From a virus, in the IMG/VR virus record IMGVR_UViG_3300035180_000124, positions 1 to 58,428 of that record: a stretch of DNA of 58,428 nt; one strand, 5' to 3'. A program made the position numbers and the translations under genes. The notes beneath the pieces were generated by a model, which saw nothing but the letters and a program-made list of their open reading frames with translations, made no database searches and was not told the origin of the DNA. This document shows, one piece after another, positions 1-58,428 of the stretch (position 1 is its first letter; every line of letters starts with the position of its first letter).

Positions 1-879
1 GAGCGCCCGAGTGTACGTAGCTACCACGGTTCCCACAGCACCAGAGGCACTTCTACCTGTAAGGGCCTGAACTGTACCTGCGTTGGTTACGGTACCTACT
101 GCGCCAGAAGCTGCTACGCCTATTAAGGCAACTACGTTTGTCTTGGTTACACCCCCCACTGCGCCAGCAGCAGATACTCCCGTGATCGCAACAGACTTGG
201 CAACACTTAGGGAACTTAATGACCCTGAAGCAAAAACTGTAGCGAGAGAAGGCGAGTATTTTGGGGTACCAACTTCTCCAGATATAACTTGCCCAGCGCC
301 CCAAGAGCCACCACCCCATGTACCGCCGCCCCAACTAGAGCCTAAGTTGATAGAGAAGTTGGGAGTGAGTGAGCCTACTGCCCCAGAAGCGGCTACACCT
401 GTGAGCGCTTGCCTGCCTATTACCGAGCCAACAGCCCCCGAGGCAGCTACGCCTGTGAGAGCAATTGAAAGGTTAGGGGTGAGAGTACCTACAGCCCCAG
501 AGGCGGCTACACCTGTGAGTGCAATGCTCGTATTGCCACGAGACAAAGTACCAACGGCACCAGAGGCTGACCTACCTACGAGGGGTTGCCCACCAAGAAC
601 GGAGCCAACAGCCCCAGAGGCGCTTCTACCCGTGAGTGCAACAGTACCGTTACGCGTAACAGTACCAACAGCCCCGGAGGCTGATACACCTGTGAGTGCA
701 ACAGCACCGTTACGCGTAACAGTACCAACAGCCCCCGAGGCGCTTCTACCCGTGAGTGCAATGCTCGTATTGCCACGAGACAAAGTACCAACGGCACCAG
801 ATGCGGTTCCGCCGGTTAGCTGGTCGGAGCCGCCCCATGTGCCACTGCCCCAAGTACCCCCACCCCAAGCAGTAGCCAT
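1..879 (-). CDS. WG/ASGAVG repeat-rich virion protein, N-terminal 293 residues, cut by the left edge
   Basis: The start is ATG at 879 and the frame is open for 293 codons to base 1, so the 3' end is outside the window. The first 23 residues are rich in WG and GT pairs. After that, units containing ASGAVGT and ALTG repeat at about 20-residue spacing. A second WG block (residues about 190-205) precedes more units. No Cys and no enzymatic motif is visible. The composition (Gly, Ala, Ser, Thr, Val) fits a fibrous or beta-rich virion surface protein. It follows small structural genes in the late operon. The right-edge fragment (57074-58428) has the same unit types and is probably the 3' part of the same gene. 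The role is inferred from context; no family is recognised. Confidence 0.7.
   Translation of the reverse strand, partial: MATAWGGGTWGSGTWGGSDQLTGGTASGAVGTLSRGNTSIALTGRSASGAVGTVTRNGAVALTGVSASGAVGTVTRNGTVALTGRSASGAVGSVLGGQPLVGRSASGAVGTLSRGNTSIALTGVAASGAVGTLTPNLSIALTGVAASGAVGSVIGRQALTGVAASGAVGSLTPNFSINLGSSWGGGTWGGGSWGAGQVISGEVGTPKYSPSLATVFASGSLSSLSVAKSVAITGVSAAGAVGGVTKTNVVALIGVAASGAVGTVTNAGTVQALTGRSASGAVGTVVATYTRAL
481..810. repeat. in-frame tandem repeats, 60-bp period, in the left-edge repeat gene
   Basis: Near-identical 60-bp units are visible at 631-690 and 691-750. Related diverged units lie on both sides, sharing blocks such as AGTACCAACAGCCCC and GTGAGTGCAA. Each unit encodes 20 residues ending in SASGAVGTV or similar. 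The period is a multiple of three and the frame is kept, so this is protein repetition and not a CRISPR-like array. Confidence 0.8.
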
Positions 880-886
880 GATTTAC

Positions 887-902
887 ACAGCCTTATGGCT
901 GT
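887..902 (-). promoter_or_regulatory. hairpin just upstream of the repeat-protein start codon
   Basis: On the minus strand the leader contains ACAGCC-ATAA-GGCTGT, a 6-bp stem with a 4-nt loop that ends 7 nt before the ATG at 879. The only Shine-Dalgarno-like string, AAGG, lies at the loop/stem edge, so folding could limit initiation. Regulation is an inference. Confidence 0.4.
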
Positions 903-908
903 CCGCGT

Positions 909-1406
909 TTAGGTCGTGGCCAAGCGCAGCAGGGCGGTTGTAGTTCCGTTGGCGGGCATGGTCAGTGTAAACGTACCTGCCGTAATTGTCTGGGAACCAA
1001 AGGTGTGGACGCTGACTGCTGTGTTGTTTTGCGTAGAGTTGTAAATTAACACGGTGTCAAACGCGGTACCTAACGAGACGTTGGTGTACACCAAACTTCC
1101 ACCGGGCGTCCAGTAGGCGACACCTGCGGTAGCCGAGGAGTTAGTTGCCGTGACTGCGGTGCCATTGGTTACCGCAATACCGCCAGCGGTATAGTTGGTG
1201 CCCGTCACTTCACCCGTTGCAGTGTAAGCAGTAGTAGCAGCACTGATAGACGGAGAAGCCGAAACCAGATACAGCGCGGCTTTGAAAGAATCTATCGTAG
1301 GAGCCGTCAAGCTAGTACGTGAAACCAAAGTAATGGAACCAAACTGATGTCCGCCGCTGAGCAACTGGCCCAGAAACGAAGTGCACATTGATTGGGTATT
1401 TGCCAT
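909..1406 (-). CDS. putative virion structural protein, paralogue of the 1604-2020 product
   Basis: 165 residues, Thr/Ala/Ser/Gly-rich, no Cys cluster and no membrane segment. It aligns by eye with the 138-residue product of 1604-2020. Both have an N-terminal F-x2-x-L-x2-G-x-H region, ALYL/ALYT, a Y-[ST]-[AT]-T-x-E-V stretch, YTAGG, a central W, IYN, FG and a C-terminal MPAN-x3-TTAL-x-R. The shared pattern suggests a duplicated beta-rich virion subunit, perhaps a tail or fibre-base component. It lies in the late operon directly before the repeat-rich protein. No named family is recognised. Confidence 0.7.
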   Translation of the reverse strand: MANTQSMCTSFLGQLLSGGHQFGSITLVSRTSLTAPTIDSFKAALYLVSASPSISAATTAYTATGEVTGTNYTAGGIAVTNGTAVTATNSSATAGVAYWTPGGSLVYTNVSLGTAFDTVLIYNSTQNNTAVSVHTFGSQTITAGTFTLTMPANGTTTALLRLATT

Positions 1407-1415
1407 GATATTTCC

Positions 1416-1607
1416 TTAGAAAATTGCGGTTTCGCCGCCTACAAAAGTAGGCGATTTTTTGAGGGTTACATGCACCGAGCGATGCACCAGCTCGTCCAGC
1501 AGCCAGTACTCAGTCCAAGTTGTGAACTCGTCTTCATTGTCTACAGAGCCCTCCTGCTTCACAAGCAAGGAGTCATCCATTTCACCTTTGGTGGTCGTAA
1601 CAATCAA
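1416..1607 (-). CDS. small hypothetical late protein, TTG start
   Basis: 63 residues. The start codon is TTG, overlapping the TGA of the preceding gene (TTGA), with AGGAG seven bases upstream, so translational coupling is likely. The product is acidic in its first half and has a hydrophilic C-terminus; the charged centre (NEDEF) and WTEYWLLDELVH resemble a short helical adaptor. It lies between the two paralogous structural proteins in the late operon. Function unknown. Confidence 0.6.
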   Translation of the reverse strand: MIVTTTKGEMDDSLLVKQEGSVDNEDEFTTWTEYWLLDELVHRSVHVTLKKSPTFVGGETAIF

Positions 1608-2020
1608 TTTGAACTCCTGATAAGTGCGGTTGTCGCGGTATTGGCAGGCATTGTAACCAAGAACGTCGTAGTCGAGGTCTTGTCTGCACCGAAGTCGATG
1701 ACTGCAATTGCCCGATTAGCCTTACTTGCATTGTAGATCAATGCACAGCGTGCCGTCAAAGCAGAAGTCCAGCTTATATTGGCCCAGTTAGCGTAGGCAG
1801 TGTAACCCGAGGAGCTAATGGCAACGCCCGTCAACGTGTTGCCCCCTGCTGTATACCCTGACGCTACAACCTCATTGGTTGTAGAGTACACCGTGGTGTC
1901 CGCGCCTAGGTTTGCGTTTCCCGTGTACAAAGCCATCTTAATGATGTCCGTGGACAGGTCGTGGATGCCTTGATACAGCTCCTTCTTGAAGCTGGTAGTT
2001 TGGGTTTGGACAATTGCCAT
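1604..2020 (-). CDS. putative virion structural protein, paralogue of the 909-1406 product
   Basis: 138 residues. It begins with a helical segment (SFKKELYQGIHDLSTDIIKM) followed by a Thr/Ala-rich beta-like body. It shares ALYT, YTAGG, IYN, FG, MPAN and TTALIR with its paralogue in the same order and spacing. Proteins of this pattern sit among tail and neck genes of podovirus-like environmental phages; a structural role is inferred from this context. The start is ATG at 2020, two bases from the stop of the preceding adaptor-like gene. Confidence 0.7.
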   Translation of the reverse strand: MAIVQTQTTSFKKELYQGIHDLSTDIIKMALYTGNANLGADTTVYSTTNEVVASGYTAGGNTLTGVAISSSGYTAYANWANISWTSALTARCALIYNASKANRAIAVIDFGADKTSTTTFLVTMPANTATTALIRSSN

Positions 2021-2021
2021 G

Positions 2022-2693
2022 TTAGGTTACCTGCTGGCGGTACTGGCCGCTGCGGTAGGAATCTTGGCGCTCCATGCCATCGCCCAGACGTTTAGCCAAA
2101 ATGATGGCGTCTTTAAACTTGTCGTTGTACAGACCGATGATGTCCTGCTCACCCTTCATGTAGGTGTAGGCTTCTATCAACGAGCCGTACAGGAGCACCG
2201 AGTCAAAGTTGTCGCCCAACCACGTTGTCAGCGCCGTAGTGATGGACTCTGGGTAGTAGAAGTAGTGCAGCTCTGCGGAGTACGTGGTATCCGGCGTTGG
2301 GCCAAGGATGAACGAAAGCTCTGTAGTCGGCACAGGCGGTGCACCGGAAGTAGTCGTCGGGCCAAACAGGGCGTAGTACTTGGGCAGGCCCGTACTCGTA
2401 GAGTTGGGGTACGCTTCACGAATGAAGTTCACATCCTTGTTGAGCAAAAATGTGTAATCGCCACCAGCCACGGGGAACACTGCAATCGAATATACGGCCA
2501 AGAAATCATCTGGGCAGGACAGGTATTTGTTGCTAGCTGTCACCGTCCCGGTCACGTTCTTGCGAAGCGATGGGAATTGGATGGTGTTGTAGATGCGCTG
2601 CTCTGCCTGCGTAATGAACGTGTTCATCGCAGTTGTCGGGAACGTATTCTCCGTGTAAGTGGAGACCGCCGTGACTAGCGCACTGTAGTTCAT
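2022..2693 (-). CDS. putative phage adaptor / head-tail connector protein
   Basis: 223 residues from ATG at 2693. That start forms an ATGA overlap with the stop of the preceding gene and has GAGG upstream, so I prefer it to an in-frame start 13 codons earlier. The N-terminus (NYSALVTAVSTYTEN) and the F-I-x-Q-A-E-x-R-I-Y-N-T segment, then a strand-rich centre (YLSCPDDFLAVYSI) and a helical C-terminus (LLYGSLIEAYTYMKGE), match the general pattern of adaptor proteins that join portal and tail in podovirus-like phages. It should act at the neck of the virion. A second adaptor-like gene lies at 3548-4240. Confidence 0.55.
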   Translation of the reverse strand: MNYSALVTAVSTYTENTFPTTAMNTFITQAEQRIYNTIQFPSLRKNVTGTVTASNKYLSCPDDFLAVYSIAVFPVAGGDYTFLLNKDVNFIREAYPNSTSTGLPKYYALFGPTTTSGAPPVPTTELSFILGPTPDTTYSAELHYFYYPESITTALTTWLGDNFDSVLLYGSLIEAYTYMKGEQDIIGLYNDKFKDAIILAKRLGDGMERQDSYRSGQYRQQVT

Positions 2694-2956
2694 GCCATCG
2701 GGCCTCGTGCTGTGATACCGCGAGTGGCACAACCATTTCCACGGGTAACAATACCGGAAGTCTTGGTAGGCTCGTTACCAGCGGATTTGCTGATGTTTCC
2801 GACACTGGTGTCGTAAGCATCCAACTTGCTGCGGTTGGGTTCTTTGCCGGGGTTACCGGAAATAGCAACAGCTTTGCCTGACATAGTGTGGGGCTTGGCA
2901 TACAGGATAGCTGGGCCGATCTCTTTGCCCATTTTCTTCATACTTTGGGTTGCCAT
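2690..2956 (-). CDS. small basic late protein
   Basis: 88 residues, rich in Lys, Gly, Ser and Thr, with a Gly/Arg-rich C-terminus (RGNGCATRGITARGPMA). AAGGAG precedes the ATG. It overlaps the next gene by ATGA. No enzymatic motif or membrane segment is visible. It is one of several small basic proteins between head and tail genes and may be a minor or packaged virion component; that is inferred from position only. Confidence 0.6.
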   Translation of the reverse strand: MATQSMKKMGKEIGPAILYAKPHTMSGKAVAISGNPGKEPNRSKLDAYDTSVGNISKSAGNEPTKTSGIVTRGNGCATRGITARGPMA

Positions 2957-2965
2957 GACTGCTCC

Positions 2966-3145
2966 TTACGTTTGGTTCGCCACTCGGGCCAGATTGCGGC
3001 CCATCTTCAGCCGCGATGCGTCCGATACACCGGAGCTTTTCTTGCCGCCTGCGGTGGCTTTGGCCGTTGGGCCGCTATTGGGAAGAACTTTAGCATCGGT
3101 CTTGCCTTTTGACACGATGCCGTCTGCTGCTTTTTTGTATGCCAT
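2966..3145 (-). CDS. very small basic late protein (59 aa)
   Basis: ATG at 3145, preceded by AGGAG, opens a 59-codon frame ending in TAA at 2966. The product starts MAYKKAADGIVSKGK, has a central GGKKSSG and ends RLKMGRNLARVANQT. It is strongly basic and has no Cys. The gene fits tightly between its neighbours and has a good ribosome site, so I regard it as real despite its size. Function unknown. Confidence 0.6.
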   Translation of the reverse strand: MAYKKAADGIVSKGKTDAKVLPNSGPTAKATAGGKKSSGVSDASRLKMGRNLARVANQT

Positions 3146-3154
3146 GATTAACTC

Positions 3155-3544
3155 CTATGAAACCGTTACGGTTACTGTACCTACGCTCGTTGTCCCGACC
3201 AGATAGTTCGGAGTCAAGACAGCATCAAAACCGGAGGAGCCGCCAATCGGCCCCCAACCCCACTGAATATCCCTAGAGCCGCCACTATTGTACCCATCTG
3301 ACATCGGGCCGGATACCTCGTATGTTGTGTCATTGCGGGGATTCCGCACTGCTTGAGGGTCATCTACCGGAAACGTGCCCAACATCAACTGCGGCTGATC
3401 GGGATCCCAACACTGTGGGCACACAAGCAAATTGAATATACGTTGCTTCTGTACTTCCTTCTTCAGCTCGGTCAGCTTATAGCGCTGCCCGCAACGGTCG
3501 CACATGGCGACCGCATTTTTACCAGAAGAAAACCTATTGCCCAT
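3155..3544 (-). CDS. zinc-ribbon-containing late protein
   Basis: 129 residues. Two CxxC pairs (C15-D-R-C18 and C42-P-Q-C45), separated by a charged helix, form a zinc-ribbon-like module in the first 50 residues. The rest is Gly/Ser/Pro-rich and ends in a Val/Thr repeat (VGTVTVTVS). The module may mediate protein or nucleic-acid contact. It lies next to connector-like genes, so a minor virion protein is the best guess. Confidence 0.6.
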   Translation of the reverse strand: MGNRFSSGKNAVAMCDRCGQRYKLTELKKEVQKQRIFNLLVCPQCWDPDQPQLMLGTFPVDDPQAVRNPRNDTTYEVSGPMSDGYNSGGSRDIQWGWGPIGGSSGFDAVLTPNYLVGTTSVGTVTVTVS

Positions 3545-3547
3545 ACC

Positions 3548-4240
3548 TTAGTTGATGAACATTTGGCGGGGCACCAAACGGATTGAAGCCTTCTCGCGGT
3601 CTTCATCGCTGGCCAACTGCCATGCTTCGTCGTATTGGGCTTTAAGCATATCAATGCGCTGTGCGCCGTTAGGCACCTTGAGCGCCAAGTAGTACGCCAA
3701 ACCCGCGACCATGCAAGGGATGAACCGGAACGGGACATCCATCGTGTTTATGCCAGAGCCAGCATCGTCAATGCGGCGCATGCGCCAGTACACGAACGTG
3801 TACGTCTGAGAGCTGTCAGGGGTAGGCCATACTGTAAACCGTGGGGCCGACTGTAGACGTTCGATCCACACTTGAATAGGACGGGCCTGTTGCAGCTTAT
3901 TAGGGATCGTGGCGTAGGTGGACACACTGATGCGTGTGATCGTCAAATCGGCCTGTGTAGCCGCGCTACCGGCCCCGGTGCGAATCACATGCTCCAGCAA
4001 GTCAACGGTGTCCGCAGGTAGATCATACGTAGCTTGACCGGGGATCATTGTGATCGACCCCTGTTCAAACGTCCACATGTTGACGCCCCTATTGGCCCAG
4101 TCAGCAAACAGTAAGTTTAAAGACCGTCGAGCAGTCTTCAGGTCATAACCCGTGCGTAACTCGGAACCGCAACGCTCAAAAGCCTCCTCTACCAGTTCGG
4201 TGAGGTCTAGATTAAACGCGGTGGTGCCGGAGACTGCCAT
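3548..4240 (-). CDS. putative head-tail connector, P22 gp4-like
   Basis: 230 residues. The N-terminal helix (LDLTELVEEAFERCG), a second helix (ARRSLNLLFADWANRGVN), and a strand segment (ITMIPGQATYDLPADTVDLLE) followed by an R-I-S-V-S-T-Y motif and a C-terminal helical pair (YLALKVPN, YDEAWQLASDEDR) resemble the tail accessory/adaptor proteins that bind beneath the portal in P22-type phages. The role would be closure of the portal channel and attachment of the tail. It lies in the late operon with other neck genes. The similarity is by pattern, not by a search. Confidence 0.55.
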   Translation of the reverse strand: MAVSGTTAFNLDLTELVEEAFERCGSELRTGYDLKTARRSLNLLFADWANRGVNMWTFEQGSITMIPGQATYDLPADTVDLLEHVIRTGAGSAATQADLTITRISVSTYATIPNKLQQARPIQVWIERLQSAPRFTVWPTPDSSQTYTFVYWRMRRIDDAGSGINTMDVPFRFIPCMVAGLAYYLALKVPNGAQRIDMLKAQYDEAWQLASDEDREKASIRLVPRQMFIN

Positions 4241-4242
4241 GA

Positions 4243-4746
4243 TTAAACTTTCTTAGCGATGCCGTATCCGCGATAGCCGGTGGCCCGTTTGGGAGTTACC
4301 TTGACAGCACCGCCAGTGGCCATTTTCTTGACACGACCGCCACGTTTCATGGCATTACCTGCTTCGTCGCCTTCACCCTTGCTGAGAAGGGCGCGTGCAG
4401 CAGCGTTGGGGTCACGCCGGGGCACATACGCGGCCATAGTAGCGTCGCGACGCTCTGCTTCTTCCATCTTGTCAACGGCGGCTTTACCGCTTTCGCGGTA
4501 CTGGTCACGGCGGACATTTGCACTGTCGTCACGAAGGGGGTTGCCTTTTTCGTCAAGACCTTTGTCCGCATTCTCTTGTGCACGCATAGTAGCCATATCT
4601 TGCGCTGTATGGCGAGCCACGTTGACGCCAAATTTTGTGCCTTCGGGTGCTTTACGGGTCAGCCCACGCTCTTTGTTCAAAAAGTCACGTAGGGAAAGAC
4701 CGGAGTCTTCCAGTTCTTTTTTAGATACAACACGATTGGTAGCCAT
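4243..4746 (-). CDS. basic late protein with MKRGG and KKMATGG motifs
   Basis: 167 residues, highly charged and mostly helical. The N-terminus (VVSKKELEDSGLSLRDFLN) and middle are rich in Arg, Asp and Ala. Near the C-terminus it carries MKRGG and KKMATGG followed by a basic tail ending in YRGYGIAKKV. The KMAxGG motif recurs in other late proteins here. No known domain is recognised. It could be a nucleic-acid-associated or assembly protein; the motif suggests a shared docking or processing signal. Confidence 0.55.
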   Translation of the reverse strand: MATNRVVSKKELEDSGLSLRDFLNKERGLTRKAPEGTKFGVNVARHTAQDMATMRAQENADKGLDEKGNPLRDDSANVRRDQYRESGKAAVDKMEEAERRDATMAAYVPRRDPNAAARALLSKGEGDEAGNAMKRGGRVKKMATGGAVKVTPKRATGYRGYGIAKKV

Positions 4747-4748
4747 GA

Positions 4749-4940
4749 TTACTTCCTTGCAGTTTTAGCAGCATCTACAAACGCTTGGTCTGTAGGTGCG
4801 CCGATAGTTCCGGGCTTACGCATCTTGGCTCCGCTTGCGCGTTTTGCGTTGATATTCGCGTACAACCCACCCTTGGCCATCTTCTTGCCCTTTGGCACTT
4901 TAGCGGGGTTGATGTCCCCCATGCCGCGACAGGCTAGCAC
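4749..4940 (-). CDS. small basic late protein with KKMAKGG motif
   Basis: 63 residues if the GTG at 4940, which overlaps the preceding stop region, is used; an ATG at 4922 would give 57. Neither has a textbook ribosome site, though GGGCGG lies upstream of the GTG. The sequence is Lys/Ala/Gly-rich with GKKMAKGGLYANINAKR. Function unknown; the KMAxGG motif links it to its two neighbours. Confidence 0.5.
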   Translation of the reverse strand: MLACRGMGDINPAKVPKGKKMAKGGLYANINAKRASGAKMRKPGTIGAPTDQAFVDAAKTARK

Positions 4941-5425
4941 GTTTTGCCGCCCATATTGAACTGCTGTGCACGAGTCTTACCGCGCTGGGCAATACCGTCA
5001 GCCGAGGAACGGAATGTACCGCCCTTGGCTAGCTTCAGGGACGTGCCCTTGCTGCCCTTATGCTCTTGAGCATCGTGCTGCTTGAAGGCTTTCTTAATCA
5101 TGGCCTTGTCCTGAGCTGTATCCGTCATGCCGCCTTCGGCCATCTTCTTTGTTTTCAACTGGCTGAAGTCAAAAGCCTCCTCTTTCTTGGAGCCTTCTTT
5201 GCCCTTGCCTTTAGCCTCAACATCCTTGCCCGACTTCTCGAACTTGGCAAATGGGTTTACGCCTTTAGTAGCCATAGTGTCACCACCTTTTGAAAATTTC
5301 TTGCCGGTATCGGCCTTGTTAAAGTCTTGTCCCACGGACTGTGAGACCCCTACCTTCTTGGCAAAAGCAGGGCTATGCGCCACAGCAGCCATGAAATTGT
5401 GTTGCTTCTTGCTGGTCGATGGCAT
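4934..5425 (-). CDS. basic late protein with repeated K-x-x-GG motifs
   Basis: 163 residues from ATG at 5425, which overlaps the stop of the preceding gene as TAATG. The longer in-frame reading upstream is overlap with that gene and is rejected. The N-terminus (MPSTSKKQHNFMAAVAHSP) is of a kind often seen in small phage proteins of unknown function. It contains FSKGG, KKMAEGG, LKLAKGG and a C-terminal NMGGKTC, with a Lys/Glu-rich centre. It is predicted soluble and mostly disordered or helical. A late, possibly virion-associated role is inferred from location. Confidence 0.6.
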   Translation of the reverse strand: MPSTSKKQHNFMAAVAHSPAFAKKVGVSQSVGQDFNKADTGKKFSKGGDTMATKGVNPFAKFEKSGKDVEAKGKGKEGSKKEEAFDFSQLKTKKMAEGGMTDTAQDKAMIKKAFKQHDAQEHKGSKGTSLKLAKGGTFRSSADGIAQRGKTRAQQFNMGGKTC

Positions 5426-5664
5426 TACTTGCCCCACCAGTGCGCGATCTGCACGAGAAACGCGCCAACAGCCCCGCCAGCTCCACCAACAGCAAGAAGC
5501 ATCTTCCAACCGCCTTTGGCCTCAGACAAAGTTCTGTCTATATCCATGAGGGTCTTTTGCATTATTGCCACACTTTCGACTAATTTATCCATATCGGATT
5601 GTAAGTGCGCAATGTCGGCTGCGTGGGTAGCTAGCTCGCGGGCAGTTTGTATAGCGTCGGTCAT
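5425..5664 (-). CDS. small membrane protein, XhlA/holin-like
   Basis: 79 residues. An N-terminal amphipathic helix or coiled coil (residues about 8-50, with ADIAHLQSDMDKLVESVA) is followed by one C-terminal membrane segment (MLLAVGGAGGAVGAFLVQIA) and a short WWGK tail. This is the layout of XhlA-type haemolysin/holin accessory proteins. It is well away from the endolysin cassette at 54.3-55.7 kb, which has its own holin, so it may be an antiholin, an accessory holin or a virion membrane protein. The assignment rests on topology alone. Confidence 0.5.
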   Translation of the reverse strand: MTDAIQTARELATHAADIAHLQSDMDKLVESVAIMQKTLMDIDRTLSEAKGGWKMLLAVGGAGGAVGAFLVQIAHWWGK

Positions 5665-5665
5665 T

Positions 5666-5920
5666 TCAGCATTTCCATCGGGCTAGTGAAGCAGCCTTGC
5701 GTGTGGGCTTGCCGCTATCGTCTTTCATTGGGCCGGGCATACCTGCCATACGTGCGCAAAACGACTTCTTACGTGGGCCACCTTCGGGCTGGGGAGCCTT
5801 TAGATTTGAGCCGGTAGCAGCGTTGTACTTGGCGCGCCCTTTGGCTGTAAGCCCCGCCCCCTTAGAGACCGGTAGCTTCTCGCCGCGACCTACTGCAAGG
5901 GATGGATTCTTCTTAGCCAT
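5666..5920 (-). CDS. DUF6321-like small basic protein
   Basis: 84 residues, strongly basic. The sequence has the recognisable course of a conserved small phage family: KKNPSLAVGRGEKLPVSK, GLTAKGRAKYN, GGPRKKSFCARM, then MPGPMKDDSGKPTRKAASLA and a terminal RWKC. I associate this with the family known as DUF6321. No function is established to my knowledge. Two Cys (FCARM and the terminal Cys) are conserved-looking. It overlaps the preceding gene by eight bases. Confidence 0.65.
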   Translation of the reverse strand: MAKKNPSLAVGRGEKLPVSKGAGLTAKGRAKYNAATGSNLKAPQPEGGPRKKSFCARMAGMPGPMKDDSGKPTRKAASLARWKC

Positions 5921-6197
5921 AGAACACCGTAATTTTTGCGGTGGCGGGTAGCGTTACGTGTACATCCGTGTAAAACAAAATTCCCTCTCCGGGAATCGTA
6001 AACGATAACGGATTCAGTGGTGTAGCGGGAATGTTAAATTGAAGCCGTACAGTTCCAGAAGCGCCGCCGTCCCGAAAAATAATATCTCCCGCCGTACCGC
6101 CCCCTAAAAACTGATAGCCTTTAACACGTACACGACCAGACACCATAGTGCCAGTAGCCTCAGCGTGTGTTGCTTGAACGTCAGTTTGCATTGCCAT
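5913..6197 (-). CDS. small beta-rich structural protein
   Basis: 94 residues, hydrophilic N-terminus then alternating hydrophobic strands (VRVKGYQFLGG, DIIFRDGG, VRLQFNIPA, FYTDVHVTLPATAKITVFYG). No Cys and no membrane segment. The pattern suggests an all-beta fold such as a head decoration, stopper or fibre-base subunit. It is the second gene after the promoter at 6810-6838. The exact role is unknown. Confidence 0.6.
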   Translation of the reverse strand: MAMQTDVQATHAEATGTMVSGRVRVKGYQFLGGGTAGDIIFRDGGASGTVRLQFNIPATPLNPLSFTIPGEGILFYTDVHVTLPATAKITVFYG

Positions 6198-6239
6198 ACC
6201 AATCTCCTAAAAGTGCGGGGCCGAAGCCCCCGAGATCAA

Positions 6240-6719
6240 TTACTGCTGGTTGGCGGGCTGGGACATGTTGCCGCTAGAGTCGCGCACCATGTAGGTGACC
6301 AGTACCGTAACAGCGCCAGTCACCGAAGAGCCTGTAGCGGTCAAAGTAAGCGCCGCGTCAGTTGCACCGACGTTAGCTTGTACGGGGGTAAACGTAGCAG
6401 CGATAGTCACAGGGTATGTGCCAGCCGAAGTGATGGTAGTCGCAGTTGCAACGTCAACGGTAGCAATTGTTGCTTTCAGCGTGGTAGCCGAGGCAAACAA
6501 AGTGGTTGTTAGAAACTGGACTGACGTAATAAGCGCACCAGCAGGGATAAAACCAACTGTAGTGGGGGTGGCTGCAGCAGCAATGACTTGAGCAGCAGTG
6601 AGGTTAAAGGCTTGGGCAACGATGGTTGCGCCGGTGTTCTGCACGGTGCCAGCAGTGGTGCCGGTGGTGTTTTTAACGGTGCCGAGCAGCCAAGGGCCGA
6701 GGTGAGTTGCGAATCCCAT
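6240..6719 (-). CDS. beta-rich virion protein, first gene after the internal late promoter
   Basis: 159 residues starting MGFATHLGPWLLGTVKNTTG. The rest is Thr/Ala/Val-rich with a regular strand pattern (PTTVGFIPAGALITSVQFLTTT; VTVLVTYMVRD). No catalytic residues. It is immediately downstream of a terminator and a promoter that separate it from the major capsid gene, suggesting separate dosage control. A head decoration or minor capsid protein is the most likely role. Confidence 0.6.
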   Translation of the reverse strand: MGFATHLGPWLLGTVKNTTGTTAGTVQNTGATIVAQAFNLTAAQVIAAAATPTTVGFIPAGALITSVQFLTTTLFASATTLKATIATVDVATATTITSAGTYPVTIAATFTPVQANVGATDAALTLTATGSSVTGAVTVLVTYMVRDSSGNMSQPANQQ

Positions 6720-6809
6720 GATATGTGTTCCTTACATACAAGCTAAGTGCGTCAATCGGTATGTCGTCTGCTGGGGCAGTTTGGCGCACTGGGAGTCCCA
6801 GATGGCTGC

Positions 6810-6838
6810 AATATAGCACAGTAGTTTGGCGGGTGCAA
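6810..6838 (-). promoter_or_regulatory. sigma-70-like promoter driving the distal late genes
   Basis: On the minus strand: TTGCAC, 17 bases, then TATATT, with TG one base before the -10 (extended -10). It lies between the capsid terminator and the start of the 6240-6719 gene, leaving a leader of roughly 80 bases. The same -35 string occurs before the terminase genes. Confidence 0.65.
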
Positions 6839-6932
6839 CAGGATGTTGGTGGCTCACATAAAGCAGTGTCTATTATGGTCAGCAAACGCCGGAGCTAAAC
6901 CGACGCACCACCAACAGGGTGAGAATACAACG

Positions 6933-6960
6933 AAAAAAGGGCCCCCGAAGGAGCCCTTTT
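6933..6960 (-). terminator. intrinsic terminator after the major capsid gene
   Basis: The minus strand reads AAAAGGGCTCC, TTCG, GGGGCCC and six T. This is an 11-bp stem with one G-T pair, closed by a UUCG-type tetraloop and ending in a U-tract. It lies 17 bases past the capsid stop codon. On the opposite strand the T-run is only four. Confidence 0.85.
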
Positions 6961-6976
6961 AGCTAAGCCCTAGAGC

Positions 6977-7891
6977 TTAGGCGCCGGGGGAACCGAACAC
7001 GCCCAATGGATCGCTCCAGCCGAAGCTGTAACGCTCGCGTGCTTTGTATCTCACGTTGCCTGTGTCAAAGTCACCGTCCATTTTGGTGTCCAAAGCCACA
7101 CGTTCGAAGTGCTTCAAGCCATCAGGCACGTCAGTCGTCAGGAACCAGCCGTTTGTGTCGGTCAGGTAGTGATTGACGGTATAGCCTTCAGGGATCGAGC
7201 CGTTGTTCTTCAGGGCGTTGATGTCGTTGTCGGTAGTGCCAACACGGAGGCTGGTTTCCAACAGACGAGTAGCAACGAACATCAGAGCGGTCGGGATGAT
7301 GAGCTTCTTAGGCTTAGCAGCGATCAGCAGGCCCTTTTCATCTGTCCACAGAGCAATCTGAATAACGGCGGCTTCTAAGGAAGTCTCGTTCAAATCAGCG
7401 CCGGTGGTAGGACGATTGGAGTTGCTTCCACCATTAACCAAGGGGTGCGCCGTGGAGAACAAAGGCACGCCATCACCACCGTAATAAGCGGCAGAGTTGG
7501 TGAAACCGTTGTTCAGGACAGCAGCAGCCTTGACCTGTTTGGTGTAAGCCATAGCGCGAGCCAGACCTTTGGTGTAACGAGCAGACAGCGAGTCGTACAA
7601 GTTATCTTCCATAGCCTCTTCGGTAATGGCGAAGCCCAAAGCGATGGTTTCGTGGTTGTACCGGGCAGTGAAAGCTTCCTGCGCATTGTCATAAGCAATG
7701 GCTTGGCCCTCATTCTTCACCGGTGCAGCGCCGAAGCCCGCCAGTTTGGTTTCTTCTTCAAAGCTACGCTCCGATGTCTCGGTGACGTAGATTTCTTTGT
7801 GCTCTTCGCCGTAGCGGGCGTATTCCAGACCAAAAAGTCCGTTCAAGCCGGGGAGCAGTTCTTTAAGTAGTTGTGCGCGTGAAACAGCCAT
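6977..7891 (-). CDS. major capsid protein (Mu gpT-like, HK97 fold)
   Basis: 304 residues. The N-terminal arm (LLKELLPGLNGLFGLEY) and the segment ITEEAMEDNLYD recall the E-loop side of Mu gpT-like capsid proteins. The following helix (KGLARAMAYTKQVKAAAVLN) is a spine-helix candidate. The motif DGVPLFSTAHP with a downstream Asn-rich turn is typical of that family, and the C-terminus has an A/P-domain-like WFLTTDVP and RERYSFGW. It forms the icosahedral shell on the scaffold encoded by 9006-9923. It is followed by a strong terminator, which fits its need for high expression, and is preceded by head accessory genes. Confidence 0.85.
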   Translation of the reverse strand: MAVSRAQLLKELLPGLNGLFGLEYARYGEEHKEIYVTETSERSFEEETKLAGFGAAPVKNEGQAIAYDNAQEAFTARYNHETIALGFAITEEAMEDNLYDSLSARYTKGLARAMAYTKQVKAAAVLNNGFTNSAAYYGGDGVPLFSTAHPLVNGGSNSNRPTTGADLNETSLEAAVIQIALWTDEKGLLIAAKPKKLIIPTALMFVATRLLETSLRVGTTDNDINALKNNGSIPEGYTVNHYLTDTNGWFLTTDVPDGLKHFERVALDTKMDGDFDTGNVRYKARERYSFGWSDPLGVFGSPGA

Positions 7892-7904
7892 GATTTAGCT
7901 CCTT

Positions 7905-8537
7905 TTACAGACCAACAGCGTTGCTGTAAGAGTGGTATCCGGGGTTGAACTTCACCAGAATATCAGTATAGGCGTCACCCACAGTAGAGAAACCGACCAT
8001 GTCAACGAATCCAACAACGCGGAAAGCGGCGGTGGTAGTTACCATAGAAGACTCCAGCACAACAGCGGTAGTCGAATTGCCCGAAGTGGTGCTACCGGTA
8101 GAGGTAGATTGCACAGCAGACAGGAACGTGTTAGTACCCAATGCGGCAAAAGTCACAATGCCCGAAGCTTGCACTTGGAACACGGTGCGGTCGTCGTCGA
8201 TAACGATGCCTACGGCATCAGCAGCAACGGTACCAGTTGGCCAGTATTGTGCAAACACTTTTTGCTTCGTACTTGGATTGGTGTAAGAGCAACCCACAAA
8301 TACACCCAAGCAGCCAGTGTTAGCCGTACCAGTGGGGAAACCATTGGTAGTAGCGTCAGCACCGGTAGAGGTGGCGATTTGCAGATAGCCGGTAGCGGCA
8401 ACATAAACCAACGAACCGTTGTAAATGTTTGCGCCATAACCGGAGGCGATGGGGATGTTCCGGGTGCTACCTGCATAAGGTAGGCCACCCAGCTCATTTA
8501 CGGCTTTAAAGCCGTAGGGAGAAGCAGTTGATGCCAT
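7905..8537 (-). CDS. putative head decoration / structural protein
   Basis: 210 residues, Gly/Thr/Ser/Ala-rich. The N-terminus (SPYGFKAVNELGG, PYAGSTRNIPIASGYG, NIYNGSLVYV) resembles proteins found next to the capsid gene in many environmental phages. There is a beta-rich centre with VFAQYWPTG and a conserved-looking DDDRTVFQVQ. No enzymatic motif. Position directly upstream of the capsid gene in the same transcript supports a role as decoration or minor capsid protein. Confidence 0.65.
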   Translation of the reverse strand: MASTASPYGFKAVNELGGLPYAGSTRNIPIASGYGANIYNGSLVYVAATGYLQIATSTGADATTNGFPTGTANTGCLGVFVGCSYTNPSTKQKVFAQYWPTGTVAADAVGIVIDDDRTVFQVQASGIVTFAALGTNTFLSAVQSTSTGSTTSGNSTTAVVLESSMVTTTAAFRVVGFVDMVGFSTVGDAYTDILVKFNPGYHSYSNAVGL

Positions 8538-8551
8538 ATAAAAAACTCCAA

Positions 8552-9004
8552 TTATTTAGAACCGGAACCAAAGTTTCCGCGAGTGGATGTTGACTTACGT
8601 TCAGAGAACAAAGTCGCCATACGCGGGTCTTGCTGGCGCATAAAGTTATTGTCCACAGACTCCATATTAGTCTGCGCCACATTGTTGTAGTAATCAGAGA
8701 TGGCTTGCGCACGTTCGGTAGGCATCTTGCAAAGCATTAGCCCACCAATTTCGACGTTGCCCGTCTTCTCATTACCAACCAACATCAGCTCTTCGTGGTC
8801 TACTGCCTTTACCGGAACCCAACCGTCGCGCAATTTACTTGACACGTTAGTAGGGTTACTTACTCCCAAGATATGAGTTCCAATCCACCGATAGGTGTAT
8901 CCGGGCTCAGGCGTGGGATCGGGCAGTGTGCTCGAAGGGGTATACACAATGCGAGCACTTTTGTCGCGTGCAGAGAGATCACGGGATGTACGAGAATCAG
9001 CCAT
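8552..9004 (-). CDS. conserved head-region protein
   Basis: 150 residues. A basic, Arg-rich N-terminus leads into a short folded part (YTYRWIGTHILG, DGWVPVKAVDHEELML, GNVEIGGLMLCKMP) and a helical C-terminus with QDPRMATLFSERKS. Proteins with this sequence course lie between scaffold and capsid genes in related phages. It may be a minor head or assembly protein. No catalytic site is seen. Confidence 0.6.
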   Translation of the reverse strand: MADSRTSRDLSARDKSARIVYTPSSTLPDPTPEPGYTYRWIGTHILGVSNPTNVSSKLRDGWVPVKAVDHEELMLVGNEKTGNVEIGGLMLCKMPTERAQAISDYYNNVAQTNMESVDNNFMRQQDPRMATLFSERKSTSTRGNFGSGSK

Positions 9005-9005
9005 A

Positions 9006-9923
9006 TTAAGCCTCCAGTTTTGCTACTTGAGCAGCGTATTGCTGCGGGGTCATTCCAAATTTCTTCGCTAGCGCTACCGCTGACGTAGTAAGTTGAACCT
9101 TGCGAACTCCAGACGAACGTGTCGCAGGAGCGACCACCGATGCAGGACGCCTGTTGGCTTCACTTTTTCCGAACACTTCCGGGAACTTACTCTTCACACG
9201 AGCATCAATTTGCTCGAAATACTCGTCACTTTGCGGATTCACACCCGAGTTCACTAGCTTTTGGTGCAGCCCTAGTGAGTAGCTGGTAACGTCTTCAAAC
9301 CCATCAGACCCGAACCACTGGTTTTTTGCCTGCCAGCGCAGAGATTTTTCGTCAGGTTGCACCCGTTGAGGTGCTGGTTGTTGTGTTTGTACCGTATTTT
9401 CTTGTGCTTGTAAAGGGGTATGTCGATAATTCTTTACAGCTTCCAATTTAAACTTGGCGTCTGTCATCGCTTCTTGTGCTGCAATGATGGCGTCAGTGTC
9501 AAAAGCTTCCTGCGCTTCTTTGTACTGCCGACGTGCTTGTGCCATCTCGGCTTCGGCAGCGGTCAAGTTAGATGCCACTACTTGCTTCGTACCTTGGTCA
9601 ACATAACCCCGTAGAGTTTTGTTCTCCTCCATGATGCGCTGCGCAAAAGTTTCTAGCTCCTGCTTTTCTCGCATAGTCGCTTCTTTAACGCGGCGCTCGT
9701 CGTGACGAGCATGGGTCAGTTCCTTGATGCGATTACGCACCTTGTCAGAATAGGACTCAATTTCTTCGTCGGTAGGGTCTACGACTTCCCGATCAAGGGG
9801 TTTGCGACCTCTGTCCCGCTCGGGGGTGTCATCAACAACTTCGATCTCTACATCACCGTCAGTGACTTCAATTTCGATGTTCTCGTCATCTGTTTCGTGG
9901 GGGAATTTAAATTGTTCAGCCAT
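9006..9923 (-). CDS. scaffolding protein
   Basis: 305 residues. The N-terminus is very acidic (residues about 11-50). It is followed by a long charged helical region rich in Glu, Arg, Gln and Ala (DKVRNRIKELTHARHDERRV onward) with coiled-coil character, then a Gln/Pro-rich linker (QTQQPAPQRVQP) and a basic C-terminus (SSGVRKVQLT; KKFGMTPQQYAAQVAK) suited to binding capsid subunits. Length, composition and position before the major capsid gene fit a scaffold that guides procapsid assembly and exits before packaging. Confidence 0.75.
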   Translation of the reverse strand: MAEQFKFPHETDDENIEIEVTDGDVEIEVVDDTPERDRGRKPLDREVVDPTDEEIESYSDKVRNRIKELTHARHDERRVKEATMREKQELETFAQRIMEENKTLRGYVDQGTKQVVASNLTAAEAEMAQARRQYKEAQEAFDTDAIIAAQEAMTDAKFKLEAVKNYRHTPLQAQENTVQTQQPAPQRVQPDEKSLRWQAKNQWFGSDGFEDVTSYSLGLHQKLVNSGVNPQSDEYFEQIDARVKSKFPEVFGKSEANRRPASVVAPATRSSGVRKVQLTTSAVALAKKFGMTPQQYAAQVAKLEA

Positions 9924-9931
9924 GATTGCTC

Positions 9932-10366
9932 CTAGACGTGTGAAATACCACGGGGGTCTTGGACGACAGCTTCAATCTGGTCGTCGTTGATAAGCCGCAT
10001 CTCTTTGCCGTACATTTTGAAGCGGGTACCCGTGTACGTGCGCACCATAACGAAGTCACCGGCTTTACACCAAGGCCCGTTGGGAAACTTGACAGCGTCC
10101 TTGTACGCGTCGGGGCCGACACGCAGGACGAACAGAACCGAAGTGGTCTGCTCTTCACGGTGGGCAACGTCCCAAGGCTTCTCAAGGTCTAGCTCCGTGC
10201 CGTCGATCTTTTTTGAGACTTCAGGGACAATGCAAAGCATCTTGTAGCCAGCAGGCGTTGGTAGCAGTTGCGCTTTTTCTTCGTCGGACGCTTGCTCATC
10301 CGGCTTTGCAGTCGGTTGGAGAGCTTTTGGCAGGACGATACCCGGTGGTAGTAGGATTTCACTCAT
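9932..10366 (-). CDS. GroES-like / gp31-like co-chaperonin candidate
   Basis: 144 residues. The course is a short hydrophobic N-terminus, then LCIVPEVSKK, a mobile-loop-like stretch (KPWDVAHREEQTTS), FVLRVGPDAYKD, PWCKAGDFVMVR, YTGTRFKMYGKEMRLINDDQI and EAVV near the end. This order of strands resembles the GroES beta-barrel (V-x-V-G-x, GD-x-V, G-x-E-x-x-L-x2-D-x-I). Phage co-chaperonins replace host GroES to fold large capsid subunits. It lies in the head operon before the scaffold and capsid genes, which suits that role. Sequence similarity to GroES is low, so this is a fold-level guess. Confidence 0.5.
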   Translation of the reverse strand: MSEILLPPGIVLPKALQPTAKPDEQASDEEKAQLLPTPAGYKMLCIVPEVSKKIDGTELDLEKPWDVAHREEQTTSVLFVLRVGPDAYKDAVKFPNGPWCKAGDFVMVRTYTGTRFKMYGKEMRLINDDQIEAVVQDPRGISHV

Positions 10367-10553
10367 CTGAGGTTTCGACTTTCTTTAGCAGGGCCAGTAG
10401 GTGAGACTCTGCGTAGGCTAGGCCCTGAATAACCCCGCAAAGTTTTTGGTACTCGTCAAAGGTACGACAGGCCCCACCAGCCAAGTCGTCCGCGTAATTG
10501 TTCATGTCTTCACGTATTTTCTGGCGCAGTACGTCTGCGAATTGGGAAATCAC
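10359..10553 (-). CDS. small conserved helical protein next to the portal gene
   Basis: 64 residues, all helical by eye (FADVLRQKIREDMNNYADDL; FDEYQKLCGVIQGLAYAESH), acidic C-terminus. The start overlaps the portal stop (ATGA) and its own stop overlaps the following start by eight bases, so it is tightly coupled. It may assist portal or connector assembly. Unknown family. Confidence 0.6.
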   Translation of the reverse strand: MISQFADVLRQKIREDMNNYADDLAGGACRTFDEYQKLCGVIQGLAYAESHLLALLKKVETSDE

Positions 10554-13093
10554 TCAGTTTCTCCTTTTGATGCGGCTGGTCGGGCCGTTTGTAGCGCTTT
10601 GAGCGCCTGATCTCGTTTGTCTTTGGCGATCTGCGTGCCGATCTGTATCCCTGCACGCTCCTGCTCAAAGGCTTGCTTTTGCTTGCTTTCGTTGATCTGT
10701 GCCCCCATTTGCGTGCCTTTTAGCTGCATGTTGGCTTGAAGTTCGGCCAGTTTCAGCTTGTTTGCATCGGTTTTAGCGTTGATGTCTGCTGCCAACTGCT
10801 TCTCTTTGAACTGCATCTCAGCCTGCGCCTTCTGCTGTTCCAACTGCAACTCGCCTTGCTTGATCTGCAACTCGCCTTGCTTGAGCTGCAACTCCTGCTG
10901 CTGCATCTGCACCAGTGGGTCTTGTGCTTGCTGCTGAGCCTGTTGCTGCTGAGCCTGCTGTTGGTTCTGCTGCAGCGACTGTTGAGATGCCTGCGCCAGC
11001 ATGCCTGATAGGGCTTGTTCGATCTCTGGCGACAGCTTGTCGTCTTCGTCCGGCATGGGAATGCCCAACTGCGCTTCGATCTGCTTGCGGTACATGTACC
11101 CTGTGTGGTCGGCAATGTGCGCCATGAGCGCTGCTTGGATCATCGGGAACTTAGGGTTCTGGCCAATGGCCTGCATGACCATTGGGTCTTGCAGCATGGA
11201 CATGTGCACCTGCATGTGGGCCTGATGGTCTTGGTACTGGAACGCCTTGACCGGCTCGCCCTTGAGGACAGCCATGTTCTCAGACACGGGGTCTTTCGGT
11301 TTCATGTCGTCCGGCAGGGGAACCAGCTTGTCTGCATTCTTGATGCCCAGCACCTCCAGCATATTGCGGTGCAACTGGGGCATATTGTAGATGTCAGGTG
11401 CCGACTGCGCCATTTGCATGACTGCTTGGTACTGGACAACGCGCTGGCTCATCGTAGCGGCGTTGGGGTCACTGACGGGAATTACGTCCACATGGTCGTA
11501 GTCTTCCTTCTTAGCGCCTTGGTTGCCGGACTCGTCGTCACTTCCTTCCGGCTCGTACTCGTAGTTCGTGTCCGTGTAGTCACGGATGATCCCTGCCAGC
11601 AGACGCAACTCTTGCTTGAAACTGTAGTGCAGGCGGGCTTGGACTGCCGACATCACCTTCAGTTGGCGTTCCAGCAGCGCCAGCGTGGTGCCCACCGGTG
11701 CCTGAGCTGACATGTCGCTTACGTTCATGTCCGCCGTGGAGGCGAAGCGACGGCCTTCTTCGACGATGTTACCCAGCAGGGTGTACAAAACCTGACTTGG
11801 CTCTTTGTAAGGCAGCGGTAAGATATTGTCCCGCAGTGCGCCTGAACCGATGTCTACGTCTCGGAACTCTCCCGGAGCGATTGGCGTGTCATCGCCCTTA
11901 ATCCTAAGTCCACGAGACTTGAGTCCGCCGGGGAGGTTGGAAAGTGTGCCCGCGTCCACGAGCTGTCGCATAATACTGGTAGCCGATTTCGCAAACCCGC
12001 CGATGAGGTGAAAGAGTCCGAAGCCGTACGCACCAAAGCCGGGGATGTATTGGTAGTGGACGAAATGTTGGCGCTTGAGTTTGAGGTCATCTTCTTCCAG
12101 CCAGTTACGGCGAATTGCGAGCACCTGATTGGAGCCCTTAATCATCGTCACGACGTACGGCAAAGCTATACCGGTTTCCTCGCCATCTTCTTCGTCGTTA
12201 TATCCGTCTATGTCTAAGTCAACGTGCACTTCGTACAGGGTGTACCGTTCATCGTTGATGTCCGTGAAGCCAGTCTCCTTGTCCTTGGCCTTTTGGATGT
12301 CCGTGGACTGCTTGGTCGGCTCTTCCAAGTCGCAATCACGATAGAACCCCGCCTTCTGCAGCTTAATGATCTCGTTCTTGGTCTTGCGCATGACGTGCGT
12401 GATGCGGTAGCAAGTGTCCAGATCGGTCGTGCCATAGGGGAGAATGATGTCCTCGGCGGGGATGAACATCGAGACCTGACGGTTCAGGCTTGGGTCGAAG
12501 TACACCTTCTTGAATGCCGAGCCCGTTGCGGGCAGGCTCCAGAGCATGCGCTCTTGCTCAGGCCGAAACTCACGCATGACTTCTGTCAGCTCGTAGTTCA
12601 TGTCAGCCTCGACACGCTGCGCTGCCTGCAATTTCTCTGGGGTCTCTTTGCCGATGATTTTGGTGCGCACCGGGCCTGCTGCCGGGAACATCTCGGTGAT
12701 GGTTTCTGACTGGAACCTTACAACGGCTTCCGTAATCATGGGGTGGAACACACCAGACGCGCCATTCCAAGGCTCCGTGCGCTCTTCGTAGTTCAAACCA
12801 AGCAGCTTCAAGCCCTCGGTGTACGTTTTTTCCCAGTCCTTGCGGCTGTTCCGGTCGTTGTCAATGTCGCCCGATAGCTCTCCGGCGACTTTTGTCAGGG
12901 CCCCTTCGTCCAAATCTTCGGCCAAATTGTTGCCAAACTCGCTGTCTTCGGTAGGCTCGATGTCGATCTCTACGTCCCCGGCGTTAATGTGCACTTCTTC
13001 GGGGTCAACAATCTCAATTTCGATGGGCTCCTCGTCCTGAGCCAGAGATTCGATTCCTTGGGGGGCTTGGTATAAGCCTTTATCAACAGCCAT
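10550..13093 (-). CDS. portal protein (P22-like podovirus type)
   Basis: 847 residues, the length class of P22-like portals. An acidic N-terminus (about 80 residues) precedes WEKTYTEGLKLLGLNYEERT, EPWNGASGVFHPMITEAVVR, the stem/wing region (SLPATGSAFKKVYFDP) and a VHYQYIPGFGAYGFGLFHL segment typical of this family. From about residue 695 to the end it is a long Gln-rich coiled coil with QLKQGELQ repeated, equivalent to the P22 barrel. The protein forms the dodecameric DNA channel at one vertex, docks the terminase and receives the tail adaptors. Gene order small terminase, large terminase, portal is canonical. Confidence 0.9.
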   Translation of the reverse strand: MAVDKGLYQAPQGIESLAQDEEPIEIEIVDPEEVHINAGDVEIDIEPTEDSEFGNNLAEDLDEGALTKVAGELSGDIDNDRNSRKDWEKTYTEGLKLLGLNYEERTEPWNGASGVFHPMITEAVVRFQSETITEMFPAAGPVRTKIIGKETPEKLQAAQRVEADMNYELTEVMREFRPEQERMLWSLPATGSAFKKVYFDPSLNRQVSMFIPAEDIILPYGTTDLDTCYRITHVMRKTKNEIIKLQKAGFYRDCDLEEPTKQSTDIQKAKDKETGFTDINDERYTLYEVHVDLDIDGYNDEEDGEETGIALPYVVTMIKGSNQVLAIRRNWLEEDDLKLKRQHFVHYQYIPGFGAYGFGLFHLIGGFAKSATSIMRQLVDAGTLSNLPGGLKSRGLRIKGDDTPIAPGEFRDVDIGSGALRDNILPLPYKEPSQVLYTLLGNIVEEGRRFASTADMNVSDMSAQAPVGTTLALLERQLKVMSAVQARLHYSFKQELRLLAGIIRDYTDTNYEYEPEGSDDESGNQGAKKEDYDHVDVIPVSDPNAATMSQRVVQYQAVMQMAQSAPDIYNMPQLHRNMLEVLGIKNADKLVPLPDDMKPKDPVSENMAVLKGEPVKAFQYQDHQAHMQVHMSMLQDPMVMQAIGQNPKFPMIQAALMAHIADHTGYMYRKQIEAQLGIPMPDEDDKLSPEIEQALSGMLAQASQQSLQQNQQQAQQQQAQQQAQDPLVQMQQQELQLKQGELQIKQGELQLEQQKAQAEMQFKEKQLAADINAKTDANKLKLAELQANMQLKGTQMGAQINESKQKQAFEQERAGIQIGTQIAKDKRDQALKALQTARPAASKGETE

Positions 13094-13102
13094 TGGGTGT
13101 CC

Positions 13103-14644
13103 TTAGTAGTATGCGGTCGGGCGACGGGCGTAGCGATTTGGGTCGTCCTGCTCATCAGAGTCTAACGAAATAAACCCCCCTTGGCGATAGCGCAGCAAGG
13201 CTTGGGTAGTCGTGTCCACGTAGTCATCGTTCTCGCCAACGGGAAAAGCGGCGATCTCTTCGATCACTTCCCGTGCCCAGCGTGTGTCTGGTGCCCAGAC
13301 TTTACCAGAGGTGAACAGGTCTGCCACCGCATTAAGCCGCACCATCTTGTCGTTGCCCCGGCTGGGGCTAAATTCCTGCACGGGGATGCCCATCGCCCGC
13401 AGTTCTTGGATCAACGGCCCTCCAGCGGCCTTCTTTTCCACGATAAATGCGTCTGGCTCCCACTCTTTCCAGTGTTTCAGCGCTACTTGCTTGAGTTCTG
13501 GGAACGTCATGCGGTCTTTGAAGGCATCCAGCAGGATTACCTGCGGGCTGTCGCCTTCTTCCTCGTTATAGAACACCCCCCACGTCGTGCAGGCGCTGTA
13601 ATCGGAGGTATTTTTGATTTCGTGGGCCGTATCCCAGCTCTGCAGGATGTAATCGCACTTCGGAGGGGAGTCACTCTCCCATATACGCCAATGTTTGCGT
13701 GAAACCAGCGCGGAGTTCTCGCTCGTGGGCTGCTGCATGTACTGCGCATTCCAATACCGGGGCTCAATACTGGCCTTGGTAGCCTTGAGCGTCTCCAGCG
13801 GCCACTGTTCTGGCCAAAGCGACTTCTCATTGGGCTCGTCCTCGTTGAGGATGGCGGGCAGCTCCACGATTTCCCAAGGAAGTGAGTCTGGGTTCTTCGC
13901 TTGATAGGTCAATAAGCGACCTGTGAGGTCTAAAAGCGACCACCGCGTCATCACGATGATGATCGCCCCACCCGGCATCAAGCGCTGCAAGGGGCCAGTC
14001 TGGAACCAAGACCATGCCGTGTCAAACGCCAGTCGGCTGTTAATCTTTACGTCCTGCTCGGAGTGGGGGTCATCAATAACGAACAGATCAGCACCACGAC
14101 CGGCAAGAGCGCCCCCAACACCGGCGGCGTAATACTGGCCACCCGCAGCAGTAGACCACTTGCCAGCAGCCTTTTGATCTGCTGCCACCCGCGTTTCAGA
14201 AAAGATCGCATGGTAATCCTCAGAGTCGATCAAGTTACGTACCCGCCGCCCAAAATCTTCTGACAGACTGGCAGTATGTGTACCCATGATGATCTTCTTC
14301 TCCGGGTACTTGCCTAAAAAATAGGCAGGAAATAAGTACGAGCTGAACTCGGACTTGCCCATACGCGGCGCGATGTTGATAATCACGCGCTTTTTCTTGC
14401 CTTCAATCACGTCCGTGAATATCTTGGCCAGCTTGCGGTGCTGCGGCCCAATCTTGAATCCGGGGTACACGGCGCTGGCGAATCCCAGCATGTTGTTTTG
14501 CGCCGCCATAAGGGACGCACGTTTCTCGCGGATTTCCAGATCGTCGAACAACTCCATCTTGTCTTTGATGGACATCGTGGGAAGCGCCCGCATGAGCGCT
14601 TCCAGTTCAGCCTTGCTGAGCGTGGTTATTTTGTCAAGATTCAT
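13103..14644 (-). CDS. terminase large subunit (packaging ATPase-nuclease)
   Basis: 513 residues from ATG at 14644. An in-frame ATG at 14695 lies inside the upstream gene, and the shorter form has the more natural N-terminus. Walker A-type APRMGKSE is at residues 92-99 and Walker B-type VIDDP at 189-193. The ATP-coupling region (VMTRWSLLDLTGRL) follows. The C-terminal RuvC-like nuclease has its acidic residues in QSWDTA, VILLDAF, DAFIVEKKAAGG and NDDYVDTTTQA. It cuts concatemeric DNA and pumps it through the portal. It overlaps the small-subunit gene by 11 bases. Confidence 0.92.
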   Translation of the reverse strand: MNLDKITTLSKAELEALMRALPTMSIKDKMELFDDLEIREKRASLMAAQNNMLGFASAVYPGFKIGPQHRKLAKIFTDVIEGKKKRVIINIAPRMGKSEFSSYLFPAYFLGKYPEKKIIMGTHTASLSEDFGRRVRNLIDSEDYHAIFSETRVAADQKAAGKWSTAAGGQYYAAGVGGALAGRGADLFVIDDPHSEQDVKINSRLAFDTAWSWFQTGPLQRLMPGGAIIIVMTRWSLLDLTGRLLTYQAKNPDSLPWEIVELPAILNEDEPNEKSLWPEQWPLETLKATKASIEPRYWNAQYMQQPTSENSALVSRKHWRIWESDSPPKCDYILQSWDTAHEIKNTSDYSACTTWGVFYNEEEGDSPQVILLDAFKDRMTFPELKQVALKHWKEWEPDAFIVEKKAAGGPLIQELRAMGIPVQEFSPSRGNDKMVRLNAVADLFTSGKVWAPDTRWAREVIEEIAAFPVGENDDYVDTTTQALLRYRQGGFISLDSDEQDDPNRYARRPTAYY

Positions 14645-15224
14645 GGGCGACTGACGCCGGTACGGCGTCAGAAATATCGAGTACGTCCACCACACCCATG
14701 AACCGGTTGAGCTTTTCCTTGATCCGCGTGTCCAGCTCGCTGTCGGTCAGCTCTTCCTTCTTGATCTCTATCTTGTCTGTGAACAAGCCGATCTCCGTCA
14801 CCTTGCCGAGTAGGCCCAGCGCCTTGAGGCGGATGTTGGCGTTTGTGCTTTTGGTTTCTTCGACCAGTTGGGCGACTACGTAGCCGCGCAGTTCTTTGGC
14901 TTGGTTGACAAACTCCCAGTCGTAGGCGGTCAGCATACCTACAAGATGCTGCACTGCAGCAGGAGTCTTCACATTGGCGATGGCCACTGCGGTGTTCTCT
15001 GGAGGGGCTGCAGAGATGATGTTGGTGAAGGCTGTCTGCGCTGCCTTGGCGTCTAAGGGCTTGGCGATCTCATCGGAGTCCACAGCGCCTAGGTTCTTTA
15101 GCCAGTCGTTGGTGGCAATTTTAGCATCAAGCAGTTGCTCTGGGCTTGCCTTGTCGGCGCTCAGTGCAGCGTGAGATGTGTGCTCATACACCTCAGGGTC
15201 AAAATCTATCAAGTGATCTAACAT
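14634..15224 (-). CDS. putative terminase small subunit
   Basis: 196 residues. The N-terminal part is acidic (LIDFDPEVYEH), the centre helical (NDWLKNLGAV; AVQHLVGMLTAYDWEFVNQAKELR), and RLKALGLLGKVTEIGLFTDKI resembles the oligomerisation part of small terminase proteins. The C-terminus (IKEKLNRFMGVVDVLDIS) is short and acidic. It is the first gene after the late promoter at 15260-15289 and overlaps the large subunit, the usual place for a DNA-recognising small subunit. The assignment leans on context. Confidence 0.6.
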   Translation of the reverse strand: MLDHLIDFDPEVYEHTSHAALSADKASPEQLLDAKIATNDWLKNLGAVDSDEIAKPLDAKAAQTAFTNIISAAPPENTAVAIANVKTPAAVQHLVGMLTAYDWEFVNQAKELRGYVVAQLVEETKSTNANIRLKALGLLGKVTEIGLFTDKIEIKKEELTDSELDTRIKEKLNRFMGVVDVLDISDAVPASVAHES

Positions 15225-15259
15225 GCGTAAGCCCTATATCTTGCAGCCTCGTTCTGGGT

Positions 15260-15289
15260 AGTATACACTTCGCTCCGGTGATTGTGCAA
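15260..15289 (-). promoter_or_regulatory. sigma-70-like late promoter for the terminase operon
   Basis: On the minus strand: TTGCAC, 18 bases, TATACT, about 36 bases before the ATG at 15224. The -35 string is identical to that of the promoter at 6810-6838, suggesting a common late class. Confidence 0.6.
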
Positions 15290-15357
15290 GGCGCTCGTGC
15301 TGAGCGTGTTGTCATTTGCTTCTCCTCGTTCAAGTTGATTTGTCATCACTGAACTTT

Positions 15358-15390
15358 AAGCCTCGTTCCCCGGAGTCGAGGCTTTTTTTT
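15358..15390 (+). terminator. terminator-like hairpin, plus orientation
   Basis: AAGCCTCG, an 11-base loop, CGAGGCTT, then a run of eight T. It is in the correct orientation to stop transcripts moving right, yet no plus-strand gene lies upstream within 15.2 kb. It may end a small RNA or block read-through into the early region. Confidence 0.6.
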
Positions 15391-15491
15391 GCAAAATTTT
15401 TTTGAGGTGCCTATTTTTTAAGCAAGGGGGTGGGTCTGCTATCTATGCGTTTTGTGCATAAAGTTGTCTAAGGTTTTACAAAGAACTGCTT

Positions 15492-15508
15492 AAAACTTAT
15501 CAAGTTTT
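15492..15508. repeat. AT-rich inverted repeat, possible operator
   Basis: AAAACTT-ATC-AAGTTTT, a perfect 7-bp inverted repeat with a 3-base centre inside the AT-rich part of the divergent region. Position and symmetry suit a repressor or initiator site; no direct evidence. Confidence 0.45.
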
Positions 15509-15580
15509 TAATTAATGTGTTGTGCGCGAGCGAAACAGTGTTTAAGGCGGCTATGCGACGCGACGTCATAAAGGGGTCAT

Positions 15581-15597
15581 ACCCCCACGGTGGGGGT
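15581..15597. repeat. GC-rich hairpin ACCCCCA-CGG-TGGGGGT
   Basis: A perfect 7-bp inverted repeat (8 bp if read as a single-base-centred palindrome), about 125 bases before the first early gene. No T-run follows, so it is not a normal terminator. Confidence 0.5.
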
Positions 15598-15691
15598 CGC
15601 CTTATACCACAGATAGGGTCAAAAATACCCCTTCAAGTAAAATTCAGTTGTCGATGCAGTGGGGAACATCTCCACTGCGGGACGTCAACAA

Positions 15692-15709
15692 GTGGGACAG
15701 CTGTCCCAC
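15692..15709. promoter_or_regulatory. 18-bp palindrome, copy 1 (GTGGGACAGCTGTCCCAC)
   Basis: A perfect palindrome that directly abuts the ribosome site of the first early gene (CTAGGAGAAACTT then ATG). As RNA it would be a 7-bp stem with a four-base AGCU loop. The flank GTCAACAA is shared with copy 5. Confidence 0.8.
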
Positions 15710-15722
15710 CTAGGAGAAACTT

Positions 15723-16127
15723 ATGAAACTCAATGCAATCAATGCCGCTATCACCACCGCCTTCAACGCAATCGAGGCAGGTCAGCGGGCGCATGTCGCC
15801 TTCAAGGCCGCTATCGTTACGTTACGCCCCTTGTTGGTAGGCGAGACACGGGACACGGCCAAGGCCGTGATCGCACCTATGGTGGCCGAGTGCTACGGCG
15901 AGGGCTACGCTGACGGCAAGTGGGCAGACAAGGACGGCGCGGCTAAACGCAACTGCAACCGCATCTTGGCTGAGTTGTTCAATGGTAGCCCTGCTGTCAG
16001 CACCAAGACCCTCGTGAAGCTGCCCAAAGGCACCGTGGCTGCGTTGCAGGCCGCTCTGGCAGGGTTGACCAAGGCTCAGGTCACCGAGGCTCTGGCGCTG
16101 GCAAAAGCTGGCCTGTCGTTCGAGTAA
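15723..16127 (+). CDS. first early protein, unknown function
   Basis: 134 residues, ATG preceded by AGGAG. Ala-rich and helical throughout. A central segment (ECYGEGYADGKWADKDGAAK) separates an N-terminal helical part from a C-terminal repeat-like region (LPKGTVAALQAALAGLTKAQ). No membrane segment. The gene is bracketed by identical copies of the 18-bp palindrome, one abutting the ribosome site and one right after the stop codon, so its transcript would carry a hairpin at each end. First position suggests an early host-directed or regulatory protein. Confidence 0.7.
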   Translation: MKLNAINAAITTAFNAIEAGQRAHVAFKAAIVTLRPLLVGETRDTAKAVIAPMVAECYGEGYADGKWADKDGAAKRNCNRILAELFNGSPAVSTKTLVKLPKGTVAALQAALAGLTKAQVTEALALAKAGLSFE

Positions 16128-16145
16128 GCGGGACAGCTGTCCCAC
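16128..16145. promoter_or_regulatory. palindrome copy 2 (core GGGACAGCTGTCCC)
   Basis: GCGGGACAGCTGTCCCAC starts directly after the TAA of the first early gene. The inner 14 bases are a perfect palindrome identical to copy 1. Confidence 0.75.
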
Positions 16146-16204
16146 TGCGTTTCCCCGGCGAGTTTCATGATCGAGGCTTGGCCGGTGTTTCGTTTCGTGT
16201 CTAT

Positions 16205-16252
16205 CGCATCCCCGCAAGGGCGCGGTATGCGTAGTCGTAGGCCTTCACGACT
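16205..16252. repeat. two adjacent hairpins
   Basis: CGCAT (16205-16209) pairs with ATGCG (16227-16231) with an inner CCGC/GCGG stem. AGTCGT (16233-16238) pairs with ACGACT (16247-16252). Neither is followed by a T-run. Confidence 0.5.
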
Positions 16253-16263
16253 GAAGGGAAAGT

Positions 16264-16281
16264 GTGGGACAGGTGTCCCAC
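16264..16281. promoter_or_regulatory. palindrome copy 3 (GTGGGACAGGTGTCCCAC)
   Basis: Stem GTGGGAC/GTCCCAC with loop AGGT. It stands alone in the intergenic region, directly before the alternating hairpins at 16286-16337. Confidence 0.75.
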
Positions 16282-16285
16282 TTCT

Positions 16286-16337
16286 GCCTAAATAATAGGC
16301 AATTGTCGCCCAAATGCCCGGCGGGCGACAATTAGGC
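16286..16337 (+). promoter_or_regulatory. possible two-state RNA structure or origin stem
   Basis: AATTGTCGCCC (16301-16311) pairs with GGGCGACAATT (16323-16333), an 11-bp stem. GCCTA (16286-16290) can pair either with TAGGC at 16296-16300 or with TAGGC at 16333-16337. The second choice would enclose the 11-bp stem, the first forms a separate hairpin. TTTT follows at 16341-16344. Mutually exclusive pairing is visible; switching is an inference. Confidence 0.5.
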
Positions 16338-16433
16338 AGCTTTTCTGGCCAATAGACTGGTGTACTAAAAAACTACCACCCCGAAACCCGCGCCAATACT
16401 AGCGTTAGGCCAAAGCAGGGCAAAACAGCCAGC

Positions 16434-16467
16434 TATATATATACTTAAAGAAAAGTATTTATATATA
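16434..16467. repeat. AT-rich inverted repeat (possible DNA unwinding element)
   Basis: TATATATATACTT opposes AAGTATTTATATATA with a short bulge. It is the most AT-rich stretch of the early intergenic region and could be an unwinding element or promoter core. Confidence 0.45.
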
Positions 16468-16684
16468 AGAGCAAACGTAAATGTGTACGTACGTATATCC
16501 GTACTACTTACCTACGGGGGGTGTAGGCTATAACCCCAGAATTGCTGGATGTCTTGCCCTGCTCAGCGTAAGTCGTTGATTCCATTGACTTTTCCGGTGG
16601 CAGAAATTTAGTACACCTGTCTACACACCGGCCAATTTCATAATGTGGAACCAAAATAGATTGTACAATGTGTGCATAGGAGAA

Positions 16685-16702
16685 ATGGGACACCTGTCCC
16701 AC
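16685..16702. promoter_or_regulatory. palindrome copy 4 (ATGGGACACCTGTCCCAC)
   Basis: Loop ACCT, outermost pair lost (A instead of G). It is followed five bases later by the conserved leader element shared with copy 5. Confidence 0.75.
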
Positions 16703-16706
16703 CATA

Positions 16707-16740
16707 AAACGGTTAGCAGCGTGCCGACTCACGCCGCACT
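16707..16740 (+). ncRNA. conserved leader hairpin element, copy A
   Basis: AAACGGTTAGCAGC leads into the hairpin GCAGCGTG-CCGACT-CACGCCGC (16716-16737), then ACT. Copy B lies at 17671-17704. Between copies one stem pair changes from G-C to C-G (compensatory), the loop is almost unchanged, and both sit just after a palindrome and just before a ribosome site. This is a cis-acting leader, not a separate RNA gene. Confidence 0.6.
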
Positions 16741-16758
16741 AGAAACTAGGAGATAGAC

Positions 16759-16944
16759 ATGACAAGTGTTATTAAAACCGAGCAATTAGCCCGCCTCCGG
16801 GCGCTCCGCGACGACATCGCCAAACGTACCAATCACGACCGAGCAGAGCGCCTCAGAAAACAAAGGGAGGCCGAGACCATCAGCGACTATTGGATGGCCT
16901 ACACCCAGCGCACGACCAAGCGTGCAGGAAGGGGTGCACGATGA
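16759..16944 (+). CDS. small basic early protein
   Basis: 61 residues with ribosome site AGGAG. Highly charged and helical (EQLARLRALRDDIAKR; RAERLRKQREAE), ending in a basic tail (RTTKRAGRGAR). It is a possible nucleic-acid or RNA-polymerase-binding peptide. Its stop overlaps the next start (ATGA). It is the first of four coupled genes behind leader element A. Confidence 0.6.
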   Translation: MTSVIKTEQLARLRALRDDIAKRTNHDRAERLRKQREAETISDYWMAYTQRTTKRAGRGAR

Positions 16945-17180
16945 AAATCAAACCCGAACACCTAGCGCACCTACGTGACGCCATAGCCCAGCACGACACA
17001 GACTTCCATCGCTCACGCTACGCCGCAGCAGGACTAACCACCATGCGCTACCAATGGGACTTAGTGCGCCACGCTGGCCTTATGCCGTGGCTGTGCGACA
17101 CGCTGTACCAATACCTGAACGATACGCATATCCAAACCGCGCTCAACCGCATCGTCAAACCCCTAGGAGAAACCAAATGA
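16941..17180 (+). CDS. small early protein, conserved-looking
   Basis: 79 residues from ATG at 16941 (ATGA overlap; GGAAGGGG upstream); a longer in-frame reading from 16890 is rejected. The pattern KPEHLAHLRDAIAQHD, RSRYAAAGLTTMRYQWDLV and YLNDTHIQTALNRIVK is of a type seen in small proteins of proteobacterial phages. Its last residues GETK are encoded by the ribosome site of the next gene. Function unknown. Confidence 0.6.
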   Translation: MKIKPEHLAHLRDAIAQHDTDFHRSRYAAAGLTTMRYQWDLVRHAGLMPWLCDTLYQYLNDTHIQTALNRIVKPLGETK

Positions 17181-17398
17181 AAACCAAGTACCGCGTAGAA
17201 GTGGAAGTCCTATACACCCAGCACATCGACGTGGAGGCCGACAGTATGGAAGAAGCAGAGGCAACCGCGCTAGACCAGTTCGATGTCAACCAAGCGTCCG
17301 AAACCGACAGCCGCATCCATTGGACTACAAACCTCGACAACCCGTCATGGCTCGACCAACCCATACCTTTCACACCAACCCAAGGAGAAACCAAATGA
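17177..17398 (+). CDS. small acidic early protein
   Basis: 73 residues from ATG at 17177 (ATGA overlap). The start KTKYRVEVEVLYTQHIDVEA then SMEEAEATALDQF has the strand-helix pattern of small regulatory or inhibitor-like proteins. It ends in QGETK, the same junction as its upstream neighbour, because the AGGAGAAACCAA ribosome site overlaps the coding end. Function unknown. Confidence 0.6.
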   Translation: MKTKYRVEVEVLYTQHIDVEADSMEEAEATALDQFDVNQASETDSRIHWTTNLDNPSWLDQPIPFTPTQGETK

Positions 17399-17619
17399 CA
17401 GCACTCACAACCCCTCACCAAATCTCAACCTACCGCCTAGCAACGCTGCGCACCGCCCTCAAACTGGAGAAACTCGGCATGAACATGAGCCGAGGCCCCA
17501 GCGCCCTGTCCATCCTGCGTGGCATGGGCTACAAGGGCAAGCGAGACGCCATCCTTGCGCAGGTGACCAAGGACGTGGCCGACGCGATAGCGGCGATGGA
17601 ACAGAACGTCGCAAGCTGA
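17395..17619 (+). CDS. small early protein
   Basis: 74 residues from ATG at 17395, ATGA overlap, ribosome site AAGGAG. The helical centre (STYRLATLRTALKLEKLG) is followed by a turn-rich part (GPSALSILRGMGYKGKRD) and a C-terminal helix. The pattern SALSILRGMGYKGKR resembles small phage proteins of unknown role. Last gene of this unit; palindrome copy 5 starts 14 bases after its stop. Confidence 0.6.
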   Translation: MTALTTPHQISTYRLATLRTALKLEKLGMNMSRGPSALSILRGMGYKGKRDAILAQVTKDVADAIAAMEQNVAS

Positions 17620-17632
17620 CGGGTGTCAACAA

Positions 17633-17650
17633 GTGGGACAGGTGTCCCAC
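17633..17650. promoter_or_regulatory. palindrome copy 5 (GTGGGACAGGTGTCCCAC)
   Basis: Perfect stem arms with AGGT loop; flank GTCAACAA on the left matches copy 1. It is followed by a second hairpin (17651-17670) and by leader element B. Confidence 0.8.
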
Positions 17651-17670
17651 CCAACGGTGTTCACCGTTGG
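17651..17670. repeat. hairpin CCAACGGTG-TT-CACCGTTGG
   Basis: A perfect 9-bp inverted repeat with a two-base centre, directly after palindrome copy 5. It is absent from the copy 4 leader, so it looks like an insertion into the common leader layout. Confidence 0.6.
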
Positions 17671-17704
17671 AAACGGTTAGCAGCCTGCCGTCTCAGGCTG
17701 CACT
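17671..17704 (+). ncRNA. conserved leader hairpin element, copy B
   Basis: AAACGGTTAGCAGC leads into the 8-bp hairpin GCAGCCTG-CCGTCT-CAGGCTGC (17680-17701), then ACT, 18 bases before the start of the 577-residue gene. It matches copy A with one compensatory stem change and one loop change. Part of the mRNA leader. Confidence 0.6.
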
Positions 17705-17722
17705 TGTAACGAGGAATAGAAA

Positions 17723-19456
17723 ATGACATACGAAACCAACCTGAGCACTGCGCAACGACTCATGACCTGCTTGGAGATGTACTCACGCATCAACCGCTTC
17801 ATGGCGGAGCACAACGCCTTCATGGCCGAGCCAGACGTTTTCAAACTGCGCACTCTGAGCAAAAAAGTGGGCGCGGGCACCGCATCGGTTAAGGAGGATA
17901 CGCACGTCATATGGGTGTACGAGTACTACATGTACCTAGAGAACGACAAGGGCTACAACGGGGAGTCACGTATCCTCGAACTGCGCACAGCCCTGAACGA
18001 CCTCAACACCTTCAGGTTCCCCCGGCCACCGACACAGGCTTACCTAGCAGGGGTGCACCGGGAGCGCATGGAGCGCTTGACTAGCCCGCGTAATGTGGTT
18101 GTCCACTATGCCAGAGCGCTTGCTGGCCGGGAGTGGCACCATCGGGAGCAGAATCGCGGGTACATTCATAATGCTGTGTTCCGTGCATGGGACTGTGCGC
18201 AGCCCGACAGTACCGAGCAGCTCGTGATGGAGTGGCCGCGTGTCAGCAAGCAGGGTGACCACATGATCGCCTATACCCGCGACGAGAAGTACGGCGAGGC
18301 TGACCGCCAACTGACCACATCGGTCGGCAAGTATCTGGCGCGGCACTTCCCCGCGCTTAGCTCCAACGTCATCCGTGACATTGCTGCGCTGTACGTCGAG
18401 GCCGATATCGAGATCACGCACGACCACGCCATGATGATGGAGATTATCGAGAACGGCCCCGGCTCTTGCATGAGCGGCGAGTCGGACGGGTTCTCCGGTT
18501 GTGGCGACCATCACCCCTACGAGGCGTACGACCCGAAGTATGGCTGGCACATGGCGTACATCAAGGAGGGTAACAGTTTCACGGGTCGCGCACTACTCAA
18601 CGACGACAAGTGGGTGCGCACATACCGGGGCAGCAACCGGCAGAGCTACTCGGACACAGACGAGCGACTCAACGCATGGTTGCGTGAGCAGGGGTACAGC
18701 AAGGCGCATGACTGGAAGGGGTACAAGCTGGCACGCATCGACGTGCGCAACGACTGCGGGTTCGTGGCCCCGTACCTAGACGGCGGCAGCAAGGACGTTG
18801 AACTGCACCGCGACCATCTGTTGGTAGTAGGCTCCGGTGACGGCGAGTACGACTGCTGCAACACGGACGGTAACGCAGACGAGCGCAATAGTTGCAGCTG
18901 CGGTTGCTGCGGTAACCGCACGAGCGAGGACGAATTATTCAGTGTCGGTCGGCATGGTGACGAGAGCGTGTGTTTGAACTGCTACGAGAACGACTACACC
19001 ACGGTGTATGGGCGCAGGGGCGAGCAGTATGCGATACCCAACAGTGACGCTATCGAGGCTGACGGCGAGTACTACGACCCCGCGTGGCTGTCCGACAATG
19101 ACATCGTGGAGTTACATGACGGCGACTACACATACCGGGGCAGCGTAACGTGGATCGAGAGCGTGAGTGCGTACTACCCATCCGACTCGGATGACATCTG
19201 CTACACCAAGGCAGGCGATAACGAGATGCGTGACGACTGCGTAGAGCTGGCCGATGGCGAGTGGTGCTTGACCGATGAGGCGTGGATGTGCGAGCACAGC
19301 GGTGACTGGTACGCCGATGACGTTGACTACGTGACGACCAAAGGCGGCAAACGTATCCATCCCGACCATGCCGACGAGTACATCCTAGAGAACGCCGAGC
19401 AGCAAGAGCTGCCCCTTGAGCTAAGTGAGACACCTGTCCCACTGACAACAATCTAA
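17723..19456 (+). CDS. large Cys-rich, acidic early protein of unknown function
   Basis: 577 residues. The first ~230 are helical. A middle block (GPGSCMSGESDGF, HHPYEAYDPKYGWHMAYIK, YSDTDERLNAWLREQGYSK) looks like an enzyme-like or binding fold with a conspicuous SCMSG. Then comes a Cys-rich part (SCSCGCCGNRTSEDE, then CLNCYEND) suited to zinc. The last ~150 residues repeat D/E-rich strand units around W, C and Y (GEWCLTDEAWMCEHSGDWY). The C-terminal part is very acidic and could mimic DNA or bind metal. It follows leader B and is tied to the peptidase gene by a 14-base gap. No family is recognised. Confidence 0.65.
   Translation: MTYETNLSTAQRLMTCLEMYSRINRFMAEHNAFMAEPDVFKLRTLSKKVGAGTASVKEDTHVIWVYEYYMYLENDKGYNGESRILELRTALNDLNTFRFPRPPTQAYLAGVHRERMERLTSPRNVVVHYARALAGREWHHREQNRGYIHNAVFRAWDCAQPDSTEQLVMEWPRVSKQGDHMIAYTRDEKYGEADRQLTTSVGKYLARHFPALSSNVIRDIAALYVEADIEITHDHAMMMEIIENGPGSCMSGESDGFSGCGDHHPYEAYDPKYGWHMAYIKEGNSFTGRALLNDDKWVRTYRGSNRQSYSDTDERLNAWLREQGYSKAHDWKGYKLARIDVRNDCGFVAPYLDGGSKDVELHRDHLLVVGSGDGEYDCCNTDGNADERNSCSCGCCGNRTSEDELFSVGRHGDESVCLNCYENDYTTVYGRRGEQYAIPNSDAIEADGEYYDPAWLSDNDIVELHDGDYTYRGSVTWIESVSAYYPSDSDDICYTKAGDNEMRDDCVELADGEWCLTDEAWMCEHSGDWYADDVDYVTTKGGKRIHPDHADEYILENAEQQELPLELSETPVPLTTI
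19425..19442. promoter_or_regulatory. palindrome copy 6, degenerate (GTGAGACACCTGTCCCAC)
   Basis: It differs from the consensus by one base in the left arm and lies within the final codons of the 577-residue gene, just before its stop. The gene is thus flanked by copies 5 and 6. Confidence 0.6.
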
Positions 19457-19470
19457 CCTACGAGAACCCT

Positions 19471-20613
19471 ATGAAAAAGAAACAGACCATGATCTACAAG
19501 ACCCTGCACCGCGCACTTAGCGTGATGCGCCCACACAACTCGGTGGGCAGCGTGATGTTCACGGAGTGGCTGATCGACCAGCTACCTGAGCGCCTGCGTA
19601 ATGCAGCGTGGCTGGATACTGCAAACAACGTGCACATCGACAACCGCACACACGATGGACACAAGACGCTGTTCGTAGCGCACGTCGATACTGTGCACCG
19701 CACCACAGGGGCCAACAAGGTACGCAAGACTACATCGGTCTGGTATGCGGACGGCGCTGCGCTCGGTGCGGATGATGGCGTGGGCTGTGCGCTGTTGATG
19801 CACATGATCCACGCTGCTGTGCCGGGGTACTACATATTCACGCAGGGCGAGGAGTGCGGGGGCATTGGGTCTAAGCACTTGGCTGCACAGTACCCGCTGC
19901 TGCTGGCGCAGTTCGACCGTGCCATTGCGTTCGACCGCCGGGGTACCGATAGCGTCATCAGCCACCAAGGGTACGGGCGCTGCTGCTCTGATGCGTTCGC
20001 CGATGCGCTGGCCGATGCGCTTAACGCTACCGACGAGACGTTGATGTACTCACCCGACAACACAGGTGTGTACACAGACACAGCCGAGTTCACTGACATC
20101 ATCCCCGAGTGCACCAACGTGAGCTGCGGGTACATGTACGAGCACAGCGAGCGTGAGCAGCTTGACATGATCCACTTCGACTTGCTGGCCGAGGCTGTGC
20201 TGGTGATCGACTGGGATGGGCTTGTGACTGAGCGTGACCCGACTGTGCCTGACCCCGAGGATACGTTCGTTGGCAATACGTGGTGGTCTACGTACAAGGA
20301 TAGCGTGAAGAAGTGCCCAACCAATGACCAGTATGGCAAGTGGCCTTCGTGGCAGAACGACGACGATGTGGCCATGCTCGACGAGGACGAGTACCTGTTC
20401 GAGTGCCTGCTCGATGCGCAGCAAGGGTTCTTGACGGGTGTCATCGACATGATGGCCAAGAGCGTGTACCCGGAGGAGCCAGAGATGGCGATCAAGTTCA
20501 TCGACCGCAAGAAGCTGACCGATGAGGTCATCACGATGGCGATGGGCATGTGTGGGTACAACGATGTTGACAGCATCCTGTGCACTTTGTTTGATATGGC
20601 TTACGCCGAATAA
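19471..20613 (+). CDS. M20/M28/M42-like zinc metallopeptidase
   Basis: 380 residues. The expected dinuclear metal ligands appear in order: H71 and D73 in AHVDTV, D101 or D102 in GADDG, catalytic E127 and ligand E128 in TQGEECGG, D155 in AFDRRG, and H225 in YEHSERE. This fits aminopeptidases/carboxypeptidases of clan MH. The region around 168-220 would form the lid. Residues from about 245 on are an extra acidic C-terminal extension. Likely reaction: hydrolysis of short peptides or an amide. No signal peptide, so cytoplasmic. Such enzymes are rare among phage early genes. It may supply amino acids or remove a peptide-based host factor; the role is unknown. Confidence 0.75.
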   Translation: MKKKQTMIYKTLHRALSVMRPHNSVGSVMFTEWLIDQLPERLRNAAWLDTANNVHIDNRTHDGHKTLFVAHVDTVHRTTGANKVRKTTSVWYADGAALGADDGVGCALLMHMIHAAVPGYYIFTQGEECGGIGSKHLAAQYPLLLAQFDRAIAFDRRGTDSVISHQGYGRCCSDAFADALADALNATDETLMYSPDNTGVYTDTAEFTDIIPECTNVSCGYMYEHSEREQLDMIHFDLLAEAVLVIDWDGLVTERDPTVPDPEDTFVGNTWWSTYKDSVKKCPTNDQYGKWPSWQNDDDVAMLDEDEYLFECLLDAQQGFLTGVIDMMAKSVYPEEPEMAIKFIDRKKLTDEVITMAMGMCGYNDVDSILCTLFDMAYAE

Positions 20614-20622
20614 GGAGCTGAC

Positions 20623-21447
20623 ATGCTGACAATAATGACCAAGCTGCGAGCGATGACCGCCAAGCAGCTACACAACACACTGATGGCCGAGTACCCCGAC
20701 AACCTAGAGATGCGCGAGAGCATCAAGGCGGGCATCAACAAGGAGCGTGAGGACAAGCGCGTACACCGCATCAAGCGACAGCAGCAGCTCAAGGCATGGG
20801 CGCCCCTCATCCATCAGGCGTACAAGGCAGTCAACACACCCAAGGCTAGGGAACGCAAGGCGCAGGAGTTGTACGCCTCCCCTATGGGGTACGGTAGCCC
20901 GTATGAGGCGCAGTTCGATGACTCGCCCAGCCAGCTAGCACTCCACACCTACAAAGCATACGTGGCACTGGTGCAGAAGGTGGCCGACAAGCTGCGCGGG
21001 TACAGGGATGCAGGGACGCACACCCCCAAGCAGTTGGCCAAGGAGAAGGGTATACCCAACGAGGGCGAGCACTGGTCTGACTGGATACCCGAGCAGATCA
21101 AGGCAGCAACCGTACGAGCGTTCGACAGACTGAACGAGGAGAAGCCATTGGCGCTGTTCCCCCGCACGTTCTACGCGCCGCCCAAGGAGGCACCGTACAA
21201 GCCACGCAAGCATAAGCCGAAGAGGGAACGGTCATTGTCGCGTGTGGAGCAGCTACGCGCAGAGCTACTTGAGGCAGACAAACTGTGCTTGGAGCGCCCC
21301 ACGCGTGAGAACCTCGAGCAGCGTGACACGCTCATACTAATGAAGGAGGAGGCAGCAAGGGAGAAACGTCGTGAGTACGCGAAGAAGTACAACGACAAGA
21401 TACGCGCTGAGTTACAGGCGTGGAGGGCTAAGCAAAATGAGAGTTGA
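20623..21447 (+). CDS. basic helical early protein, unknown
   Basis: 274 residues, Lys/Arg/Ala/Glu-rich. An N-terminal helical part (TAKQLHNTLMAEYPDNLEMR; NKEREDKRVHRIKRQQQ) and a C-terminal coiled coil (SRVEQLRAELLEADKLCLER; EEAAREKRREYAKKYN) flank a compact centre (EHWSDWIPEQIKAATVRAFD) and a Lys/Pro-rich linker (YKPRKHKPKRER). Probably nucleic-acid-binding or a scaffold for a complex. The ribosome site AAGGAG precedes ATG; a later ATG five codons on is possible. Confidence 0.55.
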   Translation: MLTIMTKLRAMTAKQLHNTLMAEYPDNLEMRESIKAGINKEREDKRVHRIKRQQQLKAWAPLIHQAYKAVNTPKARERKAQELYASPMGYGSPYEAQFDDSPSQLALHTYKAYVALVQKVADKLRGYRDAGTHTPKQLAKEKGIPNEGEHWSDWIPEQIKAATVRAFDRLNEEKPLALFPRTFYAPPKEAPYKPRKHKPKRERSLSRVEQLRAELLEADKLCLERPTRENLEQRDTLILMKEEAAREKRREYAKKYNDKIRAELQAWRAKQNES

Positions 21448-21580
21448 AGAAGACACCTACATGGGCGACGACGATGCGCCCGACTACGAACCCGGCATTT
21501 GCCCGGACTGCAACGGCAGCGGCGAAGGCCATAACGAAGGCACTACGTGCCGCACTTGTAACGGAGAAGGAGAAATATGA
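21437..21580 (+). CDS. DnaJ-type zinc-finger small protein
   Basis: 47 residues from ATG at 21437, 11 bases before the upstream stop. After an acidic N-terminus it contains CPDCNGSGEG and CRTCNGEGE, two CxxCxGxG motifs of the type that make the DnaJ zinc-finger domain. With only two motifs it would bind a single zinc. It may bind unfolded protein or another small zinc partner. It is coupled to the next gene by ATGA. Confidence 0.65.
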   Translation: MRVEEDTYMGDDDAPDYEPGICPDCNGSGEGHNEGTTCRTCNGEGEI

Positions 21581-21804
21581 ACTACGACTTGAATACAAAA
21601 GACGGTATGGCCAACTCAATGGCATGGACTGAGACCATGTTCTCAATGATGCGCGATGGCGCGCTGTGGGTTGTTCCGCGCAGCATGATGCGGCTCAAGA
21701 TTTACCCCAGCAAGAAGGAGGCAGAGGTCATACGCGGGCACACGCGGGATGACTCCATCGAGCGCGTCATCAAGGCAATGGGTTGGACGGTGACAATTTT
21801 ATAA
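21577..21804 (+). CDS. small early protein
   Basis: 75 residues, ribosome site GGAG. Met-rich N-terminal helix (MANSMAWTETMFSMMRDGA) followed by WVVPRSMMRLKIYP, and a C-terminal basic helix (IERVIKAMGWTVTIL). Not recognised. Its stop codon lies inside the inverted repeat at 21793-21809. Confidence 0.55.
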   Translation: MNYDLNTKDGMANSMAWTETMFSMMRDGALWVVPRSMMRLKIYPSKKEAEVIRGHTRDDSIERVIKAMGWTVTIL

Positions 21805-21836
21805 ATTGTACCCCCCCCCTGAAAAGGGGAGAGGGT
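21793..21836. repeat. inverted repeat followed by C-tract and hairpin
   Basis: ACAATTT-TAT-AAATTGT (21793-21809) is a perfect 7-bp inverted repeat across the stop codon. Nine C follow (21811-21819), then a CCCC-TGAAAA-GGGG hairpin. The T-run expected for a terminator is missing. It could be an operator/leader for the next gene; the C-tract is prone to sequencing-length error. Confidence 0.45.
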
Positions 21837-21860
21837 TCTAGAATCATTCAGGAGAAATAA

Positions 21861-22601
21861 ATGACATTCAAGCTAAGAAAGCGGCACAACCCGCTACCCC
21901 CCGTGCCGTTCATCCACCCCGGCAAACTGGAGATGTTGCTGCACGGGACACCAGACCCTGACCGAAGGGATAAACCGCCCTTATCAGAGGGTGCGATAGA
22001 AGCAAAACGGCTACTCGCCGTAGCACAGCAAGCGTACGTTAAACAACAGGAGAATCAAATGGCCGACATGAAAACAGCACTATCCAAAGTAATCAACGAG
22101 TGGGACAAAGACGCCCCTGCACCAACGGAGTACAAGCAAGACGGGCGCACCACTACGGGTGTCAGTCAAGCCACGTTCGAGTACGTGAGACGCAACCCCG
22201 GTAAGACCAAGGCCGTAGCGATACGCGATCTTGAATTGCAAGGCTACAAGCCAACGTCCACGACTACACTGCTGAGCGCAATGGTGCGGCAGAAGCAAAT
22301 CCTCGTGGACACCGATGGGAAGCTGCGCACAGCCGCCGACCACTACACCCCGGTCAAGTATGTGCCGAGCAGCAAGGCCGCGAAGCCAGTGAAGCCAGTG
22401 AAGCCAGTGAAGCCAGCGCCCAAGCAAGTCAAAGAGGAAGCCCCGCAAGGCTTGGCAGCGTTGTACGTGCAGCCTACCGCAGAACCCGAGCGTGCTGCTG
22501 TACCAAAGCCAACCCCAACGACCGCACAACAAGTGCTTGAGACGCTCAACGTCAAGGAAGCGTACGAGTTGTTCCTAGCGCTGGCCAAGATGTTTGCATA
22601 A
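21861..22601 (+). CDS. early protein with winged-helix-like centre and KPV repeats
   Basis: 246 residues. Basic N-terminus, then a helical linker. The central part (FEYVRRNPGKTKAVAIRDLE; TSTTTLLSAMVRQKQILVDT) has the helix-turn-helix plus wing course of small DNA-binding modules. A Lys-Pro-Val tandem (KPVKPVKPVKP) and a Pro-rich linker precede a C-terminal helix (QVLETLNVKEAYELFLALAK). It could be an early DNA-binding regulator. The short tandem at 22381-22418 is an exact 9-bp repeat. Confidence 0.5.
   Translation: MTFKLRKRHNPLPPVPFIHPGKLEMLLHGTPDPDRRDKPPLSEGAIEAKRLLAVAQQAYVKQQENQMADMKTALSKVINEWDKDAPAPTEYKQDGRTTTGVSQATFEYVRRNPGKTKAVAIRDLELQGYKPTSTTTLLSAMVRQKQILVDTDGKLRTAADHYTPVKYVPSSKAAKPVKPVKPVKPAPKQVKEEAPQGLAALYVQPTAEPERAAVPKPTPTTAQQVLETLNVKEAYELFLALAKMFA
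22381..22418. repeat. 9-bp tandem repeat coding KPV
   Basis: GTGAAGCCA occurs three to four times in a row, in frame, in a low-complexity linker. Confidence 0.7.
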
Positions 22602-22611
22602 GGAGCAGCAC

Positions 22612-22797
22612 ATGATCGCCTACATCAAAGAACGCTTGCGCCAGCCAACACCGCTGGAGATGGTCACGAAGGAGTTAGCTATGGCCCACCTAGCCAAGCT
22701 CGAAGCAGAGACCGCCGCCGACTACGCCAAGAGCGTGGTTGCCTACAACGATGCACGTATCAAGCGCTTAGAGGTGCACTTGAAGGAGAAAGCATGA
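22612..22797 (+). CDS. small helical early protein
   Basis: 61 residues from ATG at 22612 with AAGGAG ahead. A short basic start is followed by a continuous charged helix (EMVTKELAMAHLAKLEAETA). Probably a coiled-coil dimer. Unknown role. It ends in an ATGA overlap with the next gene. Confidence 0.55.
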   Translation: MIAYIKERLRQPTPLEMVTKELAMAHLAKLEAETAADYAKSVVAYNDARIKRLEVHLKEKA

Positions 22798-22958
22798 GCT
22801 GCAACAACAACTGTGACCAAGGTAAAACTTGCAATTGCGTTATGAAAGACCGCAGCGTATTCATGGACGTAATGGAGGGATTCATAACCCTCGCCGTTAT
22901 TGTCGGTGTCATCACTAGCGTGTGCATGATGTTCGGATACATCTGGTATCGCACATGA
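22794..22958 (+). CDS. 54-residue early membrane protein with Cys-rich N-terminus
   Basis: ATG at 22794 (ATGA overlap) to TGA at 22956. The N-terminus carries five Cys/Asn-rich residues in CNNNCDQGKTCNC, then a charged patch, then one membrane segment (FITLAVIVGVITSVCMMFGY) and a WYRT end. The layout, cytoplasmic or periplasmic Cys cluster plus a single membrane helix, recalls small phage membrane proteins such as superinfection-exclusion or inhibitor peptides. Function not assigned. Confidence 0.6.
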   Translation: MSCNNNCDQGKTCNCVMKDRSVFMDVMEGFITLAVIVGVITSVCMMFGYIWYRT

Positions 22959-23134
22959 ACTGCCCCAACTGCAAGACACCGAAGATGCCCGTCACGCTGA
23001 CCCGCGTGAAGGAAGACCATGTGTACCGCCGCCGCATCTGCACGCACTGCGGTGTGCGTATGACCACCGTTGAGATGTACTCCAAGGGCAACCTTGACAT
23101 ACCGATACCTGAAACTAAAAGGAGAAAGAAATGA
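22955..23134 (+). CDS. NrdR-like zinc-ribbon small protein
   Basis: 59 residues from ATG at 22955 (ATGA). MNCPNC ... YRRRICTHCGVRMTTVEMY is the course of the NrdR zinc ribbon: CxxC, a basic RRR before the second CxxC, then TTxE. The ATP-cone domain of NrdR is absent. The fragment could bind DNA or act as a small transcription regulator. The C-terminus is basic. Confidence 0.6.
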   Translation: MNCPNCKTPKMPVTLTRVKEDHVYRRRICTHCGVRMTTVEMYSKGNLDIPIPETKRRKK

Positions 23135-23265
23135 GCGAGTTAACAGAGGCCAGCTTAGAGGCCATGCTCATGACTTGGCCTTTCCCACCATTTCCAACAC
23201 CAATACCGGCCAAAGAAGCGCCGGTAAAGTTTAACCCTGACCACCATGAGGAGTCCCCATTTTGA
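23131..23265 (+). CDS. 44-residue Pro-rich early protein
   Basis: ATG at 23131 overlaps the previous stop (ATGA) and GGAG precedes it. The product has an acidic N-terminal helix, a Pro-rich core (TWPFPPFPTPIPAKEAP) and a His/Glu-rich C-terminus. Perhaps an adaptor peptide for an SH3-like or host partner; no family. Confidence 0.5.
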   Translation: MSELTEASLEAMLMTWPFPPFPTPIPAKEAPVKFNPDHHEESPF

Positions 23266-23513
23266 AACTCGTAGCAGGCAACCCAAACCTAATGAAGGTC
23301 AACAAGTCCGTGGGCCTTGGCACCTTTGCCCAGACAGCCGGTGACTTAGGCCAAGTCAAAGTACGTCGGGGATATGTGCCCACTGAGCGTGATCCTAGCC
23401 TTGTGCCACCAGCCACGAACTCATTGTGGTCACAACCAACTTACAAGCCAGACCACAGCGCCTACCAGCGCCCCGGCTCTGACCACTCACACATTAAACG
23501 CAGGGGGTTCTGA
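23262..23513 (+). CDS. small early protein, TTG start
   Basis: 83 residues beginning at TTG (TTGA overlap) with GAGGAG upstream. The first half is a compact GTFAQTAGDLGQVKVRRGY. The second half is Pro/Ser/His-rich and probably flexible. Not recognised. The non-ATG start at an overlap is the same arrangement as in the late gene at 1416-1607. Confidence 0.55.
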   Translation: MKLVAGNPNLMKVNKSVGLGTFAQTAGDLGQVKVRRGYVPTERDPSLVPPATNSLWSQPTYKPDHSAYQRPGSDHSHIKRRGF

Positions 23514-23800
23514 TGAAAGAAGAATGGCTATTTCCCGGAGCGATGGTTCCGGTAGACATGGAAACAACAGCGGCCCTTGTGGCCGAAATCAAACGGCTGA
23601 TCGACGTTGTTGGTGGCTTGGTACCATCGCAGGAAGCAATCTACGGCATGAACCAAGACGATTGGAAAAACGTAGTTGCCGCGATAGCCAAGGTGCGTGA
23701 TGGTAGGGGCATGTACCTAGCATGTCGCCCTGCGGATGTGTTCCAAGATTGGTTCTTGGCGCTTGGTATAGCTAAAGTAAAGGACAGGGGGAATACATGA
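23513..23800 (+). CDS. small early protein
   Basis: 95 residues, TGATG overlap with the preceding stop. A helical protein (ALVAEIKRLIDVVGG; WKNVVAAIAKVRD) followed by FQDWFLALGIAKVKD. No metal or nucleotide motif. Unknown. Confidence 0.55.
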   Translation: MKEEWLFPGAMVPVDMETTAALVAEIKRLIDVVGGLVPSQEAIYGMNQDDWKNVVAAIAKVRDGRGMYLACRPADVFQDWFLALGIAKVKDRGNT

Positions 23801-24051
23801 CCGAGATTGACGCCCTTATCGCTATTGCATTCGACACGTTTGTATGCAGGGACATAAGTTCTGCGGAACCCAATCCGTACTTTGCCAAACCCCCGTACAC
23901 CCCGTTTGCAATGAACGACAAACACCCTGAAGGCGTACACGGCATCTACAACGCACAGGGTATCAACTGCCTCCGCTTTCGGGACAAGCCCGGATCGGTA
24001 TTTACAACCAAAGAAAACGCCATAGCATTGGCAGAAAGCTGGAACACATGA
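23797..24051 (+). CDS. small early protein
   Basis: 84 residues, ATGA overlap. An N-terminal helix (EIDALIAIAFDTFVC), a Pro-rich middle (FAKPPYTPFAM) and a strand-rich end with LRFRDKPGSVFTTKENAIAL. Unknown family. Confidence 0.55.
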   Translation: MTEIDALIAIAFDTFVCRDISSAEPNPYFAKPPYTPFAMNDKHPEGVHGIYNAQGINCLRFRDKPGSVFTTKENAIALAESWNT

Positions 24052-24185
24052 ACGACTTATTCAAACCGCACCAATGCCCACGATGCTTTGGGTTATTCAA
24101 TGTGGGAGACAGGTTTTGGAATGACTCAGGGACTGTGTACCACTGGGTGTGCTGGGTAAATAAATCGAAGGAGAAGAACACATGA
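24048..24185 (+). CDS. 45-residue zinc-ribbon-like protein
   Basis: ATG at 24048 (ATGA) to TGA at 24183. It contains CPRC near the N-terminus, then aromatic residues, and a His-x3-Cys (HWVC) near the C-terminus, compatible with binding one zinc. It ends in a Lys-rich tail coded by the next ribosome site (AAGGAG). Confidence 0.55.
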   Translation: MNDLFKPHQCPRCFGLFNVGDRFWNDSGTVYHWVCWVNKSKEKNT

Positions 24186-24334
24186 ACCACGAAATGCAAC
24201 GCATCATGGAAGCACTGATGCTGATCTACGGCAGAGACTTACAAGCTGCCACGATCACAGTGCTACTCAAGGACGGCGACACAGCCTTTCGCTTTTTATC
24301 CTCAACCTTTCCTCAAGTGGAGACAGAGAAATGA
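24182..24334 (+). CDS. 50-residue early protein
   Basis: ATG at 24182 to TGA at 24332, both ends overlapping neighbours by ATGA. Helix (EMQRIMEALMLIYGRDL) then a strand pair (ATITVLLKDGD, AFRFLS). Not recognised. Confidence 0.55.
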   Translation: MNHEMQRIMEALMLIYGRDLQAATITVLLKDGDTAFRFLSSTFPQVETEK

Positions 24335-24570
24335 CGTCAACTGAAAAAGCAATCAGAGACTTTTGCGGACATCACGCAGACTGGTGGCCCTCTACTACTC
24401 AAGTGCAAGAGATGTTGGCTTTGGCGCAGCCATGCCCTACCTGTGTATCGTTAGCCCGTGCTGTGATGATGGATCAAACGAGCCATGACCAATTCAAGCC
24501 CGACTGGAACACCGAAGCGGTGCTGGTTGACTGCCCCCGTTGCGGACACGTTTGCTCACGGGATTTATAA
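24331..24570 (+). CDS. small zinc-ribbon protein
   Basis: 79 residues. Two CxxC pairs, CPTC (middle) and CPRC (near the C-terminus), and a Cys/His start (FCGHHADWW) give a likely single zinc site. Possibly nucleic-acid-binding. TAATG overlap with the next gene. Confidence 0.6.
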   Translation: MTSTEKAIRDFCGHHADWWPSTTQVQEMLALAQPCPTCVSLARAVMMDQTSHDQFKPDWNTEAVLVDCPRCGHVCSRDL

Positions 24571-24866
24571 TGCTTTTTAATTTGTTCACTAAAAAATTCT
24601 GGCTTATCAAGCGCGCTAATTTGCGCATGATTAAATACCAATATTTTTACTCTTGGCAAAATGGTTTGCGACTTATTTTTGCCGTAATTTGGGGCGCAAT
24701 ATTTTTGACATTGATTGCCCTTCCTGCAAGCATTTTTGAATGGTTAAATGATACCATTACGGCAATAATTCCACAATGGATGAAAGTTGACGAAAATCCA
24801 GAATGGCAAAAAATGAAGCATATCCAAAGGCGTGAGCATATGCAATCTCTTAAAGACTGGGAATAA
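24570..24866 (+). CDS. AT-rich early membrane protein
   Basis: 98 residues from ATG at 24570 (TAATG overlap). Basic N-terminus, one or two membrane segments (LRLIFAVIWGAIFLTLIALP) and a charged C-terminal helix (EWQKMKHIQRREHMQSL). Codons are strikingly A/T-ending compared with the neighbours, suggesting recent acquisition. It could modify the host membrane or exclude other phages; unproven. Confidence 0.55.
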   Translation: MLFNLFTKKFWLIKRANLRMIKYQYFYSWQNGLRLIFAVIWGAIFLTLIALPASIFEWLNDTITAIIPQWMKVDENPEWQKMKHIQRREHMQSLKDWE

Positions 24867-24875
24867 GAAGACGCA

Positions 24876-24947
24876 ATGCTGGAGCGCCAAACTGCCCGCA
24901 TCGTTGACTTGCAAACACACATTGAGAACTTTGAGGGGGAAGAATGA
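24876..24947 (+). CDS. possible 23-residue peptide
   Basis: ATG at 24876 gives MLERQTARIVDLQTHIENF followed by an acidic end and TGA at 24945, overlapping the next start (ATGA). No strong ribosome site is seen. It may be a translated leader that couples the next gene, or chance. Confidence 0.35.
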   Translation: MLERQTARIVDLQTHIENFEGEE

Positions 24948-25105
24948 AAGCACGAATAGTAAGACGACCCGAGGGCTGGTACAACGTCGAGACACGTAGC
25001 TGGTACTGGCCTTTTTGGATTCACCGCAGAATGTGTTACCACGGAACAACAGCTTTGGCATGGGCGAAATACTATACAAATCCTGAAATTACGGTGATGC
25101 CATGA
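24944..25105 (+). CDS. 53-residue conserved-looking early protein
   Basis: ATG at 24944 with GGGGGAAGA ahead, stop TGA at 25103. The pattern IVRRPEGWYNVETRSWYWPF followed by TALAWAKYYTNPEI is of a type common among small phage proteins: a twin-Trp hairpin followed by a helix. Function unknown. Confidence 0.6.
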   Translation: MKARIVRRPEGWYNVETRSWYWPFWIHRRMCYHGTTALAWAKYYTNPEITVMP

Positions 25106-25299
25106 CCGAGCAACGCTACCTAGCCGGGGGCCAAGAGTTCTTCTACCCCCACGCTGGCGACCCACCGGCGCCTGAGAGTACCAAGCTGCTGTTGCTTACT
25201 ACCGGTGGCATCTGCACCACCGGGACGTGGGACAACAACTGGTGCTTGGGCTGGCTACCACTACCTAAACGCAACATGAAAAAGGAAGACATGAAATGA
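25102..25299 (+). CDS. small early protein
   Basis: 65 residues, ATGA overlaps on both sides. Strand-rich, with TKLLLLTTGGICTTGTWDNN and a Trp-rich LGWLPLPKR. It resembles small beta proteins of phages that cannot be named by eye. Confidence 0.55.
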   Translation: MTEQRYLAGGQEFFYPHAGDPPAPESTKLLLLTTGGICTTGTWDNNWCLGWLPLPKRNMKKEDMK

Positions 25300-25586
25300 C
25301 TGCTGCTGAGAAAATTATCAACGACTGCGTGAACCCCTTCAACGAGCACCAGCGCCAGATGCTGCGTGGCCTGAGTGACGTGCGTGCGGACAACAATTAC
25401 CTCGAAGTAAACCGCAAGCTGCAGGACTACATCGAGACACTGCGTGACATCTACCCGGAGATGTTCCACACGGACAAGACGCTCAAGCACCGCGTGTTCA
25501 TGGATGAGCCTCGCTCACTAGCAATGCCGTTCGCCCGCTTCGTACGACCACGTTCTCAATCACCCATCCAACAAGGAAACAAATGA
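25296..25586 (+). CDS. small helical early protein
   Basis: 96 residues, ATGA overlaps. Helical, with FNEHQRQMLRGLSDVRADNN and RKLQDYIETLRDIYPEMF, then a basic C-terminus. Unknown. Confidence 0.55.
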   Translation: MTAAEKIINDCVNPFNEHQRQMLRGLSDVRADNNYLEVNRKLQDYIETLRDIYPEMFHTDKTLKHRVFMDEPRSLAMPFARFVRPRSQSPIQQGNK

Positions 25587-25885
25587 ACGCAGTAAAAGTA
25601 GAAAACGGCAAACTCGTTTGCCCCAAATGCGGAGACACGTACTTGCACCACGGTAGAGTGCGTATCTTTACACGTCTTGGAGAAGACGGTACTCGGGGGT
25701 GTCTCGTCGATTCGTACGGGTTCGACACCACAGTAAGTGCAAACGCCCTTATGGATGGGTGCCCCAGCAGTAGACGCGATGGCCTGACCATTGAAATGAG
25801 TTGCGAAATTTGCGGGGAAGATGTTGGTCGCCTTGTAATAGCGCAACACAAAGGAGAAACTTTTATGGAATGGAACTTACCATGA
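25583..25885 (+). CDS. zinc-ribbon protein with two CxxC pairs
   Basis: 100 residues. CPKCGDTYLHHGRV near the N-terminus and CEICGEDVGRL near the C-terminus form one split zinc ribbon enclosing a strand-rich insert. Likely nucleic-acid- or protein-binding. ATGA overlaps on both sides. Confidence 0.65.
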   Translation: MNAVKVENGKLVCPKCGDTYLHHGRVRIFTRLGEDGTRGCLVDSYGFDTTVSANALMDGCPSSRRDGLTIEMSCEICGEDVGRLVIAQHKGETFMEWNLP

Positions 25886-26076
25886 ACCCGCCGATCAAAG
25901 ACATCCCGAACTTCGCGGCGTGGAGCAACAAGAACCTAGCCGACTTCGCAGTCGATGCGTACCTCCGTATGCAAGAGCAAGCGTACGACTTGGAGCAAGA
26001 GCGCCTCAACGCCAAGGCAGCGCTGGAGATGGCCCGTAAACTTTTATTGGAGAAAGACAATGGCACAAACCCCTGA
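25882..26076 (+). CDS. small helical early protein
   Basis: 64 residues from ATG at 25882 (ATGA overlap). IPNFAAWSNKNLADFAVDAY followed by a coiled coil (QAYDLEQERLNAKAALEMAR). The end overlaps the nuclease gene by 17 bases. Unknown. Confidence 0.55.
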   Translation: MNPPIKDIPNFAAWSNKNLADFAVDAYLRMQEQAYDLEQERLNAKAALEMARKLLLEKDNGTNP

Positions 26077-26380
26077 AGGCAAGGTCAAAGCTGCCGTACG
26101 CAAGGTGCTGGTCGAGGAGGGGGTGTACTACTTCAGTCCTGCGGCCAATGGCTTCGGGCGTGCGGGTATCCCCGACATCATCTGCTGCGTGCAGGGGTTC
26201 TTCTTAGCCATCGAGATCAAGGCGGGTAAGGGCAAGACAACAGCGCTGCAAGATCGAGAGATCGCAGCAATCAACAGCAACGGGGGCATCGCCTTCGTTG
26301 TCAACGAGAACAACATCAACGAGGTAAAGGAGATCATCACATGGATAAAGACGAATTTCAAACAATCAGTGCTGTCATAG
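26060..26380 (+). CDS. VRR-NUC-type nuclease
   Basis: 106 residues from ATG at 26060. The motif order fits VRR-NUC: TPEGKVKAAVRKVLVEEGVY, then G-x-G-R-A-G-IPD (the family's PD, here GIPDII), then LAIEIKAGKGK (E-x-K) and a C-terminal Q-x-x-E-I-A-x-I helix (LQDREIAAIN). The catalytic set is D of PD, E and K of EIK. Structure-specific DNA cleavage during replication or recombination is the family role. It overlaps its neighbours at both ends. Confidence 0.8.
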   Translation: MAQTPEGKVKAAVRKVLVEEGVYYFSPAANGFGRAGIPDIICCVQGFFLAIEIKAGKGKTTALQDREIAAINSNGGIAFVVNENNINEVKEIITWIKTNFKQSVLS

Positions 26381-26628
26381 ACGGCAGGCTCGCAGCGATG
26401 GGCGTAGAAGGTGCCACGCATATGGTGCGCATGTTCGAGATGATCTCGGCAAGCTTCGCTGGTGAAGACCAGCGACCCACGGTGCTGGTGCACGGGGTCA
26501 AGCACAACCTCATCGTGCTGTCAGTGAACGTGGAGGAGCTGGAGATGGTAGACATGCTGGCCACAGCCTACGCCAAGATGCACGACACATTCATCGGGGA
26601 CAAGCCCGCGCCGGGAGACATACATTGA
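26341..26628 (+). CDS. small early protein before the polymerase
   Basis: 95 residues, ATG with AGGAG upstream, overlapping the nuclease gene by 40 bases and the polymerase by ATGA. Helical N-terminus (TISAVIDGRLAAMGVEGATH), strand (RPTVLVHGVKHNLIVLSVNV) and C-terminal helix. Unknown. Confidence 0.55.
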   Translation: MDKDEFQTISAVIDGRLAAMGVEGATHMVRMFEMISASFAGEDQRPTVLVHGVKHNLIVLSVNVEELEMVDMLATAYAKMHDTFIGDKPAPGDIH

Positions 26629-28634
26629 GCGCCCCATACGACACAATAATGGCAATTGATTTTGAAACTTTTTGGGACACCAAAAGTAGGTATTCATTAA
26701 AATACATGACCAACGAGGAGTACGTACGTGACGCTAGATTTCATGACTTCGGAGCATGCCTACACGAGTTCGGAACTGACAAGCACACTCAGTGGTATCG
26801 AGGAGGTGCCGAGCTTTCTCGCATCCTATCAACATACGACTGGCGACGAACAGCAATCTTGGCACATAACGCCCAATTCGATGTATCCATCCTCTCTTGG
26901 AGGTACGGGATTAAACCCGCCTTCATCTTTGACACGCTATCAATGGCGCGAGCTTTACGAGGCGTGGAGGTTGGCAACTCCCTCGCCAGACTTGCGGGAG
27001 ATTTTGGTCTTCCCGCCAAGGGGACTGCCGTACACAGTACCGATGGTGTGGCCGAGTTGGACAAAGACTTGGAACTTGAGCTTGCAGACTATTGCAAACA
27101 CGACGTATATCTTTGCGAGCGAATTTTCGAGCGACTTGTTCAAGGCTACCCCAAGTCAGAGCTGAGACTGATCGACATGACGCTCAAGATGTACACGCAA
27201 CCCGTCTTGCAGTTGGACAAGCTCATGCTGGCTAACGCGTTGGAGGAAGAGAAGGAGAAGCGTGAGGAGTTGCTGCAGCGCTTGGGTGTGACGGATGCAG
27301 CGTTGGCCAGCAACGGCCAGTTCGCAGCGCTGTTGGAAGCGGTCGGCATGCCGCCGCCCATGAAGAAAAAGAAACCCACACCCAAGACGCCTAACCCCGT
27401 GGGTATGAACTACGCCTTCGCCAAGACGGACGCCATGTTCCAAGCCATGCTCAACGGAACCAACGAGGATGTGGCTGCGCTGTGTGAGGCACGGCTCAAG
27501 GTCAAGTCCACCACGGAACGCACCAGAGCACAGCGATTCTTGGAGATTGCAGGCCGAGGCACCCTACCGGTACCCCTGAGCTATTACGGCGCAGCAACGG
27601 GCCGCTGGACGGCCAGCAAGGGCAGCGCTATCAACATGCAGAACCTGAAGCGCGGCTCGTTCTTACGCAAGGCCATCATGGCACCGCCGGGGTATCGGCT
27701 TGTGGTGGGGGACTTGTCCCAGATCGAGCCGCGTGTGCTGGCGTGGCTGTCTGACTACGATGAGATGCTCGACATCTTCCGCGCGGGGGGTGATCCGTAT
27801 GCTGCCTTCGGTGCACAGATGTTCAACATCCCCGGCTTGACCAAGGAGAGTCACCCTGACTTGAGGCAGTCAGCCAAGTCAGCGCTGTTGGGTGCGGGGT
27901 ACGGGCTGGGTTGGGCCAGCTTTGCTGCACAACTGCTTGTTGGGTTCCTCGGTGCGCCACCTGTGCGCTACACCAAGGCCGAGGCGCTGCAGTTGGGCGT
28001 GACAAAGGCGTACATCGAGCAGTTCCTGAGCTGGGACGAGAACCTTGTGAAGATGGAAGAGATCGCGCATACCTGCACCATGAAGGAGCTGCTGATCCAC
28101 TGCGTTGCGGCCAAGAAGATCATCGACATATACCGTGCCACTGCGTATCAGGTCGTCTCATTCTGGTCGATGCTGTCGGGGTTGATTCAGACTTCGTTGT
28201 TCGACGGAGAAGAGTTTACTTACAAGTGCCTGACGTTCCGCAAGGAAGAGATCGAACTGCCCAACGGTATGAAGCTGCTGTACCCCAACCTGCGTAAGCA
28301 GCCGAAGAAAGACAGCAAGAAGAACGAGTGGGAATGGGTGTACGGTGAGGACGCTACCAAGCTGTACGCCGGTAAGATTGCGAACAATGTCACGCAAGCG
28401 ACAGCACGGATCGTGATGACTGATGGTATGCTACGGGTGTCAAAAAAATACTTCGTGGCTGGGACTGTTCATGACGAACAGATAGCAGTTGTGCCTGATG
28501 AAGAGGTTGAGTTCGCTAAGACTTGGGTCTTGGCGCAAATGACTATGGAGCCACGGTATCTTCCGGGGATTCCATTAGCCGCTGACGGTGGCGCACATCG
28601 TCGTTATGGACTGGCAAAAGGTAAGGAGAAGTAA
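26625..28634 (+). CDS. family A DNA polymerase with 3'-5' exonuclease
   Basis: 669 residues. Exonuclease motifs: Exo I AIDFET (D12, E14), Exo II AHNAQFD (around residue 80), Exo III YCKHD (around 153). Polymerase motif A is VVGDLSQIEPR with D363; motif B is QSAKSALLGAGYG; motif C is HDE at 616-618. The Gly/Tyr of motif B and the SQIE string mark the family; the 5'-3' exonuclease domain of Pol I is absent. It replicates the phage genome with the PrimPol and helicase encoded downstream. A Lys/Pro-rich linker (PPPMKKKKPTPKTPNP) sits near residue 250 and replaces part of the usual thumb. Confidence 0.92.
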   Translation: MSAPYDTIMAIDFETFWDTKSRYSLKYMTNEEYVRDARFHDFGACLHEFGTDKHTQWYRGGAELSRILSTYDWRRTAILAHNAQFDVSILSWRYGIKPAFIFDTLSMARALRGVEVGNSLARLAGDFGLPAKGTAVHSTDGVAELDKDLELELADYCKHDVYLCERIFERLVQGYPKSELRLIDMTLKMYTQPVLQLDKLMLANALEEEKEKREELLQRLGVTDAALASNGQFAALLEAVGMPPPMKKKKPTPKTPNPVGMNYAFAKTDAMFQAMLNGTNEDVAALCEARLKVKSTTERTRAQRFLEIAGRGTLPVPLSYYGAATGRWTASKGSAINMQNLKRGSFLRKAIMAPPGYRLVVGDLSQIEPRVLAWLSDYDEMLDIFRAGGDPYAAFGAQMFNIPGLTKESHPDLRQSAKSALLGAGYGLGWASFAAQLLVGFLGAPPVRYTKAEALQLGVTKAYIEQFLSWDENLVKMEEIAHTCTMKELLIHCVAAKKIIDIYRATAYQVVSFWSMLSGLIQTSLFDGEEFTYKCLTFRKEEIELPNGMKLLYPNLRKQPKKDSKKNEWEWVYGEDATKLYAGKIANNVTQATARIVMTDGMLRVSKKYFVAGTVHDEQIAVVPDEEVEFAKTWVLAQMTMEPRYLPGIPLAADGGAHRRYGLAKGKEK

Positions 28635-28955
28635 ATGATGGCAAAAATAAAAGCGATGTTCCCACGTAGGATGCGCGTAGGTAAGAAGCTGTATTCAGTC
28701 GAGGTCGTTGAGGCCATGATCGAGAAGAACTGCGTAGGTCGTACACGCTACGCCGACCGCAATATCCAGATCGCCGCGAAGCACAACAACACCGGGCGCT
28801 TCCTTGCCGGTGCAGAGATTCGTGACACGTTCTGGCACGAGGTGACACACGCCATCCTTGAGGACATGGGACGGCACACACTGAACCGTGACGAGCGATT
28901 CGTTACGGAGTTCGCTAACCGGCTGTCCGCAGCCATTGACTCTGCGAGGTTTTGA
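28635..28955 (+). CDS. small zincin-like protein (HEVTH)
   Basis: 106 residues. FWHEVTHAILEDMG has the HExxH zinc motif (H68-E69-V70-T71-H72) followed by a D/E-containing helix that may give the third ligand. The basic N-terminus is short. Proteins like this appear among phage early genes; the substrate is unknown. It directly follows the polymerase. Confidence 0.65.
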   Translation: MMAKIKAMFPRRMRVGKKLYSVEVVEAMIEKNCVGRTRYADRNIQIAAKHNNTGRFLAGAEIRDTFWHEVTHAILEDMGRHTLNRDERFVTEFANRLSAAIDSARF

Positions 28956-28956
28956 T

Positions 28957-29322
28957 ATGCAAGGTACGGGTCAGTACGGCAAGTTTGGGTTGCTAAACAT
29001 AAAACGAGCTGCAATAAACCTTGATAACAAAGAACTGTACAGCCGCCAAACATACATCTGCTGGACATGCCAGCAAGGGAAGAAAAAAGACGATGTGAAG
29101 GTCACACGGCCTTTTGGGTTCGGTACGCTACGTAAGATTATTTGCCACGATTGCAGCGCTGCTGCAAAGAAAAGAAAGCAGGAAAAAGATGAAAGTAGTT
29201 TGGTCTCACTCAGCGCTGAAGGATTACGAGTCCTGCCCCAAGAAGTACCACGAGGTGCGGGTACTGAAGAAGCACAAGTTCACGGAGACGCAGGCAACGA
29301 TGTACGGAACAGAGCTGCATAA
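28957..29322 (+). CDS. zinc-binding early protein with C-terminal overlap into the next gene
   Basis: From ATG at 28957. It contains CWTC and, ~30 residues later, CHDC, giving a probable zinc site, followed by a Lys-rich helix. Its frame does not stop before the ATG of the nuclease at 29189 and runs another 134 bases to 29322. The overlap part has no typical coding look, so the original stop may have been lost. Confidence 0.5.
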   Translation: MQGTGQYGKFGLLNIKRAAINLDNKELYSRQTYICWTCQQGKKKDDVKVTRPFGFGTLRKIICHDCSAAAKKRKQEKDESSLVSLSAEGLRVLPQEVPRGAGTEEAQVHGDAGNDVRNRAA

Positions 29323-29851
29323 AGCAGCCGAGGATTACATCGGTGAGGGCAAGCCCTTGCCCAAGCAGTTTGACTTCATCGCAGGCACGCTCGACGCGCT
29401 CAAGGCCAAGCCCGGTCGCAAGCTAGTCGAGTACCAGATGGCGTTGACGACTGACCTGCAGCCATGCGGTTGGGTGGGGCCAGAGGTGTGGGTTCGCGGT
29501 ATCGCTGACCTTATCATCATGGACGACGACAACCTGACGGCGTGGGTGGTGGACTACAAGACGGGCAACAACAAGTACCCGGATCGTGAACAGCTCAAGC
29601 TCATGGCTATCATGGTGTTCGCGCACTTCCCGCACATCCGTAAGGTGAACGCCGCCTTGCTCTTTGTCGTGAAAAACGATATGGTCAAGATCAGCGTGGG
29701 AGTCGATCAGGCTGAAGGCGAGTGGTGGTCATACCGCAAGCGTATTGCCCGTATCGAACAAGCGCATGAGACGGGCGTGTGGAACCCGAAAGCCTCACCC
29801 CTTTGCCCGTGGTGCCCCGTCACCACTTGTGTACACCATCCTAAACATTAA
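29189..29851 (+). CDS. Cas4/RecB-like PD-(D/E)XK exonuclease with probable Fe-S cluster
   Basis: 220 residues from ATG at 29189, with AGGAAAA ahead. N-terminal SHSALKDYESCPKKY is the AddB/RecB-nuclease motif. Active-site elements are IADLIIMDDDN (D107) and VVDYKTG (D122, K124), then a Q-L-K-L helix. Four Cys, C16 and C206-x2-C209-x4-C214, match the layout of the 4Fe-4S cluster in Cas4 and AddB. It probably resects or recombines DNA during replication. Cas4-family phage proteins are known; no CRISPR genes occur here. Confidence 0.8.
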   Translation: MKVVWSHSALKDYESCPKKYHEVRVLKKHKFTETQATMYGTELHKAAEDYIGEGKPLPKQFDFIAGTLDALKAKPGRKLVEYQMALTTDLQPCGWVGPEVWVRGIADLIIMDDDNLTAWVVDYKTGNNKYPDREQLKLMAIMVFAHFPHIRKVNAALLFVVKNDMVKISVGVDQAEGEWWSYRKRIARIEQAHETGVWNPKASPLCPWCPVTTCVHHPKH

Positions 29852-29861
29852 AGGAACAGTC

Positions 29862-30122
29862 ATGCCTTACAAAAACCCAGCAGATCGCGCAGCCTACCCC
29901 GCGTACGATCAGAAGCCCGCAGTTAAAAAGAAACGTGCTGCACGCAACCAAGCCCGTGCCATCATGGAGAAAGAAGGTCTGGTGCACAAGGGTGACGGCA
30001 AAGATGTCGATCACAAGAAGGCGCTCAGCAAGGGCGGCACAACGACACGCAGTAACCTGCAAGTCAAGACTGCAGCAGCCAACAGGTCGTACGCTAGAAA
30101 AAGCGACCACAGCATTAAATAA
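29862..30122 (+). CDS. HNH endonuclease (small)
   Basis: 86 residues from ATG at 29862 with AAAGGAACAG upstream. A basic N-terminus leads to the core VDHKKALSKGGTTTRSNLQV followed by AANRSY: H of DH, N of SNL, and a second N/R. This is a minimal HNH fold lacking the zinc Cys pair. It may nick or cut DNA for packaging or recombination, or be a homing-type remnant. Confidence 0.75.
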   Translation: MPYKNPADRAAYPAYDQKPAVKKKRAARNQARAIMEKEGLVHKGDGKDVDHKKALSKGGTTTRSNLQVKTAAANRSYARKSDHSIK

Positions 30123-30137
30123 AAACACGAGAAGCAA

Positions 30138-31697
30138 ATGCAAGTCATCGACAACAAAGCACTACTCTTCAAAACCAGAAACCCCGACAAGTACCATTTA
30201 ATCCCCAAACGTCATATCGTGTCAGAAGATAATGGGACGTTTGAGATAATGGTTTACTGGGGGTTGGAAGAGGTTCAGGTACTACGAAACTTAGGTGTCA
30301 AAGATGTACCTTCGCCTATTACGGGCCGGTACGGTTGGCCGGGGCGCTACACACCCATGTCGCACCAGATGGCGACAGCAGATTTCCTGACCATTCACCG
30401 CAGAGCATTTGTGTTCAGCGAGCCGGGTACAGGCAAGACGTTGAGCGCTTTGTGGGCGGCTGACTACCTGATGAGTATCAAGAAGGTGCGTAGGGTTCTG
30501 ATCCTCTGCCCGCTCTCAATCATGCAGAGCGCTTGGTTAGGGGACTTGAGCAGCAGCGTCATCCACAGGTCTGCCGTTGTAGCGCACCATGCGCAGGCTA
30601 GTCGCCGTATCGAGATGGTGCAGCAGGACTTCGAGTTCGTCATCGCCAACTACGACGGCTTGAACCTGATCGCCAACGAGGTGCGCAACGATGGCCGTTT
30701 CGATCTGGTGATCGTTGACGAAGCCAATGCGTACAAGACCCCCACGACTAAGCGCTTCAAGGCGCTGGCCAGCATCCTGACACCTGAGACACGGCTGTGG
30801 ATGATGACCGGCACACCTGCATCGCAGTCTCCGGCGGATGCGTACGGCTTGGCCAAGCTGGTTAACCCCAACGGCATCCCCCGGTTCTTTACGGCGTGGC
30901 GCGACAAGGTGATGCACAAGGTCACGATGTTCAAGTGGGCGGCAAAGCCTGCGGCCCCACAGCTCGTACACGAGGCGCTACAACCTGCGATACGCTTTAC
31001 CAAGGCCCAGTGCTTGGACTTGCCGCCAGTGCTCACCACGACCCGTTTGGTGCCCATGACGGTGCAGCAAGCGAAGTATTACCACACGCTCAAGGAGCGC
31101 ATGTCGATCCAAGCGGCAGGCGAAACGATCACCGCTGTCAACGCCGCCTCGGGCTTGAGCAAGCTGTTGCAGATAAGTTGCGGCGCTGTGTATACAGACG
31201 ACAAAGATGTGGTGGAGTTCGATGCTGGCCCCCGGCTATCCGTGTTGGAAGAAATCTTGGAAGAGACCGACCGCAAGGTGTTAATCTTCGCCATGTTCCG
31301 CAGCAGTATCGACAGCATCTACAACCACCTGACCAAGAAAGGCTTCAACGTAGAGCTGATCCACGGTGGCATCACCCCGAACAAACGTGCCGATACAATC
31401 CGGCGCTTCCAGAACGAGCAAGACCCCCGCGTGTTGGTGATGCAGCCACAGGCTTCGGCGCACGGGATCACGCTGACCGCAGCCGATACGGTGGTGTTTT
31501 ACGGGCCACTGATGTCGGTCGAGCAATATATTCAGTGCATCGCACGGGCAGATCGCAAGGGTCAGAACTCCGACAAAGTAACAGTTATCCACATCGAGAG
31601 CAGCCCCGTAGAAAAGAAGATGTTCACAGCTTTATCCACAAAGGTTGTGGATAACTTTACTCTGACTCAGATGTTTGAGACAGAAATAAATTCTTAA
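30138..31697 (+). CDS. SNF2-type helicase (SF2)
   Basis: 519 residues. Motif I is EPGTGKT (E95-T101), motif II DEAN (194-197), motif III MTGTPASQSP, motif IV KVLIFAMFRSS, motif V VLVMQPQASAHGITLTAAD and motif VI QCIARADRKGQ. N-terminal residues 1-70 are extra. SF2 helicase/translocases of this type replace a DnaB-like helicase in several podovirus-like phages or act in recombination-dependent replication. Its place between the nucleases and the SSB-like protein supports a DNA metabolism role. Confidence 0.88.
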   Translation: MQVIDNKALLFKTRNPDKYHLIPKRHIVSEDNGTFEIMVYWGLEEVQVLRNLGVKDVPSPITGRYGWPGRYTPMSHQMATADFLTIHRRAFVFSEPGTGKTLSALWAADYLMSIKKVRRVLILCPLSIMQSAWLGDLSSSVIHRSAVVAHHAQASRRIEMVQQDFEFVIANYDGLNLIANEVRNDGRFDLVIVDEANAYKTPTTKRFKALASILTPETRLWMMTGTPASQSPADAYGLAKLVNPNGIPRFFTAWRDKVMHKVTMFKWAAKPAAPQLVHEALQPAIRFTKAQCLDLPPVLTTTRLVPMTVQQAKYYHTLKERMSIQAAGETITAVNAASGLSKLLQISCGAVYTDDKDVVEFDAGPRLSVLEEILEETDRKVLIFAMFRSSIDSIYNHLTKKGFNVELIHGGITPNKRADTIRRFQNEQDPRVLVMQPQASAHGITLTAADTVVFYGPLMSVEQYIQCIARADRKGQNSDKVTVIHIESSPVEKKMFTALSTKVVDNFTLTQMFETEINS

Positions 31698-31767
31698 GAA
31701 AGGAGCCACAGACCGCAAAAACCACGCTACACTTGTCAAACACTAGACACAAAAAGGAGAAATCAAA

Positions 31768-32172
31768 ATGACTGAAGCCACGATACCAATGGACAAATTA
31801 GCCCGCGTCTACCGAAAGATAAAGGCAGAGATTGACGAGTTGACCAAGGAATATGACACCAAGGTCGAGACGTTGAAAGCAAAGCAAGACACCCTGAAGT
31901 TTGCTATGAAAGACCAGATGAAGGCGCTGGGCGTCAAGTCTGTTAACACCGCCTTCGGCACTGTGTCGATGGTGCAGAAAACCCGCTACTCCACGCAGGA
32001 CTGGGACGCGTTCAAAGACTTCGTTGTCGAGAACCATGCCGTTGATCTGCTGGAGAAACGAATTGCCCAAACCAACATGGCGCAGTTCTTAGCGGACAAC
32101 CCCGGTTCAGTGCCACCCGGCCTGAACGCATTTTCGGATTTTGAAATCCGCGTTACTAAACCTTCCAATTGA
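31768..32172 (+). CDS. conserved early protein, helical N-terminus
   Basis: 134 residues, AAGGAG before ATG. An N-terminal coiled coil (MDKLARVYRKIKAEIDELTK through VETLKAKQDTLKFAMKDQMK) is followed by a small folded part (SVNTAFGTVSMVQKTRYSTQ; DWDAFKDFVVENHAVDLLEK) and PPGLNAF near the end. The coiled-coil start recalls Gam-like host-nuclease inhibitors but the rest does not. It precedes the SSB-like gene. Confidence 0.6.
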   Translation: MTEATIPMDKLARVYRKIKAEIDELTKEYDTKVETLKAKQDTLKFAMKDQMKALGVKSVNTAFGTVSMVQKTRYSTQDWDAFKDFVVENHAVDLLEKRIAQTNMAQFLADNPGSVPPGLNAFSDFEIRVTKPSN

Positions 32173-32182
32173 GGCGCATACC

Positions 32183-33187
32183 ATGAGCAAAGTTTCCTTA
32201 TTTAACCCCTCGAACGTACCTGCGTTCGCTCGCAACAACGTGCTGTCCGAGACGGCAATGGCCCTGACGGGCGGTAGCTCCGGCGGCGCTGCCGGTAAGC
32301 GTATCTCGATCAAGGGCGGCGTGTTCCGTCTGATGGATAACGGCAAGGAAGTTGCCGCCATTGAAGACCGTCACCTCGACATCATCATCGTCAAGGCAGC
32401 ACCCAAAGTGGGCCGTCAGTTCTACGCTGCTGCGTACGACAAGGATGCTACAGCCGCAGCGCCTGATTGCTCCTCCAACGATGGCGAGCGTCCTGACCCT
32501 TCCGCTAAGAACAAGCAGTCCGAGACTTGCCTGTCGTGCCCACAGAACCAAGCCGGTTCCGGTACGGGTAATAGCCGCGCCTGCCGCTACCAGCAGCGTC
32601 TGGCTGTGGTGCTTGAGAACGACATGGGCGGTTCCGTCATGCAGATGGTGTTGCCCGCTACGTCGATCTTCGGCAAGGCAGATGGCGACAAGCATCCGCT
32701 GCAGTCCTTCGCCCGTTACTTGGCTGCGCAGAACCCACCGATCAACCCCGAGCAGATCGTGACCCGCATGAAGTTCGACACGAAGTCGGAGTCCCCCAGG
32801 CTGCACTTTGCTCCAACCCGTTGGTTGACGGACGACGAGTACGAAGTCATTCAAGACCAAGCCGATAGCGATGATGCCAAGAAGGCTATCGTGATGAATG
32901 CAGCGCAGACAGACGGCGTGAAGGCGGCACCTCTGGCTATCGCCGGTAAGCCCCCAGTAAAGGCTATCCCAGCGCCTGCACCGGAGGAAGATGACGAGGA
33001 AGTGGCCGCACGTTTGGCGGTAGCCAAGCCCCCCAAGAAGCCTAAATTCACTCCCGCACCCGTGGTCGAAGAGGAAGAAGACACGGCTCCTGAGCCCGAG
33101 GTACGCAAGGCCCCATCCAAGGCTACTGCAGTTCCTGCAACCAAGGCAAGCCTCGCAGACATCGTGTCTGACTGGGACGACGAGTAA
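32183..33187 (+). CDS. candidate single-stranded DNA-binding protein
   Basis: 334 residues from ATG at 32183, GAGG ahead. The first ~220 residues look like one beta-rich domain (RISIKGGVFRLMD; HLDIIIVKAAPKVG; RYQQRLAVVLE) holding a Cys set spaced C-x19-C-x2-C-x14-C, probably a zinc-binding insert. The C-terminal 110 residues are Pro/Ala/Glu-rich and disordered, ending in a strongly acidic SDWDDE tip, as in SSB-type proteins that recruit partners. Position between helicase and PrimPol fits. Family similarity was not tested. Confidence 0.55.
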   Translation: MSKVSLFNPSNVPAFARNNVLSETAMALTGGSSGGAAGKRISIKGGVFRLMDNGKEVAAIEDRHLDIIIVKAAPKVGRQFYAAAYDKDATAAAPDCSSNDGERPDPSAKNKQSETCLSCPQNQAGSGTGNSRACRYQQRLAVVLENDMGGSVMQMVLPATSIFGKADGDKHPLQSFARYLAAQNPPINPEQIVTRMKFDTKSESPRLHFAPTRWLTDDEYEVIQDQADSDDAKKAIVMNAAQTDGVKAAPLAIAGKPPVKAIPAPAPEEDDEEVAARLAVAKPPKKPKFTPAPVVEEEEDTAPEPEVRKAPSKATAVPATKASLADIVSDWDDE

Positions 33188-33327
33188 TTAGTTTCGCTGG
33201 GCCGCAGGCAGCGGTCGCATTGCATAGGTCGGGGGGTTTTTTTAAATGTGTTTTTACTCCTCGTTAAAAGGCCTTCACATACCTATGACTGCGTTTCCTG
33301 CCCTGCGTGTCCCAGCGCCTTAACACT

Positions 33328-33606
33328 ATGGCCTACTCACAAAAAATCATGGACGCTGTTGCGGCGTCACCTAAGACGATGGGCAACAAGCTCGGGCGAT
33401 GGGCCATTCACTTGGACTTCCCCGTGACGAAGATTGCTATCGCTCTGGGTGTTACGCGCCAGACGGTCTACAACTGGTTTGAGGGCAAGGACGTTTTCGT
33501 TGCTTACCAGAACCGTGTCGAACTGCTACTAACAATAATGTCCTCGTCCAAGACGGCGGACGAAGCTTGGAGAAAAATATGCAAAGAATACAACTTAACT
33601 CCGTGA
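33328..33606 (+). CDS. small helix-turn-helix protein
   Basis: 92 residues from ATG at 33328; an in-frame GTG at 33307 is possible, and neither has a clear ribosome site. VTKIAIALGVTRQTVYNWFE is a textbook Cro/CI-type helix-turn-helix. C-terminal helices (ELLLTIMSSSKTADEAWRKI) would dimerise. It is the best candidate for a phage transcription regulator and could be the reader of one of the palindromes; that link is speculative. Confidence 0.7.
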   Translation: MAYSQKIMDAVAASPKTMGNKLGRWAIHLDFPVTKIAIALGVTRQTVYNWFEGKDVFVAYQNRVELLLTIMSSSKTADEAWRKICKEYNLTP

Positions 33607-33737
33607 GTCCACGGATGCTTACCGACGAGGAACTGGCGCACTACGCAACGCTTCACGCTGCAGGAGAGCTGCCCCCTGAATGGGTAGACGAACTCGTCAA
33701 GCGCTTCGCCGCACTCGTAGACGCCGAAACACAATAA
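33603..33737 (+). CDS. 44-residue acidic early protein, GTG start
   Basis: GTG at 33603 overlaps the preceding TGA (GTGA); an ATG four codons later is possible. MLTDEELAHYATLHAAGELP is followed by a helix (EWVDELVKRFAALVDAE). Acidic and helical. It sits between the helix-turn-helix protein and PrimPol. Unknown. Confidence 0.55.
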   Translation: MSPRMLTDEELAHYATLHAAGELPPEWVDELVKRFAALVDAETQ

Positions 33738-33749
33738 CCTAGGGTACCT

Positions 33750-36704
33750 ATGGAACCGCTTGATTTTCTAGCGGCGGTTTTGCCACCTCCCGGTAACGGG
33801 CGCTATTGCGTGGCAGAGCTGACGAAGAAGAAGGAACACGTATATGTGGACACATTGGAAGAGGCGCAGGTTGCAGTAGAGCGATGGAAGAAGTCGAACT
33901 TTGATGTTTACTTTGGGCTGAGTACCTACGGGGACGCGGATAACCGCCAAGCCACCAATACCCAGATGGCAAAGTGCATCGCTATCGACATCGACTGCAA
34001 CCACCCGAAGGACGTGCCGGACGAGCACGGCGAGTTCAAACCCAAGGCGTACCCATCAGCGCGTATGGCAGCGCAGGCTATTCTGGACTTCTCCACAGAG
34101 GTCGGGCTGGCTGGGCTAGGTGAGCCGTGGATGGTGGCATCTGGCGGCGGTGTGCACGCATACTGGCCGCTGCGTGAGGCGGTGGAGATCGCGGAGTGGA
34201 AGCCTGTGGCAGAAGCGTTCAAGCGCCTATGCGTGCAGAAGAAGCTCGGCATCGACCCCACAGTGACAGGTGATGCAGCGCGGGTGCTACGTGTGCCAGC
34301 AACGCTTAATACCGGGGTCAAGGGCGGCAAGCGTGTGCGCGGCGAAACCAAGGTACGTTTCATGCACGGCGGGGGCTTCTTCGACATTGATGACATCCGC
34401 GCTGTACTTGAAACCAACTTGGCAGGCACCGCATACGAAGTGAAGGCTAAGCCGAGCATGGCCCTCATGCTACCCGGACAGCGGCCTAAGAGTGCGCCGA
34501 CGACATCGGCTGTGCAGTTATTTGCGAACAGCGTCACGAAATTCGGCAATATCTACAAGGCAACCAAGAAGGGTAACGGCTGCGGCCAGTTAGAGTTCTA
34601 CGCCCTGAATGCCAGCGACGATGGGATGGAGCCGTTGTGGCGTGGGCTGCTGAGCATTGCTCAGAAGTGTGATGATGGTGAGCGTGCAGTTATCTGGCTG
34701 AGTGGCCTGCACCCTTACGACGAGAACCGGATGCACTCCAAGCTGGCCGAGATCAAAGGCCCGTACCCGTGCACCAAGTTCGACTCGGAGAACCCCGGCG
34801 TTTGCGTTAGCTGCAAGCACTGGGGAAAGATCACAAACCCGCTAGCGCTGGGGCGTGATACGGCTGTCGTTACTGAAGCGAAGGAAGTAGAAGTCGAGTC
34901 CGCAGGGACAGACACATTCCGCAAGATACTGCGCCCCGAAGCGCCGTTTGGTTATGCGTATGGACGCAACGGCGGCGTGTACATCGAGAAGCGCATGGAG
35001 AACGAGGATGGCACGGAGTCTAAGAAGCTGACGATGCTGATTAGCTACGATGTGTTCCCCCTCAATATCCTAGACAACGCTGGCGAGCACACCGTCCACA
35101 TGCTGGCGCTGCGTCCAGAGGGTGCCCAGAATATTCTGTTGCCCCAGAAGAGCTGCGTGAGCAAGGACGACACGGTGAAGTACCTAGCTACCCAGAACGT
35201 GCTGGCTGCTTTTGGCGGCGGCAACGACAAGAACTTTTACGATTACATACGAGCGAGTGTAGAAAAAATGAGCACTGAAAAATTACCCGTCAAAGTACCT
35301 GCAAGCTACGGCTGGCAGAAGGACAACACCTTTGTGTACGCAGGCAAGATATACGCACCCAAGGTGAAGCCGGTAGAAATACCTATGGTCGGGCTGGAGA
35401 ACATCGTGAACAACACGAAACCCACCGGCACCATACAGGGCTGGCGCAATGTGATTAACCTGCTAATCCAGAAGAAGATGTACGACCAACTAGCGATTAT
35501 CTTGGTTGGCGCTGGCGCACCGCTGATGAAGTTCACCGGCATCTACGGCATGACGTTCCACTGCGCTTCAACGTACTCAGGCACAGGCAAGTCGCTGGCG
35601 CTAGAAGGCGCGGCATCCATCTGGGGCCACCCGGTGCACTACCGCATTGGCAAGAGTTCATCCCCCGTGGCCATGCAGCAGCGTCTGGGTATGCTCAACA
35701 GCCTGCCCTTGATTACGGACGAGATTACCAGTAAGAACCGTGCGTCCCCTGAGTGGTTCACCGAGTTCCTACTGGATATGACTGAGGGCCGGGGCAAGGA
35801 GCGTATGGAGGCAGGCACCAACAAAGAGCGCCTGAACAACTCCACATGGATGTCGAACGCACTGATGTCATCGAACACCTACGTGGTGGACACGCTGCTC
35901 GGTACCCGCAAGCACGCATCGGAAGGCGAGATTCGCCGGGTCATTGAATTTGATATGGACACCCAGTTGGTATGGGAGCCATACGAGATTGAGATCATCA
36001 AGTCCTTGGCACAGAACTACGGCGTAGCTGGCGATATTTTTGCGCAGTACATGGTGGACAACTTCGACAAGATCGCCGAGACGGTGCCCGATGTAGTGCG
36101 CCAGATGTACACCTCGTACGAAGCTACCAATGACGAGCGTTTCTGGATGGCGGGTGTGGGCGCTTCCATCGCTGCCGGTATATTGTTCAGCAACAACAAC
36201 GCAGAGATTGCCGACTTCCCCATGCCCGAGATGATCGCGGCGTTTGGTCGGCGTATCAATGTCATGCGCAAGGCTATGAACAGCAACAAGCGCAGCGCTG
36301 AGGATGTACTAAACGCGTTTGTGCGTGAGGGCTACGGGCACTTCGTCATCGTCAACTACGGCGCTGCCGGAGGCATCCTGTCCCAGATGGGTGACGGCGC
36401 TGTGATCGACAGGAACACTACGAAGTCTGCGGTGCACGGGCGTATCGAGAACGGCCTGACCCCCGGCTGCTCGGACATGTACATCGAAGAGCGCGTGCTA
36501 CGCACGTTCTGCTCAAGCATGAGCTTCGGTTACACGGACTTTAAGAAGCAGCTTGAGATTCACCCCCAGATGAAGGTGTCGTACGTGGCCCGCAAAGACC
36601 TGATGTCCAAGACCAACGGCCCCCAAATGCGAGTGACGGCTATCCGTATCACACGCCCATTGACTGAAACCGATGAGCTTGGTAGTTCGCTATCCGTGGA
36701 CTGA
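33750..36704 (+). CDS. primase-polymerase/ATPase fusion (PrimPol with helicase-like ATPase)
   Basis: 984 residues. The N-terminal ~220 residues carry archaeo-eukaryotic primase features: AIDIDCNHP with D80 and D82, ASGGGVHAYWPL and DPTVTGDAARVLRVPAT (the sHxH-like and RLP-type strand). Next comes a linker domain with CVSCKHW. The C-terminal half has Walker A GTGKS (611-615) in CASTYSGTGKSLA, Walker B LITDE (654-658) and an arginine-rich end, of the DUF927/SF3-like ATPase kind. It should prime and unwind at the replication fork, so it is probably the replicative primase-helicase. Ends in an overlap with the next gene. Confidence 0.85.
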   Translation: MEPLDFLAAVLPPPGNGRYCVAELTKKKEHVYVDTLEEAQVAVERWKKSNFDVYFGLSTYGDADNRQATNTQMAKCIAIDIDCNHPKDVPDEHGEFKPKAYPSARMAAQAILDFSTEVGLAGLGEPWMVASGGGVHAYWPLREAVEIAEWKPVAEAFKRLCVQKKLGIDPTVTGDAARVLRVPATLNTGVKGGKRVRGETKVRFMHGGGFFDIDDIRAVLETNLAGTAYEVKAKPSMALMLPGQRPKSAPTTSAVQLFANSVTKFGNIYKATKKGNGCGQLEFYALNASDDGMEPLWRGLLSIAQKCDDGERAVIWLSGLHPYDENRMHSKLAEIKGPYPCTKFDSENPGVCVSCKHWGKITNPLALGRDTAVVTEAKEVEVESAGTDTFRKILRPEAPFGYAYGRNGGVYIEKRMENEDGTESKKLTMLISYDVFPLNILDNAGEHTVHMLALRPEGAQNILLPQKSCVSKDDTVKYLATQNVLAAFGGGNDKNFYDYIRASVEKMSTEKLPVKVPASYGWQKDNTFVYAGKIYAPKVKPVEIPMVGLENIVNNTKPTGTIQGWRNVINLLIQKKMYDQLAIILVGAGAPLMKFTGIYGMTFHCASTYSGTGKSLALEGAASIWGHPVHYRIGKSSSPVAMQQRLGMLNSLPLITDEITSKNRASPEWFTEFLLDMTEGRGKERMEAGTNKERLNNSTWMSNALMSSNTYVVDTLLGTRKHASEGEIRRVIEFDMDTQLVWEPYEIEIIKSLAQNYGVAGDIFAQYMVDNFDKIAETVPDVVRQMYTSYEATNDERFWMAGVGASIAAGILFSNNNAEIADFPMPEMIAAFGRRINVMRKAMNSNKRSAEDVLNAFVREGYGHFVIVNYGAAGGILSQMGDGAVIDRNTTKSAVHGRIENGLTPGCSDMYIEERVLRTFCSSMSFGYTDFKKQLEIHPQMKVSYVARKDLMSKTNGPQMRVTAIRITRPLTETDELGSSLSVD

Positions 36705-36876
36705 GCTGGAACGGGGGCAGGGATTCTTTGTCCCCTGCCTAGACCCCGAAGCAGTAAAGGAAGACGGCCTTAAAAAAGCTGTCTTCCTGCACATGTTCGA
36801 TGCCCACGCTAAGGTGGGCATCCGTAGGGGGCTCATGGGGGTGTGGTTCTACCGGCGCCCTCTTCCACCCGCCTGA
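36673..36876 (+). CDS. small protein at the end of the early region
   Basis: 67 residues. ATG lies 32 bases inside the PrimPol end. LVVRYPWTELERGQGFFVPC suits a small strand-rich fold, followed by AVFLHMFDAHAKVGIRRG and a C-terminal WFYRRPL. The stop lies inside the convergent minus-strand gene, a 44-bp tail-to-tail overlap. Unknown family. Confidence 0.6.
   Translation: MSLVVRYPWTELERGQGFFVPCLDPEAVKEDGLKKAVFLHMFDAHAKVGIRRGLMGVWFYRRPLPPA
36799..36822. repeat. hairpin at the convergent gene junction
   Basis: GATGCCCAC-GCTAAG-GTGGGCATC, a perfect 9-bp stem 11 bases beyond the stop of the 3112-residue gene and inside the early gene end. On the minus strand a run of six T is about 20 bases further, too far for a classic terminator. 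It may help end late transcription or protect the mRNA end. Confidence 0.5.
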
Positions 36877-39800
36877 TGGCCTTCAGGTAACGCTCGGACT
36901 GTAGCTGACGTTGCGCGTTCAAGGTGTCAATTCGTTTTTCCTTGGCATCAGATGGCGCGTTGGAACTGCGGATTATGTCTTCCTGCGTACGCAGCGTTCC
37001 CATGAACTTCTGATACTGCAACGCCATCGGCGCAACTGCGATCTCAGCGCGGTGCTCACGCAAATAGTCCTTGGCGTCTTCGATCTTTCCGGTCTTGCGG
37101 TAGTTGTCGAAAGTTCGCTTAGCTTCCATTGCATCCGTGGCCAGCTTGTACACAACGTCGGCTTCCTCACCGCCGTACTTGCGCTGGAACGAGCTGCCAA
37201 TCAGCGGCATCTCGGACAGCTTGCGGGTGGGCTCGGCCTTGCCTTCGCGGAACATTTCGTTGGTAGTAGCCACCACCATCAGTGGTATTTGCCCCAAGTA
37301 ACCGGACACAATGTGCTCGATCTGGATAGGGGACAGGCCCGGAACCATCTTGGCCATGAACTTGGCCAGCTCAGTGGTGTTGGAGTTGTACTGCGCCACA
37401 GGGTCTAGCTTCTCTAAACGGGCAGATACCAACGGGTTGCCTGAGTAGAAGTTTTTGTTGGCGTATACCTCGGCTATGGGCTTGATGATCTGAGGCATGC
37501 CCATGTTGCTGGAACCGGGGATAGCGCTCACAAACATGTCTTTCAGCGCACGAAGTTGTTGAGGTGTGTCTACCTCGCCTTTCATGGCGTCAACAGCAGC
37601 CACGCCTGCCGAGAAGAAGAAGCCGAACTCGTACGGGATAGGCAGCTTGATAGGCTCATCTACACCGGGAAGGTGTAAGAAGAAGTTGCTGTACCGATCT
37701 TTAGGCTTGGCGTTTTTGTAGTAATCGTCGTCGTCCATAGCCATTGCGTAGGCGATGCCGAACCCGGTCAACAGCATGGCATTGTTGAAGAACTTGCGCT
37801 TGATCTTCAGCACGTCGTTGGCCGGCATGTTGCCCGTGGCTGCTTTGAACAGTACGCTCAAACCCTGAATCTGCGCGTTGAAGAACGGTATCATGCGGCT
37901 GGCGTACTGCACGGTAGGCGAGAGGCCGCGCTTGGAGAAGTTCATCGACTCCCGCACTGAATGGCTGGCTTCGACTTCAGACAGGCCGTTTTTAATAGCG
38001 TTTTCGTAGATCAGCGCACGGGTAGCGACATCGGCCTGTAGCGCCAGCTTATCGGCCTTAGCAAACAGCTTGTCAAGAACGCCTTGAGACTTGCCGCTGG
38101 CCAACTGCAGCGCGATCTTGGACATGTTGGCCGGGTCGCCCTCGAACAAACCGGACTGCATCAAGCCCTTCTCAACCATCTTGGCACCGGCTTCGCTCTT
38201 GCCAGTGGCAATCTTCAGGAACTCCTTGTTGGCCTTGAAGATGGCAGTGAGCGGGCCGTAGTCCAGACCGGAAGTAGCCGTAGCTGCGAACGGGTCGCGG
38301 AACAATTGACGGGCCAAGTAGATGGGGGTGCGAGTGACACCAGAACGCAACAGATCACCGGCGATGCCACCCCACTTCAGGAACGCAGGCAGCGTCAGGT
38401 GTGCGCCTTCCAAGGACTTGATAATCAGTTCCGCAGGAACGCCGCCAAACATTGTTTCCGTGGTTTGAACGCGCAGCCAGCGATCTCCCTTGTCTTCAGA
38501 CTTGTTAGGGTCAGGCTCTTGCGTCCAGCGGATAACGCTGGCATCGGCAGGGGCTTTTCCGCTGTGGATTGGCATTAGGTTAGTGGGCTTGCCCATCTTA
38601 TCGACGGAGCCAAGACCTTGGCCTGCAGCTTGCATCGCGTAGCCTACGTTCTTCATGGCCATGTTGTTCATGCCCTTAGTGACCAGCAGCATGGTATTGC
38701 GCATGATCGACTTGTCCAAAGGCATGATCTTGCTCTCGCCGCCTTTGAGTTCAGCAAGGTACGGTTGATGCGTTATGTCGCCAATCGTGAGCGTCTTCTC
38801 ACCGCCAAAGACCAACTCAGCCACGCCGTCGGCACGAACGCGGTAGTAGGGAACGTAGTCCTCATCCTTCAAGTACGCCTTGGCGTCGGCCTGCGTAATA
38901 GCTGCCACCTGTGGGGAGGACAGCCACTCAATCATGCCCCGGTTGTAGGCGTTGTACTTGGTGCGGGCATTCTCCAGCGCTGCCTTGAGCTTGGGGTCGG
39001 AATTGGCCACAGCCATAGCGTCTTGCAACTCTTGCTCGGTAACACCGAGAGCGCCTAGGTCAAGCTTCTTCAAGCCTTTGTTCATCGCACGTTGGGCGAT
39101 CATGTACGCAGAAGCTAACCCCATTTTGGCTTCGGTATTGCCGTAACTATCCGGGATGTCCTGCACGGCGTCGAATATAGCACCGGCATCGTTCTTCATG
39201 GAGCTACGAACTTCGTAGTAGCCCTTGGAGTCTTTGAACATCTCGGGGGGCCCGTTGCTGAGCGCCATCTGGGTAATAGCGCCGTGCTGATCTGCAGCGG
39301 TAATGCTGAAGATAGCCTGACGGAAGTCCCGTGTGCTGCCCATAGTGTTCGGGTCTTCAACAGCGTTGTTCAGCGCCTTGATAACACCGGCACGCATATC
39401 AGCGGTCTGCATCTCGATCTGCAGCGCGATGTTGGAGCCTGCCTTCTCACGCAAGGTCTTTGGTTGTGCAACTGCACGTTCTGCCAACTTGGACAGAGCG
39501 TCGTCGGACTTGTACTTAGCAACGCGGGAAAACAACGGGCCTTCAGCAGGGCCAATAGGTTGCAAATTAGTGCCTAGTATTTCAGGCTTAACACCAATGA
39601 ACGCACGTTCAACGTATTCGCCACCTTCATTATTTTGCTCAATGGCGTCTATGCCTGCCGCTTTTAGAACTCGCGTTGCCTCGTCAACGCCAAGTTTTTC
39701 CCGTATGTCAAAAAATAAACCGTTGGCGGGGTACTTACCTTCTTGTTCAGCACGTTGTTTAGCGTACCTGTCCCCGTACTGTTCAAACAGAGCATCAAGT

Positions 39801-42800
39801 TTTGGCCTATCACCGACAATGAAATCAGAGTTAACTTTGTACACACGTTCTTCAGGAACGTCGTCCAATGTGCGGTACAAGTTGCCTTGTTTGGGGCGCT
39901 CTTTGAGCCCTTTTATTTTTGAAACATCAAGCGTGTTGACCGCATCTAAACGTGCTTGCGTGGTATACAAGTTTGCTTCTAGCCTGACTACTGCCGCAGC
40001 ATTTTTACCTGATACTACAGATGCTGCAGGCAACCCCGTTTTTTTAGATACAGGCCCCGTCAAATACTTAGCCAAACGTTGCTTGGTATCGGCAATATCA
40101 CTTTCCAAACGTTTTTTGGTGTCGGCAATGTACTCGACAGCCGCTTTATTTTCTTTTGGGTTTAATGCACCCCCTTCTTGCACACCGCGCAGGTAGCGTG
40201 TTAAAAGATTAGATTCGTATCTTGTACGAACTTCTTTGGAAGACAAGTCACCAACGCTGGTAGACATGTACTTCTCGTCCAAGTCACGGAACTGCTGGTA
40301 TGACATATCCCCATAACCCGTAGCGTTGGACGCTTTACCAAAAGTAACTGCGGTCTGGTAATACTCAGCGTAGTCTTTGTCTGCGGTTACGTACGGCCCA
40401 ACACCAAGCGATTTTTCGCGTTCAAAGCGACGGTCAAAAGCCCCCTCACCTTCCCCCGCAAAATTGGTATCAAACGCCGTAAACTTGGCGTCTGAGCCGT
40501 GCCATGTGCCTTGCAATTCCAATTGGGCACAACCGTAAGCAAAGTTAACTAGGTCGCCCGCTTTAAGGCCCGAGGAATTTATATCAAATACCGCGAGCGC
40601 TTTCTTAAACGCATCGACCACCATTTTTAACCAGTTGTGTATGGCGGTTCGGTTAACGGCACCTGTTGGTTGGATACCCGCCTTAATAGCTTCTTCTACG
40701 GCGTACGCAATAATTTCGTCGTCTACTTGGTTAACGGGAGTTTCCGCAGCTTCTACACGGGCAAGCGCCGCTTTACCAATTTTGGACTCAATAGAACCGT
40801 CATTACGTTTAGCCCAGTTTTTAACCGTGGTGGAAATAGCGTTGTACTGCGCCGGATTAAAAAAGTTACGGAAACCGATGTGCGCTCCGACTTCGTGCAG
40901 CGTAACGCCGAGCGCCTCGCCCTTACCGATGTTGTCCGCAAATAAGAAGGCTTGTTCTTTGTGCACAAGCCCTTTAACATCTGACGGAACCTTACCTTTG
41001 GTTGTGGGGTACGCTTTTGTAAAGTCGTCAACGGACTTAAACACAGTCAGTTTTGCGGGTTTTTTATCGCTGTGCGTTTTTTCTTTTGGTATCACAATGC
41101 CTGCTTCAGCAAGCTCGGCTGTAACGCTCTCAACAGTAGACGCATTTGTCGGTTTACCGCGAGAAAATTCAACGCCTTCTAAGATTGGGCCAGACGCCTC
41201 TGCCTGACGCTGCTCTTCAGCTTCTTTGAGAGCCAGCGCATCTTTACCGGACTGCGCCTCTTCCACGCTCTTTCGTGCAGACGCCACTGCAGCGTTGGTT
41301 TCTTTCTGGCTCTTCGTGACTTCAGCAACAACGGCCTGTTTGTCGGCAACGGTTCCCTTGAGTCCTGCTTCCTGCTCTTGCAAGCCCTTGAATAGCTCCG
41401 TGTAACGGTTGCCTTTCTTTGCCTTGTTGTTGTCGCGCAAATACTGCATGCGGTCTTGCAAAGCTTTCAGTTCTGCACGGGCGCCCGCCAACTCGCTCAA
41501 CGCCTCTTGTGCAACTTTTGCACGGTCAGAAGGACGCTTGCGCTCACCGGACTCAGATACTCGGCCAGTACGGACATCAACAACTGCACTGCCTGCCCTC
41601 GGTGCGGCAAGGGTCGCAGGGATTTCGCCAGCTTTCTCTTGGCGCTTTCTTGCAATCAAATCGTAGCCTGCGGCTTGGGCTTCATCAAAAGCTTTTTCAA
41701 GCTCAAGCTGCCCTTGTTCTTTGATCTCAGTCGTAATGCGCGGGGCGTTTTCGTACACCGCTTCTAGATCAACAGCAGCCTGACTACGTTTTGTTTTAAG
41801 GTCGGCAATCTTTCCCTTACCTTCGGCGGTCAGCTTGTTTTTCGGGTCTTGTAGCGTTTCCAGTTGGGCATCAAACGACCCCAGCTTGCTTCGGATGCCG
41901 AGAATGCGTTGCTTGAGTTCGGATACGTCCTGCGTTACGCGAGTACCCGGCAAGTCCATCCCCTCGCGCCCGCGTTGCAATGCTGTCCGCCATGTGGCCA
42001 TTGGAGTGGCTTGGCTGGTAACAGCCTCTTCAACAGGTTTGGCCGGTTCTTTCAATTCTTGGCGTTGAGCTGCTTCAAACGCTTTGGTAAGTCTGTTAAT
42101 TTTTTCTGTAGCTTTATTTGCTTCTGACAACAAAGACTCACGTACGGTGCTGTCGGCTACGTGTTGATTAACCAAACCATTGAGGTCAGTGCGTGCTTTG
42201 TCAACGGTGCTTTTAGCAAAACGTACTGCGGCGGTCAGGCGGTTAATTTCTTTAGTTAAAGAAGCTTTGCCCGCCAGCGCTTGTTTAAGCTCAAGCAATT
42301 CTTTGACTTTATTTGCGGAAAACACCGCGTTTAAATTTTCTCCTACCAACCCCATGTGGTCGCTAATATTTTTAATCGAAGTAGCGTTGGGGCTTGTTGA
42401 AAAGTATTTTGCTTTTTTCTGTTGTTCTTTCAAACGATCTAAAAGCGCGGTTCTTTCCGCTGGGTTTTTATCAGCAATTGCCAGTAAGCGATCAACTTGC
42501 TGTACCAGTTCTTTCTTCTGGCTTTCGTTAAGCCCCGCCATTTGTGCTCGAATATCTTTAAGCAACGTCACGCGTGCGGGGATACTTTGCAAAGCGGTTT
42601 CAAGCTCCACAACTTTACGCACCGCAGACGCGTACCACTCGGGTTCACCGCGCTCTTTGTCCGCACTTGCCAGCAAAGGCCCTGCTTTTTCTTTGGCCTT
42701 TTTAAGCGCGACTTCGGCTTGTTGGGCTGCGGTCTTGGCAGGTTGCAAGCTGTCCCGTACCGTTTGCAAAGCTGTTTGATTGTCAGCTTTTTGCTGCGCA

Positions 42801-45800
42801 ATTGTTTCTTGCATCCCTTGCACGTTTTTGGAATCCAGCATCTTCTGGAAATTTTCCGGCGTGACACGCAACGTCTGGACTTCAGCTTCTGGAAAAAGAG
42901 CCCGTTGCTGTTGTGCGCTGGTTCTTTGCAAGTCTTCTGGTGTAGCGCCGGGTTGTGCGGCACTTTGACGGCCTTCCTCTTGTACCCTAATCATGTCGCC
43001 CAGTTCACGTACCGCAAACTGGTCTGGTAAGTTCCCCTCCATAACGCGCTGCACTTGCTCACGTGCCAGCGCCGTGAAGTCTTTGTTAGACGTGTTAGGC
43101 AGTGCGTCACGTAGTTGGTTCAGCAGTTGTACAGAAGCCTCGTTGGTCTTTGCTGTAGTAACCCCTGATTTTTCTTCAGCCAATAGCTGTGCAATATCGC
43201 TAAAACTTTTTACTTTTTCTGGCGGTTTAACCGTGTTTGTGGGTATTGCAGTAGTGCGTGTATCAAGCGTATTCAACACTTGGTCAATCATGTCCAACGT
43301 GTTTTGTTTGTCGTCTTCTGCCAGTTTTGGCTGTTCACGCAGATTAAGAGTTTCTGTAACAGGCTGTGGGCCAGTTGGACGGGCGTAGTCTGTTTGGCGC
43401 AGTTGTCCTTTTTCGTCACGCTCAAGCGTAGGTGTGGCTGACCGAGTTACGGTCTTTTCTTTCATCGTGCCTTGCGTGTCCTTCAACATGCGTTCGGCAG
43501 CGGAAGACACGTTCGTATAAATGTTGGTGCGCATTTGGTCTTGCAGTGCCGCAATAGCGCCTACCGGTGCACCAAACTGACGCTGCCCTATGGGAGCATT
43601 TTTAGGGATGGCTTGGCCCCAACGACTTTGCAGTTCGTTAAAACCTTCCATGACCCTTGCACGGGATTCCCCAATCTCCCATTTCGCCATAGGGGGCAAA
43701 TTAAAAGCAGCGCGACGGGACGCAATCTCCGCCAGATGACTATTCAAATACGCCATCCTTGCAGTGTCCATTAGCGTGGACGACTGGTCTGCCAGCGTAA
43801 TAGGCGGCTTGCCTGCGGCTTCGCGCTTTTTATTAACGTCTGTCAGACGTGCAGACACGTTGGCAGTGTCAGGACGCAGTTTAATTTTTTGCAATTGACC
43901 AACAAACGCCTGCAGCAACTCGCTTTGTTTATCAGCGTGTTGTTCTGCTTCAGCTTCTTGGGCGCGTGATTCGGGCAACTTACCTTCACCCAAAGCGGGC
44001 AAACGATATATTGGCTTACCCGACGCAGCGTTTTCTTCCTGCCTTGCTTTAATGTCTGCGACCTGATCGTTGAGCGAGCCAACAAGTTCCGCGTTTCGCG
44101 TAATTTTTGCAATGGCCAGTTGCGTTTGCAGGTCACGTAAGTGCGCCTGTTCGCCGCCAAGTCCCGACATTATTTGTCCGGGGGTAACTACGCTACCCGT
44201 AGGAAACGTGGCCAAGAGCTTATCAATCGTTTCTTTCTCAGCTCGGTGACGCAGTTCTTCATCCCGTTGCGGCTGCTCCGCAGCGGGGGTATTGGCTTCC
44301 GTTAGTTTTCGTTGTGTGCGGCGTTCTTGAATTTGTTGGTTAACGTATGCGTCGGACTCAGCTCTGGCAGCTTGTTGCGCTCCTTGACGTTGGTCTTCTA
44401 AATCTTTAGCTTTGCGTGCGGCCATTTCTTCCGCAGTTTCAGACGTTGCTTTGAACGGCTGCATTTCAATGGTCTGCTGGGTCGTAGGCACCGCTTGCTG
44501 CTGCAAGTTAAGAATGCTTTGGGACAACTTGGCTGCGGCGGGTACATCGCCCCTGTCTTTGGCTACGCCTAGTTTTTGTTGCAGTTTGGCAATTTGGTCT
44601 TCAACGGGCCTAGGTAACGCTTCAACATCTTTACGAGATTGCATCAGCGCGGTATTGGCTTGTGCGTACTTGGGCGCAAGATCTACAATTTCTTGGGGGC
44701 TAGCGTCTTGCAGTTGAGACTGATATTGCTGAACCAGTTGCTCCAACATCCGTACTTGCTGGCGCGGGTCTGCCTTCGGTTCTACTGCTGCTTCAGGAAC
44801 TTGACGCTCCACGGGCTGGCCAAACATGTCCAAGTCAGGTGTAGCAGGCGCTGCTGCTTCGGGCACCAATGAGGGTTGCTGCAGTTGCGTTGTGTCTTCA
44901 ATGGGTGCAGGAGCGGGGGTTGGCTCAGGAAGAAGGAACCGGCGGTACTTGCGGAACTCTGCGTTGGTTTCTTTCAGTACGTCGGCGTGCTCGGCAAGGG
45001 CTTTCTGGGTTTCGCGGTTGTCCTGCTTCTGGTCTTCCGTAAGCTTGACGCCCTTGCCTGCTCGGTGCATCTGCGCGTCCAACTCGACCTTGCGCTGCTC
45101 TGCCGCTAGGTAGTCTTGCTGCGCCTGAACCGCATACTCGGGAGTTTGCTTCTGGGCTTCTTCAACGGCTGCGGCTTGCTCTGCGGCCTGCGATGCTGCG
45201 GTGCGTGCCTCGACTTGCTTGGTGCGTTCACCCTTATCGAAACGTGTTTGCTCTTGACCGCGTTCAACGTACCGGCCTGCAGGGGCCAAGATACCGCCGA
45301 GGACAGCGCCACCGATGAAGTTGTCAAAATATTCTGCACGGGCATTTGCGTCTGTGATGTTCAGACCGGCCTGCATACGCTCAAACACCTGTTGACCTGC
45401 TTCGGTCAGACCCTCGATACCCATCGTCTTGCCGGTGGATAGCAGGTAATCAGCCGCCGTTTTCTTGATGCCTTCCTTGGCCAAGTCATTTGCGGCTTTG
45501 GCCGACAGGTTAACGCCTGCTTTCTCAAATATCTTGCCGAGGCCGGGGATCATACGCATACTCACGGTATCCAGCGCGGCTTGGGGGATGGACGCCAGCG
45601 CAGCGGCGGTCAGGTCAGTATCGCCCAGTTTCTTGCCTTCTTCGGTTTGGCGTACCAAGTTCGAAGCGGTGAACTGCCCCGCAGAAGCAGCGCCTGCGGC
45701 ACCCAAACCAAGTGCCGTACCCGCAGTCGTCAAACCGCCCAAAATAGGGGCCGCAGCTAGTGCTTCAGGAAGCGCAAGTGCCGCAGCGCCAGCGGCAAGC

Positions 45801-46171
45801 GGAGCTGCCATCCAAGGCAGAGAGCCACCAGCAAGCTCGCCGATCTTAGTCAGCGGTGCTTCAGTCCAGCCCTCAGTGGTCGGGGCGTAGACTTTTTTCT
45901 TGTAGGCTTCCTGCTCGGCAATGTACTTCTCGGCTTCGGGAAGTCCCATGATGCCTGTACGGCCAGCGAGTGCTGCGCCAGCGCCTTTGACGTCTGAAAT
46001 TGCGCCTTTGAGCGAGGGCATGAAGCCCGACTTGGGGCCTTCTTCGGGGGTTTCTGCCGCACCAAATGCTTTTGGGTACAGCCGTTGGGCCTCTGCAAAA
46101 GCTACGTTAGGGTCTTCTCCCTCACGCAAAGGAAACAACGATCCATCTGGTAGTGTGAGGGCTTTTGCCAT
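36833..46171 (-). CDS. 3112-residue polyvalent internal virion protein (zincin and ADP-ribosyltransferase-like)
   Basis: Residues about 115-170 form a hydrophobic Ala/Gly/Leu stretch. About 310-1660 is mostly charged coiled coil with Pro/Gln linkers. A linker with FSR lies at 1669-1671. A zincin-like site HEVGAH is at 1759-1764 with E1819 (DDEIIAYAVEE) as a possible third ligand. An ADP-ribosyltransferase-like region starts GTWHGSD (1888) with GVGPYVTADKDYAEYY and GEYVER (about 2182). A second FSR is at 2214-2216. The C-terminal ~900 residues (MRNTMLLVTKGMNNMAMKN onwards) resemble the large polyvalent-protein-associated part, with a membrane-like LLTGFGIAYAMAM near 2800. Polyvalent proteins are packaged and injected with phage DNA to act on the host. 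It is last in the late operon, after other internal proteins. Domain calls are by motif only. Confidence 0.75.
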   Translation of the reverse strand: MAKALTLPDGSLFPLREGEDPNVAFAEAQRLYPKAFGAAETPEEGPKSGFMPSLKGAISDVKGAGAALAGRTGIMGLPEAEKYIAEQEAYKKKVYAPTTEGWTEAPLTKIGELAGGSLPWMAAPLAAGAAALALPEALAAAPILGGLTTAGTALGLGAAGAASAGQFTASNLVRQTEEGKKLGDTDLTAAALASIPQAALDTVSMRMIPGLGKIFEKAGVNLSAKAANDLAKEGIKKTAADYLLSTGKTMGIEGLTEAGQQVFERMQAGLNITDANARAEYFDNFIGGAVLGGILAPAGRYVERGQEQTRFDKGERTKQVEARTAASQAAEQAAAVEEAQKQTPEYAVQAQQDYLAAEQRKVELDAQMHRAGKGVKLTEDQKQDNRETQKALAEHADVLKETNAEFRKYRRFLLPEPTPAPAPIEDTTQLQQPSLVPEAAAPATPDLDMFGQPVERQVPEAAVEPKADPRQQVRMLEQLVQQYQSQLQDASPQEIVDLAPKYAQANTALMQSRKDVEALPRPVEDQIAKLQQKLGVAKDRGDVPAAAKLSQSILNLQQQAVPTTQQTIEMQPFKATSETAEEMAARKAKDLEDQRQGAQQAARAESDAYVNQQIQERRTQRKLTEANTPAAEQPQRDEELRHRAEKETIDKLLATFPTGSVVTPGQIMSGLGGEQAHLRDLQTQLAIAKITRNAELVGSLNDQVADIKARQEENAASGKPIYRLPALGEGKLPESRAQEAEAEQHADKQSELLQAFVGQLQKIKLRPDTANVSARLTDVNKKREAAGKPPITLADQSSTLMDTARMAYLNSHLAEIASRRAAFNLPPMAKWEIGESRARVMEGFNELQSRWGQAIPKNAPIGQRQFGAPVGAIAALQDQMRTNIYTNVSSAAERMLKDTQGTMKEKTVTRSATPTLERDEKGQLRQTDYARPTGPQPVTETLNLREQPKLAEDDKQNTLDMIDQVLNTLDTRTTAIPTNTVKPPEKVKSFSDIAQLLAEEKSGVTTAKTNEASVQLLNQLRDALPNTSNKDFTALAREQVQRVMEGNLPDQFAVRELGDMIRVQEEGRQSAAQPGATPEDLQRTSAQQQRALFPEAEVQTLRVTPENFQKMLDSKNVQGMQETIAQQKADNQTALQTVRDSLQPAKTAAQQAEVALKKAKEKAGPLLASADKERGEPEWYASAVRKVVELETALQSIPARVTLLKDIRAQMAGLNESQKKELVQQVDRLLAIADKNPAERTALLDRLKEQQKKAKYFSTSPNATSIKNISDHMGLVGENLNAVFSANKVKELLELKQALAGKASLTKEINRLTAAVRFAKSTVDKARTDLNGLVNQHVADSTVRESLLSEANKATEKINRLTKAFEAAQRQELKEPAKPVEEAVTSQATPMATWRTALQRGREGMDLPGTRVTQDVSELKQRILGIRSKLGSFDAQLETLQDPKNKLTAEGKGKIADLKTKRSQAAVDLEAVYENAPRITTEIKEQGQLELEKAFDEAQAAGYDLIARKRQEKAGEIPATLAAPRAGSAVVDVRTGRVSESGERKRPSDRAKVAQEALSELAGARAELKALQDRMQYLRDNNKAKKGNRYTELFKGLQEQEAGLKGTVADKQAVVAEVTKSQKETNAAVASARKSVEEAQSGKDALALKEAEEQRQAEASGPILEGVEFSRGKPTNASTVESVTAELAEAGIVIPKEKTHSDKKPAKLTVFKSVDDFTKAYPTTKGKVPSDVKGLVHKEQAFLFADNIGKGEALGVTLHEVGAHIGFRNFFNPAQYNAISTTVKNWAKRNDGSIESKIGKAALARVEAAETPVNQVDDEIIAYAVEEAIKAGIQPTGAVNRTAIHNWLKMVVDAFKKALAVFDINSSGLKAGDLVNFAYGCAQLELQGTWHGSDAKFTAFDTNFAGEGEGAFDRRFEREKSLGVGPYVTADKDYAEYYQTAVTFGKASNATGYGDMSYQQFRDLDEKYMSTSVGDLSSKEVRTRYESNLLTRYLRGVQEGGALNPKENKAAVEYIADTKKRLESDIADTKQRLAKYLTGPVSKKTGLPAASVVSGKNAAAVVRLEANLYTTQARLDAVNTLDVSKIKGLKERPKQGNLYRTLDDVPEERVYKVNSDFIVGDRPKLDALFEQYGDRYAKQRAEQEGKYPANGLFFDIREKLGVDEATRVLKAAGIDAIEQNNEGGEYVERAFIGVKPEILGTNLQPIGPAEGPLFSRVAKYKSDDALSKLAERAVAQPKTLREKAGSNIALQIEMQTADMRAGVIKALNNAVEDPNTMGSTRDFRQAIFSITAADQHGAITQMALSNGPPEMFKDSKGYYEVRSSMKNDAGAIFDAVQDIPDSYGNTEAKMGLASAYMIAQRAMNKGLKKLDLGALGVTEQELQDAMAVANSDPKLKAALENARTKYNAYNRGMIEWLSSPQVAAITQADAKAYLKDEDYVPYYRVRADGVAELVFGGEKTLTIGDITHQPYLAELKGGESKIMPLDKSIMRNTMLLVTKGMNNMAMKNVGYAMQAAGQGLGSVDKMGKPTNLMPIHSGKAPADASVIRWTQEPDPNKSEDKGDRWLRVQTTETMFGGVPAELIIKSLEGAHLTLPAFLKWGGIAGDLLRSGVTRTPIYLARQLFRDPFAATATSGLDYGPLTAIFKANKEFLKIATGKSEAGAKMVEKGLMQSGLFEGDPANMSKIALQLASGKSQGVLDKLFAKADKLALQADVATRALIYENAIKNGLSEVEASHSVRESMNFSKRGLSPTVQYASRMIPFFNAQIQGLSVLFKAATGNMPANDVLKIKRKFFNNAMLLTGFGIAYAMAMDDDDYYKNAKPKDRYSNFFLHLPGVDEPIKLPIPYEFGFFFSAGVAAVDAMKGEVDTPQQLRALKDMFVSAIPGSSNMGMPQIIKPIAEVYANKNFYSGNPLVSARLEKLDPVAQYNSNTTELAKFMAKMVPGLSPIQIEHIVSGYLGQIPLMVVATTNEMFREGKAEPTRKLSEMPLIGSSFQRKYGGEEADVVYKLATDAMEAKRTFDNYRKTGKIEDAKDYLREHRAEIAVAPMALQYQKFMGTLRTQEDIIRSSNAPSDAKEKRIDTLNAQRQLQSERYLKAIRRVEEGAGRTTPP

Positions 46172-46190
46172 AATGTCTTTGCAGTGTTGT

Positions 46191-46209
46191 ACCGGGGGCG
46201 CGTCCCGGT
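46191..46209. repeat. short hairpin before the giant gene
   Basis: ACCGGG and CCCGGT around a 7-base loop, in the 61-base gap between the 558-residue gene and the 3112-residue gene. No T-run. It may affect leader stability. Confidence 0.35.
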
Positions 46210-46232
46210 TCTATTGCGCCTATCGCCTATTA

Positions 46233-47909
46233 TTAACCACCCGGCCTTGCAAGTAAAGTCTGTTTACCAACATCGACCACTTTAGGCTTTGCAAATTGTG
46301 CTACGTATTCGGCTCTAGTTGGTTTAGGCCCTGCAACACCACCGCCCTTAACCCAATCAGAAAGTGCTTTGGCGTATTCTGCATCGACATTGAACTTGCC
46401 AGACCGGATTGCCACCAGCTCTTCCATACCTTGTCGGAGCTTGTCCGCTTGAGGCCCACCAGCGCCGAGAATACCTGCGACATGTTCTTCACGTCCCGGC
46501 ATAGCCGCAATATCGCGTTGTGTCTGATTACTGGCGGCGCTTGTGCGCTCCCGGCTTGCACGATCTGCAGCGGATTCACGTGAATGCACATAGTTAGTGA
46601 ATACGGCTTCAGCAGCCTTCGTTTTTACCCCTGTGGCTTCCTTGATACCCGCAATCGTCTCGTTATTAGATGCGATAGCACCTTCAGCGATAGTATGCTT
46701 GGCAGCCGTGATCTCTTTCTGAGACATATTGGTCTGGTTGAACTTGAGTTCGTCGAACGCATCTTTGGCGTCTTCGATCTTCTGGCGAGCGGCTTCAGAC
46801 AGTTTCAGTCCTTCAGAGTACTGCTTGACGCCAGCGGTGGCGCCTTCAGCGAGCCCCGCCAATCCCCTACCGGTGGATTGCATCATTGCCAAGCCAGCGT
46901 TGATGAGCGACATGTTCAGGTTCTGGTCATCGGTCTTTTGCAACCGCGCCTCTTTGTCCTTGATGCGTTGTTCTTTGGGGGCAAGTAAACCGGCCAAGCC
47001 TGCTTTGCGCTCTTCTGCACCGGCAAGCTCTTCTTTCCCTTGGGCTTCACGCAGCTTGGCGTTTTTTTCGTGTTGCGCTGCGTAGGGGTCGTCTACTTGG
47101 CCTTTCGGCATGAGGCTGGCTTGCAGTTTTTGAAGCTCTGTAATTGACATCGGGCCTGCACCGGGAGCCGTAGTAGCGCCAGCACCAGCGGAGGGGGTAG
47201 CCCCCCGTTGTCCCACAGGAGCGCTAACAGAAGTCAGCGTTGGAATTCCACCGGGAGCGCGAATATCTCCGCGACGTGTAGCATCTGTGGGCATCGTCGC
47301 CACGGATGTAGGGGCTTCGCCGAGCGACGTTCGCTTGCCTTCAGTACCATAGTTGACGTTGTAGTTTTCCCACTTTTCTGCGGTTTTGTCGCGCATCATG
47401 TCTTTGAACTTTGCCGCGCCTTCTCTACCCAACGTGGAAACAAGCTCACCAATCGACATGTCTTCGTACGGCGTAGTGTCTGGAAGCAACCCTTGGTTCG
47501 GAGCACCGCCGCCGCCGTATGGGGCATAAGGGGTGTAACCAGCACCCGGCACAGTTTCCATGAACGCGCCTGCTGCAAAACCGGGGATGTCACCGCCATC
47601 GGCAAAAGCCACGATGCCTCCGCCAGCCATCTTCTGCATGTTGGGGGCAGGCAAAGCACCGATGCCTGACTCTTCGGGTAAACCCTGAGCCATTTGCTGC
47701 ACAACTTGCTGTGCTACCGGGGGTGCGGCTTGCTGTTGCTGCGCTGCGCCAGCAGCCTGCTGTTTTTTCTGTATGTCACTGGCCGCTTTGGCAGCGAGGA
47801 ACTTCATGGTGTCGTTCTGGTTTGCGGCAGCGTACTGCGCCAGTTGCTGCGGTGGCATGGCCACCAGTTCAGCAATCATCTTGTTCATGCTAGGGTTGAG
47901 GATAGACAT
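46233..47909 (-). CDS. internal virion protein candidate with KMAGGG motif
   Basis: 558 residues. Gln/Ala-rich N-terminus (IQKKQQAAGAAQQQQAAPPV), then MQKMAGGGIVAFADGGDIPG, Gly/Pro-rich disordered stretch, and a long helical part from about 270 on (KNAKLREAQGKEELAGAEER; GLAGLAEGATAGVKQYSEGL). The C-terminus is basic and Pro-rich. Size, order and composition fit proteins ejected before the genome in podovirus-like phages. Its C-terminus includes RAEYVAQFAKPKVVD. No enzyme motif. Confidence 0.6.
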   Translation of the reverse strand: MSILNPSMNKMIAELVAMPPQQLAQYAAANQNDTMKFLAAKAASDIQKKQQAAGAAQQQQAAPPVAQQVVQQMAQGLPEESGIGALPAPNMQKMAGGGIVAFADGGDIPGFAAGAFMETVPGAGYTPYAPYGGGGAPNQGLLPDTTPYEDMSIGELVSTLGREGAAKFKDMMRDKTAEKWENYNVNYGTEGKRTSLGEAPTSVATMPTDATRRGDIRAPGGIPTLTSVSAPVGQRGATPSAGAGATTAPGAGPMSITELQKLQASLMPKGQVDDPYAAQHEKNAKLREAQGKEELAGAEERKAGLAGLLAPKEQRIKDKEARLQKTDDQNLNMSLINAGLAMMQSTGRGLAGLAEGATAGVKQYSEGLKLSEAARQKIEDAKDAFDELKFNQTNMSQKEITAAKHTIAEGAIASNNETIAGIKEATGVKTKAAEAVFTNYVHSRESAADRASRERTSAASNQTQRDIAAMPGREEHVAGILGAGGPQADKLRQGMEELVAIRSGKFNVDAEYAKALSDWVKGGGVAGPKPTRAEYVAQFAKPKVVDVGKQTLLARPGG

Positions 47910-47917
47910 GGTATTCC

Positions 47918-48856
47918 TTATGCCATCTTGCTGAGCATCAGCGCTTGCAGTCCAGCCGGTTTCTTGGCCTTGATCGCGCCGCCTTTTGCAGAACCTGTGG
48001 CCTTGTTGTACGCGCCGTACAGACCGGCGGCTGCGGTTCCCAAACCGGCTACTTGGTTAAGCGTCGATGGGGGTTGTGTGTACATGGTGGAGCCGAGGCC
48101 AGACATGGGGGAACCGCGCACAATATCGGACATGAAGCCAATCTGCTTGTACGGGTAGTTCTGCTCCGCTGCATAGTTTTGCTGGCCGACGTTGAGCAAG
48201 TTCTGCACCTGCTGCTGCTGTTGCCCACCCATCTGACCTTGTATGCCTAGGTTGTTTGTGGTCTGCCCGTACAGGTTTTGGCCTTGGGAGCCAAGCGCTG
48301 CGTAGCCTTGCAACCCCATCTGGCGCTGCGTATTGAACTGGTTCTGAGCGTTGGTGAAAGCCGCTTGGCTACCCTGCGCTTGGATGTCGCCCATCTGTTG
48401 GCCAAGGTTGCGCTCGCGCTCAGCACGCATGATGGCGTCTCGGCTACCGCCCAGTGCGCCGGAAGAAGTTGCCTGCCCCGCCTGCTGCGTACCTTGAATG
48501 CCAGACTGGCGTTGTGCTTCGCGCTTCTGGATGTCCACCACGCTCTGCATGTACGGGTTCATGTACTGCTGCGCGGCATTCTGATCGAACGTCTGGCCAG
48601 ACAAGCTCTGCAGTCCCGCAGCAGCATCCGTAGAGTACTGGTTCTGACCTAAGCCCTGAGCGCCTGTGAAAGCGGTTTGCTGCAGGGGGTTGAACTGCGC
48701 GACCTGATCGCCGGTTAGACCTTGCGATTTTGCCCAGTCCGCGTAGCTTTGGTATGGGGTGGCGACCGCCTTAGCAGCACCGGCCAAGACTCCCTCGCCG
48801 TATGGTGCGAGTTGAGGCGCAAAACCTACCTGTTGTTGGATTGTTTGGTCTGTCAT
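47918..48856 (-). CDS. internal virion / DNA-transfer protein candidate
   Basis: 312 residues, Gln/Gly/Ala/Asn-rich, helical and probably coiled coil. The start (TIQQQVGFAPQLAPYGEGVL) and the repeating Q-[GQ]-x pattern (QQQQQVQNLLNVGQQNYAAE) recall internal core proteins such as T7 gp14 or P22 injection proteins. The C-terminal part GLYGAYNKATGSAKGGAIKA holds a Gly-rich membrane-like helix and the [KA]GG motif. Likely forms part of the trans-envelope channel. Confidence 0.6.
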   Translation of the reverse strand: MTDQTIQQQVGFAPQLAPYGEGVLAGAAKAVATPYQSYADWAKSQGLTGDQVAQFNPLQQTAFTGAQGLGQNQYSTDAAAGLQSLSGQTFDQNAAQQYMNPYMQSVVDIQKREAQRQSGIQGTQQAGQATSSGALGGSRDAIMRAERERNLGQQMGDIQAQGSQAAFTNAQNQFNTQRQMGLQGYAALGSQGQNLYGQTTNNLGIQGQMGGQQQQQVQNLLNVGQQNYAAEQNYPYKQIGFMSDIVRGSPMSGLGSTMYTQPPSTLNQVAGLGTAAAGLYGAYNKATGSAKGGAIKAKKPAGLQALMLSKMA

Positions 48857-48865
48857 GACTGTTCC

Positions 48866-50932
48866 TTATGCGGGTAGGTGGCGATCAGCTTTGCTGTTCT
48901 TCGCCACTTGGTTTTTACCTGTTGTCTTAGCGCGTCCGGCTTGGATGCGTGCCATCATTGCGTACAGTTGCTTAGCGCCTGCCTCGGTGGAACCGTTACC
49001 CAGTTCAGACACGATGCGGGCTGGAACCACAAACTCTCCGTCTGCCAGACGTGCTGGTTGGCCTTTGCCGATTGTAGCTGGGATGCTGTCAGAAACACCA
49101 TCTCCGGGGCCCTTGAGCAGTTGACCGCCGTCAGAGTAGCCGCCCAGCGAACCGAGCCCGCCAGATGCCAGCGCCATGAGGCCACCTTGGGCATGTTTTT
49201 TAGCGGGGTGGTAGTTGAACTTGCCTTTGTGGAAGAACCCGCCTACAGCGTTAGATCCAGATCCAGATCCATCGCCAGATCCAGATCCATCGCCAGATCC
49301 AGATCCATCGCCAGCAGATCCATCGCTAGCAGCTCCGTCGCTAGCAGCTCCATCGCTAGCAGCTCCATCGCTAGCATTATCCGAACCCGAGATACCGGGG
49401 GCATCTCCCATACCTAGCCCGGAACTTGTGTCGCTGGTATTGCCTATACCTTCGCCGGGGGCGCTTGGATTGTCGGCGCCTTCCATACCGGGGGCCGTAC
49501 CCATACCTAAGCTCGAACTCAACCCCGCATCGCGACCTTCATTGCTGTAGTTAGGGCTAACTTGTGATGCAAGGGCATCTGATAGGCTGGTAAGCCCAAA
49601 GTTACCTAGTGTTGCCGCAGCAGAATTTGCCATAGAGGCAAGCCCTGTTGAAGGTGAGCCGTCAGTAGTAGAACCTGTAAAACCTTGGCCAGACACGTTT
49701 GCACCAGCGTTGTTGCCGCCACCGCCTTGTTGGCCAGCAGCTAAAGACGCCAGTCCTGCATCCGCAGCAACAGGGTTCGGAACCCAGTCGTAGGAGCCCG
49801 TCTCCTTGTTTATCACGTAGTGCCCGCCAGTGCGAGTGGCCAAGTCCAGTGGTGCAATTGCGTCCGCTGGCCCAGCGGTACCAGTGCCTTGATCGTGATA
49901 GAACAACATTGGGTTCTCAGCACCAGTCTTGCCCATGAGGTAGTCGTAGGCTTTCTGGGAGTCCGTACGGGTGTCATTAGGGTTACGCATCACAGGCGTG
50001 CGCGGGCGAACACCGCCAAAAGAAACGGCAGGTGCGCCTGCAGAGGTAAGTCCGGCGGCTGGGGTGGTAGCCCCGCCTGCGTCTACGTGGTCATACTTCT
50101 GGGTCGTCTCATTGAACACGAGATAGCCGCCACCAAACGGGTCTGGTTTAACCGCGCCGCCGTCAGCGTACTTGACGGGGTTGCCCACGCCGCCAAAGGT
50201 AACAGCGGACTGACTACCAAACTGATCCACGGGTACGGCTTCAACTTGCTCAAGCGCACCTGTCACGGGGTTTTTCTCGTAGCGGCGGATGTAGCCTTTG
50301 TTCTTGAGCGCGGTTGGGCCGGAGTCTTCCTCCATAGAACCCATAAGCACGGGGAGCGCAGCGGCACCGAGGGCGTACTTGTTGTCTTTCAGGAAGTCTT
50401 TGGCTGCGCCAAAAGAGCCTGTGGCGGCGTCGAACCCCGCACCTACATTTGGTGATGCAGCTTGTTGGATAGCGGCTACACGCGCTTCGTCGCTTAGTCC
50501 GGCTTCCACGGCAGCCGTATTCGCAGCGTTAGCGTTGGCAGCTCCGCCCATTGCACCCAAAGCACCTGTCAGACTGGCCCCGCCGTACGCACCCAAGCCT
50601 GCCTTGATACCCTCTGCCAAGTTTCCAGAAGTGAGTCCAGCCAAACCACCGACCATGCCCGCAGCAGTCATCGGGTCGATAGCGCCGCCGGAGAAGAACG
50701 AAAGCCCCGCGCCGGCAATTGCCGGTACGAACTTGTTCACTTCGCCGAGACCAATGTCGTCAAGGAAGTTAGCCTCTGGCAGACCCGTCTGGGGGTTGAC
50801 CGTCAATGAGCCGCCGTAGTTCTGTGCAAGCGCCTGCAGCCCGGAGACTTCCCGAGGGGTGACGTGCATCAGCATGGAGTCGCCGTTGCGACCCTGAGAA
50901 GCTAGGTGGTTGGCGGTGTGTTGGTAGTTCAT
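48866..50932 (-). CDS. internal virion protein with Ser-Asp-Gly repeats
   Basis: 688 residues. Hydrophobic Gly/Ala-rich segment near residues 70-140 (PAIAGAGLSFFSGGAIDPM), a central part with repeated GGY-type strands (GGGYLVFNETTQKYDHVDAG), a long disordered Gly/Ser/Asp stretch with tandem SDGAA and DGSGSG units (about 518-560), then KKHAQGGLMALASGG and an end (TIGKGQPARLADGEFVVPAR; EAGAKQLYAMMARIQAGRAK) seen at the C-termini of several phage internal or tape-like proteins. It precedes the other internal proteins in the operon. Role: packaged channel or ejection protein. Confidence 0.6.
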   Translation of the reverse strand: MNYQHTANHLASQGRNGDSMLMHVTPREVSGLQALAQNYGGSLTVNPQTGLPEANFLDDIGLGEVNKFVPAIAGAGLSFFSGGAIDPMTAAGMVGGLAGLTSGNLAEGIKAGLGAYGGASLTGALGAMGGAANANAANTAAVEAGLSDEARVAAIQQAASPNVGAGFDAATGSFGAAKDFLKDNKYALGAAALPVLMGSMEEDSGPTALKNKGYIRRYEKNPVTGALEQVEAVPVDQFGSQSAVTFGGVGNPVKYADGGAVKPDPFGGGYLVFNETTQKYDHVDAGGATTPAAGLTSAGAPAVSFGGVRPRTPVMRNPNDTRTDSQKAYDYLMGKTGAENPMLFYHDQGTGTAGPADAIAPLDLATRTGGHYVINKETGSYDWVPNPVAADAGLASLAAGQQGGGGNNAGANVSGQGFTGSTTDGSPSTGLASMANSAAATLGNFGLTSLSDALASQVSPNYSNEGRDAGLSSSLGMGTAPGMEGADNPSAPGEGIGNTSDTSSGLGMGDAPGISGSDNASDGAASDGAASDGAASDGSAGDGSGSGDGSGSGDGSGSGSNAVGGFFHKGKFNYHPAKKHAQGGLMALASGGLGSLGGYSDGGQLLKGPGDGVSDSIPATIGKGQPARLADGEFVVPARIVSELGNGSTEAGAKQLYAMMARIQAGRAKTTGKNQVAKNSKADRHLPA
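49252..49376. repeat. two adjacent short tandem repeats (18 bp and 15 bp)
   Basis: An 18-bp unit built on CAGATCCAGATCCATCGC is repeated three times and is followed by four copies of a 15-bp unit AGCTCCATCGCTAGC with few changes. Both are in frame and encode SGDGSG and SDGAA tandems. Such units can expand or shrink between isolates. Confidence 0.8.
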
Positions 50933-51228
50933 GTTTTTACTTTCAGTACGTTGCTTGCCGAGGTATCGTAATAGATGTCCCCAACGCGTAGATTGGCGAG
51001 ATCGGCTTGAGTTGGCAAACTGGGGGTAGACGCTCCGGCATTTGGTGCAAAACTAAGCCCGGACACCATATCGCTGCCGTTGAACTGAGATGCTGCGGCA
51101 ACAGGCCCAGCATTGTCTAGCTGGCTGAAATACAACCGCAGTACGTTTAACATCTGGTTAATCATTACCGGGTCGTACTCCGCTGTGGCATTGGGTAGCC
51201 GTGGGGCTACTACATTCTTCTGTGCCAT
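50929..51228 (-). CDS. small virion-associated protein
   Basis: 99 residues from ATG at 51228 (the longer reading from 51270 overlaps the upstream gene). A Pro-rich start and a helix (YDPVMINQMLNVLRLYFSQL) are followed by a strand-rich C-terminus (LRVGDIYYDTSASNVLKVK). It overlaps the next gene by ATGA. It sits next to the gp10-like protein; perhaps a tail needle/plug accessory. Unknown. Confidence 0.55.
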   Translation of the reverse strand: MAQKNVVAPRLPNATAEYDPVMINQMLNVLRLYFSQLDNAGPVAAASQFNGSDMVSGLSFAPNAGASTPSLPTQADLANLRVGDIYYDTSASNVLKVKT

Positions 51229-51229
51229 A

Positions 51230-53581
51230 TCAACGCCTTCCGTCCGGGCGAATATCAATACGTGGTGCACCTAGTTGCCACTGGGTACCAACCTTATTCG
51301 ACTCAATCCTCATAGACATCTGACGCCCGCGCACGCGGATATTCAACTGCCCGGTAAAGGTGTCTAGGTCAATCGGGTATGTCTGCGCGGTCGAGGTGAC
51401 CGTTTGCGTTGCCTCACTGCCCATAGCAGCAATAGCAGTGTAGATAGACGCCGGGTTCGGAGTGTATCCAAGCGGTTCTCCAGTGGACAGCTTAAGGAAC
51501 CCAATTGCGTCCAGCAAGCTTATTACACCATCTCCATTCAAATCGTAGTACAGGTCTATGGGCAGCAAGCCCACCACCATCTTTTCCACAATTACAGCCG
51601 CGTCGTAAAACGCCGCTGCTTGCTCTGCTGATGGGAACAATGGGTTGTATACGCCCCCTACAGATTTGGGGTTGTTGTACCCCGAACCTGAGTTCTGCAG
51701 GGGTTGGAGCTGGATCGTCAAGCTGGGCGTAGTGCCGTCAGTAGACCCACGGAAAGTCAGGTCAGGCAGCATCCGCCACACAAACGCAAAGTTGTGGCCA
51801 TCCCCAATATCAAACTGAGACGTTTCGATCCACGCGTTTATAGCGACCGCCGTACCGGTAATGTTGTCGTCAACACCATCTTCGTGATACACCAAGTTCC
51901 GTGCGTACGTTGCCGCCATAGGGTAGTCCCTTAGCGACGAGTCTAGCCATGCAGTGCGTCCCATAGAGCCGTAGTACCAAACATCTTCTGCGTAGTTGTA
52001 CACCACATACCGGTTAATAACCTTACTATTTGCCGTGCAGTAGAACCACCAGACTTCATTGAAGCCCTCATTGGTGCCGGAAAAAATCTGGCTGAACTGT
52101 GTGCGGTTTATATCGTCGTAGATGAACTGCCGCAGATCGCAGCGTAGGGGTTGAACTCGACCGTCGTACTTATAGAACTTGTCTTGGCCCATCCAGTAGG
52201 CTACACCACTGGAATACGTGGCTGCGTTCAAGCTGACAATAGAGATATTGTCCGACAAGATTTGGGAACTCCAAACATAAGGAGCGCCTAGGTACTGCAG
52301 GGAGTAAAGTGCTGCATCAGTGAATACCAAAATCTCTTGACGGGATTGAAGCACAGCCTGAATCTGCGAACCGTGGGAGAGCCGAATACTACCCGACTGG
52401 TTGGTGATTGCAGGCGTCCAGTTAGTCAGGCTTTCTTGGTCAGACCAGCGTACCAGCATCGGGTCGTACGTGGTACTCAAGTAGTCGTTGGTACCGAAGG
52501 CAAATGTAAAGTCACTCGCGTCTGACACAAGCAGAGTGTTCTGCGTCAATGGGACATCCGAAGCGCCTGCAAGTACTGATACCGGAATAGCCCGGATGGA
52601 TACAGTCTGCGTACCGGAGCCTGCGGAGGACGTGTTGATGGCTACGCCACCAGAAGTCAGGGACAAGTTAAACGTAGTATCCGTTAGGTACTTTACATAG
52701 TACACAGTGAACGGTTTCAACGGGAGTGGCAGTGCGCCCGTAGTCTCAAACATGATGGCTGAGTCATTGGGTAAAGCTACCAACGGCGACACAGCACCGG
52801 TAGGCAAAGACAATGTGACGACGGCGGGGGACGCGTTGGTGATGGCCGCAACTGTTGGGAAAGCTAAGTTCGGCGCTGTCGTGGCATTCCACATGTACAT
52901 AGCACCCTGTTTAACGCCAAATAAAAGGTTCTCGCCAAAGTTATATTGCGTCCACAGAGTATTCCCGCGTGTCCTCGTTACCTGCCCAATACCGCCCCAA
53001 TTACCTGCACCCCAATAGCCAGAACCCCAACCTAGAACACCCGCAGTAGTAGTCGTAAATGCACTTAGCAAGTATGAGGCGTAGGCAACGGAGCCGCCAC
53101 CGGTACCGGAAACTGCCGCAGCTATGGTGTACGTGGTTCCCGTCGGCACAGATACGACTTTGTACTGGCCACTGATGGCCAAGCCAGATACGCCGTTAAA
53201 AATAACATAGTCGCCCACTGCGGGGGAATAGGTAGCATCGGTTACCGTAACGGTCGTGCCATTCCCGGTAAAAGGGTCTGTACCCAAAATATGCGTGCTG
53301 GCGATAGGCGTGGTGTCGTAATACGCACCAGTCTGAGAGACGTAAAACTTCTCTTCCGTACCTACACCGATCAAATTAGCGCCTGCCAGCGTCGTCCAAT
53401 TCCACAACGAACGGCAGATGCCCTCAAACGTATTGCTAGAAAGCTGTGTCCAGCCGCCTATTTTCTCAGGTGTGCCTTGGCGGAAACGAACTAGGTTCGA
53501 CTCATAGTAGCCGCCCTCGTTGGTCAGGCGCGTATTCTCCCGGTTCACGCCACTTTTCAACACAATTCTTTGTAATGGCAT
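51230..53581 (-). CDS. P22 gp10-like tail/DNA-stabilisation protein with EF-hand-like insert
   Basis: 783 residues. The N-terminus (RIVLKSGVNRENTRLTNEGG; YYESNLVRFRQGTPEKIGGW) and the repeated strand motifs (IYDDINRTQFSQIF; YNYAEDVWYYGSMGRTAWLD) fit the propeller-like packaged-DNA stabilisation proteins of P22-type tails, longer than P22 gp10 itself. The Gly/Trp-rich GWGSGYWGAGNWGG near residue 185 resembles the WG blocks of the repeat protein. At 680-692 it has DLNGDGVISLLDA, a dockerin/EF-hand calcium loop unusual for this family. The start ATG abuts the promoter of the opposite-strand GIY-YIG gene and has only a weak ribosome site. Confidence 0.7.
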   Translation of the reverse strand: MPLQRIVLKSGVNRENTRLTNEGGYYESNLVRFRQGTPEKIGGWTQLSSNTFEGICRSLWNWTTLAGANLIGVGTEEKFYVSQTGAYYDTTPIASTHILGTDPFTGNGTTVTVTDATYSPAVGDYVIFNGVSGLAISGQYKVVSVPTGTTYTIAAAVSGTGGGSVAYASYLLSAFTTTTAGVLGWGSGYWGAGNWGGIGQVTRTRGNTLWTQYNFGENLLFGVKQGAMYMWNATTAPNLAFPTVAAITNASPAVVTLSLPTGAVSPLVALPNDSAIMFETTGALPLPLKPFTVYYVKYLTDTTFNLSLTSGGVAINTSSAGSGTQTVSIRAIPVSVLAGASDVPLTQNTLLVSDASDFTFAFGTNDYLSTTYDPMLVRWSDQESLTNWTPAITNQSGSIRLSHGSQIQAVLQSRQEILVFTDAALYSLQYLGAPYVWSSQILSDNISIVSLNAATYSSGVAYWMGQDKFYKYDGRVQPLRCDLRQFIYDDINRTQFSQIFSGTNEGFNEVWWFYCTANSKVINRYVVYNYAEDVWYYGSMGRTAWLDSSLRDYPMAATYARNLVYHEDGVDDNITGTAVAINAWIETSQFDIGDGHNFAFVWRMLPDLTFRGSTDGTTPSLTIQLQPLQNSGSGYNNPKSVGGVYNPLFPSAEQAAAFYDAAVIVEKMVVGLLPIDLYYDLNGDGVISLLDAIGFLKLSTGEPLGYTPNPASIYTAIAAMGSEATQTVTSTAQTYPIDLDTFTGQLNIRVRGRQMSMRIESNKVGTQWQLGAPRIDIRPDGRR

Positions 53582-53589
53582 GTTAGAAT
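53581..53589 (+). promoter_or_regulatory. extended -10 promoter for the antisense GIY-YIG gene
   Basis: TGTTAGAAT: TG, one base, then TAGAAT (one mismatch to TATAAT). It lies 24 bases before the ATG, with AAGGAG between. No good -35 is seen, as expected for the extended class. Confidence 0.5.
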
Positions 53590-53612
53590 TCCAGTTCTAC
53601 AAGGAGAACACT

Positions 53613-54317
53613 ATGTTTGTGTACGTTTGGAAAGATGCCGCCGGAGTCCCGTTTTACGTTGGTATGGGGCAAAACATTCGCCGCCCAAGCCCAAAAAGCC
53701 TCGGCCACCGCAACAAAGCCTGCGCACTTAAAGTGCAGGGACTCGGGGCAGACAGTGTAGTTATTGAACTTCATACAGTGCCTGATGTTACCGCAGCAAG
53801 GGCTTTGGAGCAATCGCTTATAGCCAAGTACGGTCGTGTTGTCGATGGGTCTGGAACCCTTACTAACCTATCTGTAGGGGGAGAATTCCATGAAACTGCC
53901 GAGAGCACCAAGGCGCGTTTAAAAGCTTTGTGGGCGGACGAAGCGCACAGGGGAAAAGTTATAGAGGCCAAGACTGGAAAAACACGGGTACTCCAAGAAA
54001 GCACTAAGGAGTTTTTACGCCAAAACGTAGCTGCCAACCCTGCTATGAAGGGGTGGGGCGAGCGTAACGGAATTGACGCCGAGTTTGATGCGAAACGAAT
54101 TGCTGGAATACAAGCCGCCCAGCCCAAACGTGCTGAAAAGATGCGTGACCCCGTAGCACTAGCCCAGCGCAAAGAGCGCCTTAAGGCCACGCTCAATTCT
54201 CCTGAGTACAAGGCTAAGCGGGCCATTTGGGATACCCCGGAGTACCGTGCAAAGTTGTCGGAGAATAAAAAGGCATACTGGGCTACGAAAAAGCTCGCGT
54301 CCCAGACCGGTCAATAA
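53613..54317 (+). CDS. GIY-YIG homing endonuclease, antisense within the late operon
   Basis: 234 residues from ATG at 53613 with AAGGAG seven bases upstream. The N-terminal module has FVYVWKDAAGVPFYVGMG (the GIY and YIG strands), then R of IRR/KSLGHR, an E in ALEQSLIAKYG and a terminal N-rich strand (GTLTNLSVGGE). The rest is basic with repeated helical modules (KARLKALWADEAHRGK; RKERLKATLNSPEYKAKR; DTPEYRAKLSENKKAYW) of NUMOD-like type for DNA recognition. It cuts a target to spread its own gene. It is the only plus-strand gene in the late block, and its last 35 bases overlap the endolysin gene. Confidence 0.8.
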   Translation: MFVYVWKDAAGVPFYVGMGQNIRRPSPKSLGHRNKACALKVQGLGADSVVIELHTVPDVTAARALEQSLIAKYGRVVDGSGTLTNLSVGGEFHETAESTKARLKALWADEAHRGKVIEAKTGKTRVLQESTKEFLRQNVAANPAMKGWGERNGIDAEFDAKRIAGIQAAQPKRAEKMRDPVALAQRKERLKATLNSPEYKAKRAIWDTPEYRAKLSENKKAYWATKKLASQTGQ

Positions 54318-54705
54318 TAAGAGCCTGTCGGCGAGGTTTTAGGGCTGCAGAGTTAGGCACGCTGATGTGCGTCCAAGCATCGAACTCACGGATGATCTGG
54401 TCAAACGGCAGGTTGGCAGCGAGGACTGCACGGACAACTGCATCAGGGGTCATACCGGGCACACGGATGTCTGCAGCGCAACCCAGTCGGTGCTGAGAGG
54501 TGTCTTTAGAACCAACGGCGTCATTGACCGCTTTAGATCGGAACGCAGAGTTGACCATGAGGGGTTTACCTATAAGCACCACCTTGACCAGCTCCAGAAA
54601 CTCAGCCAGTCGTTGAAGGTTGGCTTTCTCTTGGTCATTAGGCGTGTTGTCCAGCGTGCGGTGGTCGGTGTGGGTCAGCTCCTCAAGGGAGAAGTGCTCG
54701 GTCAT
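54283..54705 (-). CDS. M15-family endolysin (L-Ala-D-Glu or D-Ala-D-Ala-type peptidase)
   Basis: 140 residues. SAFRSKAVNDAVG, then SQHRLGCAADI (H72 and D79) and WTHIS (H113) are the M15 zinc ligands, with an acidic partner (REFDAW) just before the last motif. It has no signal peptide, so it relies on the holin of the next gene upstream to reach the peptidoglycan. It overlaps the holin gene by ATGA and is the last gene of the lysis cassette. Confidence 0.85.
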   Translation of the reverse strand: MTEHFSLEELTHTDHRTLDNTPNDQEKANLQRLAEFLELVKVVLIGKPLMVNSAFRSKAVNDAVGSKDTSQHRLGCAADIRVPGMTPDAVVRAVLAANLPFDQIIREFDAWTHISVPNSAALKPRRQALIIDRSGTRAFS

Positions 54706-55199
54706 TTCAGGATTTCCTTAGCCATTACGTCCGACTTGTCCTTGCTGGATTTGCTGGAGCCGTAGAAGAAGCTGATGATCGTGGCCACGGCAGTGCCGAG
54801 CAGGAAGCCCAGAATGATGTTGCCAAAGTCCTTGCCGCTGGCTGGAACTGTACCAAATGTTATAGCGAAGAAGTAGGCCATTGAGCCTACCGACCAGAAC
54901 CACGCGAACCAGTAGATGAAGTGCTTGGCAAACTTGTCCTCTTGGTTGAGGGCAGTCTCCTGCATGTGACGGGCGCTGTCCCGGTCTTGGTTCTCCAGCT
55001 CGAACTGACGTAGGTCTAGTTCAGCCAGTTTGGTCGCCGCTTCCGGGTCGCCAGCGATGGCTTTAGCCACAGCTTCCACAGAATCTTCAACGCCAAATTT
55101 ACTAGCAATAGCAGACACAGCAAGACCACCGAGAGGCCCGCCAACAGCAGTAGCAACGGCAGGAGCAATACCTTTGAGAAGGTTGAGTAGAGTTTCCAT
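54702..55199 (-). CDS. three-TM holin (GTA-type)
   Basis: 165 residues from ATG at 55199, chosen because GGAG lies just ahead; an in-frame ATG at 55220 overlaps the upstream gene more. It has a first hydrophobic region (GIAPAVATAVGGPLGGLAVS), a charged middle (RQFELENQDRDSARHMQ), then two membrane helices (FIYWFAWFWSVGSMAYFFAI; NIILGFLLGTAVATIISFFY) and a Lys-rich tail. This is the layout of the three-TM holins of gene-transfer agents and phages. It permits release of the M15 enzyme. Confidence 0.8.
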   Translation of the reverse strand: METLLNLLKGIAPAVATAVGGPLGGLAVSAIASKFGVEDSVEAVAKAIAGDPEAATKLAELDLRQFELENQDRDSARHMQETALNQEDKFAKHFIYWFAWFWSVGSMAYFFAITFGTVPASGKDFGNIILGFLLGTAVATIISFFYGSSKSSKDKSDVMAKEILK

Positions 55200-55200
55200 A

Positions 55201-55683
55201 TCATCTCCGAATGAAGTCAACGTATTCCATTGTGCCCCAAGCGACTAGGGTAACGAGGGCCGCAGCAGCCACGGCGAGGAGCACCAGCTCGATGACCTCT
55301 TCAATCTCCTTCTTGCGCTTCGCTTTGGCCTTGTCCATAGCTATTTCCTCAGATTTGCGTTTGGCTACGATCGAGTTGCGCTCAATCATGATGGCCTGCC
55401 AGACATCGGCGTGCCCCGTCCAGATCATGTGCTGCTTAAGCTCGTTCTCGGCATCCTGCAACTGCTTGGCGTGCATCACCGTCTCAAAGGCCCTTGCGGT
55501 ATCGGACTGGCCAAACGTGCTCTTCTTGGGGTCGGCTGCGGCTTTGGCCACAACGTCCTTCGCCTCAAAGAACTTCATCAAATCACCGCTGATGCCCTGT
55601 AAGTCCTTGCCCATCTTAATAGCGGCTTGGACTCCCTTGATAGCTGCTTGCGCAGCCGCAAAAGCGGTGATCGGGTCGATCAT
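55201..55683 (-). CDS. spanin-like membrane protein of the lysis cassette
   Basis: 160 residues. The N-terminus (ITAFAAAQAAIKGVQAAIKM) is helical. A long charged central helix (KQLQDAENELKQHMIWTGHA; KSEEIAMDKAKAKRKKEIEE) leads to one C-terminal membrane segment (VIELVLLAVAAAALVTLVAW). Topology differs from classical Rz, which has its membrane segment N-terminal, but proteins of this type occur beside endolysin and holin genes in marine and freshwater phages. A role in outer-membrane disruption or virion membrane association is inferred. Confidence 0.5.
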   Translation of the reverse strand: MIDPITAFAAAQAAIKGVQAAIKMGKDLQGISGDLMKFFEAKDVVAKAAADPKKSTFGQSDTARAFETVMHAKQLQDAENELKQHMIWTGHADVWQAIMIERNSIVAKRKSEEIAMDKAKAKRKKEIEEVIELVLLAVAAAALVTLVAWGTMEYVDFIRR

Positions 55684-57065
55684 GGATGGGCTGCTTTGTA
55701 CTCGTCGAACTTAGCCTTCAGCTCTTTGATGGCATTTACCAACACCGCAAGCAAGGCCTGATCGTTGAAGCGCAACTTATCCATGTCGTCCGCATCCACG
55801 ATGACGGGAGTATCACCTTCCAGCTCCAACACGTCCTGCGCCTTGAAGCCGTAACGTACAGGGCCGTGACCTTCCGTGGCGTCGCGGTTTTCCTTGTAGC
55901 GGTACGCGGTTGGCTGCAACTTGGACACAAAATCCAAGCCGTGCGGGACATCGGCAAAATCTGTTTTATCTCGTGCATCGGATACCACCGTCCAAGCCAC
56001 TTGAATGTAAGCGTTGGTTACAGACGTAGAGCCCATGACAACCCGGTCATTATTTGCCTGAACATTAAACGCAGGGGAGTCTGCACCCGCCGAGGTATAC
56101 GTCCCAACAATAACATTCCCAGAACCAGTAGCTAAGTACCCGGCCCCATTACCAATAGTGGTGTTATAGTTACCGGAAATGTTACTCGATAGCGTCAAGT
56201 AGCCTACTGCTACATTGTAGGTACCCGTTGTATTTTGCTGAAATGCTTGTGCGCCTACTGCTACATTGTTGGTTCCCGAAGTATTAGATGCTAAAGCGTT
56301 TGCGCCAACTGCTACGTTACTTACTCCTGTACTGGCTGCCAAAGCGTTAAACCCAACCGCAGTGTTGGCAGACCCCGTTGTATTAGCTGCTAAAGCGTTT
56401 GAGCCAACTGCTACGTTACTTACTCCTGTAGTGTTTGCAGTAAGTGCGGATGCCCCAACAGCAGTTACATTAGTAGCAGTACTAGCTTGAAGTGCTAGAT
56501 ACCCCACCGCAGTATTGAAGTTAGCCCCTACTGCCGTCTGTAGCGCATTATTACCTATTGCCACATTCCCAATCCCGGTACAACTTTTTAATGCGCTATT
56601 GCCAATTGCTATTTGGTTGGTACCTGTACTAATAACTCCAGCAACTACTTTTACATAATCTGTACCGTTCCAAGCAACGATAGTGTGTTCACCGTCAATT
56701 AAAGTAACGCCCGTAGTTGGGGTCACGCCGCGCACTGTGAGCAAAAACCCACCAGTGCCCGCATTGTTGATTAGGTAGTACTTACTGGTGACCGGCAAGT
56801 TCAGGTTGTGTGCCGCAGTTTTAGCGCCGCTGATATTCAGGATGGCGTATTGGGCAGTTGTTGCGCCGATGTTCGTCACCGTGCTAGTGCCCGCTGTTTT
56901 TGTTAGCGTAACGTCAGCAGTGGTGATGGAGACAGCTAGGCCGCCAGCAATGGCGATGTCCATGTAGGAGGTCAAGCCATTGTCTACAACATCACCCCAA
57001 GTACCCGACTCAGTGCCGGTAGTGATGATGGGTAGGCTTAATAGCGCGGTAGGTGTAATCGTCAT
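55680..57065 (-). CDS. tail fibre/spike with YadA-like repeats and S74 chaperone domain
   Basis: 461 residues. The N-terminal ~140 residues probably attach to the tail. Then come ~11 units of the type N-x-A-V-G-x-x-A-L (residues about 165-345), the left-handed beta-roll repeats of trimeric adhesins. The C-terminal ~100 residues are an S74 intramolecular chaperone: SDARDKTDF (S362 and K367 as the Ser-Lys pair), LQPTAYRYKENRD, YGFKAQDV and a coiled-coil end. The chaperone trimerises the fibre and normally cleaves itself off before the Ser. It recognises the host surface. Confidence 0.8.
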   Translation of the reverse strand: MTITPTALLSLPIITTGTESGTWGDVVDNGLTSYMDIAIAGGLAVSITTADVTLTKTAGTSTVTNIGATTAQYAILNISGAKTAAHNLNLPVTSKYYLINNAGTGGFLLTVRGVTPTTGVTLIDGEHTIVAWNGTDYVKVVAGVISTGTNQIAIGNSALKSCTGIGNVAIGNNALQTAVGANFNTAVGYLALQASTATNVTAVGASALTANTTGVSNVAVGSNALAANTTGSANTAVGFNALAASTGVSNVAVGANALASNTSGTNNVAVGAQAFQQNTTGTYNVAVGYLTLSSNISGNYNTTIGNGAGYLATGSGNVIVGTYTSAGADSPAFNVQANNDRVVMGSTSVTNAYIQVAWTVVSDARDKTDFADVPHGLDFVSKLQPTAYRYKENRDATEGHGPVRYGFKAQDVLELEGDTPVIVDADDMDKLRFNDQALLAVLVNAIKELKAKFDEYKAAHP

Positions 57066-57073
57066 GTGTTACC

Positions 57074-57457
57074 TCAATTTGTTACTTCTTGCCAGTCTGC
57101 ACCTTGCTCGGTGTCTACGTCGCCCCAGTTAGGGCCTTGCTCGGTACCGACGGGTTGCCAATTAGCGGGCTGCGCATCGCTCACTTGAGTCCAGCCTGCC
57201 GCCTGTGTATTTGGCACGGTTCCCCAATTTGCGCTCTGCGCACTGCTTAGTGTACTCCAGTTAGGAGTCTGCGTGTCAACTACGCCCTGCCAGCCTGCAG
57301 CCTGAGAATCGTCAATACCCGTCCATCCCGGAGTCTGCGGGTTGGAAATTGGTGCCCAGCCGGGGTTCTGTGCATCGTTGATACCGGCCCAGTTCGGGGT
57401 CTGGCCGTCCGGTATTACCGCCCAGTCAGCGTTCTGCGCATCGTCAATGATGTCCCA
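57074..57457 (-). repeat. 33-bp tandem repeat encoding an exact 11-residue Trp unit
   Basis: Twelve Trp codons spaced exactly 33 bases apart from 57457 down to 57092. The consensus is W-x-x-[IVL]-x3-Q-x2-[GND]. The DNA differs between units more than the protein pattern does, so selection for the pattern is likely. Confidence 0.85.
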
Positions 57458-58428
57458 GAAGGATTTTGTAACCCCAAGGACGCCCACGTTACCGGTGGCC
57501 TGCACGCCCTGAAGGACAAGCGCTTTGACCGCTGCGATATACCCTGCGGCGGCTTCAGAAGTTACACCTGTGAGTGCGACCGTACGGTTGTTGCCTAGAT
57601 TACCCGTTGCGCCTGCGGCAGTTACGGCAGTTACGCCATTTAATGTTCTAAACCCAGTATCCCCTACCTCGCCGATGATTACTAGGCCATCACCACCCCA
57701 AACATCAGACCCCCAAGAACTTTTGCCCCATCCACCACCAATGGCCACAGTGGAGTTGGCAGCAGGAGTACCAGCAGTACCCGAAGCAACTACCCCCGTA
57801 AGTGCTATAGCACGATCTACAGTTGGGGTTCCAACAGAACCAGAGGTTTCAACCCCTGTGAGCTGCGGTACAAACACAACGGTGCCAACTTCACCAAAAA
57901 TGCTAGTTCCTGAACCCCAAGCCCCTGCGCCCCAAGCGCCCGTGCCCCACCCGTCACCGATAGCAACAGTAGAGTTAGCAGCGGGAGTACCTGCAGCGCC
58001 CGAAGCACTAGCACCTGTGAGAGCAAAAGACTTACTGAACCCCAGTTGGCCAACAGAACCAGAAGCTTCAACTCCTGTGAGCTGCGGTGCAAACACAATA
58101 GTGCCCACTTCACCTGTAGCCGCAGATGTAGCACCGCCCCAAACACCTGCACCCCAAGCACCTGTGCCCCAGCCCGGAACGATAGCTACTGTGGAACTAA
58201 CTGCGAGTTGGCCAACTGCACCAGAAGCACTAGCACCTGTGAGTGCAAAAGACTTGCTGAACCCCAGTTGGCCAACCTCACCAGAAGCTTCGACCCCCGA
58301 GAGTTGAGGAGCATACGCAACCGTACCAACTTCACCTGTAGCCGCAGATGTAGCACCGCCCCAAACACCTGCACCCCAAGCACCTGTACCCCAGCCCGGA
58401 ACGATAGCTACTGTGGAACTAACTGCGA
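57074..58428 (-). CDS. WG/ASGAVG repeat-rich virion protein, C-terminal part, cut by the right edge
   Basis: The frame is open from the right edge (first complete codon at 58426) to the stop at 57074, 450 residues. It carries repeat units with WGTGAWGAGVWGG, GEVGT, APQLTGVEASG and ALTGASASGAVG at a 74-residue period. It ends in eleven exact 11-residue units with W, I/V/L and Q. The ATG near 58108 is internal and not the true start. The matching left-edge fragment (1-879) is probably its N-terminus. Next gene is the S74 fibre, nine bases on. Confidence 0.7.
   Translation of the reverse strand, partial: AVSSTVAIVPGWGTGAWGAGVWGGATSAATGEVGTVAYAPQLSGVEASGEVGQLGFSKSFALTGASASGAVGQLAVSSTVAIVPGWGTGAWGAGVWGGATSAATGEVGTIVFAPQLTGVEASGSVGQLGFSKSFALTGASASGAAGTPAANSTVAIGDGWGTGAWGAGAWGSGTSIFGEVGTVVFVPQLTGVETSGSVGTPTVDRAIALTGVVASGTAGTPAANSTVAIGGGWGKSSWGSDVWGGDGLVIIGEVGDTGFRTLNGVTAVTAAGATGNLGNNRTVALTGVTSEAAAGYIAAVKALVLQGVQATGNVGVLGVTKSFWDIIDDAQNADWAVIPDGQTPNWAGINDAQNPGWAPISNPQTPGWTGIDDSQAAGWQGVVDTQTPNWSTLSSAQSANWGTVPNTQAAGWTQVSDAQPANWQPVGTEQGPNWGDVDTEQGADWQEVTN
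57985..58428. repeat. 222-bp tandem repeat at the right edge
   Basis: 58107-58206 recurs at 58329-58428 with one mismatch, a spacing of 222 bases (74 codons). More diverged copies continue to the left, to about 57725. The window ends exactly inside a copy, which suggests assembly collapse. Confidence 0.85.

Follow-up and report, generated by a model that had tools for sequence, protein, structure and literature searches.

In a viral record of IMG/VR of 58,428 bases, which is the whole stretch of DNA analysed here and is called the window below, two genes are preceded by the same 28-nt core, placed upstream of the ribosome site and the ATG. Judged from the comparison of about 120 clear natural copies found by scanning IMG/VR, this element is an H-type RNA pseudoknot and not a hairpin alone, since its loop pairs with the conserved 5' flank and this pairing covaries. 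We consider it rather probable that it works in cis, as a leader pseudoknot placed immediately before the Shine-Dalgarno sequence, and that it sets the efficiency or the timing of translation of a few phage genes.

The two leaders of the window

A preliminary description of this DNA had pointed to two leaders, at 16707-16740 (copy A) and 17671-17704 (copy B), with the common sequence AAACGGTTAGCAGC, a hairpin with the loop CCGWCT and one compensated stem pair, each following a palindrome and preceding a ribosome site. All of this is indeed present, the stem being of 8 bp: the compensated pair is 16721 G/16732 C in copy A vs. 17685 C/17696 G in copy B, and both copies are preceded by a dyad and followed by a Shine-Dalgarno sequence and an ATG (16759 for copy A and 17723 for copy B). 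Most of the 34 bases are identical in the two leaders, and the pattern GCAGCSTGCCGWCTCASGCYGCACT, allowing up to three mismatches, has two matches in the window, which are these two leaders, where shuffles expect 0.00. Two features had been overlooked, namely an uncompensated pair in copy A (A16718 opposite C16735, where copy B has A-U) and the complementarity of the CGG of the common 5' flank to the CCG of the loop. The parts of both leaders and the genes behind them are as follows, with the basis of each assignment in brackets:

16686-16702, + strand: H1 of copy A, dyad TGGGACACCTGTCCCAC, a predicted RNA hairpin (dyad repeats; upstream-hairpin enrichment)
16710-16712, + strand: copy A, S1 5' strand CGG, predicted to pair with 16724-16726 (S1 covariation in relatives)
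16713-16715, + strand: copy A, L1 UUA (conserved UUN)
16716-16723, + strand: copy A, S2 5' arm GCAGCGTG (folding and covariation)
16724-16726, + strand: copy A, S1 3' strand CCG, inside the hairpin loop (S1 covariation)
16727-16729, + strand: copy A, L3 ACU (alignment of copies)
16730-16737, + strand: copy A, S2 3' arm CACGCCGC, with one A-C mismatch to the 5' arm (folding and alignment)
16748-16753, + strand: Shine-Dalgarno AGGAGA of the gene at 16759
16759-16944, + strand: gene behind copy A, a 61-aa Arg-rich small protein of no known family
17633-17650, + strand: H1 of copy B, dyad GTGGGACAGGTGTCCCAC (dyad repeats, folding)
17651-17670, + strand: second upstream hairpin of copy B, CCAACGGTGTTCACCGTTGG (folding; upstream-hairpin enrichment)
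17674-17676, + strand: copy B, S1 5' strand CGG (S1 covariation)
17677-17679, + strand: copy B, L1 UUA (conserved UUN)
17680-17687, + strand: copy B, S2 5' arm GCAGCCTG (folding and covariation)
17688-17690, + strand: copy B, S1 3' strand CCG (S1 covariation)
17691-17693, + strand: copy B, L3 UCU (alignment of copies)
17694-17701, + strand: copy B, S2 3' arm CAGGCTGC (folding and covariation)
17712-17716, + strand: Shine-Dalgarno AGGAA of the gene at 17723
17723-19456, + strand: gene behind copy B, a 577-aa protein of the family commonest behind the element

When folded, copy B gives the 8-bp stem with a z of -2.97, and copy A gives the stem with its A-C mismatch and a z of -0.86, which is unremarkable by itself. 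Given that two copies and a single compensated pair are no proof of an RNA structure, we examined relatives of the leaders.

Around the two cores, a weak mini-hairpin CUAG-AAA-CUAG lies 3' of the copy A pseudoknot (16738-16752) and overlaps the Shine-Dalgarno sequence, a similar one, CUUG-UAA-CGAG, occurs in copy B and one phage group only, and the long intergenic stretch before copy A holds a 28-nt inverted repeat, 82% complementary and with its arms 215 nt apart (16353-16623).

Relatives in IMG/VR and covariation of the fold

Relatives were obtained by pattern scans of the IMG/VR viral contigs. The first scan, with most of the stem fixed, found 11 contigs, and the second, with four pairs freed, found 27. 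The third pattern, CGGTTNNNNNNNTGCCGTCTCA, leaves six stem pairs free and gave 138 matches in the loci examined, with all six free pairs complementary in 93 of them, five in one, and four or fewer in the rest; the full-stem matches precede a ribosome site and ATG, and the other matches do not. The preliminary description had proposed a search with a covariance model, and the one that we built from 68 copies gave 121 hits of at least 35 bits in 81 loci and none between 35 and 16.5 bits.

In the first copy set, the flank CGG and the loop CCG were invariant, but both had been fixed by the scan patterns, and therefore we scanned again with flank and loop free (TTHGCRGYSTGNNNTCTCASRCYGC). Flank and loop were complementary in 76 of 76 matches, as CGG/CCG in 68, GGG/CCC in four, TGG/CCA in three and AGG/CCT in one. 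An additional scan, which excluded C at the first place of S1 and G at its partner, found complementarity in 21 of 22 full-stem elements (16 G-C, four T-A and one A-T, besides one T-C), and mixed flank/loop combinations in the matches lacking the full stem. The U-A versions of S1 occur in two different phage groups (L143/L145 and L147/L148), and the contig L143 carries both a T-A and a G-C version.

In the gapless alignment A3 of 96 distinct copies, flank and loop are mismatched in only one copy, 99.7% of the cells are paired, with slid controls near background, and changes on both sides are seen in seven of the eight stem pairs and in 8 of 11 pairs overall. The double-changed cells number 188, vs. 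48 in shuffles, with 16 vs. 1.6 for the S1 pair 5-21 by itself, the copies being related, so that these counts are not numbers of independent events. None of 100000 permutations reached the observed S1 complementarity, also after collapsing the copies to 56 distinct cores. The earlier proposal of a functional RNA element is thus strongly supported by covariation in relatives, both in the stem-free scan and in the 96-copy alignment.

The comparison gives a layout with S1 of 3 bp (NGG:CCN'), L1 of UUN, S2 of 8 bp, no L2, and L3 that is mostly UCU, and its second helix is formed by the loop and the flanking strand with covariation, as in H-type pseudoknots. S1 is short, at 3 bp, and only one of these pairs covaries, going through all four Watson-Crick types, the other two being invariant G-C pairs. 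A fourth S1 pair was dropped, given that the flank and loop bases at that place do not covary (A1, A3), and we do not claim a base triple of L1 with the U17-A26 pair, which would rest on one changed lineage (L015/L021). A scan for copies with this U17-A26 pair changed, which doubles as a control for chance stems, had no full stem among the matches listed, all of them being GC-rich chance matches.

On the sense strand, the stem cells departing from Watson-Crick pairing are 12 G-U, one A-C and one U-U, and this excess of G-U over A-C of 12 to 1, in cells that are few and related, favours an RNA of the coding strand. It is hardly credible, in spite of the dyad symmetry that both the stem and H1 have, that the element is a double-stranded DNA operator bound by a dimeric regulator, because complementarity is conserved and half-site sequence is not, the S1 pairing crosses the dyad, and all real copies have one orientation relative to the gene. 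Very improbable, too, is that a phage RNA polymerase uses the element as a hairpin promoter, like those of the N4 virion RNA polymerase, which are small early-region hairpins of single-stranded DNA with a variable stem and a 3-nt loop: a variable stem with a conserved loop, few early-region copies and a short distance to the ATG would suit it, but the loop-to-flank pairing and the sense-strand G-U bias point to RNA. Besides, sequence profiles recognised, within their sensitivity, no virion or other RNA polymerase, single-subunit ones included, among the window proteins scanned, and the 3112-aa protein of the window matches only LPD38 and unknown phage families, with no polymerase structure.

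The window encodes TerL, portal, PolA, an SNF2-like helicase, a DUF927 primase-like protein, an M28 peptidase and this LPD38 polyvalent protein (36833-46171). Its TerL is about 50% identical to those of Pelagibacter phage HTVC027P, phage DSL-LC04 and phage 023Pt_psg01, and model searches of the whole records found the element absent from these three phages and no significant element in 11 related cultured phages. Consensus leaders compared with cultured phages by similarity search hit by chance only, and the four hits of a genome scan were also chance ones, with stems that pair poorly and without the context of a start codon. The element occurs in at least two phage lineages. TerL and portal are common to thirteen element-carrying contigs, and a second element-carrying group (G026) has only replication genes and a few others in common.

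Position before genes and the probable role in translation

In 109 of 118 leaders, the stem ends about 13-25 nt before the ATG, with a Shine-Dalgarno-like sequence in between that mostly starts 6-11 nt after the stem, and in most copies the upstream stop codon lies 2-60 nt before the element, sometimes only 2-10 nt. A Shine-Dalgarno match of at least 5/6 is found in 17 of 20 genes behind the element vs. 177 of 476 other conserved genes, a comparison that is biased because the gene caller favoured starts having such a sequence. There are one to four copies per contig, and in some cases successive genes, separated by a few hundred bases, each have one (at 5902 and 6184 in L023, and at 7.0 and 7.3 kb in L006). 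More than 30 unrelated sequence clusters are represented among the genes that follow the element, and the largest of them hold the relatives of the 577-aa protein and those of the 61-aa Arg-rich protein. The 577-aa protein has conserved cysteines and distant relatives in Klebsiella podophages, and its gene is followed by that of the M28 peptidase; it matched no Pfam family, a homologue search in viral contigs was empty, and its model gave no significant match.

Taken together, the placement between stop codon and Shine-Dalgarno sequence, the constant distance to the ATG and the repeats before successive genes favour translation initiation over promoters and antitermination, with the counterweight that a promoter with a short leader would also give a fixed distance to the start codon. 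Position and comparison are the grounds on which the element probably controls translation. The folded pseudoknot would then act at translation initiation, either through a trans-acting RNA-binding protein that, once bound to it, would block the ribosome site, or by itself on the 30S subunit, at the side where the mRNA exits, and the 5' hairpin H1 may insulate or protect the leader. More tentatively, these leaders could be a new family of compact pseudoknots by which one phage or host factor, binding this fold at every one of them, switches the translation of several early genes, that is, a regulon.

The preliminary description had considered recognition by an early phage protein, which may apply, and antitermination, which fits poorly. 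An RNA protein-binding site of the nut or put type, through which a phage factor or the RNA modifies RNA polymerase, would be consistent with an RNA structure having a conserved loop and with one to four copies per contig, lying in the early region in the window; lambda nut and HK022 put sites are early phage RNA hairpins with a conserved loop or in tandem, those of put being two tandem hairpins, and they are not tied to start codons. The element, on the contrary, keeps its short distance to the ATG and precedes successive genes of one operon, as in L023 and L006, and boxA-like sequences show no excess in the window, with none directly 5' of the two copies, all of which makes antitermination unlikely.

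We also regard as rather unlikely a structural 5' barrier without any ligand, in which H1 and the pseudoknot would protect processed transcripts from nucleases or shield the start site from ribosomes that terminate on the gene before it. Both would form one compact structured block, the stop codon upstream is close in most copies, and the conserved unpaired bases could be structural, but simple barriers rarely need such a strict loop and junction sequence, and H1 is missing from many copies. About half of the leaders have a perfect hairpin of 6-10 bp within about 10 nt upstream, far more than in shuffles, and the sequences of these hairpins are variable, differing even within one phage.

In the window, the upstream dyad GGGACASSTGTCCC has six copies in 15.69-19.44 kb (15694, 16130, 16266, 16687, 17635 and 19427), which flank early-region genes, and other phages have different perfect palindromes at the same places. 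Another small inverted repeat, TGACGGGTGTCA, at 17618-17629, lies at or close to the stop codon of the upstream gene, and is also present in L006, L010, L013 and L028.

Returning to control of translation by the pseudoknot, no conserved partner protein was found for the element. A 334-aa protein of the window (32183-33187), in which four cysteines are invariant and the C-terminal tail is acidic, is present in 12 of the 14 element-carrying genomes that we examined, G026 among them; its fold prediction has a pTM of 0.56, and the best PDB matches have E values of 0.07-0.4 (phiC31 RDF, PrgE). That this protein is a single-strand-binding repressor is only a guess. It also has a weak similarity to Gp3-like recombination directionality factors.

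Comparison with known systems

No family of Rfam 15 reaches threshold by covariance-model score, and a literature search, which was not exhaustive, found no published description of the element. To our knowledge, phage leader pseudoknots working in translation are almost unknown beyond the T4-like gene 32. The element offers a well-supported fold, with its natural copies in at least two phage lineages and before many genes, and, owing to the many copies, a regulator, if there is one, could be sought by binding assays and the fold could be solved. The variable stems with a fixed loop and junction are also a good natural data set for the rules of pseudoknots, and, if our reading is true, a shared pseudoknot would be a multi-gene control point at the level of translation.

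The gene 43 operator of T4/RB69 is alike in that a hairpin whose loop is conserved precedes the ribosome site of a phage gene, and differs in having no pseudoknot, in belonging to one gene and in being bound by DNA polymerase (PMC3014915). Closer is the gene 32 leader pseudoknot of T4/RB69, a translational operator bound by gp32, which is likewise an H-type pseudoknot of about 28 nt located 5' of the Shine-Dalgarno sequence in a phage leader, with a sequence that diverges and a fold that is kept (PMC535899, PMC3014915). That pseudoknot lies near -67 (PMC535899, PMC3014915), whereas the element here is about 20 nt from the ATG, and gene 32 has a long UUAAA-repeat region, whereas our element has no UUAAA/UAAA repeats and leaves a gap of only about 6-11 nt between stem and Shine-Dalgarno sequence in most copies. 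The autogenous placement before a single-strand-binding protein gene is also lacking, given that the candidate gene of this kind (32183-33187) has no element and that the element stands before many genes, which are unrelated.

In Cluster K mycobacteriophages, the SAS/ESAS repeats lie just before the start codons of some non-structural genes; about half of the repeats have an additional inverted repeat, and a role in translation is suspected (PMC3203893). They share with our element this repetition at the start codons of a gene subset, and, unlike it, SAS is a 13-bp linear repeat, GGGATAGGAGCCC, with no pseudoknot reported (PMC3203893); in the window, this repeat has one chance-level match, at 23369, and none in the leaders. 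In summary, the T4-type gene 32 pseudoknot and SAS/ESAS are the nearest in kind to the element, which belongs to neither of them.
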